Shown here in pieces: positions 1 through 64,000 of a DNA stretch of 64,000 nucleotides. This stretch comes from a bacterium (lineage in GTDB: Bacteria; Oederibacteriota; JAAXVQ01; JAUVAV01): the NCBI GenBank assembly GCA_021108215.1, contig JAIORK010000029.1, positions 1-64,000 of the forward strand. Reading direction: 5' to 3'. The notes beneath the pieces were generated by a model that was not told the origin of the DNA, did not search any database, and saw only the letters and a list, made by a program, of their open reading frames with translations. Made by a program: the position numbers and the translations under genes. Position 1 is the first letter of the stretch; each line of letters starts with the position of its first letter.

Positions 1-83
1 TTACGCAAAAAGGTCTTCTGAGTTGAATGTGTCGCACTATAAGTTACAATTCACCCCTGTAAGTAATAGAACAGCAAAAGACC

Positions 84-112
84 TTGACACCCCCTGAGGC
101 ACATGCTAAAAT
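84..112 (+). promoter_or_regulatory. sigma70-type promoter of recA
   Basis: A perfect TTGACA box and a TAAAAT box are separated by exactly 17 bases, which predicts transcription from about position 119 and a leader of about 100 bases before recA. I see no E. coli-type (CTGT-N8-ACAG) or B. subtilis-type LexA box next to it. Confidence 0.8.
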
Positions 113-134
113 TTCGCTTTTAACCCCTTGTTTT

Positions 135-153
135 AAAGCCTTTTAAAGGCTTT
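135..153. repeat. 9-bp-arm palindrome in the recA leader
   Basis: AAAGCCTTT and AAAGGCTTT face each other around one base. It lies downstream of the predicted start site, so it could be an operator or a small RNA hairpin. It does not match a LexA consensus that I know, and no function can be assigned. Confidence 0.4.
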
Positions 154-216
154 GCGTTTGTTTCGCTCCCGCCAGAAAGACAATGGGTAATCATTTTTGG
201 ATAGGGAGGCACCATT

Positions 217-1293
217 ATGTCAGACGAAAAATCAAAAGCTTTAGAACTCGCCATTTCTCAAATTGAGAAGCAATTCGGCAAAGGTACGATCATGAAATTT
301 TCAGAGCGACCGGTGAGCGATGTCAAAGTGATACCGACCGGATCGATTTCTCTGGATGTGGCCATCGGCGTCGGCGGTATTCCGCGCGGACGGATTGTCG
401 AATTGTTTGGACCTGAATCATCCGGTAAGACCACTTTGGCCCAACATATTATCGCGGAACTGCAAAAAATGGGTGGACAAGCAGCTTTTATTGATGCGGA
501 ACATGCTTTGGACCCGGAGTATGCACGCAAAATCGGTGTAGATATTGATAATATGCTTATCTCTCAGCCTGATTCAGGCGAACAGGCTTTGGAGATTACG
601 GAAACCCTGGTACGCTCCGGAGCACTGGACATTATTGTTATTGACTCTGTCGCAGCACTGGTGCCGCGTGCTGAAATTGAGGGTGAGATGGGTGATTCCC
701 ATATGGGTCTTCAGGCCCGCCTTATGTCACAAGCGTTGCGCAAGCTAACTGCAATCAGCAGTCGTTCCCAAACGACGGTGATCTTCATCAACCAATTACG
801 CGAGAAAATCGGGGTGATGTTTGGGAGTCCCGAGGTGACGCCGGGCGGCCGGGCTTTGAAATTTTATTCCAGTCTGCGTCTGGATATCCGCCGTATTGAG
901 ACGATCAAGCAGGGGCAAGAGGCGGTCGGCAATCGTGTGAAGGTTAAAGTCGTTAAAAATAAAGTAGCCCCACCGTTTGGGATGGCTATTTTTGATATTA
1001 TGTTTGGTGAAGGAATTTCCAAAGAAGGCGATTTATTGGATTTGGGTGTGCAGCATGATATCGTAGAAAAATCAGGTTCGTGGTTTTCTTTCAGCGGTCA
1101 ACGGATTGGCCAAGGCCGGGAAGCGGTCAAGGCCTTTTTGAAGGAAAATAAGGATATGTCAAAAGAGATCGAGAATCAATTGCGAACAAAGATGATGCCG
1201 GAAGAAGTACCTGCCGAGGAGAATGGCAATGGTCATTCTGAAAAAGCGGCTGAGGGTGTTGTGGAAAAAGTAAGAAATGGACGGCGTTCTTAA
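217..1293 (+). CDS. recA: Recombinase RecA
   Basis: RecA forms ATP-dependent filaments on single-stranded DNA, catalyses homologous strand exchange and activates LexA self-cleavage. The 358-residue length is typical. The P-loop GPESSGKT is at residues 65-72, the catalytic Glu at 95 in the FIDAEH stretch, Walker B (IIVIDS) at 139-144, and the family signature region [11 protein letters not shown] follows near 214. The acidic, Gly/Asn-rich C-terminal tail is also usual. The ATG has a GGGAGG ribosome-binding site at 204-209. The gene stands behind its own promoter; the next gene starts 34 bases downstream and may be read through from it. Confidence 0.98.
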
Positions 1294-1327
1294 AGTTTCG
1301 TTGAGAGACTATTAATCGATTGAGGCG

Positions 1328-3994
1328 GTGGTTTTTTTGGATGGACCGTCCAAACCTGGAAAACGTTTTTTGAAGATACTCATGACAAGCATCGTACTGT
1401 TAACTGTGCTTTTTTTGTTGGCATTGTTGATTGTGCCGCGCATGATTCCCTGGGACAAAGTAAAACAACAAGCTGAAGAAAAAATTTCAGCAACCGTGCA
1501 CCATAAGGTGAGCATCGGCGGTATTGGCTTTAACCTGTTGAAGGGTATTGAAGTCAAGGACCTGAGAATCGAAAACGGCCCGGGATTTTCTAAAGATCCT
1601 TTTCTTTTCGATGAAGCAGTGGTAGTACACTATCGTTTACTGCCACTGCTTTTCGGGAAAATTTTTATCAAAGCGGTTGTTCTGCATAAGCCGCAATTGC
1701 TGATTGAAAAGAAAAAAGACGGAACCTATAATTTTTCCGATATGTTGCCGGCGAAAACCAAGGTTGATCAGAACGAATCACAGGAAAAAAAGGCGGCATC
1801 AATTCCACTTGATTTATGGGTCTCGCGTTTTGCCGTCGAAGATGCGGTACTTATTTACCGTGATTTGGCAACCCGGACTGACTATCGTATTGACAACTTC
1901 AATCTGGAAATAGAAAATTTATCCCTGGCAGGTATAACACCGGTTTCCCTTAAGCTGGCGGCAAAGATTACGGCATTCGAGACCGTTTATCCAGTCCAAC
2001 TGGATGCGAGTTTTCGTTTTGACTATTTTCAGGAATCTTTGGTGCTGGATGCGCTTTTGTTGGAGGTTCCGGGGGTTAAGATTACGGCCGCCGGAAGTGT
2101 CGAGCAGATCATGCGTGATCCGCAATTGAAATTGTCCGGCAAAGCTGATCTGGATTCTCAAAAAATGCTGAGTGAATTACCGCCTCCGTTGCTCAAAAAA
2201 AAAATTCCGGAAGATTTAAAAATTAAAGGAATTTCAGGCATAACATTCAATCTGTCCGGATCTGCCAAACACCTGGACCGGTTCAGTCTGACGGCGGATG
2301 AGCATATTGCGGTAGAGCTGGCGGTCAAGGGATTGACGATTCCGTTGAGTATTCAGGGGAAGGTAGGATTTTCCAAGGGGAATGCACATGTCAATCAGAC
2401 GCTGACGTTTCCCGGGTTCAAAGCGGAATTGCAGGCGAAATTGGCCGATGTCATGGACGCGCGTTTTTTAACTGCGGCCATGAACAGTACGATGAAGATC
2501 GGTGAGATGATGCCGACGATGATTCCTGCGCAGCTGACAGAGAAATTTAATGGATTGGAAACCGGCGGCACCGTGATGGTTTCTGCTTCCGTCAAAGGTG
2601 CGGTTAACCAGCCCAAGGCACTTTCGCTTGCCGGGAAAATTGAGATGAAAGACGGCCTGGTTGCATATCAGGAAAAAAGTCTGGTAGAAGGGATGTCATG
2701 GTTACTCACGGTTGTCCCGGATAAAGTGATGCTCAAGCGCCTGGATGCACGTCTGGCCGGTCAACCGATTTCCGGTCAATTTACAGCAGATCGATTTGAT
2801 TTGCGTAATCCGGAAACCCTTAAACCGAGTACGCTTAAAACACGTTTGGTTTGGGAGGTTACATCCAGTTTGTTGGATGTGGATGCTCTGTTGGCATTGA
2901 TGCCGCAAAAAGAGAAAAAAGAAAAAGCGGATGACACGCCAAAGGGAGAGGCTGTTTCGGTGCCTGACAAACCGGAACCGGATGTTCGCGCCTGGGTGCC
3001 GGCGGGGCTGGAAGTTTCCGGGAAAGCCGGATTGGGCGGTTTGAAATTTGGCAAGGTCAAATTGGGCAAGATTGATTTTCGATTTGAACAAAAAAAACGT
3101 CTGGTGACAATGTCGGGCAGGATACGCGGGTATCAAGGCCGGATACAGAATGCGACACAACTTGATTATTCGAAGAAGCTATTGCGTTATGACATAAAAA
3201 CAGATGTTACTAAGGTGGATTTGGAACCATTGCTCAATGATGTGGTGGACACCTTTCTTGCAGCGAAGCTGAAAAAACCGGAGATTGTGGACGAACTTAA
3301 GGATAAGTTGACCGGTCAAATGGACGGCACACTCACGCTCGCGGGTAGGGGCGTGCGTTCGCAGACCGCTCTGCCGAATTTGCAAGGTAAAGGAAATTTT
3401 ACAATTAAGGCGGGTCGGATCAGAGAATTGGGATTTCAAGACGAATTGGCCAAGTTGTTTGGTTCTGAGAAATTTCGGCAGGATATTCCCTTTGACCACA
3501 CGGTGATTCGTTTTGTGATTGCCAGGCAACAGGTGCATGTGGAAAAATTTATTATGGAATCCGGTCTGCGGGGGCAGTCCGGGGATATACGGATGACAGC
3601 CAACGGTGTGATCAGATTTGGGGCGGTTTTTCAAAATTTTAAATTGCGCCCACGGATGAATCCCCGTGCGGCCAATAATCTTTCTGATCAGTTTCGCCAG
3701 TATTCTGAAATATTGAAAGATGAGCGGGGATGGATTACGATTCCGGTTATTTTAAAGGGTCCCATGAAAAAACCTTCCGTCAAACCTGATTGGGATTGGA
3801 TTAAAAAACAAGTGAATGTTTACGCGAAAAGAAAGGTCCAGGGGATCTCGAAGGAATCAGGGAAGAAGGTCAACAAATTTGTAGAAGAGCAGCAAGGCAA
3901 GTCAACCAAGGAAATTCAGGAAAATATGAGCCGTGAACTTGAAAAAGCCAAGGAAAAGATCAAACACCTGGGTTTGAAAAATTTGTTTAAGTAA
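1328..3994 (+). CDS. AsmA-like membrane-anchored protein
   Basis: This is a large (888-residue) protein with one N-terminal membrane segment at about residues 14-36, followed by a long periplasmic part made of repeating amphipathic beta segments. The C-terminal third, with its 'G.G.....G.I.....' pattern and the QGKGNFTIKAGRI stretch, is typical of the AsmA C-terminal domain. AsmA-like proteins are thought to form lipid-conducting bridges between the inner and outer membranes. The C-terminus is a charged helical tail (about residues 815-888) rich in Lys and Glu. I take the GTG at 1328; a TTG at 1337 has better spacing from the GAGGCGG motif and is equally likely. Confidence 0.75.
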   Translation: MVFLDGPSKPGKRFLKILMTSIVLLTVLFLLALLIVPRMIPWDKVKQQAEEKISATVHHKVSIGGIGFNLLKGIEVKDLRIENGPGFSKDPFLFDEAVVVHYRLLPLLFGKIFIKAVVLHKPQLLIEKKKDGTYNFSDMLPAKTKVDQNESQEKKAASIPLDLWVSRFAVEDAVLIYRDLATRTDYRIDNFNLEIENLSLAGITPVSLKLAAKITAFETVYPVQLDASFRFDYFQESLVLDALLLEVPGVKITAAGSVEQIMRDPQLKLSGKADLDSQKMLSELPPPLLKKKIPEDLKIKGISGITFNLSGSAKHLDRFSLTADEHIAVELAVKGLTIPLSIQGKVGFSKGNAHVNQTLTFPGFKAELQAKLADVMDARFLTAAMNSTMKIGEMMPTMIPAQLTEKFNGLETGGTVMVSASVKGAVNQPKALSLAGKIEMKDGLVAYQEKSLVEGMSWLLTVVPDKVMLKRLDARLAGQPISGQFTADRFDLRNPETLKPSTLKTRLVWEVTSSLLDVDALLALMPQKEKKEKADDTPKGEAVSVPDKPEPDVRAWVPAGLEVSGKAGLGGLKFGKVKLGKIDFRFEQKKRLVTMSGRIRGYQGRIQNATQLDYSKKLLRYDIKTDVTKVDLEPLLNDVVDTFLAAKLKKPEIVDELKDKLTGQMDGTLTLAGRGVRSQTALPNLQGKGNFTIKAGRIRELGFQDELAKLFGSEKFRQDIPFDHTVIRFVIARQQVHVEKFIMESGLRGQSGDIRMTANGVIRFGAVFQNFKLRPRMNPRAANNLSDQFRQYSEILKDERGWITIPVILKGPMKKPSVKPDWDWIKKQVNVYAKRKVQGISKESGKKVNKFVEEQQGKSTKEIQENMSRELEKAKEKIKHLGLKNLFK

Positions 3995-4084
3995 AAAAGC
4001 TGCGCTGAATCCGTTGCATTTTAGAAAAACGGTCTTGTTCAACAGTGGCGGCACATTGATTTATACTCAAAGGAGTGGCAACCC

Positions 4085-6583
4085 ATGAAAGCAATGATTA
4101 TGGCAGGCGGGTTTGGGACACGCTTGCGTCCATTGACATGTAGTCTTCCCAAACCGATGGTTCCCATGGTCAACCGGCCAATGTTGGAGCATATTATTGA
4201 TCTGTTGAAACGTCATGGTTTTACAGAGATGGTAATGGCATTGTATTTTCAACCGGAAGTTATTCAGGAATATTTTGGAGACGGTTCGAACTGGGGAGTG
4301 AAAATTAATTATATTCTTCCCGACTCAGATCTGGGAACTGCCGGGTGTGTGAAAAATGCGGCGGATTTTTTTGGGAAGGATACTTTTTTAGTTATCTCCG
4401 GGGATGTTCTCACCAATATCGATTTGACCAAGGCAATTGCATACCATAAAGATAATCAATCGCTTGCAACCATTGTGTTGACGCGTGAGGAAAATCCGCT
4501 GGCTTACGGCGTGGTGATTACCAGGGAGGATGGACGAATTTCGCGTTTCCTGGAAAAACCCAGCTGGGGAGAAGTTTTTTCAGATACCATTAATTCCGGT
4601 ATTTATATTATGGAATCAAGTGTGTTGGATCGTATTCCGGAAGGCAGGGATTATGATTTTTCAAAGCAATTGTTCCCTGAGATTTTAGCTGCCAAAGCAC
4701 CCTTGTACGGATATGTTGCGGAAGATGCCTATTGGAAGGATGTTGGGAATCTCACGGAATACCGTCAAGCGCATTACGATGCCATTCGTATTGGTGTTAC
4801 GCTGGCGCATCCGGGAAAAGGGTCACAGGAAAAAGGCAATTGGATAGGGGCGGATTGTTTTATTGATCCCACTGCGGTTCTGGAAGAAGGCGTCGTGTTG
4901 GGTGAGCATTGCTGGATCGGCCCCCATGTCCGGATTGCCAATACGGTTTTGGGAAAATCCTGTCGTGTGGGTGAAAGTTCAAAAATTATCGGGTCGGTTA
5001 TTTGGGACAATGTGACCATCGGCAATGGTGCTAATTTGAAAGAGGTTACGATTTGCAGTGACTGCCGGATCGGGGCTCGGGCTTATGTGGGCGTGGGTGC
5101 GGTTGTGGCGGATCACTGTCAGATCGGGGAAGATGCCACGGTCAAAGCCGAGGTTAAAGTCTGGCCGTATAAAATTATTGAAGACGGCACCACGCTGTCA
5201 ACTTCTTTGATTTGGGGCGAACGATGGTCCAAGCATATTTTTGATGCCTATGGTGTTTCCGGACTGGGGAATATAGAAATAACCCCGGAATTTGCAGCCA
5301 AACTGGGTGCGGCTTACGGTGCCTCCTTGAAAAAGGGTGATTTTGTTATGTCCAGCCGGGATAATCATAAGAGCTCGCGGATTATCGATCGTGCGATTAT
5401 GACCGGATTGGCTTCGGTGGGTGTGAATGTTTATGATCTGCGTGTGGTACCCATTCCGGTAGCGCGTTATTCCATCCGGGCAGTGAAAGTTACCGGCGGG
5501 TTTCATGTGAGGAAATCTCCCTACAATCCCAAATTGATGGATATTAAATTTTTTGATAATCAGGGCAAAGAATTATCCAGTGCCAAGGAAAAAGGTATTG
5601 AGAATCTTTTTTTTCGCGAGGATTTTTCGCGCGCGGACATGGAAGAGGCCGGAGAGATTATGTTTCCCCAGCGCGCATTGGAATATTATCAGGAAGGGTT
5701 TGTGCAGGCCCTGAATCATGAGAGAATTCGAAAAGGTAAATTCAAGGTTGTCATTGATTATGCCTGGGGAAGCGCGGTGAATATTTTTCCGCAAGTACTG
5801 GGCGATTTGCATTGTGAAGTGGTGGCACTCAATTCCTATCCTGATGGAACACGACTGACCCGTTCGCCTGAGGAACTGGACCAATCGTTGGTTCGTTTGG
5901 GGGAAATTGTCGGGACGCTTAAAGCGGATGTCGGTATTATGTTGGATGCAGGCGCGCAAAAAATATTTATTGCGGATAATCTCGGCCGGGTATTGGAGGG
6001 GGAGCATGCTTTGGCGCTGATGGCATTGCTGGTCATGAAAGCCAAACCAGGCGCGCGGATTGCCGTTCCCATCTCAGCGACTCAGGTGATTGAAACCATG
6101 GCGGAAACTTATCAAGGCACTGTCATCCGGCTCAAGACGCAATATGCAGCGATGCTGGATACAGCGTCCCGGCAGAGCCTGGATTTTGTGGGTGAGGCCA
6201 GGGGGGGATATGTATTTCCTGAGTTCCAACCGGCGTTTGACGCCATGATGGCAACCGCCAAACTACTGGAATTGATGGCAGCGGCAGAGGGCACTTTGTC
6301 GGATTTCATTGATACTATTCCGCCGATTTATTTGGTGCGGCAACAGGTGCCATGCTCCTGGGAAAAAAAAGGGGTTATTATGCGGCGTTTGATCGAGAGT
6401 ACGCGGCAGGATAAAGTTGAGCTGGTGGATGGGGTTAAAGTTTGGCACGGGAAATCCTGGGTGTTGATCATGCCGGATGCAGATAAGCCGGTGTTTCATA
6501 TTAGTGCCGAGGGAGCGAATCAGGAACAATCGCAGCAATTGGCATTGCGTTACTGTCAGATGATTCAGGAATGGCAGGCCTAG
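4085..6583 (+). CDS. Mannose-1-phosphate guanylyltransferase fused to a phosphohexomutase-like domain
   Basis: Residues 1-230 form a sugar-nucleotidyltransferase with the signature MAGGFGTRLRPLT and SLPKPMVPM; this domain makes GDP-mannose or a related NDP-sugar. Residues about 250-370 are a left-handed beta-helix of hexapeptide repeats. Residues about 380-832 resemble alpha-phosphohexomutases, but the catalytic serine loop (normally TASHNP) reads GGFHVRKSP at 471-479, and the Mg-binding DGDADR loop reads LDAGAQK near 620. The mutase part is therefore probably not catalytic; the same degeneration is known to me from cyanobacterial proteins of this architecture. An intact mutase is encoded just downstream. 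AAAGGAGTGG precedes the ATG. Confidence 0.85.
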   Translation: MKAMIMAGGFGTRLRPLTCSLPKPMVPMVNRPMLEHIIDLLKRHGFTEMVMALYFQPEVIQEYFGDGSNWGVKINYILPDSDLGTAGCVKNAADFFGKDTFLVISGDVLTNIDLTKAIAYHKDNQSLATIVLTREENPLAYGVVITREDGRISRFLEKPSWGEVFSDTINSGIYIMESSVLDRIPEGRDYDFSKQLFPEILAAKAPLYGYVAEDAYWKDVGNLTEYRQAHYDAIRIGVTLAHPGKGSQEKGNWIGADCFIDPTAVLEEGVVLGEHCWIGPHVRIANTVLGKSCRVGESSKIIGSVIWDNVTIGNGANLKEVTICSDCRIGARAYVGVGAVVADHCQIGEDATVKAEVKVWPYKIIEDGTTLSTSLIWGERWSKHIFDAYGVSGLGNIEITPEFAAKLGAAYGASLKKGDFVMSSRDNHKSSRIIDRAIMTGLASVGVNVYDLRVVPIPVARYSIRAVKVTGGFHVRKSPYNPKLMDIKFFDNQGKELSSAKEKGIENLFFREDFSRADMEEAGEIMFPQRALEYYQEGFVQALNHERIRKGKFKVVIDYAWGSAVNIFPQVLGDLHCEVVALNSYPDGTRLTRSPEELDQSLVRLGEIVGTLKADVGIMLDAGAQKIFIADNLGRVLEGEHALALMALLVMKAKPGARIAVPISATQVIETMAETYQGTVIRLKTQYAAMLDTASRQSLDFVGEARGGYVFPEFQPAFDAMMATAKLLELMAAAEGTLSDFIDTIPPIYLVRQQVPCSWEKKGVIMRRLIESTRQDKVELVDGVKVWHGKSWVLIMPDADKPVFHISAEGANQEQSQQLALRYCQMIQEWQA

Positions 6584-6610
6584 GCGTGTGAGTGTTTAAT
6601 AGATTTTGTC

Positions 6611-6635
6611 ATACCCGCTTACTACATGCGGGTAT
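6611..6635. repeat. REP-like palindrome
   Basis: ATACCCGC and GCGGGTAT enclose a 9-base loop, followed by CCAG. Short palindromes of this type (ATxCCCGC ... GCGGGxAT) are widespread dispersed repeats in bacterial genomes. It has no T-run, so it is not a clear terminator for the preceding gene. Confidence 0.6.
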
Positions 6636-6726
6636 CCAGTAGGAGTGTATTGTATCCTGAAAACGGGCATCAATGACAATCAAATGTAAAGAAGTGTGAC
6701 ACGACACTAGTAAAAATATTCCTGGT

Positions 6727-6844
6727 AAGTGCTCTTTTTGTTCAAGCAAGATACGATATAAAGGTATAAGCACAAGTGATTATCAATCAGCAGTTATTGT
6801 CAATTCAGCGGGTTTTCGTTTTTGCCTGAACAAAAAGAGCACTT
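6727..6844. repeat. Long inverted repeat, 18-bp perfect arms
   Basis: The arm 6727-6744 (AAGTGCTCTTTTTGTTCA) is exactly complementary to 6827-6844, with imperfect pairing continuing on both sides to roughly 33 bp. The 82-base interior shares the short motifs AATCACTTG and TCAGGCAAAA (read on the - strand) with the inverted repeat at 53.2 kb. There is no T-run and no ORF. It resembles the other long hairpins of this window more than a terminator. Confidence 0.6.
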
Positions 6845-6891
6845 GCCGGGAATGGCTTCCAGTATGGCGGATGATGTGTGCCCAATCCTCC

Positions 6892-7008
6892 AGGAAGCGT
6901 TTTCCGCATTGCACAACGAAAAAGCCAGGGAATGAATATTGGGTGCTGCCTGGAATACAGTTGGTGGGTTGAGTGAAAAATTCTTGTGCAACACTGAAAA
7001 CGCTCCCT
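6892..7008. repeat. Second long inverted repeat, 25-bp arms
   Basis: The arm 6892-6916 pairs with 6984-7008 at 21 of 25 positions; both contain AGCGTTTTC and TTGCACAA. The central 67 bases hold no gene. With the previous element it fills the gap before the phosphohexomutase gene. Confidence 0.55.
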
Positions 7009-7154
7009 GAAGAATTTAGACAGGAGTGTAGTGTCTCGCGTTTGAACTCGAAGTGCTTGGAAAATTGAGGATGCTTTGTTAGCTTGCAATGACAAACGCT
7101 TCATCATTTAAGAGATGCCAGTAGATGGCAATAGTTATTTATAAGGAGAAAAAT

Positions 7155-8573
7155 ATGTATACCATTACATTTGGAACATCCGGATGGCGTGATATCATTG
7201 CAGATGGATTTACTTTTGAGCGGGTGACGGCAATAACCCGTGCGGTAGCACGGTATTTGAAAAAAAAGGGGATGGCCAAAAAAGGTGTTTTGGTGGGTCA
7301 TGATCCCCGTTTTTTAGCAGAAGCGTTTACCGGGCATGCGGCTGCGATTTTGCAGGAAGAAGGATTGGATGTTTATTTGGTGGAAGCAAGCGCACCCACA
7401 CCGGTATTGGCGGCAGCGATCCGGGATCTGAAATTGGCGGGTGGCATTAATTTTACCGCCAGTCATAATCCTGCAGCCTATCAGGGATTTAAATGGTCCA
7501 ATCATCATGGCGGTCCTGCAACCAAGGACGAAGTGGCTCCGATTGAGAAGGAGGCCAACCGCTTGCTCAAACAGGGTGGCGGCACCCCGCCGCGGGGTGT
7601 CGGGCCGGGAAAACGTATCTTATGGGATCCCCGCCCGGCTTACCTCAAGCGCATTGATAAAATGGTTCCCATGGGTGTTTTACGCAAAGCCGGATTGAAG
7701 GTTGTGGCAGATCCGCTGTTTGGCGCAGGCCGGGGGTATCTTGAGGGGTGTCTTTCACGTGCCGGTTGCCGTGTGACGGTTTTACATGATTGGCGGGATG
7801 CATTTTTTGGAGGGCATCCACCCGAACCCAGTGCGGAGCATCTGTTGGAAGCGGCAACTGTGATGAAGCGGCAGCGCGCTTATTTGGTTTTGGGTACGGA
7901 TGGGGATGCGGATCGTTTTGGTGTGGTAGATCGTGATGGCACTTATTTGACACCCAATGAGGTATTGGCACTCACGGTGTATCTGTTGGTTAGGCATCGC
8001 GGGTGGAAAGGACGTGTGGTCCGCTCCGTTGTGACCAGCCATCTGGTGGACGCCGTGGCCGGGCTTTATGGATTACCGGTGGAAGTTACGCCGGTGGGGT
8101 TCAAATATATTGGTGAGAGCATGTTGCGCGGCGGTTTTTTAGCAGGTGGTGAAGAGAGCGGCGGTTTGACGATTGCCAAGCATGTCCCGGAAAAAGACGG
8201 TGTGCTGGCTTGTTTGCTCATGGCGGAACTGGTTGCCCGGGAAAAGCGCAGTCTACGCGCGGTGCTGGCGGATATTTATAAACAGGTCGGGATGATTGTG
8301 ACCAGCCGGATCAATGTGCCGTTGAAAACAAAAAGTTCGGGTCAAAAACTACAACAGATACTCAAACGCTATCATCCAACGAAATTGGCGGGATTAAGAG
8401 TTACGGGGATTGATACCATGGACGGATTCAAATATCTTTTAGAGAAAAATGCCTGGATGGGTATCCGGTTGTCCGGGACAGAACCGGTGGCCAGAATGTA
8501 TTTAGAAGCGGGTGATAAAAAAACCATGGCAAAAATCGCCGCTGCGGGCAAAAAATTATTGGGATCTGTGTAA
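7155..8573 (+). CDS. Phosphoglucomutase/phosphomannomutase (alpha-phosphohexomutase)
   Basis: This cytoplasmic enzyme interconverts hexose 1- and 6-phosphates through a phosphoserine. All catalytic parts are present: FTASHNP with the catalytic Ser at 103, DGDADR at 249-254 for Mg, EESGG for sugar recognition, and LSGTEP for phosphate binding near the C-terminus. The length, 472 residues, is normal. I choose the ATG with AAGGAG eight bases upstream over an upstream start that has no such site. It could supply mannose-1-phosphate or glucose-1-phosphate to the nucleotidyltransferase encoded before it, whose own mutase domain is degenerate. Substrate preference cannot be read from sequence. Confidence 0.9.
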   Translation: MYTITFGTSGWRDIIADGFTFERVTAITRAVARYLKKKGMAKKGVLVGHDPRFLAEAFTGHAAAILQEEGLDVYLVEASAPTPVLAAAIRDLKLAGGINFTASHNPAAYQGFKWSNHHGGPATKDEVAPIEKEANRLLKQGGGTPPRGVGPGKRILWDPRPAYLKRIDKMVPMGVLRKAGLKVVADPLFGAGRGYLEGCLSRAGCRVTVLHDWRDAFFGGHPPEPSAEHLLEAATVMKRQRAYLVLGTDGDADRFGVVDRDGTYLTPNEVLALTVYLLVRHRGWKGRVVRSVVTSHLVDAVAGLYGLPVEVTPVGFKYIGESMLRGGFLAGGEESGGLTIAKHVPEKDGVLACLLMAELVAREKRSLRAVLADIYKQVGMIVTSRINVPLKTKSSGQKLQQILKRYHPTKLAGLRVTGIDTMDGFKYLLEKNAWMGIRLSGTEPVARMYLEAGDKKTMAKIAAAGKKLLGSV

Positions 8574-8578
8574 GCGGC

Positions 8579-9850
8579 ATGGAACAGATACCCTTTAAAA
8601 CCCAACTCAAGAATGGTTTGACAGTTTTGGTGCAGCCGCTGCCGAATTTGGCGTCGGTTTCGGTCGGCGTGAATATTTCAACCGGTTCGCGGGACGAGGA
8701 AGCTCACGAGGCAGGCTTAAGTCATCTCATTGAACACATGCTGTTTCAGGGAACTTACAGCCGGGATACCAAAGAATTATCGCGCGTCATCAGCGCGGTC
8801 GGCGGCAACATGGATGCTTGTACCGGAAGAGAGAGTACGGCGTATTATACCAAAGTTCCGGCACAGCATTTTACGCTGGCAGTGGATGTGCTGGCAGATA
8901 TGCTTTTTAATTCCAGGATTACCACGGCCAGTCTTGAAAAAGAAAAAAAAATTATTTTAGAGGAAATTTGTATGTATGAAGATGCGCCGGATGAATTGGT
9001 GCATGATCTGCTGTTTCAGGCATTTTGGCCCAAACATCCACTGGGAGGGCCGATTCTCGGTAATCGAAAAACACTGCAGGCAATGAAGCGCAACGATATT
9101 CTGCGTTTTATCAAAAAACATTACCGTCCGGAAAAAATGATTTTTTCTGTGGCGGGACGTGTAACACCTGGACAGGTTGTTCGGATTGCCAATCGTTTTT
9201 TTGGGAGTATGCAGCGGACTGAAAAAATACCGGACGTCATCGGGTCTGGCCCGGTGAATCAATTTAAAACCATTTTTAAAAAACGCCGGCTTGAGCAAGC
9301 GCATGTTTGCTTCGGAACTGATGGGATGAAGTTTTCCGATCAGCGCCGGGTGACGGCGGGTGCGCTTTCGAATATTTTGGGCAGCAATCCCAACTCGAGA
9401 TTGTTTTATAACGTGCGCGAGGAAAAGGGGTTGGCTTACTCGATTTATTCTTTTATGGATTTTTATCGGGACACAGGTATGGCAGGGGTCTATTTTGCCT
9501 GTCATCCTAAGAAGGTGGATGAAACGCTTCAGGTCGTGAAAATGCAGTTGAAATTGTTTTCACGCAGAGGATGTACAGATCAGGAAGTAAAGGATGTTAA
9601 GGAGCAGATGCGGGGTAATTATTTAATCGCCCTGGAAAGTTCCTCAACGCATATGTGGAGTATGATTCAGCAGGAAATGTATATGCGCAAACATCCTTCG
9701 CAATCTGCTGTGCTGAGATCCATTGCCAGGATTTCCAAAGATGATATCAATCAGCTCGCACAGGATTTGTTTAAACAACGTTCGGTTGCGGCTGCATTTA
9801 TCGGTCCACTTCCCAAGCGCGTACACCAAAATTTTCATACTCTTGATTGA
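8579..9850 (+). CDS. M16 family zinc metallopeptidase (processing-peptidase-like)
   Basis: The 423-residue protein carries the inverted zinc motif HLIEH at residues 49-53, with the downstream Glu in the 'EEICMYEDAPDE' helix, followed by the second, non-catalytic M16 half containing the R/Y pair (FYNVREEKGLAYS). Family members are bacterial relatives of mitochondrial processing peptidase and of B. subtilis YmfH/MlpA. It starts five bases after the mutase gene and is probably cotranscribed with it. An M16 gene near rnj, ftsK, rodZ, pgsA and recA is a conserved arrangement. Confidence 0.9.
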   Translation: MEQIPFKTQLKNGLTVLVQPLPNLASVSVGVNISTGSRDEEAHEAGLSHLIEHMLFQGTYSRDTKELSRVISAVGGNMDACTGRESTAYYTKVPAQHFTLAVDVLADMLFNSRITTASLEKEKKIILEEICMYEDAPDELVHDLLFQAFWPKHPLGGPILGNRKTLQAMKRNDILRFIKKHYRPEKMIFSVAGRVTPGQVVRIANRFFGSMQRTEKIPDVIGSGPVNQFKTIFKKRRLEQAHVCFGTDGMKFSDQRRVTAGALSNILGSNPNSRLFYNVREEKGLAYSIYSFMDFYRDTGMAGVYFACHPKKVDETLQVVKMQLKLFSRRGCTDQEVKDVKEQMRGNYLIALESSSTHMWSMIQQEMYMRKHPSQSAVLRSIARISKDDINQLAQDLFKQRSVAAAFIGPLPKRVHQNFHTLD

Positions 9851-10040
9851 AATAAAATAGTTAGAAAACCAGAGGAAAAGAGAGAGAAATCATAAAAGAG
9901 GAGTGTAATAGCGAAAAATTGCCAAGTATTCCGGAAAATGATTTTGATTACTATTGACTTATGGTAGTTATTTTGATAACAATATTTAGTAGTGTCTGTA
10001 AGTAGACACACATTATATGGAAAAGGGGGAAATTGAGGTA

Positions 10041-10169
10041 ATGGCAACAAAGAAGAAAGTCGCAAAAAAGAAAGTGGCAAAAAAGAAAGTGGTTAAAAAG
10101 AAAGTGGCTAAAAAAAAGGTAGCGAAAAAGAAAGTAGCAAAAAAGAAAGTTGCTAAAAAGAAAAAATAA
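10041..10169 (+). CDS. KKKVA-repeat basic protein (histone H1-like tail)
   Basis: This 42-residue reading frame encodes MATKKKVA followed by near-perfect KKKVA pentapeptides, about seven in all, ending in KKKK. It has no globular domain. Proteins of this composition resemble the Lys/Ala-rich tails of bacterial H1-like proteins (Hc1, AlgP-type) and would be expected to bind DNA or RNA non-specifically. GGGGG and GAGG lie upstream of the ATG, and a strong terminator follows 23 bases after the stop, so it looks like a complete one-gene unit. Codon choice varies between repeats, which argues for selection at the protein level. Confidence 0.7.
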   Translation: MATKKKVAKKKVAKKKVVKKKVAKKKVAKKKVAKKKVAKKKK

Positions 10170-10192
10170 CCTCAGCCTCAAGTCGTTTATAT

Positions 10193-10236
10193 AAAACAAC
10201 GTAGGGTGTTTGTTTCACCCTGCGTTGTTTTATTTT
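10193..10236 (+). terminator. Intrinsic terminator after the KKKVA gene
   Basis: Two 16-base arms (10193-10208 and 10216-10231) pair at all positions if one G-T pair is allowed, around a 7-base T-rich loop, and are followed by ATTTT. A second, weaker hairpin with a T-run lies at about 10245-10271. Confidence 0.85.
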
Positions 10237-10273
10237 CCAGCCAACCCTGCAGATAACCTTGCGGGGTTTTTAA

Positions 10274-10302
10274 TTGGCGCAAACCAGCTGGTTTGTTATA
10301 AT
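10274..10302 (+). promoter_or_regulatory. Promoter of the RNase J gene
   Basis: TTGGCG and a perfect TATAAT are 17 bases apart, placed directly after the preceding terminators. The predicted leader before the RNase J start codon is about 50 bases. Confidence 0.8.
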
Positions 10303-10357
10303 GCCGTTCGATTATGGATTCGGAGAATTATTTTAGCAAAGGAAATTTAAACAGACG

Positions 10358-12019
10358 ATGACTCATTCTAAGTGTATTCTCACACCTTTAGGCGGATTGG
10401 GTGAGATTGGCAAAAATATGATGGCTCTGGAATGTGAAGGGGCGGTTTTAATTATTGATGCCGGGCTGACTTTTCCTACGGAAGATCAACCGGGGATTGA
10501 TTTGATTATCCCCGATATTACCTACCTCGTGGAGAAAAAAGAGCAGGTGCTGGGGTATGTCTTGACACATGGCCATGAGGACCATGTCGGTGCATTGCCC
10601 TATCTTTTGAAACAATTGCCGGGTCCCTTGTATGGGACACGCATGACATTGGGGCTGGTGAAAAACAAACTGGATGAACATGGTTTGACCCATAAAACTG
10701 CTTTGCATGAAATTACGGCCAATGATCAGCTGCAAATCGGTCCATTTAAGATCGAATTTATTCGGGTGACGCACTCGATTGTAGATGCTGTCGGCTTGGG
10801 GATTACCACACCGGCAGGTTTGATTGTCCATAGTGGTGATTTTAAACTGGACCCAACACCGGTGGACGGTTTGTTGACGGATCTGGGGAAATTTGGAGAA
10901 CTGGGCAAGCGCGGGGTGGACCTGATGCTGGCCGATTCTACAAATGTGGAAAGACCCGGTTACACACTTTCAGAGAAAGAAGTTGGTGACGCGTTTGAAG
11001 AAATTATTCGGGATGCGCCGGGTCGGGTAGTGATTGCCAGTTTTTCCAGTAATGTGCACCGTTTTCAGCAAGTGATTCATACGGCGCAGCGCCATCAACG
11101 CAAACTGGGTGTGTTGGGTATGAGCATGATTAAAAATATGCGAACCGCCCAGGAGCTGGGTTATCTGGATATTCCAAATCAGCTGTGGTTGAAGTGGAAT
11201 GATTTGGTATGCATGCCGGCGGAAAAAACCGTTGTCATGACCACCGGCAGTCAAGGCGAACCGAATGCATCCCTGGCCAGAGCGGCGGTAGGTGAGCATG
11301 CCGATCTGAAATTTGGTCCCGGAGATACGGTCGTGATCTCGGCCCGGACCATTCCGGGCAATGAGCGGCGCATCGGTAATATGATTAATCATTTGTTCCA
11401 ATTGGGGTGCAAGGTGCATTATGAACGTGTCAGTGAGATCCATGTTTCTGGCCATGCGGCTAAAGAGGAATTGAAAATATTACACAACCTGGTCCGGCCC
11501 AAATATTTTATTCCCGTACACGGCGAACGCCGCCATCTGGTGCGTCATGCGGAGTTGGGGCACGAATTGGGTATTCCTGAGGAAAACATTTTTCTCCTGA
11601 ACAATGGCGAGCAGATTGCACTTTCGGCCGAAGGGATGAAAAGACTCGGGACAGTGCGGGCGGGAAATGTTTTGGTTGACGGCAAGGGCGTAGGTGATAT
11701 CGGGCATGTTGTGCTGCGTGACCGCAAACATCTCTCGCAAGACGGCATGGTGGTGGCGGTTTTAGCGCTGGACCGGCAATCCGGCCGCATTGTGAATGGT
11801 CCGGAACTTGTGATGCGCGGGATTGCGGATGAGCGCGAGACCGCCCGGTTGACAGAAGGGGCGTTGGAAGCATTGCGTGAAGTTTTGGAACATGAGACCA
11901 TTGAAGGGTTGGCAGATACGGCGGTGTTGCAAGATACGGTCCGGAGCACGTTGAAGCGCTACCTAAAAAAAACGATTATGCGATTTCCCATGATTATTCC
12001 GGTCATCAATGAAATGTGA
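10358..12019 (+). CDS. rnj: Ribonuclease J
   Basis: RNase J is a metallo-beta-lactamase/beta-CASP nuclease with 5'-3' exo- and endonuclease activity that matures rRNA and degrades mRNA. The N-terminal PLGGLGEIGKNM motif and the zinc motif HGHEDH at residues 71-76 identify the family; the beta-CASP part with the IPGNE and HVSGHA stretches and the typical C-terminal region follow. The length of 553 residues is normal. AAGGAA lies about a dozen bases before the ATG. It has its own promoter. No RNase E homologue is visible in this window. Confidence 0.95.
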   Translation: MTHSKCILTPLGGLGEIGKNMMALECEGAVLIIDAGLTFPTEDQPGIDLIIPDITYLVEKKEQVLGYVLTHGHEDHVGALPYLLKQLPGPLYGTRMTLGLVKNKLDEHGLTHKTALHEITANDQLQIGPFKIEFIRVTHSIVDAVGLGITTPAGLIVHSGDFKLDPTPVDGLLTDLGKFGELGKRGVDLMLADSTNVERPGYTLSEKEVGDAFEEIIRDAPGRVVIASFSSNVHRFQQVIHTAQRHQRKLGVLGMSMIKNMRTAQELGYLDIPNQLWLKWNDLVCMPAEKTVVMTTGSQGEPNASLARAAVGEHADLKFGPGDTVVISARTIPGNERRIGNMINHLFQLGCKVHYERVSEIHVSGHAAKEELKILHNLVRPKYFIPVHGERRHLVRHAELGHELGIPEENIFLLNNGEQIALSAEGMKRLGTVRAGNVLVDGKGVGDIGHVVLRDRKHLSQDGMVVAVLALDRQSGRIVNGPELVMRGIADERETARLTEGALEALREVLEHETIEGLADTAVLQDTVRSTLKRYLKKTIMRFPMIIPVINEM

Positions 12020-12154
12020 AGCAATGTGGTGACAAAAAAAGTTTTCGATTGGATCGGCGTTAAATTGGGATGGTGGACCAAGCTAAGATGGGTTATGATA
12101 GGGCTTTCCCAGTGAGGGTGGCGTGATCAGAAAAAGGAGTTTCTAAATACTACA

Positions 12155-14629
12155 ATGATTACATTGTTTGCGAAGGTGAAAAAGAAAAACGGTGCCAAGA
12201 AAAAAAAGTCGGAGGATATGCTGACTTTGCGGGAAATTTTCAGCGGCAAGCGCCGCCGTGAGGTTGCCGGGATTGCCTGGTGGGCGTTGAGTCTGCTTGC
12301 GTTGGCTGCATTTTGGCCGCATGCTGCAGGGCAAAATGCGCTGGGTCTGATTGGAGAGGTTTTTTATCGTTTGGGGTATGCTTTGACCGGCGTGCTGGTT
12401 TATTTCATTCCGCTGATCACAGTTCTCTTTGGCGTGATGCGCTTTAAAGGTGTTGCGGTTGAGCGGCGTTCTTTTAAAATTTTGGGGATGACCCTGGCAC
12501 TGATGGCAATTACGATTTTAATCGAATTGATTCATGCCGAACCGGTGCGTTTTGCAATGGTAAAATCGTTTTATGTCTGGGACGGTGCCGATGTGTTCTG
12601 GGCGAAAATCCCCAAAGCGTTGCGACTTTGGGGAAGTGTGGGTATTCCGGCCGGGGGATTTATTGCCCATGCATTGTCAGTGATTCTGGTGACGATCTTT
12701 TCAACGATTGGCACGTATATTATTTGTGGTACGGTTTTAATTATATCCCTTTATCTTTTGGAAGCGGAACCGTACCTGGTGAAATTGATTAAACGGATTA
12801 CTGAAAAAATACAGACAAGTATGCAAAAGACCCGTCAAGCATCTGCGGACCATTTTGGATATGTCAAGCAAGCTGCGGAAAAATCCGCACACCAGCCAAA
12901 AATCACACCATCACCATTGGCCGAGAAGCCTGCGCCGGCGATTGAAGCTGAAAGGCCGAAGATAAAAATCAGCGCCATGCCGTCGGTGGCAGTACCGGTG
13001 CAGGTGTCATTAGAAAAATCCATCTCAGGGGAGCCGGCCGAAAAGACGGATAAGCCGAAAGAGTCTGCCGGTAAATCCAGTGAGAGTACAGAACAGGAAG
13101 ACAAAGATTATGTTTTGCCCGGTTTGGATATGTTGGAGGACCCCAAGCCGGGAAGCATCATTTCGGAAGCCTATTTTGAGGAAATGAGCCAGACGCTGGA
13201 AAATGCATTGGGACAGTTTGGCGTGGATGCCAAGGTGGTGGAGGTTTGCCCCGGTCCGGTGGTGACGCGGTATGAACTGCAACTTTCGCCCGGGGTGAAG
13301 GTCAGTCGGATTATAACCCTGGCAGATGATATCGCCTTGGCGATGAAAGCGGCGCATGTCCGTATTGAGGCGCCGATTCCGGGGAAAGGTGCGGTAGGGA
13401 TTGAGATTCCCAATGCGGAAAAACAGATCGTTGTGCTCAAAGAATTTGTAAGTCATGATGCATTTAAAAACGCAGAATCGATTTTAACATTTGCCATTGG
13501 GAAGGATATTGGTGGACAGCATATCATGGCCCAGCTCGAGACCATGCCGCATCTTTTGATTGCCGGTGCAACCGGTTCGGGGAAAAGCGCGTGTATTAAT
13601 TCGATTATCAGCAGCCTGCTCTACAAAGCCACGCCCCAACAAGTTAAATTTCTCATGGTTGATCCCAAACGCGTCGAGTTGACCATGTACAACGGCATCC
13701 CCCATTTGAAAAGTCCGGTGATTACCGACAGTCGGGAAGCTTCGGTGGCGCTGCGTCTCATGGTCAAAGAGATGGAAGAACGCTATCAGAAATTTGCCGA
13801 GATGGGTGTGCGGGATATTTCCGCCTACAATGAACGGGTGGCTGCCATCAAGGCCGAGGCAGCCCAACAAGCGGAGCAGGAAAAATTGGAAGAAGGCGAA
13901 AGCATTGAATCGGTCAAACCGGTCGAGATTCCGCCTTGGATGCCTTATGTGATTATTTTTATTGATGAACTGGCGGATTTGATGATGATCTCCGCCAATG
14001 AAGTTGAAAATACCATTACACGTCTGGCGCAGATGGCGCGCGGTGTCGGCATTCATATGGTGTTGGCGACCCAGCGACCCTCTGTGGATGTTATTACCGG
14101 AGTGATCAAGGCCAACTTTCCCTCGCGGATTGCTTTTCAAGTTTCTTCGAAGGTTGATTCGCGGACTATTCTGGATGCGAATGGTGCAGATTCATTACTT
14201 GGGAGAGGGGATATGCTTTATTCACCGGCGTCTGCCGGTAAACCGCTGCGTGTTCAAGGGGTGTTTATTACAACCCAGGAAGTGGACCGGATTGTGAAGT
14301 ACTGGAAGAAACAGGGTAAACCGGTTTTTGACCAGGCATTTTTCGGAGAAAAACTCAAAGCCGCAACCGTTGGCGGCAGTAGTGTTGGCGGCGAAGAGGA
14401 TGTCCTGTTTGAACAAGCTGTGGGCTGGGTGGTGCGTGCAAAACAAGCCAGCACTTCCATGCTCCAGCGGCGTCTAAAAGTAGGGTATTCACGGGCCGCT
14501 CGTTTATTGGATTTGATGGAAGAAAAAGGGATTGTCGGACCGCCGGAAGGCAGTAAACCCAGGAAAGTACTCATTCAACCGGAAGAAGCCGGTATTGGCT
14601 CCGGTGATGGCCAGGAGGAAATGCAATGA
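12155..14629 (+). CDS. ftsK: DNA translocase FtsK/SpoIIIE
   Basis: FtsK pumps chromosomal DNA through the division septum and activates dimer resolution. The 824-residue protein has about four N-terminal membrane helices (residues 45-200), a linker rich in Lys, Pro and Glu (220-320), and the RecA-like motor with Walker A GATGSGKS at 471-478 and Walker B IIFIDELADL. The motor carries a short charged insertion (about 560-590: AEAAQQAEQEKLEEG). The C-terminal gamma winged helix, which reads polar DNA sequences, is present (QRRLKVGYSRAARL). AAGGAG lies some 15 bases before the ATG, so a slightly later start is possible. Its stop overlaps the LolA start by four bases. Confidence 0.95.
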   Translation: MITLFAKVKKKNGAKKKKSEDMLTLREIFSGKRRREVAGIAWWALSLLALAAFWPHAAGQNALGLIGEVFYRLGYALTGVLVYFIPLITVLFGVMRFKGVAVERRSFKILGMTLALMAITILIELIHAEPVRFAMVKSFYVWDGADVFWAKIPKALRLWGSVGIPAGGFIAHALSVILVTIFSTIGTYIICGTVLIISLYLLEAEPYLVKLIKRITEKIQTSMQKTRQASADHFGYVKQAAEKSAHQPKITPSPLAEKPAPAIEAERPKIKISAMPSVAVPVQVSLEKSISGEPAEKTDKPKESAGKSSESTEQEDKDYVLPGLDMLEDPKPGSIISEAYFEEMSQTLENALGQFGVDAKVVEVCPGPVVTRYELQLSPGVKVSRIITLADDIALAMKAAHVRIEAPIPGKGAVGIEIPNAEKQIVVLKEFVSHDAFKNAESILTFAIGKDIGGQHIMAQLETMPHLLIAGATGSGKSACINSIISSLLYKATPQQVKFLMVDPKRVELTMYNGIPHLKSPVITDSREASVALRLMVKEMEERYQKFAEMGVRDISAYNERVAAIKAEAAQQAEQEKLEEGESIESVKPVEIPPWMPYVIIFIDELADLMMISANEVENTITRLAQMARGVGIHMVLATQRPSVDVITGVIKANFPSRIAFQVSSKVDSRTILDANGADSLLGRGDMLYSPASAGKPLRVQGVFITTQEVDRIVKYWKKQGKPVFDQAFFGEKLKAATVGGSSVGGEEDVLFEQAVGWVVRAKQASTSMLQRRLKVGYSRAARLLDLMEEKGIVGPPEGSKPRKVLIQPEEAGIGSGDGQEEMQ

Positions 14630-15405
14630 AAAAACAAACCGTCATGGTTGCCGCACTTGTTGGTATGATGTTGGCAGGCAGTGGGGTTGGAAAAAAAGTA
14701 ACTGTGGTTCCCACACCGGTGATAACACCGCAAGCAACAGTCGTGGTCAGCGCTGTGAAACCGGAAAAACCCGTGCAGCAACAACACGGTGATGGTAAAG
14801 CGGCAGCACGGCTGGCTGCGGCACAAGAAGCACTTGCTGAGCTGACAGCGGATTTTGCGCTGGTTGTTCCCAAAGCCGGGAAAGATGGCGCGACATTTAC
14901 CGCGCAGGGAAAAATGTGGGTTGCAGCCGGGCGCCGCTATATTGTTGCCTATGAGCAGCCTGAAAAGCAGCGCTTGGTATCGAATGGAAGCAAACGCTGG
15001 CTTTATTTGGAAAAAATAAATCAAGTTCAGATTCAATCACTGCCGCCGGCTGGAAATCCCAATGAGTTTTTTCTTGAATTGGGCGGGGGATTGCCAGCTT
15101 TGATTAAGCAATGCGATGTACAGGAGTTGCCCAAAGATAGGAAGCATCCGGAGTGGGAAGGCTTTGTGCTAATTCCTAAATCCGGCACATCACTGGGGTT
15201 TTCCCAAGTGAAAATGTGGCTGGCAGGAAAACAGTTGCTTCCCCGCAGGGTTGTGGTTATGTCGCAACGGAAGGTGCGGGTCGATTTTTCAAATGTGAAA
15301 GTCCACACCCTGGATGAATTGCTGCGCGAACCGGAAAAGGGTTTGGATGCCGGATTGTTTACGTTTGAAATCCCCCAAGGTGCTGAAGTGATTGAAATGT
15401 TTTAA
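14626..15405 (+). CDS. lolA: Outer-membrane lipoprotein carrier LolA
   Basis: LolA ferries lipoproteins through the periplasm from LolCDE to the outer membrane. The 259-residue protein begins with a signal-peptide-like segment (MKKQTVMVAALVGMMLAGSG) and then a Pro/Val-rich linker. The core matches the LolA fold: about residues 68-250, with 'ADFALVVP', the 'GKMWVAAGRRYIVAYEQPEKQRLVSNG' region and 'VRVDFSNVKVHT'. It is longer at the N-terminus than E. coli LolA. The ATG overlaps the ftsK stop, a pairing seen in several Gram-negative phyla. This gene is one of the clearest signs of an outer membrane. Confidence 0.85.
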   Translation: MKKQTVMVAALVGMMLAGSGVGKKVTVVPTPVITPQATVVVSAVKPEKPVQQQHGDGKAAARLAAAQEALAELTADFALVVPKAGKDGATFTAQGKMWVAAGRRYIVAYEQPEKQRLVSNGSKRWLYLEKINQVQIQSLPPAGNPNEFFLELGGGLPALIKQCDVQELPKDRKHPEWEGFVLIPKSGTSLGFSQVKMWLAGKQLLPRRVVVMSQRKVRVDFSNVKVHTLDELLREPEKGLDAGLFTFEIPQGAEVIEMF

Positions 15406-15430
15406 AGGACCGGAAATTAGCCCGGTCCTT
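15405..15430. terminator. Hairpin at the end of lolA
   Basis: AAGGACCGG and CCGGTCCTT form a perfect 9-bp stem around an 8-base loop, starting at the lolA stop codon. No T-run follows, so termination may be weak or factor-dependent. The rodZ promoter lies 130 bases further on. Confidence 0.5.
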
Positions 15431-15559
15431 ACTGTCCCGGCAGTTTTCCGTTTGGCAAGGTAATTTCAATTGAAGCGATCAGTGGGTGGTTTGTTTTCTT
15501 TCTGGATACGATATCGGGCAATGTGCCGCAAACCGTGCCAAGAGACGTCGTAAAAGTTT

Positions 15560-15588
15560 TTGAAATCTTTTGTGAAATAGTGTATATA
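15560..15588 (+). promoter_or_regulatory. Promoter of rodZ
   Basis: TTGAAA and TATATA are exactly 17 bases apart, giving a leader of about 25 bases before the rodZ start codon. This also argues against a longer upstream reading of RodZ, because that start would lie before the promoter. Confidence 0.65.
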
Positions 15589-15618
15589 GAAGCCTGTAAT
15601 AAAAAGGTGGTGAATTAT

Positions 15619-16422
15619 ATGACCGAACATATTCCGATGGATGCAGAAACACAGCAAGTTGAACAGATGAAAAAAGATTCAGCGATTGAGATTGGTGATC
15701 AGTTAAAAAATCAACGAAAATCACTCGGTATTTCATTGGTCGAGGTTGCCGAGCATACCAAGATCGGTAAAAGATATCTCGAATCCTTGGAAGAAGGTCA
15801 GTTTGATGAAATTCCTTGCGAGACCTATATTCTCGGTTTTTTGCGGGCCTATGCCAAGTATCTCGAATTAGATGATGAAAAATTGGCGAGGGTCTATAAA
15901 AATATCTGTGATGAAGATCAGGATGAAACCTGTCAGGAAAATGAATCCAAGCAGGAGCGTTCCAACAATCAGCCGGTTTGGATTCCATTGCTGTCTTTGT
16001 TGATCTTAGCTGGCGTTGGGGCCGGGCTGTTTTTACTCTGGCCAAGCACGACACCTGAGGAAGAACAAGATCATACCGCCATGATGGCGGATACGATCCC
16101 CGAGGGGGTGGCGGGTCTGGAGCGTGGCCGGATTCCGGGGCCGGATGAACCCATGACGTTGAAGATAAAAAGCAAGGATAAAACATGGATCACCATGATG
16201 GCGGATGGCAGACAAGAACCGGATGTTACCCTGGCGGCTGGTGAGGAACGGACTTGGCAGGCCCAGGATCGTTTTGTGCTTTGGACGGGTAATGCCGGTG
16301 GTATTGAGGTCACCTTCAATGGTGAATTGCAGCCTTCGCTGGGCAAAGAAGGTGAAGTTTGTAAAGAAGTTGTGTTTGAACGACCGGAGCCGTTATCGGA
16401 ACCGGAGATTGTGTATGAATAA
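15619..16422 (+). CDS. rodZ: Cytoskeletal protein RodZ
   Basis: RodZ links MreB filaments to the periplasmic wall-elongation machinery. The 267-residue protein has a cytoplasmic Cro-like helix-turn-helix (about residues 22-85, with IGDQLKNQRKSLGISLVEVA), one membrane segment (about 115-137, WIPLLSLLILAGVGAGLFLLW) and a periplasmic DUF4115-type beta domain at the C-terminus. I choose the ATG with AAGGTGG eight bases upstream. A longer reading from 15523 would run through the promoter. The ftsK-lolA-rodZ order fits a division and envelope cluster. Confidence 0.9.
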   Translation: MTEHIPMDAETQQVEQMKKDSAIEIGDQLKNQRKSLGISLVEVAEHTKIGKRYLESLEEGQFDEIPCETYILGFLRAYAKYLELDDEKLARVYKNICDEDQDETCQENESKQERSNNQPVWIPLLSLLILAGVGAGLFLLWPSTTPEEEQDHTAMMADTIPEGVAGLERGRIPGPDEPMTLKIKSKDKTWITMMADGRQEPDVTLAAGEERTWQAQDRFVLWTGNAGGIEVTFNGELQPSLGKEGEVCKEVVFERPEPLSEPEIVYE

Positions 16423-16479
16423 GTACGCCGCGAAATTCTCCGTTCTTTTTAGCGGGAAATTGAAATAAGGAGTTATACC

Positions 16480-16977
16480 ATGGCACAAGAACATTCTTTT
16501 GATGTGGTCTGCAAGCTGGATAAACAGGAAGTCGTCAATGCAGTTCAGCAGACCATGCGTGAAACCACCCAGCGCTATGATTTTAAGGGTGCGAAAGTCG
16601 ATATAGAATTTGATCAGTCCAAAATGACACTGACCTTAACGGCAGAGAGCGAATTTCGTATCAAGTCGCTGTCAGACATGTTGGATACACGTATGGCAAA
16701 ACGTCAGATTCCTCTGGCGGCGATTACGCGCGAGACCCTTGAGGTCGCATCCGGCGGCAGCGCCCGGCAGTTATACCGGCTCCAGACCGGGATACCGATA
16801 GAAAAGGCCAAGGAGATTGTGAAGCTCATCAAAAACATGAAAAACAAAGTGCAGGCCGCCATTCAGAGCGACCAGGTGCGGGTTTCGGGTAAGGTCCTGG
16901 ATGAGCTGCAAGCGGTTCAAAAGATGTTGAACGAGACCGAACTTAATATTCATGTACAGTTTATTAATTACCGGTAA
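16480..16977 (+). CDS. yajQ: YajQ family protein (UPF0234)
   Basis: This is a 165-residue full-length YajQ homologue made of two RNP-like folds: start HSFDVVCKLD, the 'RYDFKGAKVDIEF' motif, and the end 'LNIHVQFINYR'. YajQ proteins bind nucleotides; in Xanthomonas a member binds cyclic di-GMP, and in E. coli it has been linked to phage and tRNA binding. The exact role here is unknown. AAGGAG precedes the ATG. A PilZ domain (57.5 kb) and a REC-only regulator (53.6 kb) are the only other signalling genes in the window. Confidence 0.93.
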   Translation: MAQEHSFDVVCKLDKQEVVNAVQQTMRETTQRYDFKGAKVDIEFDQSKMTLTLTAESEFRIKSLSDMLDTRMAKRQIPLAAITRETLEVASGGSARQLYRLQTGIPIEKAKEIVKLIKNMKNKVQAAIQSDQVRVSGKVLDELQAVQKMLNETELNIHVQFINYR

Positions 16978-17004
16978 AGCATTTGTTTTTTTTACGCAAA
17001 TAAT

Positions 17005-17106
17005 ATGAAGTCTTTGCTGCCGGAGGAGTTGGAACAATTGGTAAAAGACGAAGATAGTGATTTGGTAAAATACACGATTAGCGCGGATAAACCAAAGGCT
17101 GATTGA
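17005..17106 (+). CDS. Small ORF, possible remnant
   Basis: This 33-codon frame (MKSLLPEELEQLV... ending in KPKAD) lies between yajQ and the nucleotidyltransferase gene. Its start has no clear ribosome-binding site, and I do not recognise the family. The acidic helical start could be the beginning of a decayed partner protein. Low support. Confidence 0.2.
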   Translation: MKSLLPEELEQLVKDEDSDLVKYTISADKPKAD

Positions 17107-17191
17107 AAATAATTATGCATTGAACAGCAAATTTAAGAAATGATTTAATGTTGAACACATTCCGGAGTGATCCAATCGTCTCGGGGGTTGC

Positions 17192-17692
17192 ATGATTTTC
17201 TATGAAGAAATATTCAAAGCCTTTCTTAAGGAGAAAGTAAAATTTGTGCTTGTTGGGGGTATTGCCGCCAACCTTCTCGGTTTGATGCGAAATACAGCAG
17301 ATTTGGACATTCTTGTTGAAATGAGTGATGGGAATATAGAAAAAATTATAAAAATATTAAAGCGGCGTGGTTATAAAGTGAAACAACCGGTTGACCCTAT
17401 GGGGATTGCCAATGCTGAAATCAGGGAAGACTGGATTAGGCAGAAACACCTGAAGGCATTCAACTTTTTTAAGGAAGACGGGTTTGAGGAAGTGGATATT
17501 ATCATTGAATCGCCGGTATCCTATCAAGATGCGAAAAAAAATGCTGTGCGTATTAAAATTGATAAACATGTATTACCGGTGATTTCCATCGACAATCTAA
17601 TCAAGATGAAAGAAAAAACCGGACGTTCGGTTGATCAATTGGATGTCAAGGGACTGAAAAAGATAAAGAAGCTGAGGAACAAGAAGATATGA
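17192..17692 (+). CDS. Nucleotidyltransferase-fold protein (DUF6036/MNT-like)
   Basis: The 166-residue protein has the minimal nucleotidyltransferase pattern: VLVGGIAANLLG with GG at 22-23, then the DLD pair at residues 37-39, and a third acidic strand 'VDIIIESP'. Such proteins are often one half of toxin-antitoxin-like pairs; characterised relatives transfer AMP or NMPs to proteins or tRNA. Here it overlaps the next 53-codon gene by four bases (ATGA), indicating a two-gene unit set inside a housekeeping region. GGGGGTTGC precedes the ATG. The substrate is unknown. Confidence 0.7.
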   Translation: MIFYEEIFKAFLKEKVKFVLVGGIAANLLGLMRNTADLDILVEMSDGNIEKIIKILKRRGYKVKQPVDPMGIANAEIREDWIRQKHLKAFNFFKEDGFEEVDIIIESPVSYQDAKKNAVRIKIDKHVLPVISIDNLIKMKEKTGRSVDQLDVKGLKKIKKLRNKKI

Positions 17693-17850
17693 TTTATAAA
17701 TGGGAAACAGAAGAGCAGCGTCTTTTGAAATATATGAGAATTTCCCCAAAACAAAAGCTCGAGTGGCTGCGGCAGATAAACGAATTCGTGCACAAATATT
17801 CAAGCAATCGCAACAAGACCATTCGGAAAAAAATGAGAAAAATGTTTTGA
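17689..17850 (+). CDS. Small basic partner of the nucleotidyltransferase
   Basis: This 53-residue protein (MIYKWETEEQRLLKYMRISP...) has an amphipathic helical region LEWLRQINEFVHKY and a Lys/Arg-rich tail. Its ATG overlaps the stop of the upstream gene as ATGA, so the two are probably translationally coupled. I know similar small 'SPxQ+LEWL.+ .F' proteins beside such nucleotidyltransferases, but no biochemical role that I can cite with certainty. An antitoxin- or toxin-like partner is the simplest reading. Confidence 0.65.
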   Translation: MIYKWETEEQRLLKYMRISPKQKLEWLRQINEFVHKYSSNRNKTIRKKMRKMF

Positions 17851-17929
17851 TGAAAAACCGGCGCAATTAAGCCAGTCTTGTTTGATTGAATCCCCTTTTT
17901 TTATTAAAAAATAAAAAGCGAGTTTGATT

Positions 17930-19270
17930 ATGTCAGCAGTGAGAAAATGTATAAATCAAAATAAAGATCCCCGCGTTTGCTTTATCAGCTTGGGATGTCC
18001 GAAAAACCAGGTGGATTCCGAGACCGCGATGGCACTATTTCGTGATCTGGGTATGGTATTGACCGAGGACCCGAATACGGCCGATGCCCTGGTGGTGAAT
18101 ACCTGCGCCTTTATCCAAAGTGCGGAAGAAGAGACGATTCAAGCAGTGCTGGAAGCAGCACAGCTGAAGAAACGAAAAAAAGTGAGTGTTCTGATGGTGG
18201 TGGGTTGCTGGATCACCAAGCACGGTGCGGAGAAGATCAAAAAAATGATCCCGGAGATTGACTGCATGGGATTACCCGGGGATGTTACGAAATGGGCGGA
18301 ACAACTTGAACAGTTTTTGCCCGGATTGCCGGTACAGGAAAAAAAAACAGCAACACCGTCAATGCGTTTGTTGTTGTCAGGACCCGGGACCGCTTATTTG
18401 AAAATTGCCGAGGGGTGTTCCCGGAAATGTGCGTTTTGCCTGATTCCCGCGTTGCGTGGAAAACTACATTCACGAGAGATTCCTGAAATCGTGATGGAAG
18501 CAAAGCAATTGGTCCGGCAGGGGGTTTTGGAACTGGTGCTGGTGGCGCAGGATACGACCAGCTATGGTCAGGACTTGAAAAACGGCACGACGTTGTCAAA
18601 GCTGCTGGACCGGTTGGTGCGGATTGCCGGGATTCGATGGATTCGGATCATGTATACCAATCCGGATGGGATTACCGAAGCGTTGATTAGACGGATCGCG
18701 CGGGAAAAGAAAATTTGCAATTATCTCGACATGCCGGTCCAGCATGCGCAGGCCGGTATTCTAAAGGCCATGAAACGGACCGGTGATGCGGAAACTTTAT
18801 TGAAGTTGATCGGACGTTTGCGGAAGCGTATTCCCGGCTTGGTCATTCGCACGACGATTCTCAGTGGATTTCCAGGAGAGACCGAGCAGGACCATCAGGT
18901 TCTGCTGGATTTTATTTCCCGGGCCCGTTTTAACCGGCTGGGCGTTTTTTCTTATTCCAAGGAGGCCGGGACAACAGCTGCCAAAATGAAGCAGCAGGTT
19001 TCGTTGGCAGTGCGTAACCGGCGACGCAAAGAAATTATGGAACGTCAGGCCGGTGTCAGCCTAGAACAGCTGGAAGGCGCTATCGGGAAAAAGTTTGACT
19101 GCCTGGTTGAGGAACGTTCCGGGAAAAAACATTGCATTGGCCGGACCATTTTTGATGCGCCGGAAATTGATGGTGGAATTATTCTGACAGGAAACATTCG
19201 GCCTGGTACAATTGTCAAAGTCCGGGTGACCGGTGCGACAGATCATGATCTTATAGGAGTCCTTGCGTGA
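17930..19270 (+). CDS. rimO: Ribosomal protein S12 methylthiotransferase RimO
   Basis: RimO is a radical-SAM enzyme with two Fe-S clusters that methylthiolates an Asp of ribosomal protein S12. The N-terminal UPF0004 domain carries SLGCPKNQVDSE, which favours RimO over MiaB. The radical-SAM motif CSRKCAFC holds the cluster Cys triad, the DMPVQHA segment follows, and a TRAM domain ends the protein. A TTG six bases upstream is possible, but the ATG gives a normal 446-residue protein. The pgsA start overlaps its stop by four bases. Confidence 0.9.
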   Translation: MSAVRKCINQNKDPRVCFISLGCPKNQVDSETAMALFRDLGMVLTEDPNTADALVVNTCAFIQSAEEETIQAVLEAAQLKKRKKVSVLMVVGCWITKHGAEKIKKMIPEIDCMGLPGDVTKWAEQLEQFLPGLPVQEKKTATPSMRLLLSGPGTAYLKIAEGCSRKCAFCLIPALRGKLHSREIPEIVMEAKQLVRQGVLELVLVAQDTTSYGQDLKNGTTLSKLLDRLVRIAGIRWIRIMYTNPDGITEALIRRIAREKKICNYLDMPVQHAQAGILKAMKRTGDAETLLKLIGRLRKRIPGLVIRTTILSGFPGETEQDHQVLLDFISRARFNRLGVFSYSKEAGTTAAKMKQQVSLAVRNRRRKEIMERQAGVSLEQLEGAIGKKFDCLVEERSGKKHCIGRTIFDAPEIDGGIILTGNIRPGTIVKVRVTGATDHDLIGVLA

Positions 19271-19911
19271 CATTGTGGAAATTTTTTAAGCAGTTGAATC
19301 TTCCAAATAGGCTGACCTTGGCCAGAGTGTTGGCGGTCCCGGTTTTCATGGGTTGTGTTTTAATTGAGAATGTCTGGATGCAATATGCCGCCTTGCTGGT
19401 TTTCGGCGCTGCTGCGATTACGGATTACTGGGATGGTCGGCTGGCACGCGAGCGTAATCTGGTTACAAATTTTGGAAAAATCATGGATCCCCTGGCAGAC
19501 AAGCTCCTGATGATGGCGGCGTTTATTTCATTTGTCCAGATGGGATATGCTCCGGCCTGGATGGTGATTCTGATTATTGGACGCGAGTTTGCCATCACCG
19601 GTTTGCGGGTTTTGGCTGCCGTGGAAGGACGCGTTATTGCCGCATCGACATCCGGCAAGCATAAGACCATCTCACAGATTGTTGCGGTGATTCTGATTTT
19701 GCTCGTCAGCTCGGTGGTGGTAACTTTACAGACCTGGCTTCCTCCCTGGGAGGAAACCCTGCGTTCTTTGGGACTTTCCGGGGAGATACTGCTTATGCTT
19801 ATTCGCTATTTACCGTTTGCCGCGATGTTGGTGGCTGCCGTGCTTTCTCTGTATTCGGGAATGGAATATCTCATTAAAAATCGCGGACTTTTTCAGGAAA
19901 CAAAAGCATGA
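19267..19911 (+). CDS. pgsA: CDP-diacylglycerol-glycerol-3-phosphate 3-phosphatidyltransferase PgsA
   Basis: PgsA makes phosphatidylglycerol phosphate at the inner membrane. The 214-residue protein has the CDP-alcohol phosphotransferase motif D-x2-DG-x2-AR-x8-G-x3-D-x3-D, read here as DYWDGRLAR from residue 53 with Asp 74 and Asp 78. It has about five membrane helices. The GTG start overlaps rimO, and its stop overlaps the pgpA start (ATGA), so three genes form one translational chain. PgpA next door removes the phosphate that PgsA leaves. Confidence 0.93.
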   Translation: MTLWKFFKQLNLPNRLTLARVLAVPVFMGCVLIENVWMQYAALLVFGAAAITDYWDGRLARERNLVTNFGKIMDPLADKLLMMAAFISFVQMGYAPAWMVILIIGREFAITGLRVLAAVEGRVIAASTSGKHKTISQIVAVILILLVSSVVVTLQTWLPPWEETLRSLGLSGEILLMLIRYLPFAAMLVAAVLSLYSGMEYLIKNRGLFQETKA

Positions 19912-20363
19912 GGTTTTTTCACCTAAGTGTTGCTTCGGTTTTTGGTGCCGGTTATTTTCCAGTAGCATCCGGGACCTTTGCTTCCGCACTGGCGATTGTA
20001 CCTTATTTAATAATACGTGAAAATTGGCTGCTGCATCTTGGCGCCATCGTGATTTTGTTTTTTATCGGGGTCTGGAGTTCTTTTGCGGCTGAGGATATCT
20101 TGCAGGAAAAAGATTCTCATAAAATTGTGATTGACGAGGTGGTGGGATATTTTATTGCCGTGTTTTTGTTGCCGGCTACCTGGTTTTACGCCATCGCCGC
20201 TTTTTTTCTTTTTCGTCTTTTTGATATTTGGAAACCCGGTGTGGCCGGCCGGTCTCAGTCTTTGCCGGGCGGTTGGGGCGTGATGGTGGATGATGTCTGG
20301 GCAGGATTATTTGCCAATCTTTGTTTGCAGGCAATCCGGTTGGGGAATTACTGGTTGGGATAG
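19908..20363 (+). CDS. pgpA: Phosphatidylglycerophosphatase A
   Basis: PgpA dephosphorylates phosphatidylglycerol phosphate to phosphatidylglycerol. The 151-residue membrane protein shows the family pattern: GAGYFPVASGTFAS, the acidic IVIDEVVGY motif, 'FRLFDIWKPG' and 'GGWGVMVDDVWAG'. Three or four hydrophobic segments are visible. It directly follows and overlaps pgsA, the preceding step of the pathway. Confidence 0.93.
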   Translation: MRFFHLSVASVFGAGYFPVASGTFASALAIVPYLIIRENWLLHLGAIVILFFIGVWSSFAAEDILQEKDSHKIVIDEVVGYFIAVFLLPATWFYAIAAFFLFRLFDIWKPGVAGRSQSLPGGWGVMVDDVWAGLFANLCLQAIRLGNYWLG

Positions 20364-20406
20364 ACAAAGATTTAAGTAATACAAGCATACGCCAAAACCA
20401 GTCAGA

Positions 20407-20681
20407 CTGCTCGTTTTCAAAGAAAAACCGGCTCTGTCAACATTCGACCAAGCAAGTCTTGATGATATGGCCCACGCCTGCCTGTGTTGTCGGAGGAATG
20501 TTCTATGTGGGTTTGGATGAAGAAATCATGATGCGGTCAGATAAGATTTAGCAGGCTCTTTTTAAGTCCCTGCGTTGCAGGTTGCCCGTTCGTAGAAAAT
20601 GAATCGACAACACAGGCAGGTGTAAGGTGAGAATAGAAAAGGGAATTGAAAACACACACCGGTTTTCCGCAGAAAAACAGG
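20407..20681. repeat. Nested inverted-repeat region before pyk
   Basis: An inner pair of perfect 16-base arms (CCTGCCTGTGTTGTCG at 20477-20492, complement at 20605-20620) lies within a looser outer pair (about 20411-20445 and 20643-20674). The left outer segment from 20407 is strongly similar to the stem and following motif of the long hairpin at 59.9 kb read on its - strand (shared GTTTT, AAAGAAAAACCG and CTGT blocks). No convincing gene lies in this 327-base gap; a 76-codon frame across it has no ribosome-binding site. Confidence 0.5.
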
Positions 20682-20690
20682 AGGCGTGGT

Positions 20691-22106
20691 ATGGAACGCA
20701 CGAAAATGATTTTTACCCTCGGTCCGGCAACGGACAGACCCGGTGTTTTAAAAAAGCTGATACGGGCGGGAATGGATTGCGCCCGGTTTAATTTTTCGCA
20801 TGGGGAGTATCCGGAGCATGCGAAACGGTTTGCATTGTTGGAACGCGAAAGCCGTGCGGCCGGTGTTCCGGTCGCGACATTGTTGGATTTGACAGGCCCA
20901 AAATTAAGGGTGGGAAAGTTTAAAAGTGGAGGCATATCACTTTTAACCGGGGCGGTGGTTCGTATCCGGCCGGGAAAAACATCCGGCAGCCGGGATTTGA
21001 TTCCCGTCAATTATGTCCACCTATCCCAAGAAGTAAAACGCGGTGATGCGATTTTAATGGATGATGGCCTGATCCGCCTGAAGGTCATGCACAAAGAGGG
21101 ACGGGATGTGATTTGTAAGGTGGTTGTCGGCGGGATTCTCAAGGATAAAAAAGGCTTGAATCTTCCGGGACAATCGCTTCGGGTTCCAGCCATGACCGCG
21201 AAAGATAAGCGCGACCTGGCATTTGGACTTCAACTGGGATTTGATTACGTCGCACTCTCTTTTGTCCGCAAATCCGAGGAAATGCGGGTTTTGAAAAAGC
21301 GTATCCGGGCTGCCGGATCGCAAGCCGGTACGATCGCAAAAATTGAAAAACCGCAAGCCATTCCTCATTTGGAAAAGATTATTCAGGTATCGGATGGTGT
21401 GATGATTGCACGCGGCGATTTGGGTGTGGAGATGAGCGCGGAACAAGTCCCGGTACTCCAAAAGAAAATTATATCCATGGCCAATCATTATGGAAAGGTT
21501 GTCATTACGGCTACCCAGATGTTGCAGTCCATGATGGAGAATCCCACGCCAACTCGGGCGGAGGCATCTGACGTGGCCAATGCAATTTTTGACGGCAGTG
21601 ACGGTATTATGCTTTCGGGTGAGACCGCCGCCGGCCGCTATCCAGTCCAGTCTGCGACGATGATGGCGCGGATTGCCGCCCAGGCAGAGGCGGCACCGGA
21701 ATATAACCGGCTTAGTTTGGAGCCGACCTGTCTTGCGCCGGAGGACGATGTTATTGCCGCCGGTGTTCATCTGGTCGAGAAAATAAAGGCGCGTTATTTA
21801 GTGGTTTTCACACAAACCGGGAATACGGCGCGATTAATTTCGCGGCAACGCCCGCAGGTTCCGGTGATTGCTTTGGCGCATTCAGAGGTAATCCGGAGAA
21901 AATTGGCCCTGGTTTGGGGAGTAGAAAGCCTTTTGATCAATACACAACCCGCGCTGGAAACCATTGTTGAGCAGGCAGTAAAGGTCCTGTTGGCGTGTCG
22001 CCGTGTTCGTAAAGGGGATTGGGTGGTTATTTTAGCCAGTTCACCGAGGGGTACCCGGACCAATTTCATTAAAATTCATCAAATCGGCGAGGAGCATCAA
22101 GACTGA
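20691..22106 (+). CDS. pyk: Pyruvate kinase
   Basis: Pyruvate kinase converts PEP and ADP to pyruvate and ATP. The 471-residue protein has the TKMIFTLGPAT start, the substrate-binding ARFNFSHG motif, the small beta-barrel B domain, the signature IARGDLGVE with 'KIEKPQAI' carrying the catalytic Lys, and the C-terminal allosteric-type domain (TGNTARLISRQRP). The ATG has AGGAGG seven bases upstream; a longer reading from 20646 has none. No extra C-terminal PEP-utiliser domain is present. Confidence 0.96.
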   Translation: MERTKMIFTLGPATDRPGVLKKLIRAGMDCARFNFSHGEYPEHAKRFALLERESRAAGVPVATLLDLTGPKLRVGKFKSGGISLLTGAVVRIRPGKTSGSRDLIPVNYVHLSQEVKRGDAILMDDGLIRLKVMHKEGRDVICKVVVGGILKDKKGLNLPGQSLRVPAMTAKDKRDLAFGLQLGFDYVALSFVRKSEEMRVLKKRIRAAGSQAGTIAKIEKPQAIPHLEKIIQVSDGVMIARGDLGVEMSAEQVPVLQKKIISMANHYGKVVITATQMLQSMMENPTPTRAEASDVANAIFDGSDGIMLSGETAAGRYPVQSATMMARIAAQAEAAPEYNRLSLEPTCLAPEDDVIAAGVHLVEKIKARYLVVFTQTGNTARLISRQRPQVPVIALAHSEVIRRKLALVWGVESLLINTQPALETIVEQAVKVLLACRRVRKGDWVVILASSPRGTRTNFIKIHQIGEEHQD

Positions 22107-22206
22107 TAATCACGATGTTTCTCCATTTTTTAATGTTTTTCGGTTGCACAAAGCAGGCACAATAAAATATGATATTAAGATGACAAAGTCGAGGATGGTG
22201 ACGGCG

Positions 22207-23985
22207 ATGAAGCGATGGATACTCGTGGTTTTTTGTTTTTTGATGGTATTTCCTGAATCAGTTCCGGCCGATGAATCGGTTCTCGGTACAGCAGGTAAGA
22301 TACTCCAGATCGGGGTCGGACCGCGTGCGGTCGGTATGGGAGAGGCCCAGGTTGCGGCTGCCAATGATTTATATGCCTTGTATTGGAATCCTGCCGGACT
22401 TGCTGCGATCCGTTCGCCGCAGCTTTCCTATATGCACAATCTATGGCTCCAGGATATTCAGGACGCTTATGTGACCTATGCTCAGCGGCTGTTCCGCGGC
22501 GGGTTCGCACTGAGTGTCAATTATTTTAATTTTGGTGAATTTGAAAAAATCGGCGTTGATCCATCCGGCTATCCGCTTCCCACCTCGGAAACATTTACAC
22601 CCTATACCTTGGTCGTCTCCGCCGGCTACGGTACCCGTGTAACACCGGAAATGAATTTTGGCGGAACCGTCAAACTCGTAAATGAGAGTGTGGACACTTT
22701 TAGCAGCATGACCCTGGCCATGGACCTGGGGATGCAGTACCGTTTGCTCAAAGGACTCAAGACCGGCCTTGCGATTCAGAATCTCGGTCTGCCTTTGGAA
22801 GGGTATCAGCTACCCATGAATGTCAAGGCGGGTATTTCTTATCGGATTCCATTTGTTATCAATGAAAAACGAGATCGGTTTCTTTCGGTCGTGGATGTCA
22901 ATCTTCCCATTCCTTTTGATCAACCGTTTTATACCAATATCGGGTTGGAATATTTCTATTTAGGTATTATTTCGCTCCGGGGGGGATATAAAATTTCTGA
23001 AATTAACGGTTTGGGTGATGCTGCGGGTTTAACCGCAGGGATTGGTGTCAATGTCACAGGCTTTATTCTTGATTATGCGGTGGCACCCTTCGGTGATCTG
23101 GGGATGACCCACCGCATGGCACTTACCTATACGTTTATCTCGCCCAAGCGCGCGAAGAAGAAAACTCAAAGTATCAAGCGGCGTAAAGTGAAGCGGAAGA
23201 CAAAGAAAAAAAGCGGCGGCAGCGGGCTGATGCTGCCGCCTGATACCCGTGGCGGGACCGGCGGTCAAGTTCTTATGCCAAAGGTGTCGAAAATGAAAAT
23301 GCGCAAAGCGATTCGAATGGAAGTGGAATCTGAAATCAGTTCACAAAATGAAACCCAGATTGAACAAGCGGTATTTCAGGTGAGATTTTCTGAAAAAAAA
23401 TCAGTTCGTCGTTGGATACTCAGCATTGTTGGTCCGGACGGGCGGGTAGTGAAAAAATATTCCGGCAAAGGGCTGCCGACAAAATTAGTGTGGGATGGGA
23501 CGGGCAAGGAAAGAAATAAAGTTGCAGAAGGGATCTTTTGTCGTTATGCGATGAAAATGGAGTTGTCCGATGGTTCTGTGGAAAAACTACGCGGTAAAAT
23601 TTATACCCGTGATTTGGAAGTGAGTGATAGTCAATCCAATCGAGAGGTGTTGCCGCGGATTTATTTTGGGGAAGGTGCGGCGGATCTTTCGGACCGGTCT
23701 TTGAGAACGCTTAAATCAATTGCGAAAAAGATAAAAAGTCAGCCGTATATCAAAGTTTCGATTGAGGGCTATACGGACAATCATGCTGAAAAATCGATGA
23801 GTTTTTTGCTTTCGCAGCGACGCGCGATAACCGTATCACGTTATTTAACCGCGACCTATAAAATACCTTTGAAAAAAGTGTCCACGCATGCCAGAGGCAG
23901 TAAAAGTCCTATAGCCAGTAATCAAACGGAAAAAGGCCGGACGCGTAATCGGCGTGTGGAAATTGTCATTATTTATCGACAGTGA
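22207..23985 (+). CDS. PorV-like barrel fused to FlgD-Ig-like and OmpA-like domains
   Basis: The 592-residue protein starts with a signal peptide (MKRWILVVFCFLMVFPESVPA, cleavage probably after VPA). Residues about 25-315 resemble PorV/UPF0164 outer-membrane barrels (GPRAVGMGEAQVAAANDLYALYWNPAGL is the typical start). A Lys/Arg-rich linker (about 318-345) and a Gly-rich stretch follow, then a FlgD-like Ig segment (VGPDGRVVKKYSGKG, LVWDG), then an OmpA/Pal peptidoglycan-binding domain (ISIEGYTDN-type motif, SQRRAITVSRYL, GRTRNRRVEI). It could tie an outer-membrane channel to the wall. An alternative ATG lies at 22195. Confidence 0.8.
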   Translation: MKRWILVVFCFLMVFPESVPADESVLGTAGKILQIGVGPRAVGMGEAQVAAANDLYALYWNPAGLAAIRSPQLSYMHNLWLQDIQDAYVTYAQRLFRGGFALSVNYFNFGEFEKIGVDPSGYPLPTSETFTPYTLVVSAGYGTRVTPEMNFGGTVKLVNESVDTFSSMTLAMDLGMQYRLLKGLKTGLAIQNLGLPLEGYQLPMNVKAGISYRIPFVINEKRDRFLSVVDVNLPIPFDQPFYTNIGLEYFYLGIISLRGGYKISEINGLGDAAGLTAGIGVNVTGFILDYAVAPFGDLGMTHRMALTYTFISPKRAKKKTQSIKRRKVKRKTKKKSGGSGLMLPPDTRGGTGGQVLMPKVSKMKMRKAIRMEVESEISSQNETQIEQAVFQVRFSEKKSVRRWILSIVGPDGRVVKKYSGKGLPTKLVWDGTGKERNKVAEGIFCRYAMKMELSDGSVEKLRGKIYTRDLEVSDSQSNREVLPRIYFGEGAADLSDRSLRTLKSIAKKIKSQPYIKVSIEGYTDNHAEKSMSFLLSQRRAITVSRYLTATYKIPLKKVSTHARGSKSPIASNQTEKGRTRNRRVEIVIIYRQ

Positions 23986-24000
23986 GTACAGGTTATTATA

Positions 24001-24042
24001 AAAAATCCCATCAATGCCGGAAGGTGTTGGTGGGATTTTTTT
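24001..24042 (+). terminator. Intrinsic terminator after the PorV-OmpA gene
   Basis: AAAAATCCCATCAA pairs with TTGGTGGGATTTTT (one G-T pair) around a 12-base loop, and the right arm ends in seven T. It is placed 15 bases after the stop codon. Confidence 0.85.
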
Positions 24043-24093
24043 ATTACAGCCAAACCGGGGTACGATGAAGCTGTGGGGTCACAAAATTTTTCA

Positions 24094-24122
24094 CTGGCTT
24101 CAAAGACGCGGCATGCTATAAT
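24094..24122 (+). promoter_or_regulatory. Extended -10 promoter before the NAD(P)HX repair gene
   Basis: TGCTATAAT is a perfect extended -10 element (box 24117-24122). The -35 region at the right distance (CTGGCT) is poor, as is usual for extended -10 promoters. Transcription would begin near 24129 and give a leader of about 175 bases. Confidence 0.65.
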
Positions 24123-24128
24123 CACTTT

Positions 24129-24305
24129 GTTTTCAAGTGTTTTTTACCTGAGGACATGACGATGCAGGCAGAGCAGCCTAAATAATCGCAGGTTAAAAAG
24201 GTCCGATAGGGGGCATGTTTTTAACAGTTCGTGTGATCCCCGCCGGTTTTTTCAGCAGGGGGACTATCGCGGTGCGGGTATTCTATGGATTAAAGGAGTT
24301 GCGCG
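24129..24305 (+). other. Long structured leader, unidentified
   Basis: This leader contains a stem GTTAAAAA / TTTTTAAC (24192-24199 with 24218-24225) and a TCCCC / GGGGGA pairing around 24237-24262. A possible pairing of CGATAG with CTATCG would compete with parts of these. A nine-codon frame (MTMQAEQPK) lies at 24156-24185 but is poorly placed for translation. I checked by eye for TPP, cobalamin, glycine, c-di-GMP, ZTP, fluoride and purine riboswitch core motifs and found none. Confidence 0.4.
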
Positions 24306-25886
24306 TTGTTGCGGATTGTAGACGCTAAAACCATGCAGGCAATTGATCGTGAGGCAATGACAGCTTATGCCATCCCCGGTCATAAATTGATGGAACAAGC
24401 CGGGTTGCGGCTGGCAGAGCATGTGCTTGGGTTTATCGGTTCGAAAAGTCAGACCCGAGTGACGATCCTGGCAGGCGGCGGAAAAAACGGCGGGGATGGA
24501 TTGGTCTGTGCACGCTATCTGGCACGGGCCGGCATCAAGCCACGGGTTCTGATTTTATCCGAAAAAATCGCACCTGAGACGCTGGAAAATCTCCAGCGGC
24601 TTTCTTCTGAAAATGTGGCCAGTCGGCAATGCTCGGAGTGTTTGCCGGATGCATTTGCTGAAATCATTATGGCTTCGGATGTGGTGGTGGATGCCATGTT
24701 GGGCATCGGTCTTTCCGGTGATTTGCGCGAACCTTATATTCAGGCAATTACGAAAGTCAATGCAAGCAATGCGGTTGTGATTGCCGCGGATATTCCTTCG
24801 GGATTGAATGCCGATAACGGGGACCCGGGAATCATGACCGTTCAGGCGGATTGCACGATAACCTTTGGATTGCCAAAGGCGGGTTTATTACGGCAGTCGG
24901 CAGCATCCTATGTGGGGCGTTTGGTGGTTGAGACCATTGGATTTCCGGCGCCGTTGCTCCGTGCAGGGCAGGCGGAGACGGTTCAGTATGTCTATGAAAA
25001 TGCAATTGCCGGATTTTTGCCGAAACGATCACCCCTGGGGCACAAGCGTTCGGTCGGGAAAGTTTTGGTGATCGGTGGTTCTTTCGGTTATCATGGTGCG
25101 CTGCTTTTGGCTGCATTAGGTGCCATGCGTAGTGGTGCCGGGTATGTTGCAATGGCCTATCCAAAAACAATGGATGCTGTCATACGCAGCCATGCTCTTG
25201 AAGCGGTCTGCCTGCCGATGGCTGATGGCGGCAAGGCGGCTTTGGGGATTGCGGCCTTGCCGCAGCTATTGGAAACCGCCCAAACCTATGATGCTGTGGT
25301 TCTCGGGCCGGGACTCGGCCGGACCCCGGGCACCCAAAATTTAATTAGAAGGTTCATCGGAAAAATAGCCGGTCCGGCGATGCTGCTGGTTGATGCAGAT
25401 GCATTACACGCCTTGTCCGGGGTACAATGGCCGTCACGGTCATCCGGGCGGCCGGAAATTATAGTGACCCCCCATGAGGGTGAGGCGGCACAGTTGCTCG
25501 GGAAGTCGGCTGAGCACATCAGCAGTAATCGGATGGAGGCGTTGGGAGCGCTGACGAAGAAGCTGCCGGGAATCGTGTTGCTTAAAGGGAGAAATACTGT
25601 GATTGCAAAAAAACGCTCACCGGTTTTCATCACAGGTTCCGGGACACAGGCATTGGCCACCGCAGGAAGCGGCGATGTGTTGGGGGGAGTGATTGCCGCA
25701 TTGGCTGCACAAAAAATATCGGCCTTGCAGGCCGGTTTGGCAGGTGCCGTGGCACATGGTATTGCGGGATGTCTGGCAGCCAAGGATGTCTGGGGCCAGG
25801 GTGTTATTGCGCGGGATATTGCGGACCAGCTTCCCAATGCTTTTGCCCTGCTCCGCAAATTGCCGGCACGGGCTGACTGGGTATAG
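24306..25886 (+). CDS. nnr: Bifunctional NAD(P)HX epimerase / ADP-dependent dehydratase
   Basis: This enzyme repairs hydrated NADH and NADPH. The N-terminal half (about residues 1-215) is the YjeF_N epimerase with GGGKNGGDGLVCARYL and the 'IPSGLNADNGDPG' motif. The C-terminal half (about 230-520) is the ribokinase-like dehydratase with GGSFGYHGALLLA, 'LGPGLGR', the 'TPHEGEAAQLLG' motif and the anion-hole stretch GSGDVLGG. The 526-residue fused form is the common bacterial arrangement. A TTG start has AAGGAG eight bases upstream; the next codon is also TTG. Confidence 0.93.
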   Translation: MLRIVDAKTMQAIDREAMTAYAIPGHKLMEQAGLRLAEHVLGFIGSKSQTRVTILAGGGKNGGDGLVCARYLARAGIKPRVLILSEKIAPETLENLQRLSSENVASRQCSECLPDAFAEIIMASDVVVDAMLGIGLSGDLREPYIQAITKVNASNAVVIAADIPSGLNADNGDPGIMTVQADCTITFGLPKAGLLRQSAASYVGRLVVETIGFPAPLLRAGQAETVQYVYENAIAGFLPKRSPLGHKRSVGKVLVIGGSFGYHGALLLAALGAMRSGAGYVAMAYPKTMDAVIRSHALEAVCLPMADGGKAALGIAALPQLLETAQTYDAVVLGPGLGRTPGTQNLIRRFIGKIAGPAMLLVDADALHALSGVQWPSRSSGRPEIIVTPHEGEAAQLLGKSAEHISSNRMEALGALTKKLPGIVLLKGRNTVIAKKRSPVFITGSGTQALATAGSGDVLGGVIAALAAQKISALQAGLAGAVAHGIAGCLAAKDVWGQGVIARDIADQLPNAFALLRKLPARADWV

Positions 25887-25939
25887 GGGATTTCAGGGAT
25901 TTCAAAATAGTGAATGAAAAAACACATAACGGAGGCGGT

Positions 25940-26401
25940 ATGAAAAAGTTCAAAGCAAGCGATATTATGACAAAAGAAATTTTTTCTGTTCAACCGGACA
26001 TGACAGTCAAGGCGGTGGCGCAATTTTTTCTTCAGAACAACATATCCGGTGCACCGGTTTTAGATGATCATGCCGCCCTGGTCGGCATTGTCACCGAAGG
26101 TGATGTGATTTTTCGTGATGCCACAGTACATGCGCCTACCATGATTACGTTGTTTGATGCAATTATTTATCTGGAAGGGACGCAAAAACACGAACAGGAA
26201 TTGAAGAAAATTATCGGTGGAAAAGTCGAAGATATCATGAGCAAGGATGTGGTGACTATTTCGCCGGAAGCTGATCTGCAGGAAATGGCAACAATTATGC
26301 ATGAGAAAAAAAAGCATCTTTTGCCGGTTGTTGAAAGCGGCAAGGTGGTTGGTATTGTGGGGAAGGCCGATATGGTTCGGGCAATTATTCAGGAGGAGTA
26401 A
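25940..26401 (+). CDS. Two-CBS-domain protein
   Basis: The 153-residue protein consists of two CBS motifs: KASDIMTKEIFSVQPDMTV near the start and 'VEDIMSKDVVTISPEADLQ' in the second half, each ending with the usual LVGIVTEGDV-like or VVGIVGKADM strand. CBS pairs bind adenine nucleotides or S-adenosyl compounds and act as energy sensors. There is no attached effector domain. GGAGG lies before the ATG. It sits two bases before the amidohydrolase start, so the two are probably cotranscribed. Confidence 0.9.
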   Translation: MKKFKASDIMTKEIFSVQPDMTVKAVAQFFLQNNISGAPVLDDHAALVGIVTEGDVIFRDATVHAPTMITLFDAIIYLEGTQKHEQELKKIIGGKVEDIMSKDVVTISPEADLQEMATIMHEKKKHLLPVVESGKVVGIVGKADMVRAIIQEE

Positions 26402-26403
26402 GC

Positions 26404-27594
26404 GTGTCACGACCGGGACGGGATATTTATCAAAACGCCTTGAAACAGGGCAAGGCAATGCAAACCTGGCGGCGTCAAATTCATCAAAATCCTGAATTGG
26501 GATTTGAAGAAAAACAGACTGCTGCGTTGGTTGCCGGGGTCTTGCGTCGGACGGGTTGGAAGGTGAAAACTCAGGTGGCGAAAACCGGTGTTGTCGGCTT
26601 GCTTAAAGGAAAAAAATCTGGTCCGGTCATTGCCATTCGGGCGGATATGGATGCGCTGCCGATTCAAGAGCGGACCAAGTCCGGTTATGCGTCGCGAAGA
26701 AGCCGGGTTATGCATGCCTGTGGTCATGACGGCAATACAGCGATGGCATTGGGTGCCGCGACAATACTCAGCCGGTATGCAGTTCAAATGGCCGGTTCCT
26801 TGAAAATGGTTTTTCAGCCGTGCGAAGAAGTTCCTCCCGGCGGGGCCCAAGCAATGATCAGGGCCGGGGTGCTTGATTCGCCGCAGGTTTCTGCGATCAT
26901 TGCCGGCCATATTGATACCAGTCTTCCGGCCGGTATCATCGGCGTCAAATCCGGTGTTATGATGGCAGCTGCCGATGCGTTTACCCTTACGATACAGGGT
27001 AAAGGCGGACACGGTGCCATGCCGCACCGTAGTGTGGATGCCATTGCCATCGCAGGTCAGATTATCACCAATCTCCAGCATTTGGCAGCACGCGAAACAG
27101 ATCCGCTGAAATCGGTGGTTATCAGTATTGGGAAAATCAGCGGAGGATCAGCCTATAATATTCTTGCGGAGCAAGTTGTCATGCAGGGAACCATTCGTTC
27201 GTTAAGTGACCGAAAACGCCGGGAACTCCCAAAACGGATTGCCCAAATTGCCGCCGGGGTTGCACGTGCCCATCGTGGTTCAGCGCAGTTTGTTTTGAAC
27301 CCGGGGCATCCGCCGCTGGTCAACCATGAAAAAATAACGGCACGGCTGGCGCAAGCCGGCGCGTATGTTCTTGGCAAGCACAAGGTGCGGCAGATTGGGC
27401 AGCCGATGATGTCGGGGGAAGATTTTACCTATTTTGCGCGCCAGGTGCCTGCTTGTTTTTTTTTGGTGGGTGCGGGGGACAAAAAAAAATATCACTATCC
27501 GTGGCATCATCCGTGTTTTGATTTTGATGAAAAGGGGCTGGTGGCAGGTGCCGCCGTCATGGTACAGACAGTTATGGATATGATCGGACAATGA
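26404..27594 (+). CDS. M20 family amidohydrolase (N-acyl-amino-acid hydrolase type)
   Basis: The 396-residue protein belongs to the M20D/amidohydrolase group (IAA-amino-acid hydrolase, hippurate hydrolase, N-acetyl-diaminopimelate deacetylase). It shows RRQIHQNPELGFEE, IRADMDALPI, the metal motif HACGHDGNTAM, the CEEVPPGGA loop with the catalytic Glu, and MSGEDFTYFARQVPACFFLVG near the end. The dimerisation domain lies between. The start is GTG. Substrate choice cannot be predicted. Its stop overlaps the lipoprotein gene by four bases. Confidence 0.88.
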   Translation: MSRPGRDIYQNALKQGKAMQTWRRQIHQNPELGFEEKQTAALVAGVLRRTGWKVKTQVAKTGVVGLLKGKKSGPVIAIRADMDALPIQERTKSGYASRRSRVMHACGHDGNTAMALGAATILSRYAVQMAGSLKMVFQPCEEVPPGGAQAMIRAGVLDSPQVSAIIAGHIDTSLPAGIIGVKSGVMMAAADAFTLTIQGKGGHGAMPHRSVDAIAIAGQIITNLQHLAARETDPLKSVVISIGKISGGSAYNILAEQVVMQGTIRSLSDRKRRELPKRIAQIAAGVARAHRGSAQFVLNPGHPPLVNHEKITARLAQAGAYVLGKHKVRQIGQPMMSGEDFTYFARQVPACFFLVGAGDKKKYHYPWHHPCFDFDEKGLVAGAAVMVQTVMDMIGQ

Positions 27595-27953
27595 AAAAAA
27601 CAGTGAGTATTCTTCTTTTTGGGGGGATGCTTTTTTTGGCGGGGTGTGCAGGTGTCAATAGACGATCTGAGTCGCTGCATGTTACAATAACGCCGGAAAA
27701 AATTTATCCCGGGTGCGTGGTGGTTGCGGAAGTTATTGCGCCGCCCGGAACAACCGTCATGACCGGCAGACTTGATTATCCCGGTTCTCCGGTGATTCCG
27801 ATGCGTACACGTGATGGTGGGAAAACTTGGGACTTTACAACACAAATACCACTTGATGCTTTCTGGCAACCGGGTCGTTACCGGGTTGTGGTGGAAGGGC
27901 GCGGGCCGAACGGCAGCTCGTTGTCGGGGCAGACCTGGGTTACGGCACCCTAG
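27591..27953 (+). CDS. Small lipoprotein, unknown function
   Basis: The 120-residue protein has a lipoprotein signal peptide with LAGC, lipidated Cys at 19. The rest is a single beta-rich, immunoglobulin-like domain ('VVVAEVIAPPGTTVMTG', 'PLDAFWQPGRYRVVVEGRGPNG'), which resembles extracellular Ig-fold modules. I do not recognise a named family. It overlaps the amidohydrolase stop (ATGA), and a dispersed repeat begins 35 bases after its stop. Confidence 0.75.
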   Translation: MKKTVSILLFGGMLFLAGCAGVNRRSESLHVTITPEKIYPGCVVVAEVIAPPGTTVMTGRLDYPGSPVIPMRTRDGGKTWDFTTQIPLDAFWQPGRYRVVVEGRGPNGSSLSGQTWVTAP

Positions 27954-27987
27954 TCCCAACGAAGCGACTTGTCAAAATTCTTGGGTC

Positions 27988-28166
27988 ATGGAGCTCCACG
28001 GGCAAGCCCGTGGCACCCCTTTTGACCTTGCGTCGTACTCCAATTTGGCAGGCGACATCCCGCGAGGCGTTATGACGCATTCATCCCCGGATCACCCGGC
28101 ATCCGGCATGCGCCGGACAAGTTACGCCGGGCAAAAGCCCGGGGTGTTCTGCGGAGCGGGATAAAA
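27988..28166 (-). repeat. Dispersed GC-rich repeat, copy 1 (inverted, with insert)
   Basis: Read on the - strand this 179-base segment matches the copies before purB (35.5 kb) and purM (46.3 kb). It contains the two conserved hairpins CCACGGGC/GCCCGTGG and CCCCGG/CCGGGG. Compared with the purB copy it has about 40 extra bases inside the second hairpin, and these contain a second small repeat (28093-28119) found again at 32.4 kb. Confidence 0.85.
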
Positions 28167-28228
28167 AAAGCAGATAACGTTTGTATCATTAAGGTGGATG
28201 CGATTGCATCCCACAGGAGGAGAATCAC

Positions 28229-29182
28229 GTGGTAAAAAAAACATCAAAGAAAAAGGGTGTGTCCCGGAAATCATCTCAGGCAACACCCAAAGCGAAGACG
28301 GGAAAGACAACTATGCCTTCCGGAAAAGCGGCGAAAAAAAGAATTACCAAGGTTGCGGAAACAGCCGGACCGGCTGTCGGTACCGCACCGCCGTGTGCGG
28401 CAGACACCCCGACAAAAAGTGAAGGCAGTCATCCCCAGATAACCATGCAGGCGTCGCGCCGATTTTGGCTGACATTTTTAGGGATCGCAGCGGTTGTGGT
28501 TGTGGTGGTACAGGGATACGGCTATTTGACCGGCTGGGGGAATCCGGAAAAAGTAATTCAGCGGCGGTTTGGTACCGCCCAGCGTCTGACCCTTGCCAAG
28601 CGCTATCCGGCGGCAATTAAGCAATATCAGAAAATCATCGAGCACTCACAGGATAAGGAGATAAAGCGGCAAGCGTCAATTGCTGTGGCGGACTTATACC
28701 GCGAGCAAAAGGACTGGCCCAATGCCATTCGAATGTACGAACACTTGCAGGGCCAGGATGATGAGACGGTTATGGCGGCATGGACCGGACTTAAGATTGC
28801 GGAGAGCCGGCATGAAGCCGGTCAATCAGAAATTGCACTGAGTACGTTTAGGAAAATTCGTGAACGATTTCCCAACACGGATTGGGATGCCGAGGCCCGC
28901 TTGGGAATGGGCAAGGTGTTTATGGACCAAGAGCAGTATCAGGAGGCCATTGTGGTTTACACCTCCCTCGAAAAAGATTACCAAGGTGGTTTTCTTGCGG
29001 CAGAGGCGTTGGTACATATCGGTGAATGTTATGCCAAGGAAGGGGATGTCGGGATGGCCCGCCGGACATTTCAGGGCGTGATTGATACCTATCCGGAGAC
29101 CATGATCGACGACGCCAAAAAATATTTAAAACGTCTGGAAAATACGGGAAAACCCGAAGGGGTCAGCCTGTGGGGCGAGTAG
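28229..29182 (+). CDS. TPR protein with N-terminal Lys-rich segment and membrane anchor
   Basis: The 317-residue protein begins with about 75 residues rich in Lys, Ala and Thr, then one membrane segment (about residues 80-101, FWLTFLGIAAVVVVVVQGYGY), and a C-terminal part of four to five TPR-like repeats (RYPAAIKQYQKIIEH, 'WPNAIRMYEHLQ', 'EQYQEAIVVYTSLEKDYQGG', 'GMARRTFQGVIDTYPET'). The repeats resemble YbgF/BamD/YfgM-type envelope scaffolds. The GTG start has AGGAGGAG at ideal distance. The thiL start lies within its last 13 bases. Confidence 0.75.
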   Translation: MVKKTSKKKGVSRKSSQATPKAKTGKTTMPSGKAAKKRITKVAETAGPAVGTAPPCAADTPTKSEGSHPQITMQASRRFWLTFLGIAAVVVVVVQGYGYLTGWGNPEKVIQRRFGTAQRLTLAKRYPAAIKQYQKIIEHSQDKEIKRQASIAVADLYREQKDWPNAIRMYEHLQGQDDETVMAAWTGLKIAESRHEAGQSEIALSTFRKIRERFPNTDWDAEARLGMGKVFMDQEQYQEAIVVYTSLEKDYQGGFLAAEALVHIGECYAKEGDVGMARRTFQGVIDTYPETMIDDAKKYLKRLENTGKPEGVSLWGE

Positions 29183-30186
29183 CACAGCACGGCATCCGCT
29201 GGCAGGAAAATAGACTTGTTGCCTGGATTGCTCAGTACAGCAAAACTCTGAAAAATAATGCAGTGATGGGGATTGGTGATGATGCTTCGATTCACCAACC
29301 AATCGCCGGAGAGGTTGAACTGGTCACGTGTGATGCCCTGGTGGAAAACAGTCATTGGTCATTTGCGTGGTGTGATCCGGTTTCGCTGGGATACAAAGCG
29401 GCTGCAGTTAATTTATCTGATATTGCAGCCATGGGGGGGACACCGCACCGTGCACATTTGGTGCTCGGGCTGCCGCCCAAAATGGAATTCAAGGTTATTC
29501 AAAAAATTGTTAAATCACTGATGGATACATTTCATGCCTACGGTGTTGCGCTGGTGGGCGGGGATACGGTTGCGTCACCGGCGGGGATGACACTGGCGGT
29601 ATATCTTCAAGGGTCTGCGGTGAAGCAGCAGGTTATGACCCGGGAAAAAGCCCGTTCAAATGATTTGTTGTTGGTGACAGGCCAGCTGGGTGATGCCGCC
29701 GCCGCTCTGGATATCGTCGTCCGGCGCCCCCGTTTGAAATCGAAATTTAAGCCGCTTATTCGCAAGCTGCTTCGGCCCTCACCCCGGGTGAATGAAGCGC
29801 GAACATTGGCACAGACCGGGAAAGTCAGTGCGATGATGGATCTTTCAGATGGATTGTCTGCTGATCTGAAAAAAATGGCCAAAGCCAGTCATGCCGGTGC
29901 ACGCGTATACGCGGCACAGCTGCCTCTGTCGAAAATGTTGATTGCGGCAGCCCGTGATTTGCATCAGGATCCGCAGGCATATGCACTTGGCGGCGGCGAG
30001 GATTACGAATTGCTTTTCGCCACCGCACCGCAAAATGCCTATAAACTTATAGAAATTTTAAAAACCAAGCATAAAATTAAAACCACGATTATTGGTGAGG
30101 TGTTACCGCTGTCTTTAGGTGTTACCATGATGAGCGCGAGCGGTCAAAAAACGACTTTGCCCGATGGTTGGGAACATCGCGGATAG
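29170..30186 (+). CDS. thiL: Thiamine-monophosphate kinase
   Basis: ThiL phosphorylates thiamine monophosphate to the active diphosphate. The 338-residue protein has the AIR-synthase-like fold: GIGDDASI for Mg-ATP, TCDALVENSHW, 'NLSDIAAMGGTP' and VGGDTVASP, then DLSDGLSADL. The GTG start overlaps the TPR gene by 13 bases. It is somewhat divergent near the C-terminus but keeps GGGEDYELLF. No other thiamine gene lies in the window. Confidence 0.92.
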   Translation: MGRVAQHGIRWQENRLVAWIAQYSKTLKNNAVMGIGDDASIHQPIAGEVELVTCDALVENSHWSFAWCDPVSLGYKAAAVNLSDIAAMGGTPHRAHLVLGLPPKMEFKVIQKIVKSLMDTFHAYGVALVGGDTVASPAGMTLAVYLQGSAVKQQVMTREKARSNDLLLVTGQLGDAAAALDIVVRRPRLKSKFKPLIRKLLRPSPRVNEARTLAQTGKVSAMMDLSDGLSADLKKMAKASHAGARVYAAQLPLSKMLIAAARDLHQDPQAYALGGGEDYELLFATAPQNAYKLIEILKTKHKIKTTIIGEVLPLSLGVTMMSASGQKTTLPDGWEHRG

Positions 30187-30291
30187 GCATTTCGCGAAAA
30201 GTGTCGCTGAAAATTTTGCCAATTGCTTTGATGGTTTGAATCAGGCATAATACGATTGAAAATGAGGTCGTCACAGGAGATGTCCGGAAGC

Positions 30292-30735
30292 ATGAAGGAA
30301 ACGAGTATCCATGAGAGTGCGTCGGTTGCAGAAACAGAATTAATCGGGGCTGAGTTGGCCAGGCAGCTGCGGTCAGGCGATGTGGTTGCCCTGTATGGTG
30401 AATTAGGCGCCGGCAAAACCTGTTTGATTCGGGGATTGGCCCATCAACTGGGGGTTGCAGAAGCGGTGACCAGCCCTACCTTTACCTTGATTAATGAATA
30501 CCAGGCATCTTTGCCTCTTTATCATTTTGATTTGTATCGACTGGAACATCCGGGTGAATTGGAAGATATTGGATATGAAGATTATTTTTATAGTGAGGGC
30601 ATCTGTGTTGTTGAATGGCCCGAGCGGGCAGGCACCTTACTGCCGCAGGCACATTGGAAAGTTCAATTGACAATTGCGTCTGAAGACAAGCGCCGGATCA
30701 GTATTCAAATACCCCTGGGCAGGAGCACGGCATGA
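30292..30735 (+). CDS. tsaE: tRNA t6A biosynthesis ATPase TsaE
   Basis: TsaE is the ATPase of the bacterial TsaBDE complex that installs threonylcarbamoyl on A37 of ANN-reading tRNAs. The 147-residue protein has the P-loop GELGAGKT at residues 36-43, SPTFTLINEY, HFDLYRL and VVEWPER. The true start is uncertain: ATG codons at 30280 and 30292 are both close to AGGAG and GGAAG motifs, and a TTG at 30256 is less likely. Its stop overlaps the tsaB start. Confidence 0.93.
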   Translation: MKETSIHESASVAETELIGAELARQLRSGDVVALYGELGAGKTCLIRGLAHQLGVAEAVTSPTFTLINEYQASLPLYHFDLYRLEHPGELEDIGYEDYFYSEGICVVEWPERAGTLLPQAHWKVQLTIASEDKRRISIQIPLGRSTA

Positions 30736-31454
30736 TTTTAGGAATCGATACATCCACCACCCGGCTTTCGCTGGCGGTGCGTGAACCTGCGCAGGAACCG
30801 GTCTGTGAGAACTCGGTTTCCCCACGGCGGCACAATGAAGCAATTTTACCCAAGCTGGAGAGTTTGCTGACAAACCACGGGTACACACCGGCAGATATCA
30901 CCGGGGTTGCAGTGGGACTGGGGCCGGGTTCGTTTACCGGTGTTCGTATTGGTATTGCGACCGCGATGGGATTGGCGCAGTCTTTGTCACTTCCTGTGAT
31001 TGGTATTTCAAGTTTTTTGACGATTGCGGCGGGCGTTTTAGCCAACCGGGTGCTGGTGATCGGCGATGCCCGGCAAAATATGCTTTACGCATCTGCGTAT
31101 GAAAAAGTCGGCACAAAATGGCAGACGATTTTTACAGAACAATTGTTAACACCGGATGGTTTGGCCGATTGCCTGCCGGACCAAGCGTTTACACTGGCCG
31201 GACCGGAGGCAGGGAAATTTTATCCTGAGCTGGCAGGGAAAATTTCCGGATTGATATTGGCACCGGAAAGTAATTGTCTGCCGGATGCCGGAACGCTTAT
31301 TAAATTGGCGGATAAAACGCTTGCCGCTCCGGTCGCGGTATCATTTGATCACGGCGGGACATCGCTGGAAGCATTGGTTCCGATTTACCTCCGCCGGACA
31401 CATGCAGAGGAAATGCGGGAAAAAAATATGGGGACATCATGCGAGACAGCATGA
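30732..31454 (+). CDS. tsaB: tRNA t6A biosynthesis protein TsaB
   Basis: TsaB is the non-catalytic ASKHA partner of TsaD. The 240-residue protein starts with the diagnostic LGIDTSTTRLSLAV, has HNEAILPKLESLL, and the 'GLGPGSFTGVRIGIATAMGLA' region is nearly canonical. Gene order tsaE-tsaB-rimI is very common in bacteria. A TsaC-type domain is encoded at the end of the window; tsaD is not seen here. Confidence 0.95.
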   Translation: MILGIDTSTTRLSLAVREPAQEPVCENSVSPRRHNEAILPKLESLLTNHGYTPADITGVAVGLGPGSFTGVRIGIATAMGLAQSLSLPVIGISSFLTIAAGVLANRVLVIGDARQNMLYASAYEKVGTKWQTIFTEQLLTPDGLADCLPDQAFTLAGPEAGKFYPELAGKISGLILAPESNCLPDAGTLIKLADKTLAAPVAVSFDHGGTSLEALVPIYLRRTHAEEMREKNMGTSCETA

Positions 31455-31948
31455 AAAGCATCAGTCAGAATGAGGTGATCTTCACACCCATGCGGCCGGA
31501 GGATTTGGATGAAATTCTTTGGGTCGAGCAGAGTTCTTTTCGGGACCCCTGGACACGCAAGCTTTTTGAAGAAGAGATGCGGAATCCTGATTTGAGCCAT
31601 TTTATGACCGCCCGGTGTCAGGAACACGTAGTGGGTTACATGGGTTTTTGGCTGATTCAGGAGGAAGCGCATATTACCAATTTGGCGGTTCATCCCGGAT
31701 TCCGAAGGAGAAAAATCGGCGAACGCCTGCTCCTGCAAATTTTACAAACAGCGTACAGTCTGGGTGCGACCCGCGCCACATTGGAAGTGCGAGCCGGCAA
31801 TGAACCTGCTAAAAAGCTTTATGAAAAAAACGGTTTCCAGATGGCGGCGATCCGGCGTAATTATTATGCCGACAACAATGAAGATGCCTTGATTATGTGG
31901 AAGCATGATCTTAGTGAACACTGCGTTTCCGGGGCAACAGACAAGTGA
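31439..31948 (+). CDS. rimI: GNAT acetyltransferase, RimI type
   Basis: RimI acetylates the N-terminal alanine of ribosomal protein S18. The 169-residue GNAT protein has the acetyl-CoA loop ([14 protein letters not shown], a Q/RxxGxG/A variant), THITNLAV-like strand 'HITNLAVHP', '[19 protein letters not shown]' and the closing [16 protein letters not shown], all typical of RimI. It overlaps the tsaB end by 16 bases; a second ATG four codons in is possible. Confidence 0.9.
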
Positions 31949-31959
31949 TTCAAAAGCGC

Positions 31960-31988
31960 TTGACACGTATATTTCCCGGTGCTACATT
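31960..31988 (+). promoter_or_regulatory. Promoter of the cold-shock gene
   Basis: A perfect TTGACA and a TACATT box are 17 bases apart. The predicted leader is about 50 bases, much shorter than the long thermosensing leader of E. coli cspA. Confidence 0.8.
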
Positions 31989-32045
31989 ACGAATTATTGG
32001 GCAAGATGTTTGAGAATTTCTTTTGAACAGGAGGAAAGCAAACTG

Positions 32046-32255
32046 ATGCCGGCGAATGGGAAAGTCAAATGGTTTAACAATGCCAAGGGGTTTGGTTTTT
32101 TAGAAATGGAGGGTGAACGCGATGTGTTTGTTCATTATTCTGCGATTACCGGGGAAGGGTTTCGCAGTCTTAATCCCGGTGAACCAGTAACCTTTGAAAT
32201 TATTGACAGCCCCAAAGGACCCCACGCTTCCAACGTTGAAAAAATTGAAGCCTGA
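32046..32255 (+). CDS. Cold-shock protein
   Basis: This 69-residue single cold-shock domain binds single-stranded RNA and DNA. It contains [16 protein letters not shown] (RNP1) and DVFVHYSAI (RNP2). The ATG has AGGAGG at 32029-32034; a longer upstream frame would start before the promoter and is rejected. The gene is monocistronic, with its own promoter and terminator. Whether it is cold-induced cannot be told. Confidence 0.95.
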
Positions 32256-32282
32256 CAATATTCTTTGCCATGCCGATTCATG

Positions 32283-32316
32283 AAAGCCGACCTGTTCATG
32301 CAGGTCGGCTTTTTTA
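32283..32316 (+). terminator. Intrinsic terminator after the cold-shock gene
   Basis: AAAGCCGACCTG and CAGGTCGGCTTT form a perfect 12-bp stem around a 6-base loop, followed by a T-run. Confidence 0.93.
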
Positions 32317-32442
32317 ATATGTTGGCCGCGAATGTCCAGGTAAACCCGGGCTAAAGCAGGGGATTTCTGCGGGTTGTCTTATCTTTGGGGCGAATAGAAG
32401 CCGGTATGTTTTATCCTGCCGGCGCTTCATCAATGGGCAGCC

Positions 32443-32469
32443 TGTCCGGCGAATGCCGGATGCCGGGTG
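32443..32469 (-). repeat. 27-bp small repeat, second copy
   Basis: On the - strand this matches 28093-28119 at 26 of 27 positions (motifs CACCCGGCATCCGGC and CGCCGGACA). The first copy is inserted inside the larger dispersed repeat at 28.0 kb. Here it lies alone, 50 bases before the ApbE-like gene. Confidence 0.7.
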
Positions 32470-32518
32470 AGCTCGTGGGTTTTTATAACTTGGACAGCAG
32501 TGAGGAAAGGGAAAGAAC

Positions 32519-33529
32519 ATGAAGATAAAAATATTTTTTTTGGTCTTTTGGATGCTGGGCGGTGTTTCGGCATTTTCGGCGCAAATCGAGGATGTCAAAA
32601 TTTACCAGTTGGCCTGGAAGGGTACGCCGGTCTCGATAACCGTGTGGGCAAGAAGTGCGGCAGACTGTGAAGCTGTTTTTGCTGTCTGCCGTGATGAGTT
32701 GGGCCGGCTGGAACAACACTATGCTTCTTATCGCCAGGGCAGCATTGTCAACCGGCTCAACCAGCAGGCAGGACGGCAACCGGTTTCAATCGATGCTGAA
32801 ACCATGGGGCTGCTGCAAAAGGCAGGTCACTGGCATGAACAAACGGAGGGGGCGTTTGATATTACCCTCGCGAGTTATCTTTGGCAGTATGGTTTTGGAC
32901 AGGATGATTATCGCGTGCCCAGTGAGCTGCGTCTGGCTCAATTTAAATCACTGGTGAATTTTAATTATATTGATATCCGTACCAAAGAAAAAGAAGTACT
33001 CTTTCGCAGGGATGGCATGCAGATCGAGCTGGACTCGATGATTATCAACCACGCATTTAAACGGCTCCGGATGCTTTTGAAAAAAAGCAAAAAGGCGCAA
33101 TCGCTTCGATTGTCCATCGGCAAAAACAGTCTGGTTTATGGAAAACCACCGCAGGGCGATGTCTGGGAAGTTCCCTTGCTTGCACCGGGAAAAAACAACC
33201 ATGTGCTGGCCGGCCTTACAGAAAAAAACGGGAATCTGTTCGTTGCGGATATTTATGAAAATTCTTTTGAGAAAAAAGGGAAGAGGTATCATGTCTATCT
33301 CGATGTCAAGACCGGGCGGCCGGCAGCTTATCATCAGGCCGCGTATCTCTGGCAGGATGAAAAAGTGAAGCAAGACCTGCCCGTCGCAGTGCTTATGGTG
33401 CTGCCGGCGGAAAAAGGATTGAACTTGGTGAATGAAAATCCAAACATGGAGTGTGTGATCATTGGGAGCGACAACACCCTTTATTTTTCTGAAGGGTGGA
33501 AAAAAACGCTCAAAGTCCGCTTTCCCTAA
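32519..33529 (+). CDS. ApbE-like protein with degenerate active site
   Basis: The 336-residue protein has a signal peptide (MKIKIFFLVFWMLGGVSAFSA) and resembles FAD:protein FMN transferases that attach FMN to periplasmic Rnf/Nqr subunits: 'ELGRLEQHYASYRQGSIVNRLN', 'GAFDITLASYLW'. The usual LDLGGIAKGYAVD motif reads IELDSMIINHAFKR, the H-x-DP-x-TG motif reads YHVYLDVKTGRPA, and the Mg-binding Asp/Thr pair near the C-terminus (normally TADALSTA) reads DLPVAVLM. I infer a non-catalytic or functionally changed family member. It has no operon partner and ends convergently with the next gene. Confidence 0.7.
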   Translation: MKIKIFFLVFWMLGGVSAFSAQIEDVKIYQLAWKGTPVSITVWARSAADCEAVFAVCRDELGRLEQHYASYRQGSIVNRLNQQAGRQPVSIDAETMGLLQKAGHWHEQTEGAFDITLASYLWQYGFGQDDYRVPSELRLAQFKSLVNFNYIDIRTKEKEVLFRRDGMQIELDSMIINHAFKRLRMLLKKSKKAQSLRLSIGKNSLVYGKPPQGDVWEVPLLAPGKNNHVLAGLTEKNGNLFVADIYENSFEKKGKRYHVYLDVKTGRPAAYHQAAYLWQDEKVKQDLPVAVLMVLPAEKGLNLVNENPNMECVIIGSDNTLYFSEGWKKTLKVRFP

Positions 33530-33554
33530 GCGGAAAATTGATGACCAATGAAAA

Positions 33555-35201
33555 TCAGAATTTCTTTTTTTGCGTCAGGACACCTGGTTTTGAAATACCT
33601 ATTCTTTGGTTGCTGATCTGAGCAACCCCGATTTGTTGCTGCTGCATCATGAGCATTACACCAACCGGAACATTTTCTTTTTTAGCTGAGCTTGGTTTGG
33701 CCAGTGTGCTTTTCACATTATCCTTTACGAATGACTTCTTCTTTTTCACAATGCCCTGGTATTTTGAAAAGAGTATTACGGTTTTTTCTCCGTTTGGTTT
33801 AATCGTGATCTGCTTGGATATGAGGGGGAAGAGCGGACTGCTTTTGTCATTGGAAAAATATTCGAAAGTTGTGAGGGTGCCATCCATATCAATGATTTTT
33901 TTTCTGCGTCCTTCAGAAAATTCAATGGTACGCTTGATACAGCCGTCCGGATTGAATAAAAACATTTGCTTGGGGACGCTTGTTTTAAAGAAAGCATCCC
34001 ATTCAAACTCTGTTCTGGCTTCCAGTTGTTCGTTCTTGGAGAAATCCAGTTTTAAATTCGGATGGTCGTTTTTATAAAAGACTAATTGGTTGATGCTGCC
34101 GTCCGGGTGATAGGTTTCTTTGCGTGCGGTCCGGCCGTTTTTATAATACTCTTTGCTGCACACATTGCCGTTGCTATCATACTTGGTGTGGGATTGCTTA
34201 AACTTTTTCGTGTATTTATCATACTGAGATTTTAGACAGCCTGAAGTGCTGCTGTTGGAAAGGCGCTTTTTATTGAGCCATTGTAACAAAGATAAGGGTC
34301 GTTTAAGGAAACGCACGGTGGATGCGATAACCCCCTCGTCGGTATAGTAATTTTCAAAGTAAGAGTTCTGATTGAAACCGCTATCGAAAATTGTTATCCC
34401 GTTTTTGAACATTTTAATAATATTATCAAACCGGTCCTTTAAAATGATGTTTTTATTGCCGCCTTGGTAGTGCGTTACCGTGATAAAAGAAATTTTTCCG
34501 TTTCCGTCAAATTGGTATTTGAAATAAGAAACGATCTTCTGCTGGCCCGGTCGTTTGATTTCTTGATAAATGAGCAGACCCCGGTTATTGAAGAAGCATT
34601 TGGATATCCCGTGCGTTCCTTTACTTACAACCAACATACCTTGGCTGTAATAGCTGAAATTGAGGACAGTCCCGTCCGGAAGTTTGGCCGATGCGATGCG
34701 ACCTTTTTTATCTTTGATGATAACACCATCTTTAATCATACCAACCAACCCGAGCAGACTTGACAGCTCCGGAATCGGTTTCGCGCCGGATTCCATCAGA
34801 TGCTCGATTTCTTTGAGCAGGGAGTTATTCTCAAACAAGTACACGATCAAAAATCCCATCCAGGAACTCTTTTTTTTATCTGGAAAGAAATTGCTATAAA
34901 GTTTCCCCAGATTGCTAAAAAAAGCGGCACCTGCAGCGCTAAAGAAGATATCGGCAGTCAAACCATGACCAAAAGTTGTAATGCATTGCTCAACAAATTT
35001 TTTTTGGTCCATCTTTTTGAACATGTTTTTTTCCTTTTCCAAGGCTGTGAGCAAAGCAGAAGGTTTTGGATTGAGAATAGGATTATGACTCAGGGAGAGG
35101 GCGGCAAATGCCTGGGTTGTAGATAAAAGGCATGACATAATGAAAAAACAAAAGAAAATAATAGAAGCTGTTTTTAATGGACGGCGATACCAAGTGATCA
35201 T
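33555..35201 (-). CDS. Large secreted protein of unknown function
   Basis: The 548-residue protein has a signal peptide (hydrophobic residues about 12-34, ending near TQAFA). A helical region with a Gly/Ala-rich hydrophobic stretch (about 80-100) is followed by repeating beta-hairpin units with the pattern 'YDSNGNVCSKEYYKNGRTARKET' and 'HPDGSINQLVFYKN', which resemble MORN/YwqK or YD-type repeats. The tail is Lys-rich with a QQQQ run. I do not recognise a named family. It is one of few - strand genes, has its own promoter, and GAAAGGGG lies before the ATG. Confidence 0.7.
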   Translation of the reverse strand: MITWYRRPLKTASIIFFCFFIMSCLLSTTQAFAALSLSHNPILNPKPSALLTALEKEKNMFKKMDQKKFVEQCITTFGHGLTADIFFSAAGAAFFSNLGKLYSNFFPDKKKSSWMGFLIVYLFENNSLLKEIEHLMESGAKPIPELSSLLGLVGMIKDGVIIKDKKGRIASAKLPDGTVLNFSYYSQGMLVVSKGTHGISKCFFNNRGLLIYQEIKRPGQQKIVSYFKYQFDGNGKISFITVTHYQGGNKNIILKDRFDNIIKMFKNGITIFDSGFNQNSYFENYYTDEGVIASTVRFLKRPLSLLQWLNKKRLSNSSTSGCLKSQYDKYTKKFKQSHTKYDSNGNVCSKEYYKNGRTARKETYHPDGSINQLVFYKNDHPNLKLDFSKNEQLEARTEFEWDAFFKTSVPKQMFLFNPDGCIKRTIEFSEGRRKKIIDMDGTLTTFEYFSNDKSSPLFPLISKQITIKPNGEKTVILFSKYQGIVKKKKSFVKDNVKSTLAKPSSAKKENVPVGVMLMMQQQQIGVAQISNQRIGISKPGVLTQKKKF

Positions 35202-35231
35202 AATATATCACCCCTTTCAATTTATACTAAA

Positions 35232-35259
35232 ATTATAACAATCCAGTAATTTATGTAAA
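35232..35259 (-). promoter_or_regulatory. Promoter of the - strand secreted-protein gene
   Basis: On the - strand TTTACA (35254-35259) and a perfect TATAAT (35232-35237) are 16 bases apart. Transcription would start about 25 bases before the start codon. Confidence 0.75.
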
Positions 35260-35414
35260 GGTGGAAGAGTTGATATGACAATTTTTTTACATATGTCATG
35301 ATTCGTGATAATTTTGATATGCAGGTCGAATCGCCATTAAACAAAGCGGAAAAGGTGATGCAATGTGAGAAAGACACATAATTTGTACGGTTTTCAAGGT
35401 TTTGAGAAAATATC

Positions 35415-35444
35415 TTGACCCCATTCGGGTTTTTTCGCTATAAT
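35415..35444 (+). promoter_or_regulatory. Promoter of the purB operon
   Basis: TTGACC and a perfect TATAAT are 18 bases apart. The predicted leader is about 240 bases long and contains a weak hairpin (TCATTGAA / TTCAATGA, about 35476-35505) and then the dispersed repeat copy 2. I see no purine or ZTP riboswitch core. The 490-base gap before purB holds nothing else recognisable apart from a short ATGACA/TGTCAT pair near 35275-35299. Confidence 0.75.
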
Positions 35445-35534
35445 GCAGCTTCTTTTAGGGTGGTTATTATAAAAATCATTGAAAAATAGTCTTTTTCTTC
35501 AATGACCCCTTTTGGCGACTCCTGCAAAATATCT

Positions 35535-35672
35535 TTTATCCCGCTCCGCAGAACACCCCGGGCTTGCCCGGGGATGAATGCGTCATAACGCTTCGCGGGA
35601 TGTCGCCTGCCAAATTAGAGTACGACGCAAGGTCAAAAAGGGGTGCCACGGGCTTGCCCGTGGGGCTCCATA
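35535..35672 (+). repeat. Dispersed GC-rich repeat, copy 2
   Basis: This 138-base copy is the shortest of the three. It has hairpins CCCCGGGC/GCCCGGGG and CCACGGGC/GCCCGTGG separated by about 70 bases that include GCTTCGCGGGATGTCGCC. It ends 18 bases before the purB start codon, inside the predicted purB leader, in the same orientation as the copy before purM. Confidence 0.88.
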
Positions 35673-35690
35673 ATAAGGAATTGATGACTC

Positions 35691-36989
35691 ATGATAGAAC
35701 GGTATACTTCTAAAGAAATGCTCCGCATTTGGTCGGAGACGCATAAATTGGAGACTTGGCTGGCGGTTGAACTGGCAGCATCGGAAGCCCAGTCGGAATT
35801 GGATATTATCCCTAAAAATGTTTACCAAAAGATGAAGCGCACTGCCCGGATTAACCCGCGTCGCGCTGCTGCAATTGAAAAAGTGACAAATCATGATATT
35901 ATCGCATTTGTTTCTTCAACTGCGGAATCCATGGGTGAGGTGGGGCGGTATTTGCATTATGGGATGACATCGACTGATGTGGTGGACACAGCGCAATCAT
36001 TGCGTATCCGGGATGCTTCGAAACTGATTAAGGATCAGATGCTGCGGCTGGAAAAGGCACTGATTAAGTTGGCGAAGAAATATCGCGACACACCCATGAT
36101 CGGACGCTCGCATGGTGTTCACGCCGAGCCCATCACGTTTGGTTTGAAGATAGCGGTTTTTCTGACGGAGTTGCGCCGGCAACTGGAGCGATTTGATCGG
36201 GCCTGTGCATCTGTGGAGGTCTGTAAATTATCCGGGGCGGTTGGGACCTATGCCAATCAAGATCCGCGCGTGGAAGCCAAGGTTGCCAAAAAACTCACGT
36301 TGCAACAGGAAGTGCCTGCCACGCAGGTGGCCTCGCGTGACCGACATGCAGAGTATCTCTGTGTGATTGCTCAGGTTGGCGGTACGTTAGAAAATATTGC
36401 GGTAGAGATCCGTCATCTGCACCGTACCGAGGTACGGGAGGCGGAAGAGTTTTTTGCCAAGGGGCAAAAAGGCTCCTCGGCCATGCCGCATAAACGCAAT
36501 CCTATTTTATGCGAGCGGATTACCGGGTTGGCGCGCTTGCTGCGCGGCTATGCTGTCGCGGCGATGGAAAATATGGCGTTATGGCATGAACGGGATATCT
36601 CGCATTCTTCGGTCGAGCGTATGATTTTACCGGATGCGACCGCGATTTTGGAATATCAATGCAAATTGACCGCCAATGTGATGGAAAACTTGGCAGTCAA
36701 TCCCAAGATGATGCAGCACAATATTGATCTGACGTTTGGTCTCGTTCATTCCCAGCAGGTGCTGCTCGCACTGGTTGAAAAAGGCATGTCCCGCGATATC
36801 GCTTACCATAAGGTCCAGCACTTGGCCATGCAGGCTTGGAATGAACAAAAGGATTTTCGTCAATTGGTCAGAGCAGACAGGGATATTCAGAACCGGTTAA
36901 GCGAACGTGATTTTAAAATGTGTTTTGATATGCAATATCATACCAAGCATGTGGCGCGTATATTTCGCCGGATTGGATTAGGGAAATAA
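35691..36989 (+). CDS. purB: Adenylosuccinate lyase
   Basis: PurB splits SAICAR to AICAR and adenylosuccinate to AMP. The 432-residue protein has the fumarase/aspartase signature GSSAMPHKRNP and the catalytic-region motifs 'HYGMTSTDVVDTAQ' and 'GRSHGVHAEPITFGLK'. The first codons (MIERYTSKEM) match bacterial PurB well. ATAAGGA lies before the ATG. purS follows 25 bases downstream, so purB-purS-purQ form one unit. Confidence 0.97.
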   Translation: MIERYTSKEMLRIWSETHKLETWLAVELAASEAQSELDIIPKNVYQKMKRTARINPRRAAAIEKVTNHDIIAFVSSTAESMGEVGRYLHYGMTSTDVVDTAQSLRIRDASKLIKDQMLRLEKALIKLAKKYRDTPMIGRSHGVHAEPITFGLKIAVFLTELRRQLERFDRACASVEVCKLSGAVGTYANQDPRVEAKVAKKLTLQQEVPATQVASRDRHAEYLCVIAQVGGTLENIAVEIRHLHRTEVREAEEFFAKGQKGSSAMPHKRNPILCERITGLARLLRGYAVAAMENMALWHERDISHSSVERMILPDATAILEYQCKLTANVMENLAVNPKMMQHNIDLTFGLVHSQQVLLALVEKGMSRDIAYHKVQHLAMQAWNEQKDFRQLVRADRDIQNRLSERDFKMCFDMQYHTKHVARIFRRIGLGK

Positions 36990-37014
36990 TTTAACCCAGT
37001 ATTGGAGGCAAGGT

Positions 37015-37299
37015 ATGGCGCAGGCTAAGCAGGATTGGACCGTTGAGATCTATGTGACATTAAAACCGAGTGTGTTGGACCCGCAGGGCGCGACGGTTCA
37101 GCAAGCACTCAATTCAATGGGATATACCAGCCTGACCGGTGCGCGGTTGGGAAAATATTTTAAATTGAATTTTTCGTCCCGTTTGACCAAAGCGGAAGTG
37201 GAAAAACAAACGCGGCGCATGTGTGATAAGTTGTTGGTCAATCCGGTGATTGAACAATACCATTTAAAAATTTTGAGTGAGAAAAAGAGGAGGGCATGA
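37015..37299 (+). CDS. purS: Phosphoribosylformylglycinamidine synthase subunit PurS
   Basis: PurS is the small bridging subunit that transfers ammonia between PurQ and the short PurL. The 94-residue protein has the usual [16 protein letters not shown] start and '[10 protein letters not shown]', '[13 protein letters not shown]'. GGAGGCAAGG precedes the ATG. The purQ start overlaps its stop (ATGA). Its presence agrees with the short PurL encoded at 42.5 kb. Confidence 0.95.
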
Positions 37300-38000
37300 A
37301 GTTCGGCGTTGTTGTTTTTCCCGGCAGTAATTGCGATCATGATTGTTATTCGGTAGTGCGCGATGTTTTGCAGCAACCGGTGGAATTTATCTGGCACGGC
37401 CGGAAAACCATGCCGCAGGTTGACTGTATTATTTTGCCGGGCGGTTTTTCCTATGGTGATTATTTGCGCACGGGTTCGATTGCCATGTTTTCGCCGGTTA
37501 TGGATATGGTCAAAGCCCATGCCAAACAGGGCAAAGCAGTGATCGGTATTTGCAATGGATTCCAAATTTTGCTGGAATCCGGGATGCTGCCCGGTGCGAT
37601 GCTGCGCAACCGCTCTTTGAAATTTATTTGTAAATATGTTGACCTGCGGGTCGAATCCAATAAAACCCCCTTTACCCAACATATTCCGCAGGGAACTGTA
37701 TTGAAAATTCCGGTTGCCCATGGCGAGGGGAATTATTATTGTGATCAAAGGACCCTCTCCCATTTACGTGCCAACAAGCAAATTATCTTCCGTTATAGTG
37801 ATGGCAGCGGCACTGTCAACGATGCGAATAATCCCAACGGTTCTTTGGATAATATTGCCGGGATTTGCAATGAGCAAGGCAATGTGCTGGGTATGATGCC
37901 CCATCCGGAGCGGAGCATGGAGCAGGCCATGGGTTCGGTGGATGGACTTGAATTATTTCGCTCCCTTTTAGCCGGCGCCAGATTGCTCATCCATCCTTAA
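37296..38000 (+). CDS. purQ: Phosphoribosylformylglycinamidine synthase subunit PurQ
   Basis: PurQ is the class I glutaminase that feeds ammonia to PurL. The 234-residue protein shows [23 protein letters not shown], the nucleophile Cys in GICNGFQIL, and the His-Glu pair in MMPHPER. All catalytic residues are present. It overlaps purS. Confidence 0.97.
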
Positions 38001-38020
38001 AGTGAGGTTCTTGTCAACCC

Positions 38021-40534
38021 GTGGCGAAGAAAGCACATAGACAAGCCGATCATCCACAGGCCCTGCACCCCTATTTTTTGCCGGTGCTGCTGCTTTTAGC
38101 AGGCTGGTCGGTATTGCTGGTTTGGAAGACGATGAGCCATTTTCACTGGCGCTGGGATCAGATCTCGCTGCTTTTTCAATGGGGCCGTTTTGGAACGCTC
38201 CAGGGAACCACTTTTTTTTCCCAATGGATCACCACAGGCAAACATCTCATTTGGTTGGCAATTTTTTGTCTGGCAGCCTATGGTTTAGGGAACCCCCTGT
38301 TAAAAAAACTGGTTCACCGGCCCGATTCCCGGTTGGATGCATTTCTTTTTTCCACTGCCTTGGGATTTACCCTGATGGCATTGACCTTTTTCTTTCTCGG
38401 TGTGCTACAACTTTACTATTCCTGGGTGGCGGTTGTTTTTTTATTGGGAGCAGCCGGATGGGGAGCATGGATTGTCTGGACCCATCGGGAGCAGCTGCGT
38501 CCGGGTAAGGGATGGTTGTTAGGTCAATCAAATTGGATGGACAAATTTTTACTGATAGCGGTTTTCGGGTTTTTGCTCCTGGTCGGGATGATGGTGACGG
38601 TTCCGGAAATATTTTTTGATTCTTTGGTCTATCACCTGGCTGTGCCGGATGCATGGATTAAGCAGCAGGGTATCCATGTTTTGTCCTACAACTTTTTTTC
38701 TAATTTACCGCTGATGATTGAAATGCTGTATACCGGAGCTTTGTTGGTGGCGGATGAACGCTTGTGCCGCATGCTGCATGCACTGTTGGGCCTTTTAGGT
38801 GCGTTGGCGATTTTTTCGATCGGACGACGTTTTTACGGACGGCGCGCAGGATTGTGGGCTGCCGGATTGTTCCTGACGGTTCCGGTGGTGGTGATGAATA
38901 TGCAGACCTGCGGCGTGGATGCCGGGGCGGCTTTTTTTGCTGCCATGGGTTTTCTGGCACTGTGGGCCGGCCTGTCGGACCGCCACTCAAACGCATCCCC
39001 CTATTTGGCGGGAATCCTGGTCGGTATGGCGGTGGCAAGCAAGTATAATACAGTGTTTATGCTGGGACCGGCCGCGCTTTTTTTACTTTGGCAGGGTTTT
39101 CGGCGGAAAATACCTGTTAAAACATTACTGCTGCTGGCAATAAAAATTGGGTTGACCGCGTTTTGTATTCTGATGCCCTGGTGGTTAAAAAATACGGTGA
39201 ATACCGGCAATCCGGTGGCGCCATTTATGTATAAGCATATCCCTACCAAGCATTTGCATCCTGAAAAAATGCAACAGCAGATGGACGGTTTCAAAGAATA
39301 CGGCAAGCGCAATTTGCTCCAGTATTTTCGGCAACCCTGGGATTTGACATTTTATCAACCGACCAGTAATTCTTATGTTGGTGTGGTTTTTTTATTTTTA
39401 TTGCCCGGTATGATTTTGATGCTGCTTTTTTGGCGGCGCGGGCCTCCCATCCAACTTGTCATGCTGCTGACTTGTTTGGCAACGGCGGTTTTATGGTCTT
39501 CCCAGACCCAGATTACGCGATATTATATTCCTGCGCTTCCCCTGCTGACGATTCTATGCGCGGCGGTTATAAAACAATGGCAGACATGGAATAAATTGCT
39601 GGGAAGTATTGCGCGTCTGACCACCCTCGGCTTGGTGTTTTGGGGACTCTTATGTACTGCCGGCATTGCGATTCCCAGTTGGGACCCGGTGGGCGCTTTT
39701 TTAGGGTTGGAGAGTCGGGATACGTATTTGGCGCGCCGGCTGATGAGCAGCTATCATGGAATGGCAAAGCAAGTCAATCAATTGCCTGATCCTGTGAAAG
39801 TATTGCTGGTGGGTGAGACGCGTACCTATTATTTTTCAAAACCGGCGACAGCAGCAACGGTCTATGATACCAATCCCTGGATTGACTGGATTGATCGGGC
39901 GGAAAATTCACGGGCGGTCTGGGAGCGACTACGGGCGCAAGGGTATACCCATGTGTTTGTTCATTCGCAAGAAGCTGTCAGGACTCGCGGCTATGAAAAA
40001 TATCACTGGAATGATGCCGCCTTACAAAAATTACGCGAACTCCAGACCTGGTATCTTAAACCCATTGCCACTGATCGGCAGCAATGGATTTTTGAAATTG
40101 TTGATACGCCTGATCTGGCGCAGCCGGTTAAGACCGGCCGGCCGTTGTATACCTATGATTCTGAGGTGACCCGCGTTGTCGGGGAGCATAATTCCCGGGT
40201 TTATTTTTATTTGCAGCAAGGCAAAATGGTTGATGCGCGGGCGACGTGGATGCGCATGATTGAATTAACACCGGACTGGTTGGTGCCGTATACCAATTTG
40301 GGGTGGTATTATTTACAGAATAATATGCCGGTCGAGGCACTTCAAATGTATCAGAAAGCGGACAGGATGGGATGGCTGGATCCGGGGAGTTACAATAATC
40401 TCGGAGTTCAGTACATGTCCCGGGGAGATCATGTCAATGCGGAAAAAAGGTTTCGTCTGGCACTGATACTTAAGCCTGATTTTGAAGTGGCAAAAAAAAA
40501 TCTTGATGCTGTTTTGCTAAAGAAGCATGACTAA
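38021..40534 (+). CDS. GT39/ArnT-like polytopic glycosyltransferase with TPR C-terminus
   Basis: The 837-residue protein has about a dozen membrane helices (residues 20-560). An early lumenal acidic motif (FFDSLVYHLAVPDAWI) is typical of dolichyl-phosphate-mannose-dependent PMT/ArnT-like enzymes that glycosylate proteins or lipids on the outer face of the inner membrane. An extracytoplasmic domain (about 570-720) and three TPR-like repeats at the end (PYTNLGWYYLQNNMPVEAL, 'SYNNLGVQYMSRGDHVNAE') follow. The GTG start has GTGAGG somewhat far upstream. It overlaps the methyltransferase gene by 8 bases. A GT2 gene nearby could make its polyprenyl-phosphate sugar donor. Confidence 0.7.
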   Translation: MAKKAHRQADHPQALHPYFLPVLLLLAGWSVLLVWKTMSHFHWRWDQISLLFQWGRFGTLQGTTFFSQWITTGKHLIWLAIFCLAAYGLGNPLLKKLVHRPDSRLDAFLFSTALGFTLMALTFFFLGVLQLYYSWVAVVFLLGAAGWGAWIVWTHREQLRPGKGWLLGQSNWMDKFLLIAVFGFLLLVGMMVTVPEIFFDSLVYHLAVPDAWIKQQGIHVLSYNFFSNLPLMIEMLYTGALLVADERLCRMLHALLGLLGALAIFSIGRRFYGRRAGLWAAGLFLTVPVVVMNMQTCGVDAGAAFFAAMGFLALWAGLSDRHSNASPYLAGILVGMAVASKYNTVFMLGPAALFLLWQGFRRKIPVKTLLLLAIKIGLTAFCILMPWWLKNTVNTGNPVAPFMYKHIPTKHLHPEKMQQQMDGFKEYGKRNLLQYFRQPWDLTFYQPTSNSYVGVVFLFLLPGMILMLLFWRRGPPIQLVMLLTCLATAVLWSSQTQITRYYIPALPLLTILCAAVIKQWQTWNKLLGSIARLTTLGLVFWGLLCTAGIAIPSWDPVGAFLGLESRDTYLARRLMSSYHGMAKQVNQLPDPVKVLLVGETRTYYFSKPATAATVYDTNPWIDWIDRAENSRAVWERLRAQGYTHVFVHSQEAVRTRGYEKYHWNDAALQKLRELQTWYLKPIATDRQQWIFEIVDTPDLAQPVKTGRPLYTYDSEVTRVVGEHNSRVYFYLQQGKMVDARATWMRMIELTPDWLVPYTNLGWYYLQNNMPVEALQMYQKADRMGWLDPGSYNNLGVQYMSRGDHVNAEKRFRLALILKPDFEVAKKNLDAVLLKKHD

Positions 40535-41441
40535 GTCCAAGCCGTCCGCTCCGAGCAAGCAGGTCATTTGCAATGTCTGCCAAGATGCCACTGCCGGTAC
40601 GCCGGTTTTTTCAATCGCCGGTTTTACGTTGGTTCACTGTCCCGTGTGCGGTGTTTTGCGGGTCAATCCCCGTTTGGAAGATGCGGCGCTAAAAGAGTAT
40701 TATGATGAAACGTATTGGGCCAGCCGGGATTCGGTGGTGCGCGGTTATTCTGATTATACGTCGGACGCGGCGAATATTCGGCGGACGTTTCGGCGGCGGA
40801 TGCAGGGGTTGCTTCGTGAAAAAGCAGATGCCAATCGTTGGCTGGATGTGGGATGTGCAGCGGGTTTTTTGGTTCAGGAAGCCGGAGAAGCAGGCTGGGA
40901 TGCTTTTGGCGTTGAATGGTCCGGCTATATCATCCGTCAGGCCGGGGATGAAGTTAAAACGCGGATTACAGCCGGCAGCCTCCTGGAGGCGGCCTGGCCG
41001 CAGGGATTTGATGTTATCACACTGTGGGATTATCTGGAGCATTCTCCTCATCCGCGGGAGGATTTGGAAAAAGCAGTCAGTCTGCTAAATCCAGAGGGGC
41101 GGATTTCCATTATTATTCCGGATGCCGGTTCCTGTTTGGCGAAAATGATGGGTGTCCGCTGGGAAGAGTTTAAAAAACCCCAGGAGCATCTTTACTTTTT
41201 TACCCGGTCGCAGCTGGTACGCTTGTGTCAGTCGCTGGGTCTGCAGATTGAAAGTGCATCCCGGGCCGGAAAATATGCCAGTCTGGGTTTTGCTTTTTCC
41301 CGGTTTCAATCCGGGGACGGGATTTTGTATTGGGGAGCGCGATTCGCAATCTGGTTATTCGGGGTTATCGGGCTGCTCAAGCTGGTGGTGTATATAAATC
41401 CGCAGGATAAATTACATTTAATTTGCAGGAAAAAATTTTAG
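40527..41441 (+). CDS. SAM-dependent methyltransferase with N-terminal zinc ribbon
   Basis: The 304-residue protein starts with a CxxC...CxxC zinc knuckle (CNVC near residue 13 and CPVC near 36). A class I methyltransferase domain follows, with motif I LDVGCAAGFLVQEA and 'DVITLWDYLEHSPHP', typical of the Methyltransf_23 type found in O-antigen and sugar-modification clusters. A hydrophobic segment near the C-terminus (FAIWLFGVIGLLKLVVYI) may bind the membrane. It overlaps the preceding glycosyltransferase gene. The substrate is unknown. Confidence 0.82.
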   Translation: MTKSKPSAPSKQVICNVCQDATAGTPVFSIAGFTLVHCPVCGVLRVNPRLEDAALKEYYDETYWASRDSVVRGYSDYTSDAANIRRTFRRRMQGLLREKADANRWLDVGCAAGFLVQEAGEAGWDAFGVEWSGYIIRQAGDEVKTRITAGSLLEAAWPQGFDVITLWDYLEHSPHPREDLEKAVSLLNPEGRISIIIPDAGSCLAKMMGVRWEEFKKPQEHLYFFTRSQLVRLCQSLGLQIESASRAGKYASLGFAFSRFQSGDGILYWGARFAIWLFGVIGLLKLVVYINPQDKLHLICRKKF

Positions 41442-41451
41442 CATATGTGTC

Positions 41452-41647
41452 TAAATTAAAATATCCAGAGTTCAACGAAATCGTACGGGATGCTTGTTTT
41501 TTCAGAAAAAAAACGCACCCCAAGTGTTTGGTCGGGCAATTGAGATCAGAATCAGCATTACCGGCTCTAGCGTATGCACACAGTGCCGATTTTTCTGGAA
41601 AAACAAGCATCCCGTACGATTCATCCACAGGAGCTTGCGTTAATTTA
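41452..41647. repeat. Long covarying hairpin element, copy A
   Basis: Arms 41479-41510 and 41590-41621 pair at 31 of 32 positions around a 79-base interior. An outer 8-bp pair, TAAATTAA / TTAATTTA, lies at 41452-41459 and 41640-41647, and GTTCAACG lies between outer and inner left arms. The interior on the - strand holds CGCTAGAGCCGG and GGTGCG followed by a T-run, both shared exactly with copy B at 59.8 kb, although the outer halves of the arms differ in sequence. It fills the gap between the methyltransferase and GT2 genes. Confidence 0.8.
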
Positions 41648-41724
41648 AACAGCAGTGATTTCTAAAAAAGTTTCTTGGTTTGCAAGAGATGAATGCTGGT
41701 ATGAATTTGTAGAAGGAGACCGCT

Positions 41725-42414
41725 GTGAAAGTTACGGTATTGATTCCGGCCAAAAACGAGCAGGACACGATTGTCGAGGTATTGCACCGTGTTTTGCGGG
41801 AATTTGAGTTTTTTGCAGGTGAGATCATTGTAATTGATGACGGCTCACATGATGCGACGGTTGAATTGGCACAATCCGTGGAGGGGATCAAGGTCGTGCC
41901 GCTTAATCCGGGCCGCGGCAAAGGGGCGGCACTCAAAGCGGGATTGGCAAAAGCAACCGGCGATGTTATTTTAGTCCAGGATGCTGATCTGGAATACGAC
42001 CCGACCGATTATCCGGCTTTGCTCAAGCCGATCCGTGACAACCAGGTCGATGTGGTGTACGGATCACGTTTTTTAGGCGCCAAAAGCGGACGTGCCTTTG
42101 GCATTTCCAGCTGGAGTTTCTATCTGGGAGGCCGTTTCTTATCGTGGTTGACCTCCGTGCTTTACGGTGCTAGAATAACGGACTCTGCAACCGGTTATAA
42201 AGTCTTTAGAACGTCACTTCTCAGGGAAATCGATTTTAAGGCACAGGGATTTGAATTCTGCCCTGAAGTAACCGCTAAAATACTAAAGAAAAAAATTTCC
42301 ATTCTGGAAGTTCCGATATCCTATACCCCGCGTTCTGTTGCGGAGGGAAAGAAAATACGCTGGGTGGACGGATTTATCGCTATTGGGACATTGCTAAAAT
42401 ACAGATTGCGCTGA
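41725..42414 (+). CDS. Family 2 glycosyltransferase (polyprenyl-phosphate mannose/glucose synthase-like)
   Basis: The 229-residue GT-A protein has [26 protein letters not shown], the metal DxD-type motif in [15 protein letters not shown], 'VVYGSRFLG' and a C-terminal '[11 protein letters not shown]'. It lacks a long C-terminal membrane domain, which fits soluble dolichyl-phosphate mannose synthase-like enzymes. Such enzymes make lipid-linked sugar donors for GT39-type transferases like the one encoded at 38.0 kb. The GTG start has AGAAGGAGA upstream. Confidence 0.88.
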
Positions 42415-42457
42415 CAATTAATACAGGTCATTGAAAAAGAGCGGAGGAAAGAAACTC

Positions 42458-44800
42458 TTGAAAACGAGTACTTTGAAAAAGAAAACAGTACCTGCAAAAC
42501 CGGTTCGTAAGAAAACGGGATTAAAAATCAAGCAGGAGCCCAAAGCGCCGATTGCCTGTCCGGGTGATCCTGAGATTACACCCGCGCTCATCAAAGAGCA
42601 CGGTTTGACACCCCAAGAATATGCCTCTATTGTAAAAATTCTTGGCCGGATACCGACCTATACCGAATTGGGCATGTTTTCTGTTATGTGGTCTGAACAT
42701 TGTTCTTATAAAAATTCACGCCCTGTGTTGAAACAATTTCCCACCAAAAACAAGCGCGTGATTCAGGGACCGGGCGAGAATGCCGGTGTCATGGATATTG
42801 GTGACGGTCGTGCAATTTGTTTTAAAGTGGAATCACATAACCATCCGAGTGCGATTGAACCGTACCAGGGTGCGGCCACCGGTGTGGGCGGTATTTTGCG
42901 CGACATTTTTACCATGGGTGCGCGGCCGGTTGCCTGCATGAATTCACTGCGTTTTGGGAAACTCAATCATGTCAAAGCCCGCCATTTGTTTGACGGTGTG
43001 GTCGCCGGTATTGCCGGATATGGTAATTGTATCGGAGTTCCCACCATCGGCGGTGAGGTGGTTTTTGATGACACCTATTTGGATAACTGTTTGGTCAATG
43101 TGATGGCAATCGGATTTATGAAGCATGAGGAACTTGCTCTGGGACGGGCATCCGGCGTAGGGAACCATGTTTTTTACATTGGTTCCACAACAGGACGCGA
43201 TGGCATTCATGGCGCGACATTTGCCTCGGATGAACTCTCGGATTCGGCTGAGGAAAAGCGGAGCGCAGTGCAGGTGGCGGACCCTTTTATGGAAAAACTA
43301 TTATTGGAAGCAACCTTGGAGCTTATCCGGGGGAAGCACTTGACGGGCATTCAGGATATGGGTGCTGCCGGATTGACCTGTGCAACCAGTGAGATGGCTG
43401 CACGGGGCAAGACCGGGATGGATGTGGAATTGGACAAAGTCCCGCAGCGCGAGACCAAGATGGTGCCCTATGAAATTTTACTTTCGGAATCTCAGGAGCG
43501 TATGCTGTTGGTGGCCAAACCAGGGCATGAGAAGGATGTAAAGCGTATCTTGAAAAAATGGGGACTGCATGTGGCGGATATCGGGAAGGTCACCAATGAC
43601 GGCATGGTGCGGATTCGTCAGCAAGGCAAAGTGGTGGTAGAGATACCGGCCGGCGCCCTGGCAGACACAGACTATCCGGGATATCCCACGTATATTCGTC
43701 CGACGCGGAAACCGGCGTATCTGGATAAGGTAAAGGCAATTTCTAAAAAGGCCCTGCAGTATAACAAACCGGCGGATAAGGCCTTGTTGAAATTATTGGC
43801 CTCACCCAATCTTTGTTCAAAACGGTATATCTGGGAACAGTACGATCATATGGTGAGGACCAATACGACACTACTGCCCGGTGCGGGGGCTGCAATGCTG
43901 CGGATTAAGCATACACGCAAAGCCGTCTCTGTCTCAACCGACGGCAATGGCCGGTTTACCTATTTGGACCCGCATATGGGCGGACGGATTGCCGTTGCCG
44001 AGGCAGCGCGCAATGTGGCGGTTACCGGTGCTGAACCGCTGGGTGTGACCGATTGCCTTAATTTTGGCAATCCCATGGATCCTGAAATTTTCTGGCAATT
44101 TAAGCATGCAGTACGCGGGATGGCTGAGTCCTGTCGTGCCTTGGGGACTCCGGTGACCGGCGGCAATGTGAGTTTCTATAACGAAAGTCCTGCCGGGGCG
44201 GTTGATCCTACGCCGGTTGTCGGTGTGGTTGGATTACTCGAGGATATTGATCAGGCGGTAACACCCTGGTTTAAATCAGAATGTGACTGTATTGTGCTCT
44301 TGGGTGAAACTTTCAATGAACTGGGCGGCTCCTCCTGGCTCTATGAGCTTCAGGGAATTAAAGCCGGTCCGGTACCTGTTTTGGATTTGAAAAAAGAGGT
44401 TGGCTTGCAAAAGGCGCTGGTGAGCGCTGCCCGTTCCCAGCTACTCAAGTCGGCGCAAGATTGTTCCGAGGGGGGGCTGGCAGTTGCTTTGGCAGAGTGT
44501 ACTTTCCTGGGGAAAACCTGCGGTCAAAAAAATAGGGGCGCTGAACTGGATCTTCAGGATACACTCGCACTGAATAGTCTGCTGTTTTCAGAATCGCAAT
44601 CACGCGTGATTGTCAGTGTTGCACCGGAAAAGCTGGATGCTTTTAAAGCGATATGCAAAGACCTGAAAGTCCCTTGTACAGATGTGGGCACTGTCACCGG
44701 AGACCGGTTGGTAATCCGGCAAAAAGGGAAGCGTATTTTATCAGAATCAGTAGTAACCCTGCGCAAAGCATGGGAAGGCGGTTTGAAGCATTATGTCTAA
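42458..44800 (+). CDS. purL: Phosphoribosylformylglycinamidine synthase subunit PurL (short form)
   Basis: PurL is the ATP-dependent synthase of the PurS/Q/L complex. The roughly 780-residue protein begins with a Lys-rich extension of about 30 residues before the conserved part. It has [13 protein letters not shown], 'GPGENAGV', [14 protein letters not shown], '[18 protein letters not shown]', and in the second half '[10 protein letters not shown]' and '[11 protein letters not shown]'. I prefer the TTG at 42458, ten bases after GGAGG, over the TTG at 42431, which has none. The purF start overlaps its stop by 8 bases. Confidence 0.95.
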
Positions 44801-46235
44801 TCAAATTGATAAACCGCGTGAGGCTTGCGGGATTGCAGCTGTTGTCAATGTGCCGGAAGCAGCCAATCTGGTGTATCTCATGCTTTACGGGTTGCAGCAC
44901 CGCGGTCAGGAAGGCGCGGGGATTATTGCCAGAGATGAAAATGGGTTTACTGCGGTGAAAGGATCGGGATTGGTGGCAGATGTTTTTAATGAAGAAAAAC
45001 TCGGCACACTGCCCGGGAAGACCTCGATTGGGCATGTCCGGTATTCGACCACCGGAGGTTCCGTGGAACAAAATGCGCAACCCATTTTGGTGGAATACAG
45101 CCGCGGTAATCTGGCTTTGGCCCACAATGGTAATTTGGTCAATGCCGATGCCATTCGGCATGAATTGGTCAGCAGCGGCTCAATTTTCCAAACTACCGCA
45201 GATTCAGAAGTGTTGATTCATTTGCTGTCTCGCAATCAGGAAAAGGATTTCATCAAGGCGCTTTCGACCAGTTTGGAGCAGTTGAAGGGTGCGTACTCAT
45301 TTTTGTTGCTCAATGATGAGGCGCTTTATGCCATCCGCGACCCATACGGATTTAGACCCCTGGCCATCGGAAAACTGGGCGGGAATTATGTTGTGGCGTC
45401 TGAGACATGCTCGTTTGACCTCATTGGCGCTGACTATATCCGGGATGTGGAACCCGGCGAGATTGTTAAAATGAGCAAATATGGGTTGGAATCCTATCGT
45501 TTCGCGGACAAGCGGCAACAGGCGCTGTGTATTTTCGAGTATATTTATTTCTCCCGTCCGGATTCAATTATTTTTGGAAATTCCTGTTGGGAAGCGCGCC
45601 GCCGATTGGGACAGATGCTGGCAAAAGAGAACCAGCATCCGGCTGATTTGGTCATTCCCGTACCGGACTCGGGTGTCTGTACTGCGATTGGTTTTTCCCA
45701 GGAAGCCGGGATTCCTTTTGAAATGGCATTGATCAGAAACCACTATATCGGAAGGACTTTTATTGAACCCTCGCAATCCATTCGCGATTTCGGGGTGAAA
45801 CTTAAATTTAATGTTGTCAAAGAAGCTGTTCGCGGGAAGCGGGTCGTGGTGATTGATGATTCTTTGGTTCGCGGAACAACCGCCCGGAAGATTGTTAAAA
45901 TGATTCGTCAGGCAGGCGCCAAAGAGATTCACATGAAACTCAGCTCCCCGGCGGTGAAATATCCTTGTTTTTATGGTATGGATTTTCCAACCCGCAAAGA
46001 ACTGATTGCAGCGACCCATTCAGTCGATGAGATTACCCGGCATTTGCGGGTGGATTCGGTGGCCTATCTTTCTCAGGAAGGCATGCTGGCTGCCATGACC
46101 GAGGGCAAAGACTGTTTTTGCCAGGCTTGTTTTGATGGCAACTATCCTGTGGATTTTGGCAATCGTGATGAACTCAGCGGACGGGACATTAGTGAAAAGC
46201 AACTGTCTGAAACCCGGAGCAACCGGGTTGGTTGA
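44793..46235 (+). CDS. purF: Amidophosphoribosyltransferase
   Basis: PurF commits PRPP to purine synthesis. After a short propeptide ([11 protein letters not shown]) the catalytic Cys lies in ACGIAAVV, as in B. subtilis PurF, whose propeptide is cleaved. The protein has [12 protein letters not shown], 'HVRYSTTG', and the PRPP loop [16 protein letters not shown]. Cys residues at CIFEYIY, YPCFYGM and CFCQACFDG fit the ligands of the regulatory 4Fe-4S cluster of this subfamily. The length is 480 residues. Confidence 0.96.
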
Positions 46236-46239
46236 TTTT

Positions 46240-46271
46240 TAGTAGGGAACGGTCGCGACCGTTCCCTACTA
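46240..46271. repeat. Perfect 32-bp palindrome
   Basis: TAGTAGGGAACGGTC followed by GC and its exact complement forms a gap-free palindrome immediately after purF. There is no T-run, so it is not a standard terminator. It abuts the dispersed repeat copy 3 with ten bases between. It looks like a REP-type mobile palindrome. Confidence 0.8.
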
Positions 46272-46281
46272 CTGTTTATTA

Positions 46282-46463
46282 TTTTATCCCGCTCCGCAGA
46301 ACACCTCGGGCTTTTGCCCGGGGATGAATGCGTCAAATGCTTCGCGGGATGTCGCCCTGATCGGAAACATATATAGTTTTAGGACTTTCGGTGGTCGCCT
46401 GCCAAATGGGAGTGCGATGCAAGGTCAAAAGGGGTACCACGGGCTTGCCCGTGGGGCTCCATA
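46282..46463 (+). repeat. Dispersed GC-rich repeat, copy 3 (with 43-bp insert)
   Basis: This copy matches copy 2 before purB over its whole length, apart from scattered changes and about 43 extra bases (46357-46399) bounded by direct GTCGCC repeats (46351-46356 and 46394-46399). It ends 14 bases before the purM start codon. A longer reading of purM would run through this repeat and is rejected. Confidence 0.88.
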
Positions 46464-46477
46464 ACGGAGGCAGGAAC

Positions 46478-47518
46478 GTGAAAAAAAAATTATCCAAAGA
46501 TGCATATGCTGAGGCCGGTGTGAATATTGATGCCGGCACAGAGGCGGTCCGGCGCATGCGTGCGCATGTTCGGTCCGCACGAACTCCGGGGATGGTGACG
46601 GATATCGGGATGTTTGGCGGTCTTTTTCAAATGCCGACAGGATACCGCCGGCCGGTTTTGGTGGGTTCCACAGACGGTGTGGGCACCAAGCTTATGGTTG
46701 CGGTTGCCATGAAACGGTATGATACCGTGGGGCAGGATCTGGTCAATCACTGCATGGATGATATTTTGGTGCAGGGAGCCAAACCATTGTTTTTTATGGA
46801 CTACTTTGCCACCGGCAAGCTGGACCCCAAAGTGGCGGAACAAGTTGTGAAAGGGCTGGCGCAGGCCTGCCGGGAAAATCAATGCGCACTTTTAGGCGGT
46901 GAAACAGCAGAAATGCCCGGTCTGTACCATGGCCGTGATTTTGATCTGGCCGGAACCATCGTGGGTGTGGTGGAGAAGAAGAAGGTTATTGATGGGCAGA
47001 AAATTACTTCGGGGGATGTTCTTATCGGATTGCCGTCAACCGGATTGCATACCAACGGCTATTCACTGGCACGAAAAATACTTTTTGAAAAAATGAAACT
47101 TTCTCCCAGAAAATATTTACCGGAATTGGGCAGTACGGTGGGGGACGCGCTTTTGGCTGTCCATCGGTCTTATTATCCCGTTGTCGCGCCGCTCTTGAAA
47201 AGAGTGACGCTCAAAGGCATGGCCCATATTACCGGCGGCGGTTTGATTGAGAATTTACCGCGGATTCTTCCTGCAAATTGTCAGGCAGTTATTCGGCAGG
47301 GAACCTGGCCCATTCCGGCTATTTTCAAACTGCTGGTACTGGAAGGGAAATTGGATGATACGACCATGTACCGTACTTTGAATATGGGGATTGGGATGGT
47401 GCTGGTGGTTTCTAAAATCGAGGCGAAAAAAGTCATGACATTCCTTAAGCGAAAAAAAGAGCCGGCATTTATTATCGGCGAGATTCAATCGGGGAAGAAA
47501 AAAGTCTGTTTTAAATAA
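46478..47518 (+). CDS. purM: Phosphoribosylaminoimidazole synthetase (AIR synthase)
   Basis: PurM cyclises FGAM to AIR. The 346-residue protein has 'YAEAGVNIDAGTEAV', VGSTDGVGTK for ATP, 'HCMDDILVQGAKPLFFMDYFATGKL' and GGETAEMPG, then 'GLPSTGLHTNGYSLARK' and HITGGGLIENLPR. The GTG start has GGAGG seven bases upstream. It is probably read from purL-purF unless the repeats before it interrupt transcription. A perfect terminator follows. Confidence 0.96.
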   Translation: MKKKLSKDAYAEAGVNIDAGTEAVRRMRAHVRSARTPGMVTDIGMFGGLFQMPTGYRRPVLVGSTDGVGTKLMVAVAMKRYDTVGQDLVNHCMDDILVQGAKPLFFMDYFATGKLDPKVAEQVVKGLAQACRENQCALLGGETAEMPGLYHGRDFDLAGTIVGVVEKKKVIDGQKITSGDVLIGLPSTGLHTNGYSLARKILFEKMKLSPRKYLPELGSTVGDALLAVHRSYYPVVAPLLKRVTLKGMAHITGGGLIENLPRILPANCQAVIRQGTWPIPAIFKLLVLEGKLDDTTMYRTLNMGIGMVLVVSKIEAKKVMTFLKRKKEPAFIIGEIQSGKKKVCFK

Positions 47519-47542
47519 TTGATTTTCAGATAACGCGCTAAT

Positions 47543-47587
47543 AAAAAAAGATTCTCTTTGTATGCCTTAAGAGAATCTTTTTTATTA
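47543..47587 (+). terminator. Intrinsic terminator after purM
   Basis: AAAAAAGATTCTCTT and AAGAGAATCTTTTTT form a perfect 15-bp stem (47544-47558 with 47569-47583). Its symmetry would also allow termination from the opposite strand. Confidence 0.92.
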
Positions 47588-47721
47588 ATTGGCATATACA
47601 ATCCTATATAAGTATTCCAGTAATGTAAGACAGATGGATAGCGAGTATTCCTGTTTTGGTGACGCGACAACCTTGATTAATCGGGAATATACCCCCGGAC
47701 CCAAGAATACTCCTATTTTCA

Positions 47722-47750
47722 TTGAATAAAAAAAACTAAAAAAATATAAA
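47722..47750 (+). promoter_or_regulatory. Promoter of the candidate small RNA
   Basis: TTGAAT and TATAAA are exactly 17 bases apart, in a very A-rich stretch. Because of that composition a chance match is possible, but the position directly upstream of a folded, terminated unit supports it. Confidence 0.55.
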
Positions 47751-47756
47751 AAAAGA

Positions 47757-47872
47757 AACTTTTTTTAGGCGCAGGTGTCTAATTGTAAAGCCATTCGTGC
47801 TTCAGCCAAAGACACCCCTCCAACGCTGAAGCATCGCCCGGCTGGTATCCCCATTACCAGCCGGGCATTTTT
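47757..47872 (+). ncRNA. Candidate small RNA with H-type pseudoknot
   Basis: Stem 1 pairs GGTGTCT (47774-47780) with AGACACC (47810-47816). Stem 2 pairs TGCTTCAGC (47798-47806) with GCTGAAGCA (47825-47833). The two stems interleave, giving an H-type pseudoknot with loops of 17, 3 and 8 bases, all sterically reasonable. An ideal terminator starts three bases later and a promoter lies just upstream. No reading frame with a ribosome-binding site is enclosed, and the next gene starts 250 bases further on. I do not recognise a known riboswitch or sRNA family. Confidence 0.6.
47836..47872 (+). terminator. Intrinsic terminator of the candidate small RNA
   Basis: GCCCGGCTGGTA and TACCAGCCGGGC form a perfect 12-bp stem around a 7-base loop, followed by a run of five T. 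The 250 bases from here to the next gene hold only a weak GCATTTTTA / TAAAAATGC pair. Confidence 0.93.
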
Positions 47873-48122
47873 ATATCCGGTATTTTTACGGGACGTAGTT
47901 CGGTGATGCGGTAATAAAAATGCTCCAGAGGACATGTCTGATTTTAAAAAAGGCAAGTTTGGGTATCTGTCAAACTGGGATGATCCACTTCGTTCTTCAT
48001 GTATGATACGACCGCTGCAAGCATATGAATTCCAACTCACAAAATGAAGCAGATTTTTTCAGGCATTTAAGGTACTATAGTGTGACTTTATTACCATTTA
48101 TTTTCGTGCAAGGATTGTCATC

Positions 48123-48773
48123 ATGACTACGCCCAAAGAACCATCCGCTGATCCAGAAAAATCAATCTGCCCGGTTCACCAGGAACCTGCCAAATGGCAT
48201 TGCGGCCACTGCGGCGCACCCTTGTGCAAATCCTGCAAGCCGATTGCCTTGCATTACCAGGTTTTTCATCGCGAATGTGTTGAAAAGGCCCGCGATCAGA
48301 TTGAGGAACAAGCACAGGCAAAAGATGAGATTGATGCACCCTCTTGGGGTGTGAAAGCAATTTCCTGGTCGATTTTTGCACTGGGTGTTATATTTTTTGG
48401 ACTTGCGCTTTTTTTAGGGGGGCTTGCACTCTTTGGAAAATCCATACCGATCCGGTCACTGATGACCAGTACGGTGCCCGCCAGTCTCGATGCAATTCCC
48501 GGAAGCCGGAATATTCTTAACTGGACGGGGATTCTCGCCGGTTTGGCGGGGATTGGCGCAGTGGGGATTGGGATAGGACTTTTAAACTGTGTTCGTGCAG
48601 CCCGTTATATCCTGTTGACTGTCTGTTGGCTGGAAGTGGTTGTGGCACTGCTCGGTTGGATGGCTGTTTTGCTGCTGGGCGGCGGGTTCTGGGATATCCC
48701 TGTTTTTGCTCTGTTTCTTATTTGGTTTTTTATGCGTAAACCGGTTCGACGCCAGTTTGAAAAAGTACTATGA
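48123..48773 (+). CDS. Zinc-ribbon/B-box-like membrane protein
   Basis: The 216-residue protein starts with a cytoplasmic zinc-binding segment: CPVH...WHCGHCGAPLCKSC...H...FHREC (about residues 16-57), similar to the B-box-type knuckle seen at the N-terminus of many bacterial membrane proteins. Three to four membrane helices follow (about 75-100, 130-155, 160-185, 190-205). I know no function for this arrangement. The following GH18 gene overlaps its stop by four bases. Confidence 0.65.
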   Translation: MTTPKEPSADPEKSICPVHQEPAKWHCGHCGAPLCKSCKPIALHYQVFHRECVEKARDQIEEQAQAKDEIDAPSWGVKAISWSIFALGVIFFGLALFLGGLALFGKSIPIRSLMTSTVPASLDAIPGSRNILNWTGILAGLAGIGAVGIGIGLLNCVRAARYILLTVCWLEVVVALLGWMAVLLLGGGFWDIPVFALFLIWFFMRKPVRRQFEKVL

Positions 48774-49927
48774 TCCTGCCTGAAATGAAAAAAATCCCCA
48801 AGCGATCTCTGAAATGTTTTCTTTTTATTCTTTTAATTATCAATTTACCGTTACCCACTGTTGCTGACTACGATCCGCGTCTTGCAGTCTGGGTACGTCT
48901 GGGGGCTTTGGAAACCGCGATACAATCTTTGGAAGGCAGAGAGGATAAAATTTCCCGCGTACTGGTATCCGATCATTGCATTGACAAAGCCGGAGTCGGA
49001 CTGGGGTATAGGGTTGGAAAAGGCGAGGCACGGGCCCATGAAATAATTGCGTGGTGTCAGGCACGCGGATTGCCGGTTTATATGGGCCTGGGGAATTACG
49101 GAGGCGGATTTTCCAATCCGAAAATTATTACACGGATGTTATCTACCCCATCGCGCCGGAGCCGGCATATCAAAAACATCAAAGCTGAGGTGGTACGCCT
49201 GGGATATGATGGTGTTGATCTGGATTATGAAAATTTACCGGCGCACAGCCGCAGGAATTTTACCCGGTTTGTTCGCGAATTAAATCAGGTGCTGCAAACA
49301 GCCGGCAAGGGACTGGATGTAACCGTGCCGCTGAAGTTCTCTTCTCCGGGTTGGCCCAATTCCCAGGCGTATGATTGGAAGCAGTTACCGCATTATGTCG
49401 GGCGGTTCAATGTGATGTGCTATGACTGGTATATCCGCAGCGGCCCCCCAGGTCCGATTATCCCGCTGGGTGTGACCAAGAAGGTAATCAAGTTTATTAA
49501 AATTTGTCCAAATCCGGAAAAATTTTGGATCGGGCATCCAACCTATGGCAATGATTGGGTCAGAAGGAAAAACAGAAAATATCGCGGAAAATACGCCGGT
49601 GCCAAGACATTTCTCAAACAGGCGAAAAAGCACAGCCGGTTAATTTCTCACCGGACCCAGCACATGGGAGGATTTGAGGTGGGGCCCTTTGCACATTATT
49701 CTTATAAAGCTGCGGATGGGGTCCATCATGTTTGGTATGGCGACCACCATAGTTTAAAGGCCACGCAGCAGGTGGTTCAGGATGCCGGTTTGGGTGGACT
49801 TTTTATCTGGCGGGCGGGTTTTGAAGATGAAAGAATTTGGGATGTGATCAATCCTGCCCGGGACGAAACGTCCGCTGTTTCTTCTTCTCAGCCTGATGGT
49901 GTTTATCATCCATCATCTTTGCCTTAG
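48770..49927 (+). CDS. Secreted glycoside hydrolase family 18-like protein
   Basis: The 385-residue protein has a signal peptide (LKCFLFILLIINLPLPTVA) and a GH18 TIM barrel. The catalytic signature DGxDxDxE is complete as DGVDLDYE at residues 147-154, with Glu 154 as the acid. The following VTVPLKFSS, MCYDWYIRSGPPGP and 'GLFIWRAGFED' strands fit spore-cortex/YaaH-type or chitinase-like members. Hydrolysis of peptidoglycan or another amino-sugar polymer is likely. Its 3' end overlaps the convergent release-factor-like gene by 80 bases. An alternative ATG lies five codons in. Confidence 0.82.
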   Translation: MILPEMKKIPKRSLKCFLFILLIINLPLPTVADYDPRLAVWVRLGALETAIQSLEGREDKISRVLVSDHCIDKAGVGLGYRVGKGEARAHEIIAWCQARGLPVYMGLGNYGGGFSNPKIITRMLSTPSRRSRHIKNIKAEVVRLGYDGVDLDYENLPAHSRRNFTRFVRELNQVLQTAGKGLDVTVPLKFSSPGWPNSQAYDWKQLPHYVGRFNVMCYDWYIRSGPPGPIIPLGVTKKVIKFIKICPNPEKFWIGHPTYGNDWVRRKNRKYRGKYAGAKTFLKQAKKHSRLISHRTQHMGGFEVGPFAHYSYKAADGVHHVWYGDHHSLKATQQVVQDAGLGGLFIWRAGFEDERIWDVINPARDETSAVSSSQPDGVYHPSSLP

Positions 49928-50264
49928 CCCGGCGTGAGCGGCGGCGTTTTTGACGCCGGATTTTTTCCCGTGCCTGTTCCAACCGGCTTTTTTCGCCTTT
50001 GATCATTTTTTCCAGCTTGTCCGCGAGTTGGCGTCTTGCCAGGAATCGATTCATGCTCTGGGAGCGCTCTTTGAGACAACGGGTTTCCAGGCCGCTGGGG
50101 GTATGACGCAGCACGACGCAGGTTGAATTTTTATTGGCATGCTGACCGCCCGGACCGCCTGAACGTGTAAAGCGTTCCTCAATATCCTCTTCTTTGAGAC
50201 CCACTTCAGCCATCCGCATTTCCAGGTCTTTTCGTTTTTTTTCAGTCACTGCAAAATCAGGCAT
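49848..50264 (-). CDS. Release-factor-like protein (GGQ domain, ArfB/C12orf65-like)
   Basis: The 138-residue protein has the catalytic GGQ motif in RSGGPGGQHANK (residues 39-41), then a region typical of RF-1 domain proteins without codon recognition (LETRCLKERSQSMNRFLARRQL). A long Arg/Lys-rich C-terminal tail (RRQKRRRSRRAKAK) is what ArfB-like factors insert into the empty mRNA channel. It probably frees peptides from stalled ribosomes. I choose the ATG with GGAG upstream on the - strand over a longer start at 50321. Confidence 0.85.
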   Translation of the reverse strand: MPDFAVTEKKRKDLEMRMAEVGLKEEDIEERFTRSGGPGGQHANKNSTCVVLRHTPSGLETRCLKERSQSMNRFLARRQLADKLEKMIKGEKSRLEQAREKIRRQKRRRSRRAKAKMMDDKHHQAEKKKQRTFRPGQD

Positions 50265-50471
50265 TTTGATATCTCCGGCTCGGTGTGAAATAACGATGTT
50301 AGAGTACCATGAGTGTTTCAAAATGGAAAAGGAAAATGTGGGAAACCATAGTAAGGAATTATATACTCATCGGGAATAACAGCGTTAGGGAACAATAACG
50401 CAGAAAAATCAGTGGCGAAAAACATGCGGGGATGCGAAGATGAGTGGAAATTTTCTTAAGGAGTTATTGTA

Positions 50472-51074
50472 ATGACGGATATTGCCGGAATAGGAAATTC
50501 TTTAATGCTGTTTGGATTAGTCATGTTGATATTTAATATGATGTGGGCATTTATCTTTGGGATGATGCACACCCTGATGTCAATGACCGGTGGTCCTCGA
50601 ACAAGTATTACCGCGATTGTTCTAATGGTGTGGGGATATTTTTTGACCTCGCTGACCATGAGTGTGTTGGTACAGAGTCGTCAGGCCATTCCGGTTGAAG
50701 GTACGCTGTACGTCATCGTCTGTGCGGTTGTTTTGCTGCTGTATATATTGGCGGACCGCATGGGCGCCATCTGGGTCGCTGAGCGAAAGTTGGACAGCAA
50801 AATGGCCGCTATAGTGAATCGACTGCATTGGCTGGCAGGGACTATTTTTTTATACGGTCTGGCCGGGCTCATCTTTTGGCCGGAAAGCGGACATATAAAT
50901 CTAACAAAATGGTTTGTGGGTATTCTTCAGCAGCTGCTGGTTTTGAAATTTTTTGGTCTGGTTTTCGGCGTTTTCGGAATATTTTATATCATTCGCATGC
51001 TGATGCGTGTTATTAAATTCATCCGCATCGGTCCCAAAGGCCTGCCGCCCTTTCCGGAAAGTATGAGAAAATAA
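50472..51074 (+). CDS. Integral membrane protein, unknown function
   Basis: The 200-residue protein has about five to six hydrophobic segments (residues 8-32, 45-65, 78-95, 118-135, 145-170, with a basic C-terminal tail). I do not recognise a family. AAGGAG precedes the ATG. DinG starts five bases after its stop, so the two share a transcript. Confidence 0.7.
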   Translation: MTDIAGIGNSLMLFGLVMLIFNMMWAFIFGMMHTLMSMTGGPRTSITAIVLMVWGYFLTSLTMSVLVQSRQAIPVEGTLYVIVCAVVLLLYILADRMGAIWVAERKLDSKMAAIVNRLHWLAGTIFLYGLAGLIFWPESGHINLTKWFVGILQQLLVLKFFGLVFGVFGIFYIIRMLMRVIKFIRIGPKGLPPFPESMRK

Positions 51075-51079
51075 GTATA

Positions 51080-53113
51080 ATGTCCGAACCAGCTAAAGCA
51101 GGTTTGTTGCACGATCTTATTGATTTGAAATCTGTGTTTGCCGTCAAAGGCCCCTTGGCTCAGTCCATGCCCGCCTACCATCTCCGGGAAGAACAATCAG
51201 TTCTGGCATCCCAGATTCAGTTGGCCTTGATCCAGGAGGAGCACTGCTTGGCTGAGGCGGGCACCGGGGTGGGTAAGAGTCTGGCTTATTTAATTCCAGG
51301 AATTGACTGGGCTCTGAAAAAGAAAACCCGTCTGATGGTTTCGACCCATACCAAGGCTTTGCAAACGCAACTCATGCAAAAAGAACTTCCTCATCTTTTG
51401 GAAAGCAATCTTTTTATCCGGCCGTTTAAATTTGAAATTTGTTTGGGTGCGGAAAATTATATCTGCCTGCTTAGAATGTTGCGGGCAGGAACACAGGAAC
51501 ACTTGCCCGGTTTTGATGACAGAAATGCTGAAGATCTGTACGCGGTGAAGGATTGGTGCGGCAATCCTGTCAGCGGATTGCGTCAGGATTGTCCCATCCC
51601 GGTCTCGGATGCATTCTGGCAGAGCACCTGTATTATCAATGATTTCTGTTTGGGGCGTCATTGTCAGTATTTTTCTGAATGCTTTCTTCAGCAGGCCCGG
51701 CAACGGCAGCGGGAAGCAGATGTGCTGGTGGCCAATCACTACCTCTTTTTTTCAAATATTGCGGCAGCAGGAAAATTGCTGCCGGATTTTCATGCGGTGG
51801 TGATGGATGAAGCCCATAAAGTTGAGGATGTGGCGAGTGCCTTTTTAGGGGATACCGTAGGTGAACAGGAAGTGGTACACCTGCTTTCGGAAGTCGGACG
51901 CAGGGGAAAAGGTTCGTTTTTGGAAGCGCTTAAATTTTTATCAAAAGATCACCAGGAAAAAATTCGTCAACTTACCGCACAGATTATTGGCCAACAAACA
52001 GCTTGGTGGAAAAAGGTTGGGGCGCTTTTGTCCGGGTATTCCGATACGCTTCGTATTCAGGAAAAACCGGATGACCTGGATGGGCCGGAGACGGCCGCTA
52101 TGCTGGAATTGGCGGAAGTGTTTGGTGAGGTTGGGAAATCTGCGGAGAGCGATGAGGAAAATAAGCTGTTGGGATTCTACGAATCATCTTTGCGCAACAC
52201 AGTTCGTGTTTTAGAAGAATGGTTTGAACGGGATTACGCTGATTCGGTTTACTGGATTCAACGCCAGAAAAATTTCAAAGGTGAGTACTGCCGGATTAAT
52301 ATAACGCCGCTTGACTTAAGTGAGAAACTTCACGCACTGCTTTTTGAACCCATGGCAAGTGTTGTACTCACTTCCGCCACGTTGGCGGTAAATCGGGATT
52401 TTTCTTATTTTCAATCGCGGCTGGGCATCCCCGAAGCGCGGGAAATTGTTACAGACTCGCCTTTTTCTTATGAAGATCAGGCGGCGGTTTATTTGCCGAA
52501 AAACATGCCGGACCCTAAATTGAGTGAAAAGTATGAAGATAGGGTACAAAATGAAGTTGTTGAACTGATTGATTGTTTTGGCGGCGGTTTGTTTGTTCTT
52601 TGCACCAGTTATCGGATGATGCGCAATTTGAAGACGGCCTTACAGTTTTTGACAGGGCAGTACACGATTTTAACCCAAGGTGAGAAGCCCCCCCGGCAAT
52701 TGCTGCAACTATTTATAAAGGATAAAAATGCGGTGATGCTTGGGGTGGAAACATTTTGGCAGGGGGTGGATGTTCCGGGCGAGGCGCTGCGTTGCGTTGT
52801 GATTACACGCTTGCCGTTTGATGTGCCCACCCATCCGGTACATCAGGCCAGAGCCGAGTATTTAAACGAACAGGGTGAAAATCCATTTATGACTTATTCT
52901 GTACCCAGGGCGGTATTAATGTTGCGCCAGGGATTCGGGCGTCTGATTCGGCATCATCATGACCGGGGTGTGGTGGCAATTATGGACCCGCGTGTTCAAA
53001 CCCGGGCCTGGGGTAAAATATTTCTGCAGGCCTTGCCACGGTGTGAACGGTTGTGTACACTGGAGCAAGTTAGGGAATTTGCGAGCGAGCATTTTCCCGG
53101 AGAAGTGGAATAG
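51080..53113 (+). CDS. dinG: DinG-type ATP-dependent helicase (XPD-like)
   Basis: The 677-residue SF2 helicase has motif I EAGTGVGKS (residues 59-67), DEAH at 243-246 and motif VI LRQGFGRLIRHHHDRGVVAIMD. Between motifs I and II lie Cys residues (CLGAENYIC, CGNP, DCPI, CLGRHC, CFLQQ) placed as in the 4Fe-4S domain of DinG/XPD. It unwinds DNA 5' to 3' and in other bacteria removes R-loops and D-loops. There is no N-terminal exonuclease domain, so it is the Gram-negative form. Confidence 0.9.
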   Translation: MSEPAKAGLLHDLIDLKSVFAVKGPLAQSMPAYHLREEQSVLASQIQLALIQEEHCLAEAGTGVGKSLAYLIPGIDWALKKKTRLMVSTHTKALQTQLMQKELPHLLESNLFIRPFKFEICLGAENYICLLRMLRAGTQEHLPGFDDRNAEDLYAVKDWCGNPVSGLRQDCPIPVSDAFWQSTCIINDFCLGRHCQYFSECFLQQARQRQREADVLVANHYLFFSNIAAAGKLLPDFHAVVMDEAHKVEDVASAFLGDTVGEQEVVHLLSEVGRRGKGSFLEALKFLSKDHQEKIRQLTAQIIGQQTAWWKKVGALLSGYSDTLRIQEKPDDLDGPETAAMLELAEVFGEVGKSAESDEENKLLGFYESSLRNTVRVLEEWFERDYADSVYWIQRQKNFKGEYCRINITPLDLSEKLHALLFEPMASVVLTSATLAVNRDFSYFQSRLGIPEAREIVTDSPFSYEDQAAVYLPKNMPDPKLSEKYEDRVQNEVVELIDCFGGGLFVLCTSYRMMRNLKTALQFLTGQYTILTQGEKPPRQLLQLFIKDKNAVMLGVETFWQGVDVPGEALRCVVITRLPFDVPTHPVHQARAEYLNEQGENPFMTYSVPRAVLMLRQGFGRLIRHHHDRGVVAIMDPRVQTRAWGKIFLQALPRCERLCTLEQVREFASEHFPGEVE

Positions 53114-53116
53114 TTA

Positions 53117-53131
53117 TAGACTGACAGTCTA
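53117..53131. repeat. 15-bp palindrome after dinG
   Basis: TAGACTG and its complement CAGTCTA share one central base. It lies four bases after the dinG stop codon, without a T-run. Confidence 0.4.
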
Positions 53132-53183
53132 GAGTGTGTTTGGCAGGTGCGCTGAAATGAAAAACCACAAAACTGCCGGAAGG

Positions 53184-53303
53184 CTGCTATGTCTTTTTTT
53201 CGTCCGAAAGCAAAAACCCCGGATGAACTGTGGTGAGTGCTGCTTGGCGGATCGTTTTGCCTGACCAAGTGATTGCTTCGTCTGAAAAAGAAAGACATAG
53301 CAG
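53184..53303. repeat. Long inverted repeat after dinG
   Basis: CTGCTATGTCTTT (53184-53196) pairs exactly with 53291-53303 and continues imperfectly through CGTC/GACG. The interior contains GCAAAAACC and CGTTTTGCC, which can form an inner stem, and the words AATCACTTG and TCAGGCAAAA (- strand) that recur in the 6.7 kb element. No gene lies in this 235-base gap. Confidence 0.6.
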
Positions 53304-53347
53304 TCCTCTCGACAGGGGGGAATTAATTTACTGTTTTAGGAGGGGTT

Positions 53348-53575
53348 ATGAATCACGATCCAAGTCCGGTTGCATTTGGACTGGTTGTCATGGGGGCTTT
53401 ATTTAGTTTGGGACGGGAGATGATAGCCAAAGGCTACATCCGGATGTATAGGTGGATCAAGAAAAAAGAGACCGACAACCGGCTGCAAAAGGGTGTTGAA
53501 ATTTATCTCATGATGACCGGTATGATTTTTACAATTGTTGGGTTACTGGGAATGTTCAATGTTATTCGTTTTTAA
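53348..53575 (+). CDS. Small membrane protein, unknown function
   Basis: The 75-residue protein has two hydrophobic segments (about residues 8-25 and 52-72) joined by a basic loop (MYRWIKKKETDNRLQK). AGGAGGGG precedes the ATG at good distance, so it is probably a real gene. I recognise no family. Confidence 0.65.
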   Translation: MNHDPSPVAFGLVVMGALFSLGREMIAKGYIRMYRWIKKKETDNRLQKGVEIYLMMTGMIFTIVGLLGMFNVIRF

Positions 53576-53624
53576 GGGGCTTTTTATGGCAATGAATTTT
53601 TGAATAAAGCAGTCGGGTGTTCAG

Positions 53625-54092
53625 TTAAGATGCGATTTTTTCTGCGGCGTGTATAAGGGTTGCCTCGGCTTCGATGGATAAAAGATTGGAAATATTTTGA
53701 GAGAGGTCCTCCAGTTCGAAGGGTTTGGTCATGTATAAATCCGCCTGAAGAATATAGAGTCCCTTAATTTTGGCGGTGAACTGTGTTTTTGCGGATAAAA
53801 TGATCACTCGCGTATTTTTTGTGTTGACATGCCCTTTGACGCTGTGACAGACAACCCAGCCGTCTACTTTGGGCATCATGATGTCCAGGACGATTAGATC
53901 CGGTGTGAATTCAGCAACTTTTTCCAACGCTTCCAGTCCATCTGCAGCACCTTTGACCTGATACCCTTCCGCGCGAAGTTGGTAGGCAATCATTTTGACA
54001 ATATCTTCTTCATCATCAACAACCAAAATACGTTTGGAGGCTTTGACCTGTCGGAGGCATGGTTGATTGGATTGGGGAAATAGGTTGATCAT
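53625..54092 (-). CDS. Response regulator receiver-domain protein
   Basis: The 155-residue protein is a single REC domain with an N-terminal extension of about 18 residues. Acid pocket DD at 26-27, phospho-acceptor Asp at 70 (VLDIMMP), Ser in place of Thr at 100 (IILSAK), and Lys at 123 (TKPFE) are all present. It has no output domain and ends with a short helical tail. No histidine kinase is encoded nearby. GGAGG lies before the ATG on the - strand. Confidence 0.9.
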   Translation of the reverse strand: MINLFPQSNQPCLRQVKASKRILVVDDEEDIVKMIAYQLRAEGYQVKGAADGLEALEKVAEFTPDLIVLDIMMPKVDGWVVCHSVKGHVNTKNTRVIILSAKTQFTAKIKGLYILQADLYMTKPFELEDLSQNISNLLSIEAEATLIHAAEKIAS

Positions 54093-54427
54093 ATAACAAA
54101 GCCTCCAAACGTAAACGTGAGGTGTTTCGCGATCTATTCAGCGATAACCTGCCTAGTAACGGCAGTGTTCTAATTTTCTTAACTATTTTTCGCCCTTTCA
54201 CTGTGCCTCGGCAAAGACGGCACAGCGAGAAGGCGAAAGTTTCCGGAGGACGGAAAGGAAGTCGGAGGAGTCGGCTCATATCGGAGAAAGTCTCCGGAAC
54301 GATTAATATGACGCTCTGCGAACTGCTGCGGAGTTGTCATGGGTTTCAGTTTTTCTTTAAGTCAGGGCAATGGAGCGTCCCACCTTTCAAAATTTTTTCG
54401 GTTGGGGCAGCAGAGACCTGATGTGGA
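54093..54427 (-). other. Hairpin-rich leader region of the response regulator
   Basis: Read on the - strand this 335-base gap contains CCGGAGA/TCTCCG (about 54285-54301), TTTCCG/CGGAAA (about 54241-54256), a long stem built from TTTCGCC/GGCGAAA and CTGTGCC/GGCACAG (54188-54241) and CTGCC/GGCAG (about 54149-54165), ending 60 bases before the start codon. None has a T-run. An 87-codon frame across it has no support. It may be a structured leader or a decayed repeat. Confidence 0.4.
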
Positions 54428-54613
54428 TTACTGTACTTCAACGCCAACCCCGATTTCCCAGCGTTCCACCACCTGGACATCAGCCGGATCCGGTGTATCC
54501 AATCTGGGATCCGTCGGGTGCCAGCGTTGCTCGCTGCAGCCAACGAAAAACGAACCGGCAAGAATGATTACCAAACCAATAATTTTAAGTTTTCTGATGG
54601 GTTTCCAGTCCAT
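54428..54613 (-). CDS. Small lipoprotein, unknown function
   Basis: The 61-residue protein has a lipoprotein signal peptide with FVGC, lipidated Cys at 26. The mature part is only 36 residues and rich in Asp, Pro and Val (HPTDPRLDTPDPADVQVVE). AAGGAGG lies seven bases before the ATG on the - strand, so I reject a longer start at 54709 that would run through the upstream folded element. Confidence 0.65.
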   Translation of the reverse strand: MDWKPIRKLKIIGLVIILAGSFFVGCSEQRWHPTDPRLDTPDPADVQVVERWEIGVGVEVQ

Positions 54614-54636
54614 ATCAGAGCCTCCTTGTAGCATCG

Positions 54637-54730
54637 ATTGAGAGTGCGGGCCGCCTCCAAAGAGCTTTGGAGGTGAAGCCTCATGCCGGGGGGGTGGAGT
54701 GAGCTTCATTTTCCAACCCGCACCCTCAAT
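54637..54730 (-). other. Three-way-junction leader element
   Basis: An outer stem (54637-54650 with 54717-54730, 13 of 14 pairs) encloses two hairpins: a perfect CCTCCAAAG/CTTTGGAGG (54654-54673) and TGAAGC/GCTTCA (54674-54709). On the - strand it lies 24 bases before the small-lipoprotein start codon, directly before its ribosome-binding site. The fold resembles riboswitch architecture, but I see no known core motif. It could also be a repeat element. Confidence 0.5.
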
Positions 54731-54983
54731 TTGTTTTGTTGCTTATACACAATGCATATTGCGTACCAAGTTTTGCTGTTCGGGTGGATATAAAAAAATA
54801 GTTGGAATAGACGGTATAAATACAAAAAAATAATAGTGACTATTTAGATGACAAAAATATTGAGCAAACCATTCCCTAATTAATTTACTTGAGTATCCAA
54901 AATGGGATACAGGAAACCCCATAGAAAAAAATACCCAGCTTAGCGCGGGATTGTGGAATTGATTCCATTGATAAAAAAAATTT

Positions 54984-55010
54984 ACCGCAGAGGCGCAGAG
55001 AGCGCCGAGG
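54984..55010. repeat. CCGCAGAGGCGCAGAG-type dispersed sequence
   Basis: The purine-rich word ACCGCAGAGGCGCAGAGAGC recalls a short sequence found between genes in many environmental genomes. The surrounding 54.73-55.13 kb stretch is AT-rich and shows no gene. Confidence 0.35.
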
Positions 55011-55136
55011 GGAACCAATAGGGTGAAGCGAAAATGGAAATGATCCTATAATAAAAGTAAAAACTCTATGTACTCGGCGTCTTGACAGTGGAAAAACTAA
55101 ATGTCAGAAAAGACCTAATTTAGCTGGAATTTTGGC

Positions 55137-55165
55137 TTGACAAGCGAAATGAATCCTAGGATTAT
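55137..55165 (+). promoter_or_regulatory. Promoter of the purN-purH operon
   Basis: A perfect TTGACA and GATTAT (four of six consensus bases) are 17 bases apart, giving a leader of about 60 bases before purN. Confidence 0.6.
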
Positions 55166-55230
55166 GAACATCAGTTTTTTGGTTTTTACCAATTCGATCA
55201 TTCCGAAAACCGCATGGGGAAGGTCTGGAA

Positions 55231-55863
55231 ATGGGCAAACAAATTGCAGTGATGGCATCGGGTGGCGGCTCTAATCTTCAGGCATTGCTGGATGCATGGC
55301 GGAGTGGGAAGTTGGGTAGTGCAAAAATCAGTCTGGTTGTGAGTGACAAACCGGATGCCAAAGCGTTGCAAAGGGCAATTACCTGTGATGTGGCGACGCG
55401 TTTTTTTGATCCTGCAAAATATCCGGAGCGCGGCGCATATGACCGCGCGTTGATTGATGTTTTTAAGGAAAAAAAAATTGATCTGATTTGTCTGGCCGGC
55501 TATATGCGGATACTCACGTCTGTGATTGTCGAACAGTTTCCAATGAAAATCATGAATATTCACCCTTCGCTTCTGCCGGCTTTTGGCGGTGCAGGGATGT
55601 ATGGCCGTCATGTGCATCGTGCAGTTATTGCCTCAGGGGCCAAATATTCCGGCTGTACGGTCCATTTTGTGGATGAGGGCACAGATACCGGACCGATTAT
55701 ATTACAGCATGTGGTGCCGGTACTGGACCACGACACACCGGAAAAACTTGCCGAACGTGTGTTGATTGAAGAACATCGCATTTACCCGCGAGCTGTGTCA
55801 TTGTTCTGTGAGGGATGTCTTGCGATTGAGGAAAAACGCGTCAAAATAATTGAAAAAGCCTAA
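55231..55863 (+). CDS. purN: Phosphoribosylglycinamide formyltransferase
   Basis: PurN formylates GAR with 10-formyl-THF. The 210-residue protein has VMASGGGSNLQALLDA, 'LAGYMRILT', the catalytic NIHPSLLPAFGG with Asn and His, and VHFVDEGTDTGPIILQ with the catalytic Asp. Length and motifs are canonical. GGGGAAGG lies upstream of the ATG. purH follows after 25 bases. Confidence 0.96.
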   Translation: MGKQIAVMASGGGSNLQALLDAWRSGKLGSAKISLVVSDKPDAKALQRAITCDVATRFFDPAKYPERGAYDRALIDVFKEKKIDLICLAGYMRILTSVIVEQFPMKIMNIHPSLLPAFGGAGMYGRHVHRAVIASGAKYSGCTVHFVDEGTDTGPIILQHVVPVLDHDTPEKLAERVLIEEHRIYPRAVSLFCEGCLAIEEKRVKIIEKA

Positions 55864-55888
55864 TGATGATTAAGCGGGAGGCGTAAAA

Positions 55889-57466
55889 GTGGTTAAAATC
55901 AAGCGAGTACTTATTAGTGTGTCTGACAAAACCGGTATTGTTGACTTGGGAAAAGGTCTGGCTAAACATGGTGTGGAGATGCTTTCTACCGGCGGGACAT
56001 CCAAAGCGTTGAAAGAAGCGGGTCTGGCAGTCAAGGATGTCTCTGAGGTGACTGGATTTCCGGAAATGATGAACGGCCGGGTGAAAACCCTGCATCCCAA
56101 AATTCATGGCGGCTTGCTGGCTTTGCGCGAAAATGAGGATCATATGCGTCAGCTTAGGGAGCAGGCAATTGAACCGATTGATATGGTGGTGGTCAACCTC
56201 TATCCCTTTGCCAAGACGGTTGCCAAACCCGGGGTGGCATTGGCAGAGGCAATCGAAAATATTGATATTGGCGGCCCATCCATGATTCGTTCCGCTTCGA
56301 AAAATTATCGCAGTGTGGCGGTGGTGGTCAATCCAGCCAGATATGCGGCATTGCTTGAGGAGATGGATGCCAATGATGGGCAGGTCGGGGATAAAATCCT
56401 CAGTGCACTTTGCATTGAGGCGTTTGACCATACGGCTGAGTATGATGCCGGTATTCACCGTTATCTTCAGGATCAACTGACCGAAGGTGAGACTCCGGCG
56501 TTTCCTGAGACGATCCGGTACACCTTTCACAAACAACAAGCACTCCGTTATGGAGAAAATCCTCATCAAGCAGCGGCGTTTTACAGGCAGGCCAATAATG
56601 AGAGTGATGAGGCGTCGGTTACCAATGCCAAGCAGTTGCATGGCAAGGAACTTTCCTTTAATAATATTGTAGATATTCATGCTGCCTTGGAGATAGTGAA
56701 AGACTTCACAGAACCGGCAGCCTGCGTGATTAAGCATACCAATCCTTGCGGGATGGCCATTGGTGAGGATATTACAGAGGCTTACATCAAAGCTTTTGAA
56801 GCGGATTCGCTTTCTGCTTTTGGCGGTATTGTCGGGCTCAACCGCCCTTGTACCAAAGGCATTGCAGAGAAGATGAAGGATATTTTTCTGGAATGCGTGA
56901 TTGCACCTCGATTTGAGAGCGAAGCACTGGAAATTCTCCAGGCCAAAAAAAATATCCGTCTGATGCAGACCGGACCGATCACCAAGCCCAAGACAGATCA
57001 ATCCTGGCAGACAATGGATCTCAAGCGAGTACTGGGCGGATTGTTGCTGCAGGATAGAGATTTGGGCGGCGTGACAGCGGATGATTTTAAAGTTGTCACC
57101 CAACGCTTGCCGAATGAAGCGGAACTTCGGGATCTTCTTTTTGCCTGGCGGGTTTGTAAGCACGTGAAGTCCAATGCCATTTTACTGGCAAAAGACGGGG
57201 TCACCTTAGGAGCGGGTCCGGGCCAAACCAATCGGGTCGGTGCTGCGGAAATTGCCACACGTCAGGCTGGTGAAAAAGCTAAAAGCGGTGTTTTAGCCTC
57301 GGATGCTTTTTTTCCGTTTCGCGACGGGATTGATGCTGCCGCCCGTGCAGGGATCAAAGCGGTGATCCAACCCGGCGGTTCAGTCAATGACAAGGAAGTT
57401 ATCGAAGCGGCCAATGAGCATGGTATGGCAATGGTCTTCACAGGTATGAGGCATTTTAAGCATTAA
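55889..57466 (+). CDS. purH: Bifunctional AICAR formyltransferase/IMP cyclohydrolase
   Basis: PurH carries out the last two steps to IMP. The 525-residue protein has the N-terminal MGS-like cyclohydrolase domain ([20 protein letters not shown], 'STGGTSKAL', '[14 protein letters not shown]') and the transformylase domain with [10 protein letters not shown], '[10 protein letters not shown]' and '[13 protein letters not shown]'. The GTG start has GGGAGG upstream. A PilZ gene and purD follow closely. Confidence 0.97.
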
Positions 57467-57480
57467 TCAAGGATGGTGCT

Positions 57481-57828
57481 ATGGATAACAATCGGCGCAT
57501 TGAATACCGGATTATGGCGGACCTGATAGTCAATGACCTCGCATTCACCGGGAATATCCGGAAGATTCAAGGCTTGATCCGGGAATTATCCGCTTCGGGC
57601 TGCAGGCTTGATTCATCCGAGGATCTGGAGATTGGGCAGGAATTGCTCATGGATTTTATGTTGGATGAAAAGGAAAAAATTGAGCAGGTTAAAGCACGTG
57701 TGATCCGGCGGCTTTCTCAGCGGAGTCGGCGTGTGGTGGGTGTCGAGTTTTTAGAGTTGCCTGAAAAATTGCAATATAAAATTCGAGAATTTATTGTCTG
57801 GAAGGAATCGCAGGGGGAATCACAATGA
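57481..57828 (+). CDS. PilZ domain protein
   Basis: The 115-residue protein is a single PilZ domain, the usual cyclic-di-GMP receptor. The RxxxR motif is present as R6-I-E-Y-R10, and the second motif (D/N-x-S-x-x-G) reads ELSASG, which keeps Ser and Gly but not the Asp/Asn. Binding is therefore plausible but unproved. It sits between purH and purD and its stop overlaps the purD start (ATGA), so it is cotranslated with purine enzymes, which is unusual. Confidence 0.8.
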   Translation: MDNNRRIEYRIMADLIVNDLAFTGNIRKIQGLIRELSASGCRLDSSEDLEIGQELLMDFMLDEKEKIEQVKARVIRRLSQRSRRVVGVEFLELPEKLQYKIREFIVWKESQGESQ

Positions 57829-59117
57829 AAATTCTGGTAGTGGGCGGTGGCGGCCGTGAATACGGACTGGTCTGGGCTGCCAAAAAATCCAAAGGCGTAC
57901 GTGAAGTTGTGGCTGCTCCCGGCAATGCCGGGATTGCCGAAATTGCCCGTTGTGTGGATGTCCCTGTGGATGATATTGAGGGGTTGGTCAATCTGGCTAA
58001 AAAGGAAAGGCCGTATATGGTATTGATCGGGCCGGAAGTTCCCTTGACACTGGGACTCACCGACCGGCTTCAGGCAGAGGGGATGGCTGCTTTTGGTCCT
58101 TCTGCGTCGGCAGCGCGTTTGGAGGGCAGTAAAACCTTTGCCAAGGAATTTATGGCCAAATATAATATCCCTACTGCCAAGTATACTGTTTGTACCAATG
58201 CGCCGGATGCAGTCAAGGCATTGGATGACTTTGGCATTCCTGTGGTGATTAAGGCAGATGGATTGGCTGCTGGCAAAGGGGTCACGGTCGCCTTGACACG
58301 TGAGGAAGCGGTGCGGGCAATTATGGATGCCATGACAGAGAAAATTTTCGGGGATGCCGGAGAGCGGGTCGTCATTGAGGAATATTTGGAAGGCGAAGAA
58401 GCGAGTATTTTGGCTTTTTGTGACGGCAAGACCGTTGTGCCGGTGGTGGCGGCACAAGACCACAAACGTATTTTTGACAATGACGAGGGCCCCAATACCG
58501 GCGGTATGGGCGCTTATGCGCCGGCGCCGGTTGTCACGGATGCATTGAAACAGCAGATACAGGAAGAAGTTTTAGAACGGACGATGGTGGGTATGGAAAA
58601 AGAGGGGTCGCCCTATAAAGGGATCTTGTATGCCGGATTGATGATTACGGCGCAGGGGCCCAAGGTGATTGAATTTAACTGCCGTTTTGGTGATCCCGAA
58701 ACACAAGTGGTGCTGCCGCTGCTTACCGTTGATCTGATACAAGTAGCAGAGGCCTGTTTGCGGGGCAAACTGACTCCGGACTTGGTGACCTGGGCGGATG
58801 CCGCAGCAGTCTGCGTGGTGATGTCCGCACCTGGGTATCCGGGAGACTATCCCAAAGGGTTGGTGATTAGCGGGATTGAAGAAGCGGAAAAAATGTCAGA
58901 TGTCATGGTGTGGCATGCAGGCACCCGCCGCAGCAACGGAGACTGGGTTACCAGCGGCGGCCGTGTGCTGGGTGTGATCTCAGTCGATCAGACCCTGTCT
59001 AAGGCAGTGGAAAAAGTATACCAAGCAACAGAGAAGATAAAATTTGAAGGCGCACATTTTCGTAAGGATATCGCCTATCGTGCTTTGACACGCATAACAG
59101 ATTCCGCTAGCAAATAA
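57825..59117 (+). CDS. purD: Phosphoribosylamine-glycine ligase
   Basis: PurD joins glycine to phosphoribosylamine with ATP. The 430-residue ATP-grasp protein has ILVVGGGGREYGLVWA, 'LIGPEVPLTLGLTD', 'VVIKADGLAAGKGV', 'NDEGPNTGGMGAYAPAP' and NCRFGDPETQ. All are canonical, except that Y replaces the more usual H in GGREHA. It overlaps the PilZ gene. Confidence 0.96.
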   Translation: MKILVVGGGGREYGLVWAAKKSKGVREVVAAPGNAGIAEIARCVDVPVDDIEGLVNLAKKERPYMVLIGPEVPLTLGLTDRLQAEGMAAFGPSASAARLEGSKTFAKEFMAKYNIPTAKYTVCTNAPDAVKALDDFGIPVVIKADGLAAGKGVTVALTREEAVRAIMDAMTEKIFGDAGERVVIEEYLEGEEASILAFCDGKTVVPVVAAQDHKRIFDNDEGPNTGGMGAYAPAPVVTDALKQQIQEEVLERTMVGMEKEGSPYKGILYAGLMITAQGPKVIEFNCRFGDPETQVVLPLLTVDLIQVAEACLRGKLTPDLVTWADAAAVCVVMSAPGYPGDYPKGLVISGIEEAEKMSDVMVWHAGTRRSNGDWVTSGGRVLGVISVDQTLSKAVEKVYQATEKIKFEGAHFRKDIAYRALTRITDSASK

Positions 59118-59222
59118 GTGTAGGTAAATGCGTGTTTGGTCTGAAAACAAAGAATACTCGGTATGTGTGAAAAAGTGTTGGCAGGTCGTGCACGGAAGAA
59201 AAGAGTATCAAGGAGGAACACG

Positions 59223-59750
59223 ATGCAGGAGAAAGCTTTGGTAGGTATTGTTGTTGGAAGTGATTCGGATCTTCCGGTGATTCAGGAGACGGTTAATATT
59301 TTAGAATACATTGGTGTGGGGTATGATATCACGATTGCTTCCGCCCATCGCTCACCGGCAAGGGTGCGTACTTGGGTACAAGATATGGAGAAACGCGGGG
59401 TCGAGGTTTTTATTGCCGGTGCCGGTGGTGCGGCACATCTGCCGGGCGTAATTGCCGGAGAAACCATTGTTCCGGTGATCGGCATTCCCATGCCGACGCT
59501 TTATTTTAACGGTCAGGATTCTTTGCTCTCGATTGTTCAGATGCCTTCCGGGGTTCCGGTAGCAGCCGTGGCGGTCGGCAAGGCCGGGGCGACCAATGCC
59601 GGTTTATTTGCAGCCCAGATATTGGCCGGAAAATATGCTGATATTGCCAAGTCGTTGAAGAAATTCCGTCAGGAACTCTATCAGGGTGTGGAGAAAAAAG
59701 CCGACAAGCTTGAGCAGCTTGGGATTGATAAATATATTGATACGATGTAA
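59223..59750 (+). CDS. purE: N5-carboxyaminoimidazole ribonucleotide mutase PurE (class I)
   Basis: Class I PurE interconverts N5-CAIR and CAIR. The 175-residue protein has VGIVVGSDSDLPV, 'SAHRSPARV', 'AGAGGAAHLPGV' and 'SIVQMPSGVPVA', as in class I enzymes that work with PurK. No purK is seen in the window. The ATG has AAGGAGG seven bases upstream; a longer reading from 59163 has none. The C-terminus is about 15 residues longer than in E. coli. Confidence 0.94.
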   Translation: MQEKALVGIVVGSDSDLPVIQETVNILEYIGVGYDITIASAHRSPARVRTWVQDMEKRGVEVFIAGAGGAAHLPGVIAGETIVPVIGIPMPTLYFNGQDSLLSIVQMPSGVPVAAVAVGKAGATNAGLFAAQILAGKYADIAKSLKKFRQELYQGVEKKADKLEQLGIDKYIDTM

Positions 59751-59762
59751 AGAATAAAAGAT

Positions 59763-59971
59763 ATATTGAAGAACATCCTTTTAAGCCGTTCAACGCGTAG
59801 TATAGCCGACCAGAATGCTTGTTTTTAAAGAAAAAAAACGCACCAACACAAAATGGGATGGATAAAAGTAAAGCATATCGGCAATGCCGGCTCTAGCGAG
59901 TGGATACAGTATCGGTTTTTCTTTAAAAACAAGCATTCTGATCGGCTATCGAACAGGATGTTTTTCAATAT
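59763..59971. repeat. Long covarying hairpin element, copy B
   Basis: Inner arms 59802-59835 and 59916-59949 pair at 33 of 34 positions; outer arms 59763-59779 and 59955-59971 pair at 16 of 17. The unpaired interior shares CGCTAGAGCCGG and GGTGCG plus T-run (- strand) with copy A at 41.5 kb, and GTTCAACG lies left of the inner arm in both. The outer part of the arm differs from copy A but stays complementary. No gene lies in this 300-base gap after purE. Confidence 0.85.
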
Positions 59972-60049
59972 GGGATAAATTTATTAGGCAATGACACTTT
60001 TTTAGGAATATGCTATACATAGTTATCTCAGCTTTAGGGAATTTCGGAA

Positions 60050-60373
60050 ATGACAACTGCCGGTGTTCAAAAGAAAATTAAAATAATGATTGAACGGGTT
60101 GTTGAAAAATACCATCCGATAAAAATTATATTATTCGGTTCTTATGCACGTGGCACAAACACGCGTGACAGTGATGTTGATTTATTGATCATCATGGAGC
60201 ATGTTCGGTCCAAGCATGAACAGCAGATTGCTATCCGGATGTTGCTGCAAGATGTTGGCGTTTCTAAAGATATCATTGTTACATCAAATGATGAATTTCG
60301 GCGTAACAAAAATATCATTGGAACCGTGGCGTATCCTGCGGCGCGAGAAGGTAAAATTCTTTATGCCCGATAA
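60050..60373 (+). CDS. MNT-type nucleotidyltransferase (antitoxin-like)
   Basis: The 107-residue minimal nucleotidyltransferase has FGSYARGTNTRDSDVDLLI, with GS at 30-31 and the Asp pair at 42 and 44. MNT proteins of this size pair with HEPN proteins; in studied MntA-HepT systems the MNT partner neutralises the HEPN RNase by AMPylating it. It overlaps the HEPN gene by 11 bases. The region is AT-richer than the purine operon before it. Confidence 0.85.
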   Translation: MTTAGVQKKIKIMIERVVEKYHPIKIILFGSYARGTNTRDSDVDLLIIMEHVRSKHEQQIAIRMLLQDVGVSKDIIVTSNDEFRRNKNIIGTVAYPAAREGKILYAR

Positions 60374-60758
60374 AAAAGATGTTGAGAAAGTTGTTAGGCA
60401 ATGGAAGAAGAAAGCGGAACACGATTTGAAAGTGGCTGAACACACACTTGAAATCCAAAGAGATTGTCCGACTGAAATAGTGTGTTTTCATAGCCAACAA
60501 TGCGTCGAGAAATATTTAAAAGCTTACTTGATATCCATCAACAAGCCATTTCCCAAAACACATGATATTGAACAATTGCTTTTGCTGTTTCCGAAACAAA
60601 TGTCCTTTAATATATCCTCGGAAGAAAAGGCCAGGCTGACAGAGTATGCAACCATAGCTCGGTATCCAGGTGATATTGAACCGATTGATGTGGCGGAGGC
60701 TGAAAAAGCAGTGCGGTTGGCCAAACGAATTCGCCGGCTGGTAAAGAAATTAAAATGA
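60363..60758 (+). CDS. HEPN domain protein (partner of MNT)
   Basis: The 131-residue all-helical protein has the HEPN pattern KAEHDLKVAEHTLE, CFHSQQCVEKYLKAYLI and 'KTHDIEQLL', typical of the PF05168 group. I do not see a clear RX4-6H RNase motif, so it may not be an active RNase. The start ATG lies inside the end of the MNT gene with GAAGG upstream. Alternative roles suggested for this group include nucleotide binding. Confidence 0.8.
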   Translation: MPDKKDVEKVVRQWKKKAEHDLKVAEHTLEIQRDCPTEIVCFHSQQCVEKYLKAYLISINKPFPKTHDIEQLLLLFPKQMSFNISSEEKARLTEYATIARYPGDIEPIDVAEAEKAVRLAKRIRRLVKKLK

Positions 60759-60846
60759 AATTGGAGTCCCGTTTGGTGTGGAAGAATGGGGAGACTCGGG
60801 AATTGAATGTAATGGTTGGAGTTCGGTATTTAGAGATGGAGCGTAA

Positions 60847-61329
60847 GTGGACATGGAGATAATAATTGGTGCTGTTATTAGTCCTGTTATTGCAGGTGCA
60901 TTTTACTTCGGCATTGAAATTTACAAAAATCACAAGAAACAATCAGAACGAGCAGACGTAGAAAAGGATCGGCTTGATGCGATATGTGGGAAATGGGAGG
61001 GTACTGGAACATTTTATGAGAAACAGGAGCATGGCGTTATGAATTTTAAAATTACTTGCCAAATTGAGCGAAAAGGAAAAATATTTAGAGGCTCAACTAA
61101 TTACACGTCTGACGTGACGAACTTAATGCATAAAATATATGATGGGAGCTATGACGGTAGATATCTGAAAATGTTTTTTAAAAGCACAAATCCTGCAGAA
61201 TACCACCAAGGATATATAGTATTGGAAATGAATGACAAGGGGAATAAATTGTCTGGTAAGTATTTATCCAACGGTATAACTTCCGAGAAAATTATTAGTG
61301 GGAAAGTAGAACTCGATAAAAAAAGTTAA
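60847..61329 (+). CDS. Membrane-anchored beta-rich protein, unknown function
   Basis: The 160-residue protein has an N-terminal membrane helix (about residues 4-24, IIIGAVISPVIAGAFYFGIEI), a charged stretch, and a beta-rich C-terminal domain (GKWEGTGTFYEKQ, 'FRGSTNYTSD', 'GYIVLEMNDKGNKLSGKYLS') that looks like a small lipocalin-like barrel. I recognise no family. GTG at 60847 or ATG two codons later may be the start. It sits in the nucleotidyltransferase island, which makes a defence- or stress-linked role possible but unproved. Confidence 0.6.
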   Translation: MDMEIIIGAVISPVIAGAFYFGIEIYKNHKKQSERADVEKDRLDAICGKWEGTGTFYEKQEHGVMNFKITCQIERKGKIFRGSTNYTSDVTNLMHKIYDGSYDGRYLKMFFKSTNPAEYHQGYIVLEMNDKGNKLSGKYLSNGITSEKIISGKVELDKKS

Positions 61330-61458
61330 TTCATCTTCCCGAACTCCGGCTTACGCTAGTATGACTGTAAATGAGTATGTTCTCTTGGTTAACAACGCGT
61401 GTTTCTCTTTTGAATATTTGGAATTCTGATGCGGCCTGATTTATCAATATGAAATGAG

Positions 61459-61488
61459 TTGACATATACTTTATTATTAGTGTATTTT
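61459..61488 (+). promoter_or_regulatory. Promoter of the DUF6036-type pair
   Basis: A perfect TTGACA is followed after 18 bases by TATTTT, just upstream of a 30-bp palindrome. The arrangement fits an autoregulated toxin-antitoxin-like operon. Confidence 0.6.
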
Positions 61489-61505
61489 ATGTACATAAAG
61501 ATGTA

Positions 61506-61535
61506 TGATATAGTACATATATATGTACTATATCA
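61506..61535. promoter_or_regulatory. 30-bp perfect palindrome, probable operator
   Basis: TGATATAGTACATAT is followed directly by its exact complement. It lies just downstream of the predicted start site. TACAT/ATGTA words also occur immediately before it (61490-61505), so there may be more than one binding site. An RNA hairpin in the leader is the alternative. Confidence 0.6.
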
Positions 61536-61604
61536 GCGCACCATGGTTAAGGTTTATACACAAAGCTTCCAGCCAAGGTTCGCAGTTATAAAATTGGAGC
61601 GTAC

Positions 61605-62173
61605 TTGAACTACCGGATAGGGCAAAATGAATTATTAGCTGAATTAGAGGGATGGAATTCATTTTTAAAGTGCAAGGTGCATTTAATTGCATGCGGCGGA
61701 ACAGCCTTAACATTGTTGGGAATCAAGCCGTCCACCAAGGACATTGATTTTATGGTTCCTGAAATAGCGGAGTATAAGTATTTGCTGACCACACTGGCGG
61801 ATTTGGGATATCAGCAAACGACAGGATCAGGGATGACTCGGGGTGGAAAGTTTATTTTTGACCTGTTTTGCGGCAATAAAATACATACCACAGAGTTGTT
61901 GGAGACGCCATTAAGGGATAACGGAAATGTTTTTTATGAGGAATTCACTTTTATTTATTTAGGAATATTGAATTATTATGATCTGATTATCAGTAAGCTT
62001 TTCCGTGGGGCACCGGTTGATTTCGATGATTGTCTTATGTTGGTCAAAGCAAACAGGATAAAACTGATATAACCGCGCTTAAGGAACGTTTTTTGGAAAC
62101 TGCGATGTACGATGTCTCGGAAGAAAGAATTGTTCGCAATTTGGAGTGTTTTTTGAAAAGGGTGAAGGAGTAA
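61605..62173 (+). pseudogene. DUF6036-type nucleotidyltransferase, frameshifted near its 3' end
   Basis: The open frame gives 155 residues with HLIACGGTALTLLG (GG at 31-32) and the pair D46-D48 in TKDIDFMV, like the 17.2 kb protein. It stops at 62072. In the -1 frame the reading continues without a stop from about 62057 to 62173 with a plausible tail (DKTDITALKERFLETAMYD...VKE), ending four bases before the next gene. The likely ancestral protein had about 188 residues. TTG at 61605 with TTGGAG upstream is the start. A recent indel or an assembly error are the main explanations. Confidence 0.65.
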
Positions 62174-62177
62174 ATCT

Positions 62178-62843
62178 GTGAAAAATACTGATTTATTACA
62201 GCGGTTGACTAAATTGGGATTTCCTCTGTTTCATGTGGATGATTTACAGGCAAATGAAACAATTGCGGAATTGGCGAAGAGTCATGATGATCGCTTGTGG
62301 GAAGGGTTCCCGATTGTGCTTGCCAATGCAAGCAAAGACCATCTTTTTGATTTTGACACAACCCAAACTATATTGAAGAATAAAAAAGACTATAATGATT
62401 TTTATTCACTTTTTTTGATCTCCTTAGCACTTTATAAACATATGAATTTAAAAACTTCCTGGATCAATGCGCTCTATGACAATATAAAATTTATTGATGA
62501 AGAAAAAATAGACTTCATTGTTGCTCAGTTGGCAACCAGAGAGAAAATTTACATTGCTGAAAAATATCTGGAACCCGAGAGACTTGAAAACACTTTTAAT
62601 AATTATTTTAGTCAAAACACGATTCGTGACAAGCAAATGAAAATGGATTATGAGGAACTTTCGCTTGAATATGCAATGTCTAAAATATTCACTGCCCGTC
62701 AGAAAGAAATATTTTTGAAACGTGCTCATGGTAAAAAAATGACAAAAACCGAGCGGGAATATTATTATCGCGTGATTAAAAAAAAAGCTGTAGCTTTAGC
62801 AAATAACGACCTGCATATTTTAGCCCGAAAGGCTATTTCTTGA
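62178..62843 (+). CDS. Partner of the DUF6036-type nucleotidyltransferase, C-terminal HTH-like
   Basis: The 221-residue protein has an unrecognised N-terminal region and a C-terminal stretch (about residues 165-220, FTARQKEIFLKRAHGKKMTKTEREYYYRVIKKK) that resembles sigma-factor or resolvase-type HTH segments. Proteins with this ending often sit next to DUF6036-like nucleotidyltransferases. The GTG start has GAAGGAG at the right distance and follows the frameshifted gene by four bases. A role as transcriptional repressor or antitoxin is likely by analogy. Confidence 0.65.
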   Translation: MKNTDLLQRLTKLGFPLFHVDDLQANETIAELAKSHDDRLWEGFPIVLANASKDHLFDFDTTQTILKNKKDYNDFYSLFLISLALYKHMNLKTSWINALYDNIKFIDEEKIDFIVAQLATREKIYIAEKYLEPERLENTFNNYFSQNTIRDKQMKMDYEELSLEYAMSKIFTARQKEIFLKRAHGKKMTKTEREYYYRVIKKKAVALANNDLHILARKAIS

Positions 62844-62888
62844 GAGGTGCGGTATACTGTACCCCTACAGTTATTTTAAAGGGAAAAT

Positions 62889-64000
62889 ATGAACCGAAAA
62901 ACAAAATCACCCTTCCCGCCGCTGCGTGCCTTAATTTTTGATATGGATGGAACGCTTTACCGCAGCAGTGAACTGAACCGCCGTTATGATGAATCCATGG
63001 TCCGGTTTTTGTCCCGGGAACGCAATCTGACCTATTCGGAAGCCAAGTACCTGTTTGAAAAAACCTACTGTATGTTAATTCGTAAGCTGGGGCGCATGCC
63101 TTCTAAACTTTTTACACTAACCCAGCTGGGCGCGTGCGACCGGAAATGGGCGCGTCTTCACGGTGCCAAAGTACTGCCCGGAGAAATATTGAAATTTGAT
63201 CCCCGACTGCGCCGTGTGCTGCATAAACTCCGGGAATCGTTCCAGCTGGCCATTGTGACCAACAATCATGCGAAGAATATGCACGCGACTTTAGGCGCCC
63301 TGGGTATTGATGATTGTTTTGATTATGTGGCCTCACTTACTGACAGCGGTATTTATAAGCCTTCATCCAAATTGTATGCGATTGCAGCCAAAGCCATGTC
63401 AGTGGATTATGCTTTTTGTCTTTCAATTGGGGACCGCTTTGATCTGGATCTTGCACCTGCCGCAGATATCGGCATGCATACTCTGCTGGTGGATAAAATG
63501 GAAAATATTTACCAGCTTTCGGAAATTTTGCACAATGCGACTGCTGAAAAAATTTCTATCAAGCATCCAAAGTTGGCAGGCCCGGCGATTAATCAGGCTG
63601 CCGCGCAATTGAAAAAAGGGCGGTTGGTGGTGATTCCGACAGATACGGTTTATGGTCTGGCTGCGGTACCGGAGCGTACGGCTGTTGAACGGATTTTTCG
63701 TGCCAAAGGCCGTTCGAAAAACAGCCCCATTCCTATATTATTAAGTCATCACAGGCAGGCTGAAAAAATTGCAAAGGTGAGTAAGACGGCGAAAAAGCTT
63801 ATGCAGCTGCACTGGCCCGGTGGCTTGACTATTGTACTGCCCGTGAAAAAAGGTTCGAAAATGGGTGTGTTGGCCGGTGGCGGACGTACCGTGGCCCTGC
63901 GTGTGCCGGATCATTGGGTCGCCAGGCAGGTAATTGCCAAGGCAGGCGGTGCTTTGGCAGTAACTTCAGCAAACCGTTCCGGCGAGCCGGCACCTGTCGT
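62889..64000 (+). CDS. HAD hydrolase fused to a TsaC/YrdC threonylcarbamoyl-AMP synthase domain (3' end beyond window)
   Basis: One uninterrupted frame of more than 370 codons reaches the window edge. Residues 1-215 form a HAD hydrolase related to pyrimidine 5'-nucleotidase/PGPase-like enzymes: DMDGTLY at 18-24, IVTNN, the Lys in IYKPS, and GDRFDLDL. From about residue 230 a YrdC/TsaC domain follows with KGRLVVIPTDTVYGLA, AKGRSKNSPIPILL, WPGGLTIVLP, VALRVPDH and VTSANRSGEP. Both halves keep their catalytic motifs. TsaC makes threonylcarbamoyl-AMP for t6A; tsaE and tsaB are also in the window. AAAGGG precedes the ATG. Confidence 0.85.
   Translation, partial: MNRKTKSPFPPLRALIFDMDGTLYRSSELNRRYDESMVRFLSRERNLTYSEAKYLFEKTYCMLIRKLGRMPSKLFTLTQLGACDRKWARLHGAKVLPGEILKFDPRLRRVLHKLRESFQLAIVTNNHAKNMHATLGALGIDDCFDYVASLTDSGIYKPSSKLYAIAAKAMSVDYAFCLSIGDRFDLDLAPAADIGMHTLLVDKMENIYQLSEILHNATAEKISIKHPKLAGPAINQAAAQLKKGRLVVIPTDTVYGLAAVPERTAVERIFRAKGRSKNSPIPILLSHHRQAEKIAKVSKTAKKLMQLHWPGGLTIVLPVKKGSKMGVLAGGGRTVALRVPDHWVARQVIAKAGGALAVTSANRSGEPAPV

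Follow-up and report, generated by a model that had tools for sequence, protein, structure and literature searches.

What is encoded downstream of purM in the 64,000-nt stretch of bacterial DNA analyzed here (hereafter, the window), and which of its features are retained in related genomes? The host, a member of a phylum with sparse genome sampling, has a genome of 3.56 Mb distributed over 67 contigs. Unless indicated otherwise, all coordinates refer to the plus strand of the window. The purL-purF-purM cluster ends at position 47518 with purM (AIR synthase, 46391 to 47518; Pfam AIRS/AIRS_C), and its terminator, a perfect 15-bp inverted repeat with a T-run, is located at 47544 to 47583. The downstream neighbor (48123 to 48773) codes for a B-box zinc-finger membrane protein, whose match to PF00643 is only just over the Pfam cut-off; a gene for a GH18 protein comes next. 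Between purM and the B-box gene, the initial annotation had placed a compact unit made of a promoter, an H-type pseudoknot, and a terminator. Direct reading confirmed each of these elements (promoter boxes, 7- and 9-bp stems, and terminator) at its position, the H-type order of the stems in the window, and the location of the unit between two terminators, i.e., the upstream 15-bp repeat at the end of the pur cluster and a 12-bp terminator of its own. Several imperfect inverted repeats with the motif GAATACTC / GAGTATTC were also observed in the segment from the pur terminator to the RNA promoter region (47606 to 47716). These repeats may represent an operator or a structured element of some other kind.

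The putative −35 box TTGAAT (47722 to 47727) and the putative −10 box TATAAA (47745 to 47750), which is weak and lies within an A-rich tract, are separated by a 17-nt spacer and match 9 of 12 consensus bases. A promoter scanner made no call at this site because the −10 box has a final A. With the 5′ start placed according to the −10 box, the predicted small RNA is ~116 nt long (47757 to 47872). Stem 1 of the proposed pseudoknot would be formed by the 5′ arm GGTGTCT (GGUGUCU in the RNA, 47774 to 47780) and by AGACACC (47810 to 47816), the latter being a part of the loop of the next hairpin. This hairpin (47798 to 47833) consists of the 9-bp stem 2, whose arms are TGCTTCAGC (47798 to 47806) and GCTGAAGCA (47825 to 47833), and of an 18-nt loop (AGACACCCCUCC). 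The loop contains the C-rich core ACCCCUCC (47814 to 47821), a putative seed, which is the complement of the Shine-Dalgarno–like sequence GGAGGGGU. The intrinsic terminator (47836 to 47872) has a 12-bp stem (arms 47836 to 47847 and 47855 to 47866) with the loop UCCCCAU, and ATTTTT follows directly 3′ of the stem. The element is present in a single copy in the host genome.

Two orthologs of the element were found, one (in genome G003) by DNA search and the other (in G004) by searching the family and order for purM and the B-box gene and reading the space that separates them. Together with the window genome, they represent three genera of one family, and in both the RNA is flanked upstream by purM and downstream by the B-box gene, all three sharing one orientation. 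A covariance model built on the hairpin and the terminator (R1) recovered the window RNA and its two orthologs with E values of 1e-14 to 2e-16. No further orthologs were found with it in the other 381 of the 384 genomes searched, and nothing else convincing was found among 45 genomes of the phylum. Weak matches in G006, G007, and G017 were rejected as generic GC-rich terminators without a C-rich loop. Next to purM or the B-box gene, the RNA had no match in G001, G005, G006, and G007, where both genes are present; there was also no match near these genes in G002, but the contigs break there. A purM-based search of genome contigs yielded no close relative. Between its RNA and its B-box gene, G004 contains another hairpin, long and perfect, AGTAGGGGCACG ... 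CGTGCCCCTACT (L086:2180-2245, minus strand), which resembles a mobile element or a repeat.

Comparison of the three sequences revealed that stem 2 and the terminator are conserved. In stem 2, 100% of alignment cells are paired; eight of the nine pairs are invariable across the three sequences available, and the remaining difference is a compensatory change from G-C to A-U in G004. The terminator has four pairs in which both partners differ, and 97% of its cells are paired over the three sequences. When stem 2 and the terminator were considered together, five pairs were compensated, compared to 1.7 ± 1.1 in shuffled alignments (only 1 of 500 was as high), and 98.4% of cells were paired, compared to just 21 to 45% for slid structures. 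At the nucleotide level, the whole hairpin is identical to its orthologs at 32 of 36 and 30 of 36 positions. Its 18-nt loop has pairwise identities of 14 to 16 of 18, with the core ACCCCUCC invariant in the three genera and the flanks divergent. By contrast, G003 does not retain the CCCC found in the loop of the terminator. A 117-nt strand of the window folds with −47.7 kcal/mol (z = −7.1, with none of 200 shuffles as low), and the z scores in the two other species are −5.0 and −4.9. Stem 2 and the terminator account for the low folding energy of this strand; stem 1 is weak. The predicted minimum-energy fold of G004 is without stem 2. We conclude that the RNA element is real and under selection. 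The existence of the orthologs also backs the earlier view of a compact, self-standing, terminator-ended RNA that has no conserved open reading frame.

A stable hairpin that exposes a C-rich loop, with an intrinsic terminator after it, is the layout of the anti–Shine-Dalgarno class of small RNAs, and it is this layout that the three genomes share. We infer both transcription and mRNA pairing from these features and consider it probable that the locus encodes a short trans-acting small RNA whose C-rich loop acts as a seed on Shine-Dalgarno sites. The RNA, of ~115 nt, would start with a 5′ part that is weakly folded or unstructured and continue with a single stable hairpin and the intrinsic terminator. 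The hairpin would expose its large C-rich loop, allowing the core ACCCCUCC to serve as the pairing seed for G-rich Shine-Dalgarno sequences (GGAGGGGU) in a set of mRNAs, and ribosome entry would be blocked at the sites bound. Hfq (PF17209) was not detected in any of the eight genomes of the order (G000 to G007), while controls gave the expected matches; an Hfq-independent, loop-seed mode of action similar to that of sX13 is consistent with this result. The annotation had left the choice between a trans-acting small RNA and a ligand-binding RNA. The first part of this proposal is strengthened by the two orthologs and by the compensated pairs of stem 2 and the terminator, whereas a ligand-binding or pseudoknot role has no support. 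If our reading is correct, an undescribed, lineage-restricted small RNA would be added for a sparsely sampled phylum.

The initial annotation had also stated that no RNA family with this layout is known. At curated thresholds, a search of the whole window against Rfam indeed returned no matches; the architecture of two hairpins with a C-rich loop is, however, known from sX13 and RepG. In a permissive search, sX13 (RF02232) was the best family in the window, with 34.6 bits compared to a gathering score of 50. Homology to sX13 was rejected: G003 and G004 gave no match, and unrelated control genomes also matched weakly. Since the orthologs do not match, the subthreshold score is explained by a common layout and composition, not by descent. 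The sX13 RNA, whose gene is located downstream of polA in Xanthomonadaceae, uses C-rich loops to repress mRNAs bearing G-rich motifs near their starts, independently of Hfq (PMC3771888). The window RNA resembles it in its length of ~115 nt, its strong hairpins, C-rich loop, and intrinsic terminator. Unlike sX13, it adjoins purM in all three genomes, which belong to a different lineage, and instead of three C-rich stem-loops it has two stable hairpins, one before the terminator and one forming it, with one conserved C-rich loop.

The second parallel is RepG (HPnc5490) of Helicobacter pylori, a two-hairpin small RNA whose C/U-rich loop binds a G-rich leader (PMC8295292). Two hairpins and a C-rich loop are common to both RNAs, but RepG uses the loop of its terminator, whereas in the window RNA it is the loop of the preceding hairpin that is conserved; we regard this as a functional parallel and claim no sequence kinship. 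Short hairpins with C-rich, anti–Shine-Dalgarno–like loops also characterize the CcsR1-4 small RNAs of Rhodobacter, which carry the CCUCCUCCC motif. The CcsR RNAs occur in tandem and are released by processing of an mRNA that includes ccaF1 (PMC10253847). In contrast, the window RNA is a single copy between terminators; it may resemble them in its C-rich loop. The best reading of these comparisons is that the window RNA would work like sX13 and RepG while being a member of neither family. It would then be another case of a C-rich loop on a stable hairpin used as a small RNA design, apparently arisen independently.

Candidate targets were looked for among ribosome-binding sites. GGAGG sites are frequent among genes of the window, and GGAGGGGU was found 1 to 8 nt before ATG more often than the reversed control in each of the three genomes (9 versus 2, 18 versus 7, and 7 versus 2). 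This enrichment may reflect strong ribosome-binding sites alone, and complementarity to Shine-Dalgarno sequences is expected for every CCUCC loop. The genome has only one other GGAGGGGTGTC, which coincides exactly with the ribosome-binding site of a gene for an ilvE-type aminotransferase (L140:580-1511, corresponding to G000 C37:54453-55381, minus strand), where 11 bp could be formed with the loop. This gene was rejected as proof of a target, the site being absent from G003, G004, and relatives devoid of the small RNA. A gene for a secreted kelch-repeat protein (L185 and L174, minus strand), an open frame of >1000 amino acids that is conserved in the family, has its ATG preceded by GGAGGGGT in both G000 (the window genome) and G004. 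It was not accepted as proof either: G003 is without the site, and GGAGGG is also found in several relatives, including ones that lack the small RNA. None of the candidates has a complementary ribosome-binding site conserved in all three genomes.

Among other explanations, the one that fares best is that the RNA is derived from a 3′ untranslated region, i.e., that it is the 3′ end of the pur transcript, either processed out of it or stabilizing or terminating purM mRNA. The RNA is always located immediately 3′ of purM and in the same direction. The putative promoter of the window, TTGAAT and TATAAA with the 17-nt spacer, is unrecognizable in the orthologs: no promoter-like site was found 5′ of the RNA on the same strand in either G003 or G004. 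In G004, the RNA begins ~55 to 60 nt past the purM stop codon with neither an intervening terminator nor a recognizable promoter. Because this gap is so short, the G004 RNA may be processed from the purM transcript. In the window, however, the pur cluster has its own 15-bp terminator (47544 to 47583) before the RNA, followed by the promoter-like site, and the conservation of the loop exceeds what a plain terminator would need. We therefore view a 3′-UTR origin as a plausible but rather unlikely account compared to an independent trans-acting small RNA.

A lower probability has to be assigned to the model of an H-type pseudoknot RNA with a C-rich loop masked by stem 1. In the window, the 7-bp complementarity is perfect and sterically allowed, and G004 has the 5′ arm GGUGUCUAAU as well. 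The pseudoknot had been presented as the core of the RNA, to be refuted if related genomes broke one stem without compensation, and stem 1 is broken in this way in both orthologs. In G003, GGCATCC faces AGACACC, breaking three of the seven pairs; in G004, GGTGTCT faces AGAAACC, breaking one of seven. Over the orthologs, three of the seven pairs are broken in at least one of them and none is compensated. The longest alternative Watson-Crick pairing between the 5′ part and the loop is only 4 bp in G003 and 5 bp in G004. When the 5′ region was shuffled, a 7-bp Watson-Crick match to the loop arose in 1.8% of cases (10% when G-U pairs were allowed); when the loop was shuffled as well, it arose in 3.4%. 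In addition, there is a local 5′ hairpin with which stem 1 has to compete. Judged from these sequences, stem 1 in the window can be a chance match, at the 2 to 10% level, or a lineage-specific feature, so a pseudoknot that is perfect by eye in one sequence may be either.

The likeness to H-type pseudoknot riboswitches of the preQ1-I type concerns the order of the stems and is limited to the window. Unlike those, the element has an unconserved stem 1 and no above-threshold family match. As for a linked gene under its control, the B-box gene is conserved downstream, but at varying distances, and it also occurs where the RNA is missing. A PreQ1 match elsewhere in the permissive Rfam search is at chance level (17 bits compared to 39, E = 0.83). 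One could also imagine that the genus of the window gained a switch, in which the GGUGUCU pseudoknot masks the seed loop until a partner RNA, protein, or metabolite releases the small RNA. We consider this quite improbable. If true, the masked-loop switch would be a self-inhibiting pseudoknot small RNA in a bacterium without detected Hfq.

It is similarly improbable that the element acts in cis as a leader of the B-box gene, either a riboswitch or an attenuator, in which a ligand or protein bound at the pseudoknot or the loop would decide on termination. In each of the three genomes, the next gene is the B-box gene, which is co-oriented with the element, and the element has a terminator at its end. 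Yet, the distance to the B-box gene is not constant (~250, 420, and 150 nt), no conserved antiterminator was seen, the pseudoknot is not conserved, and G001, G005, G006, and G007 have the B-box gene without the element. The least credible alternative, which can practically be set aside, is a gene for a small protein, with a frame of 43 codons that starts with GTG at 47775: both the window and G004 keep the frame open, with 40% identity over 40 codons, but in G003 there are in-frame stops just upstream and the conserved part has no preceding start codon, the frame runs across the terminator, and the similarity tracks the nucleotide conservation of the hairpin.

Farther downstream in the window, a small RF-1-domain protein that is release factor–like is encoded on the opposite strand (49848 to 50321, minus strand); it is a possible ribosome-rescue factor.
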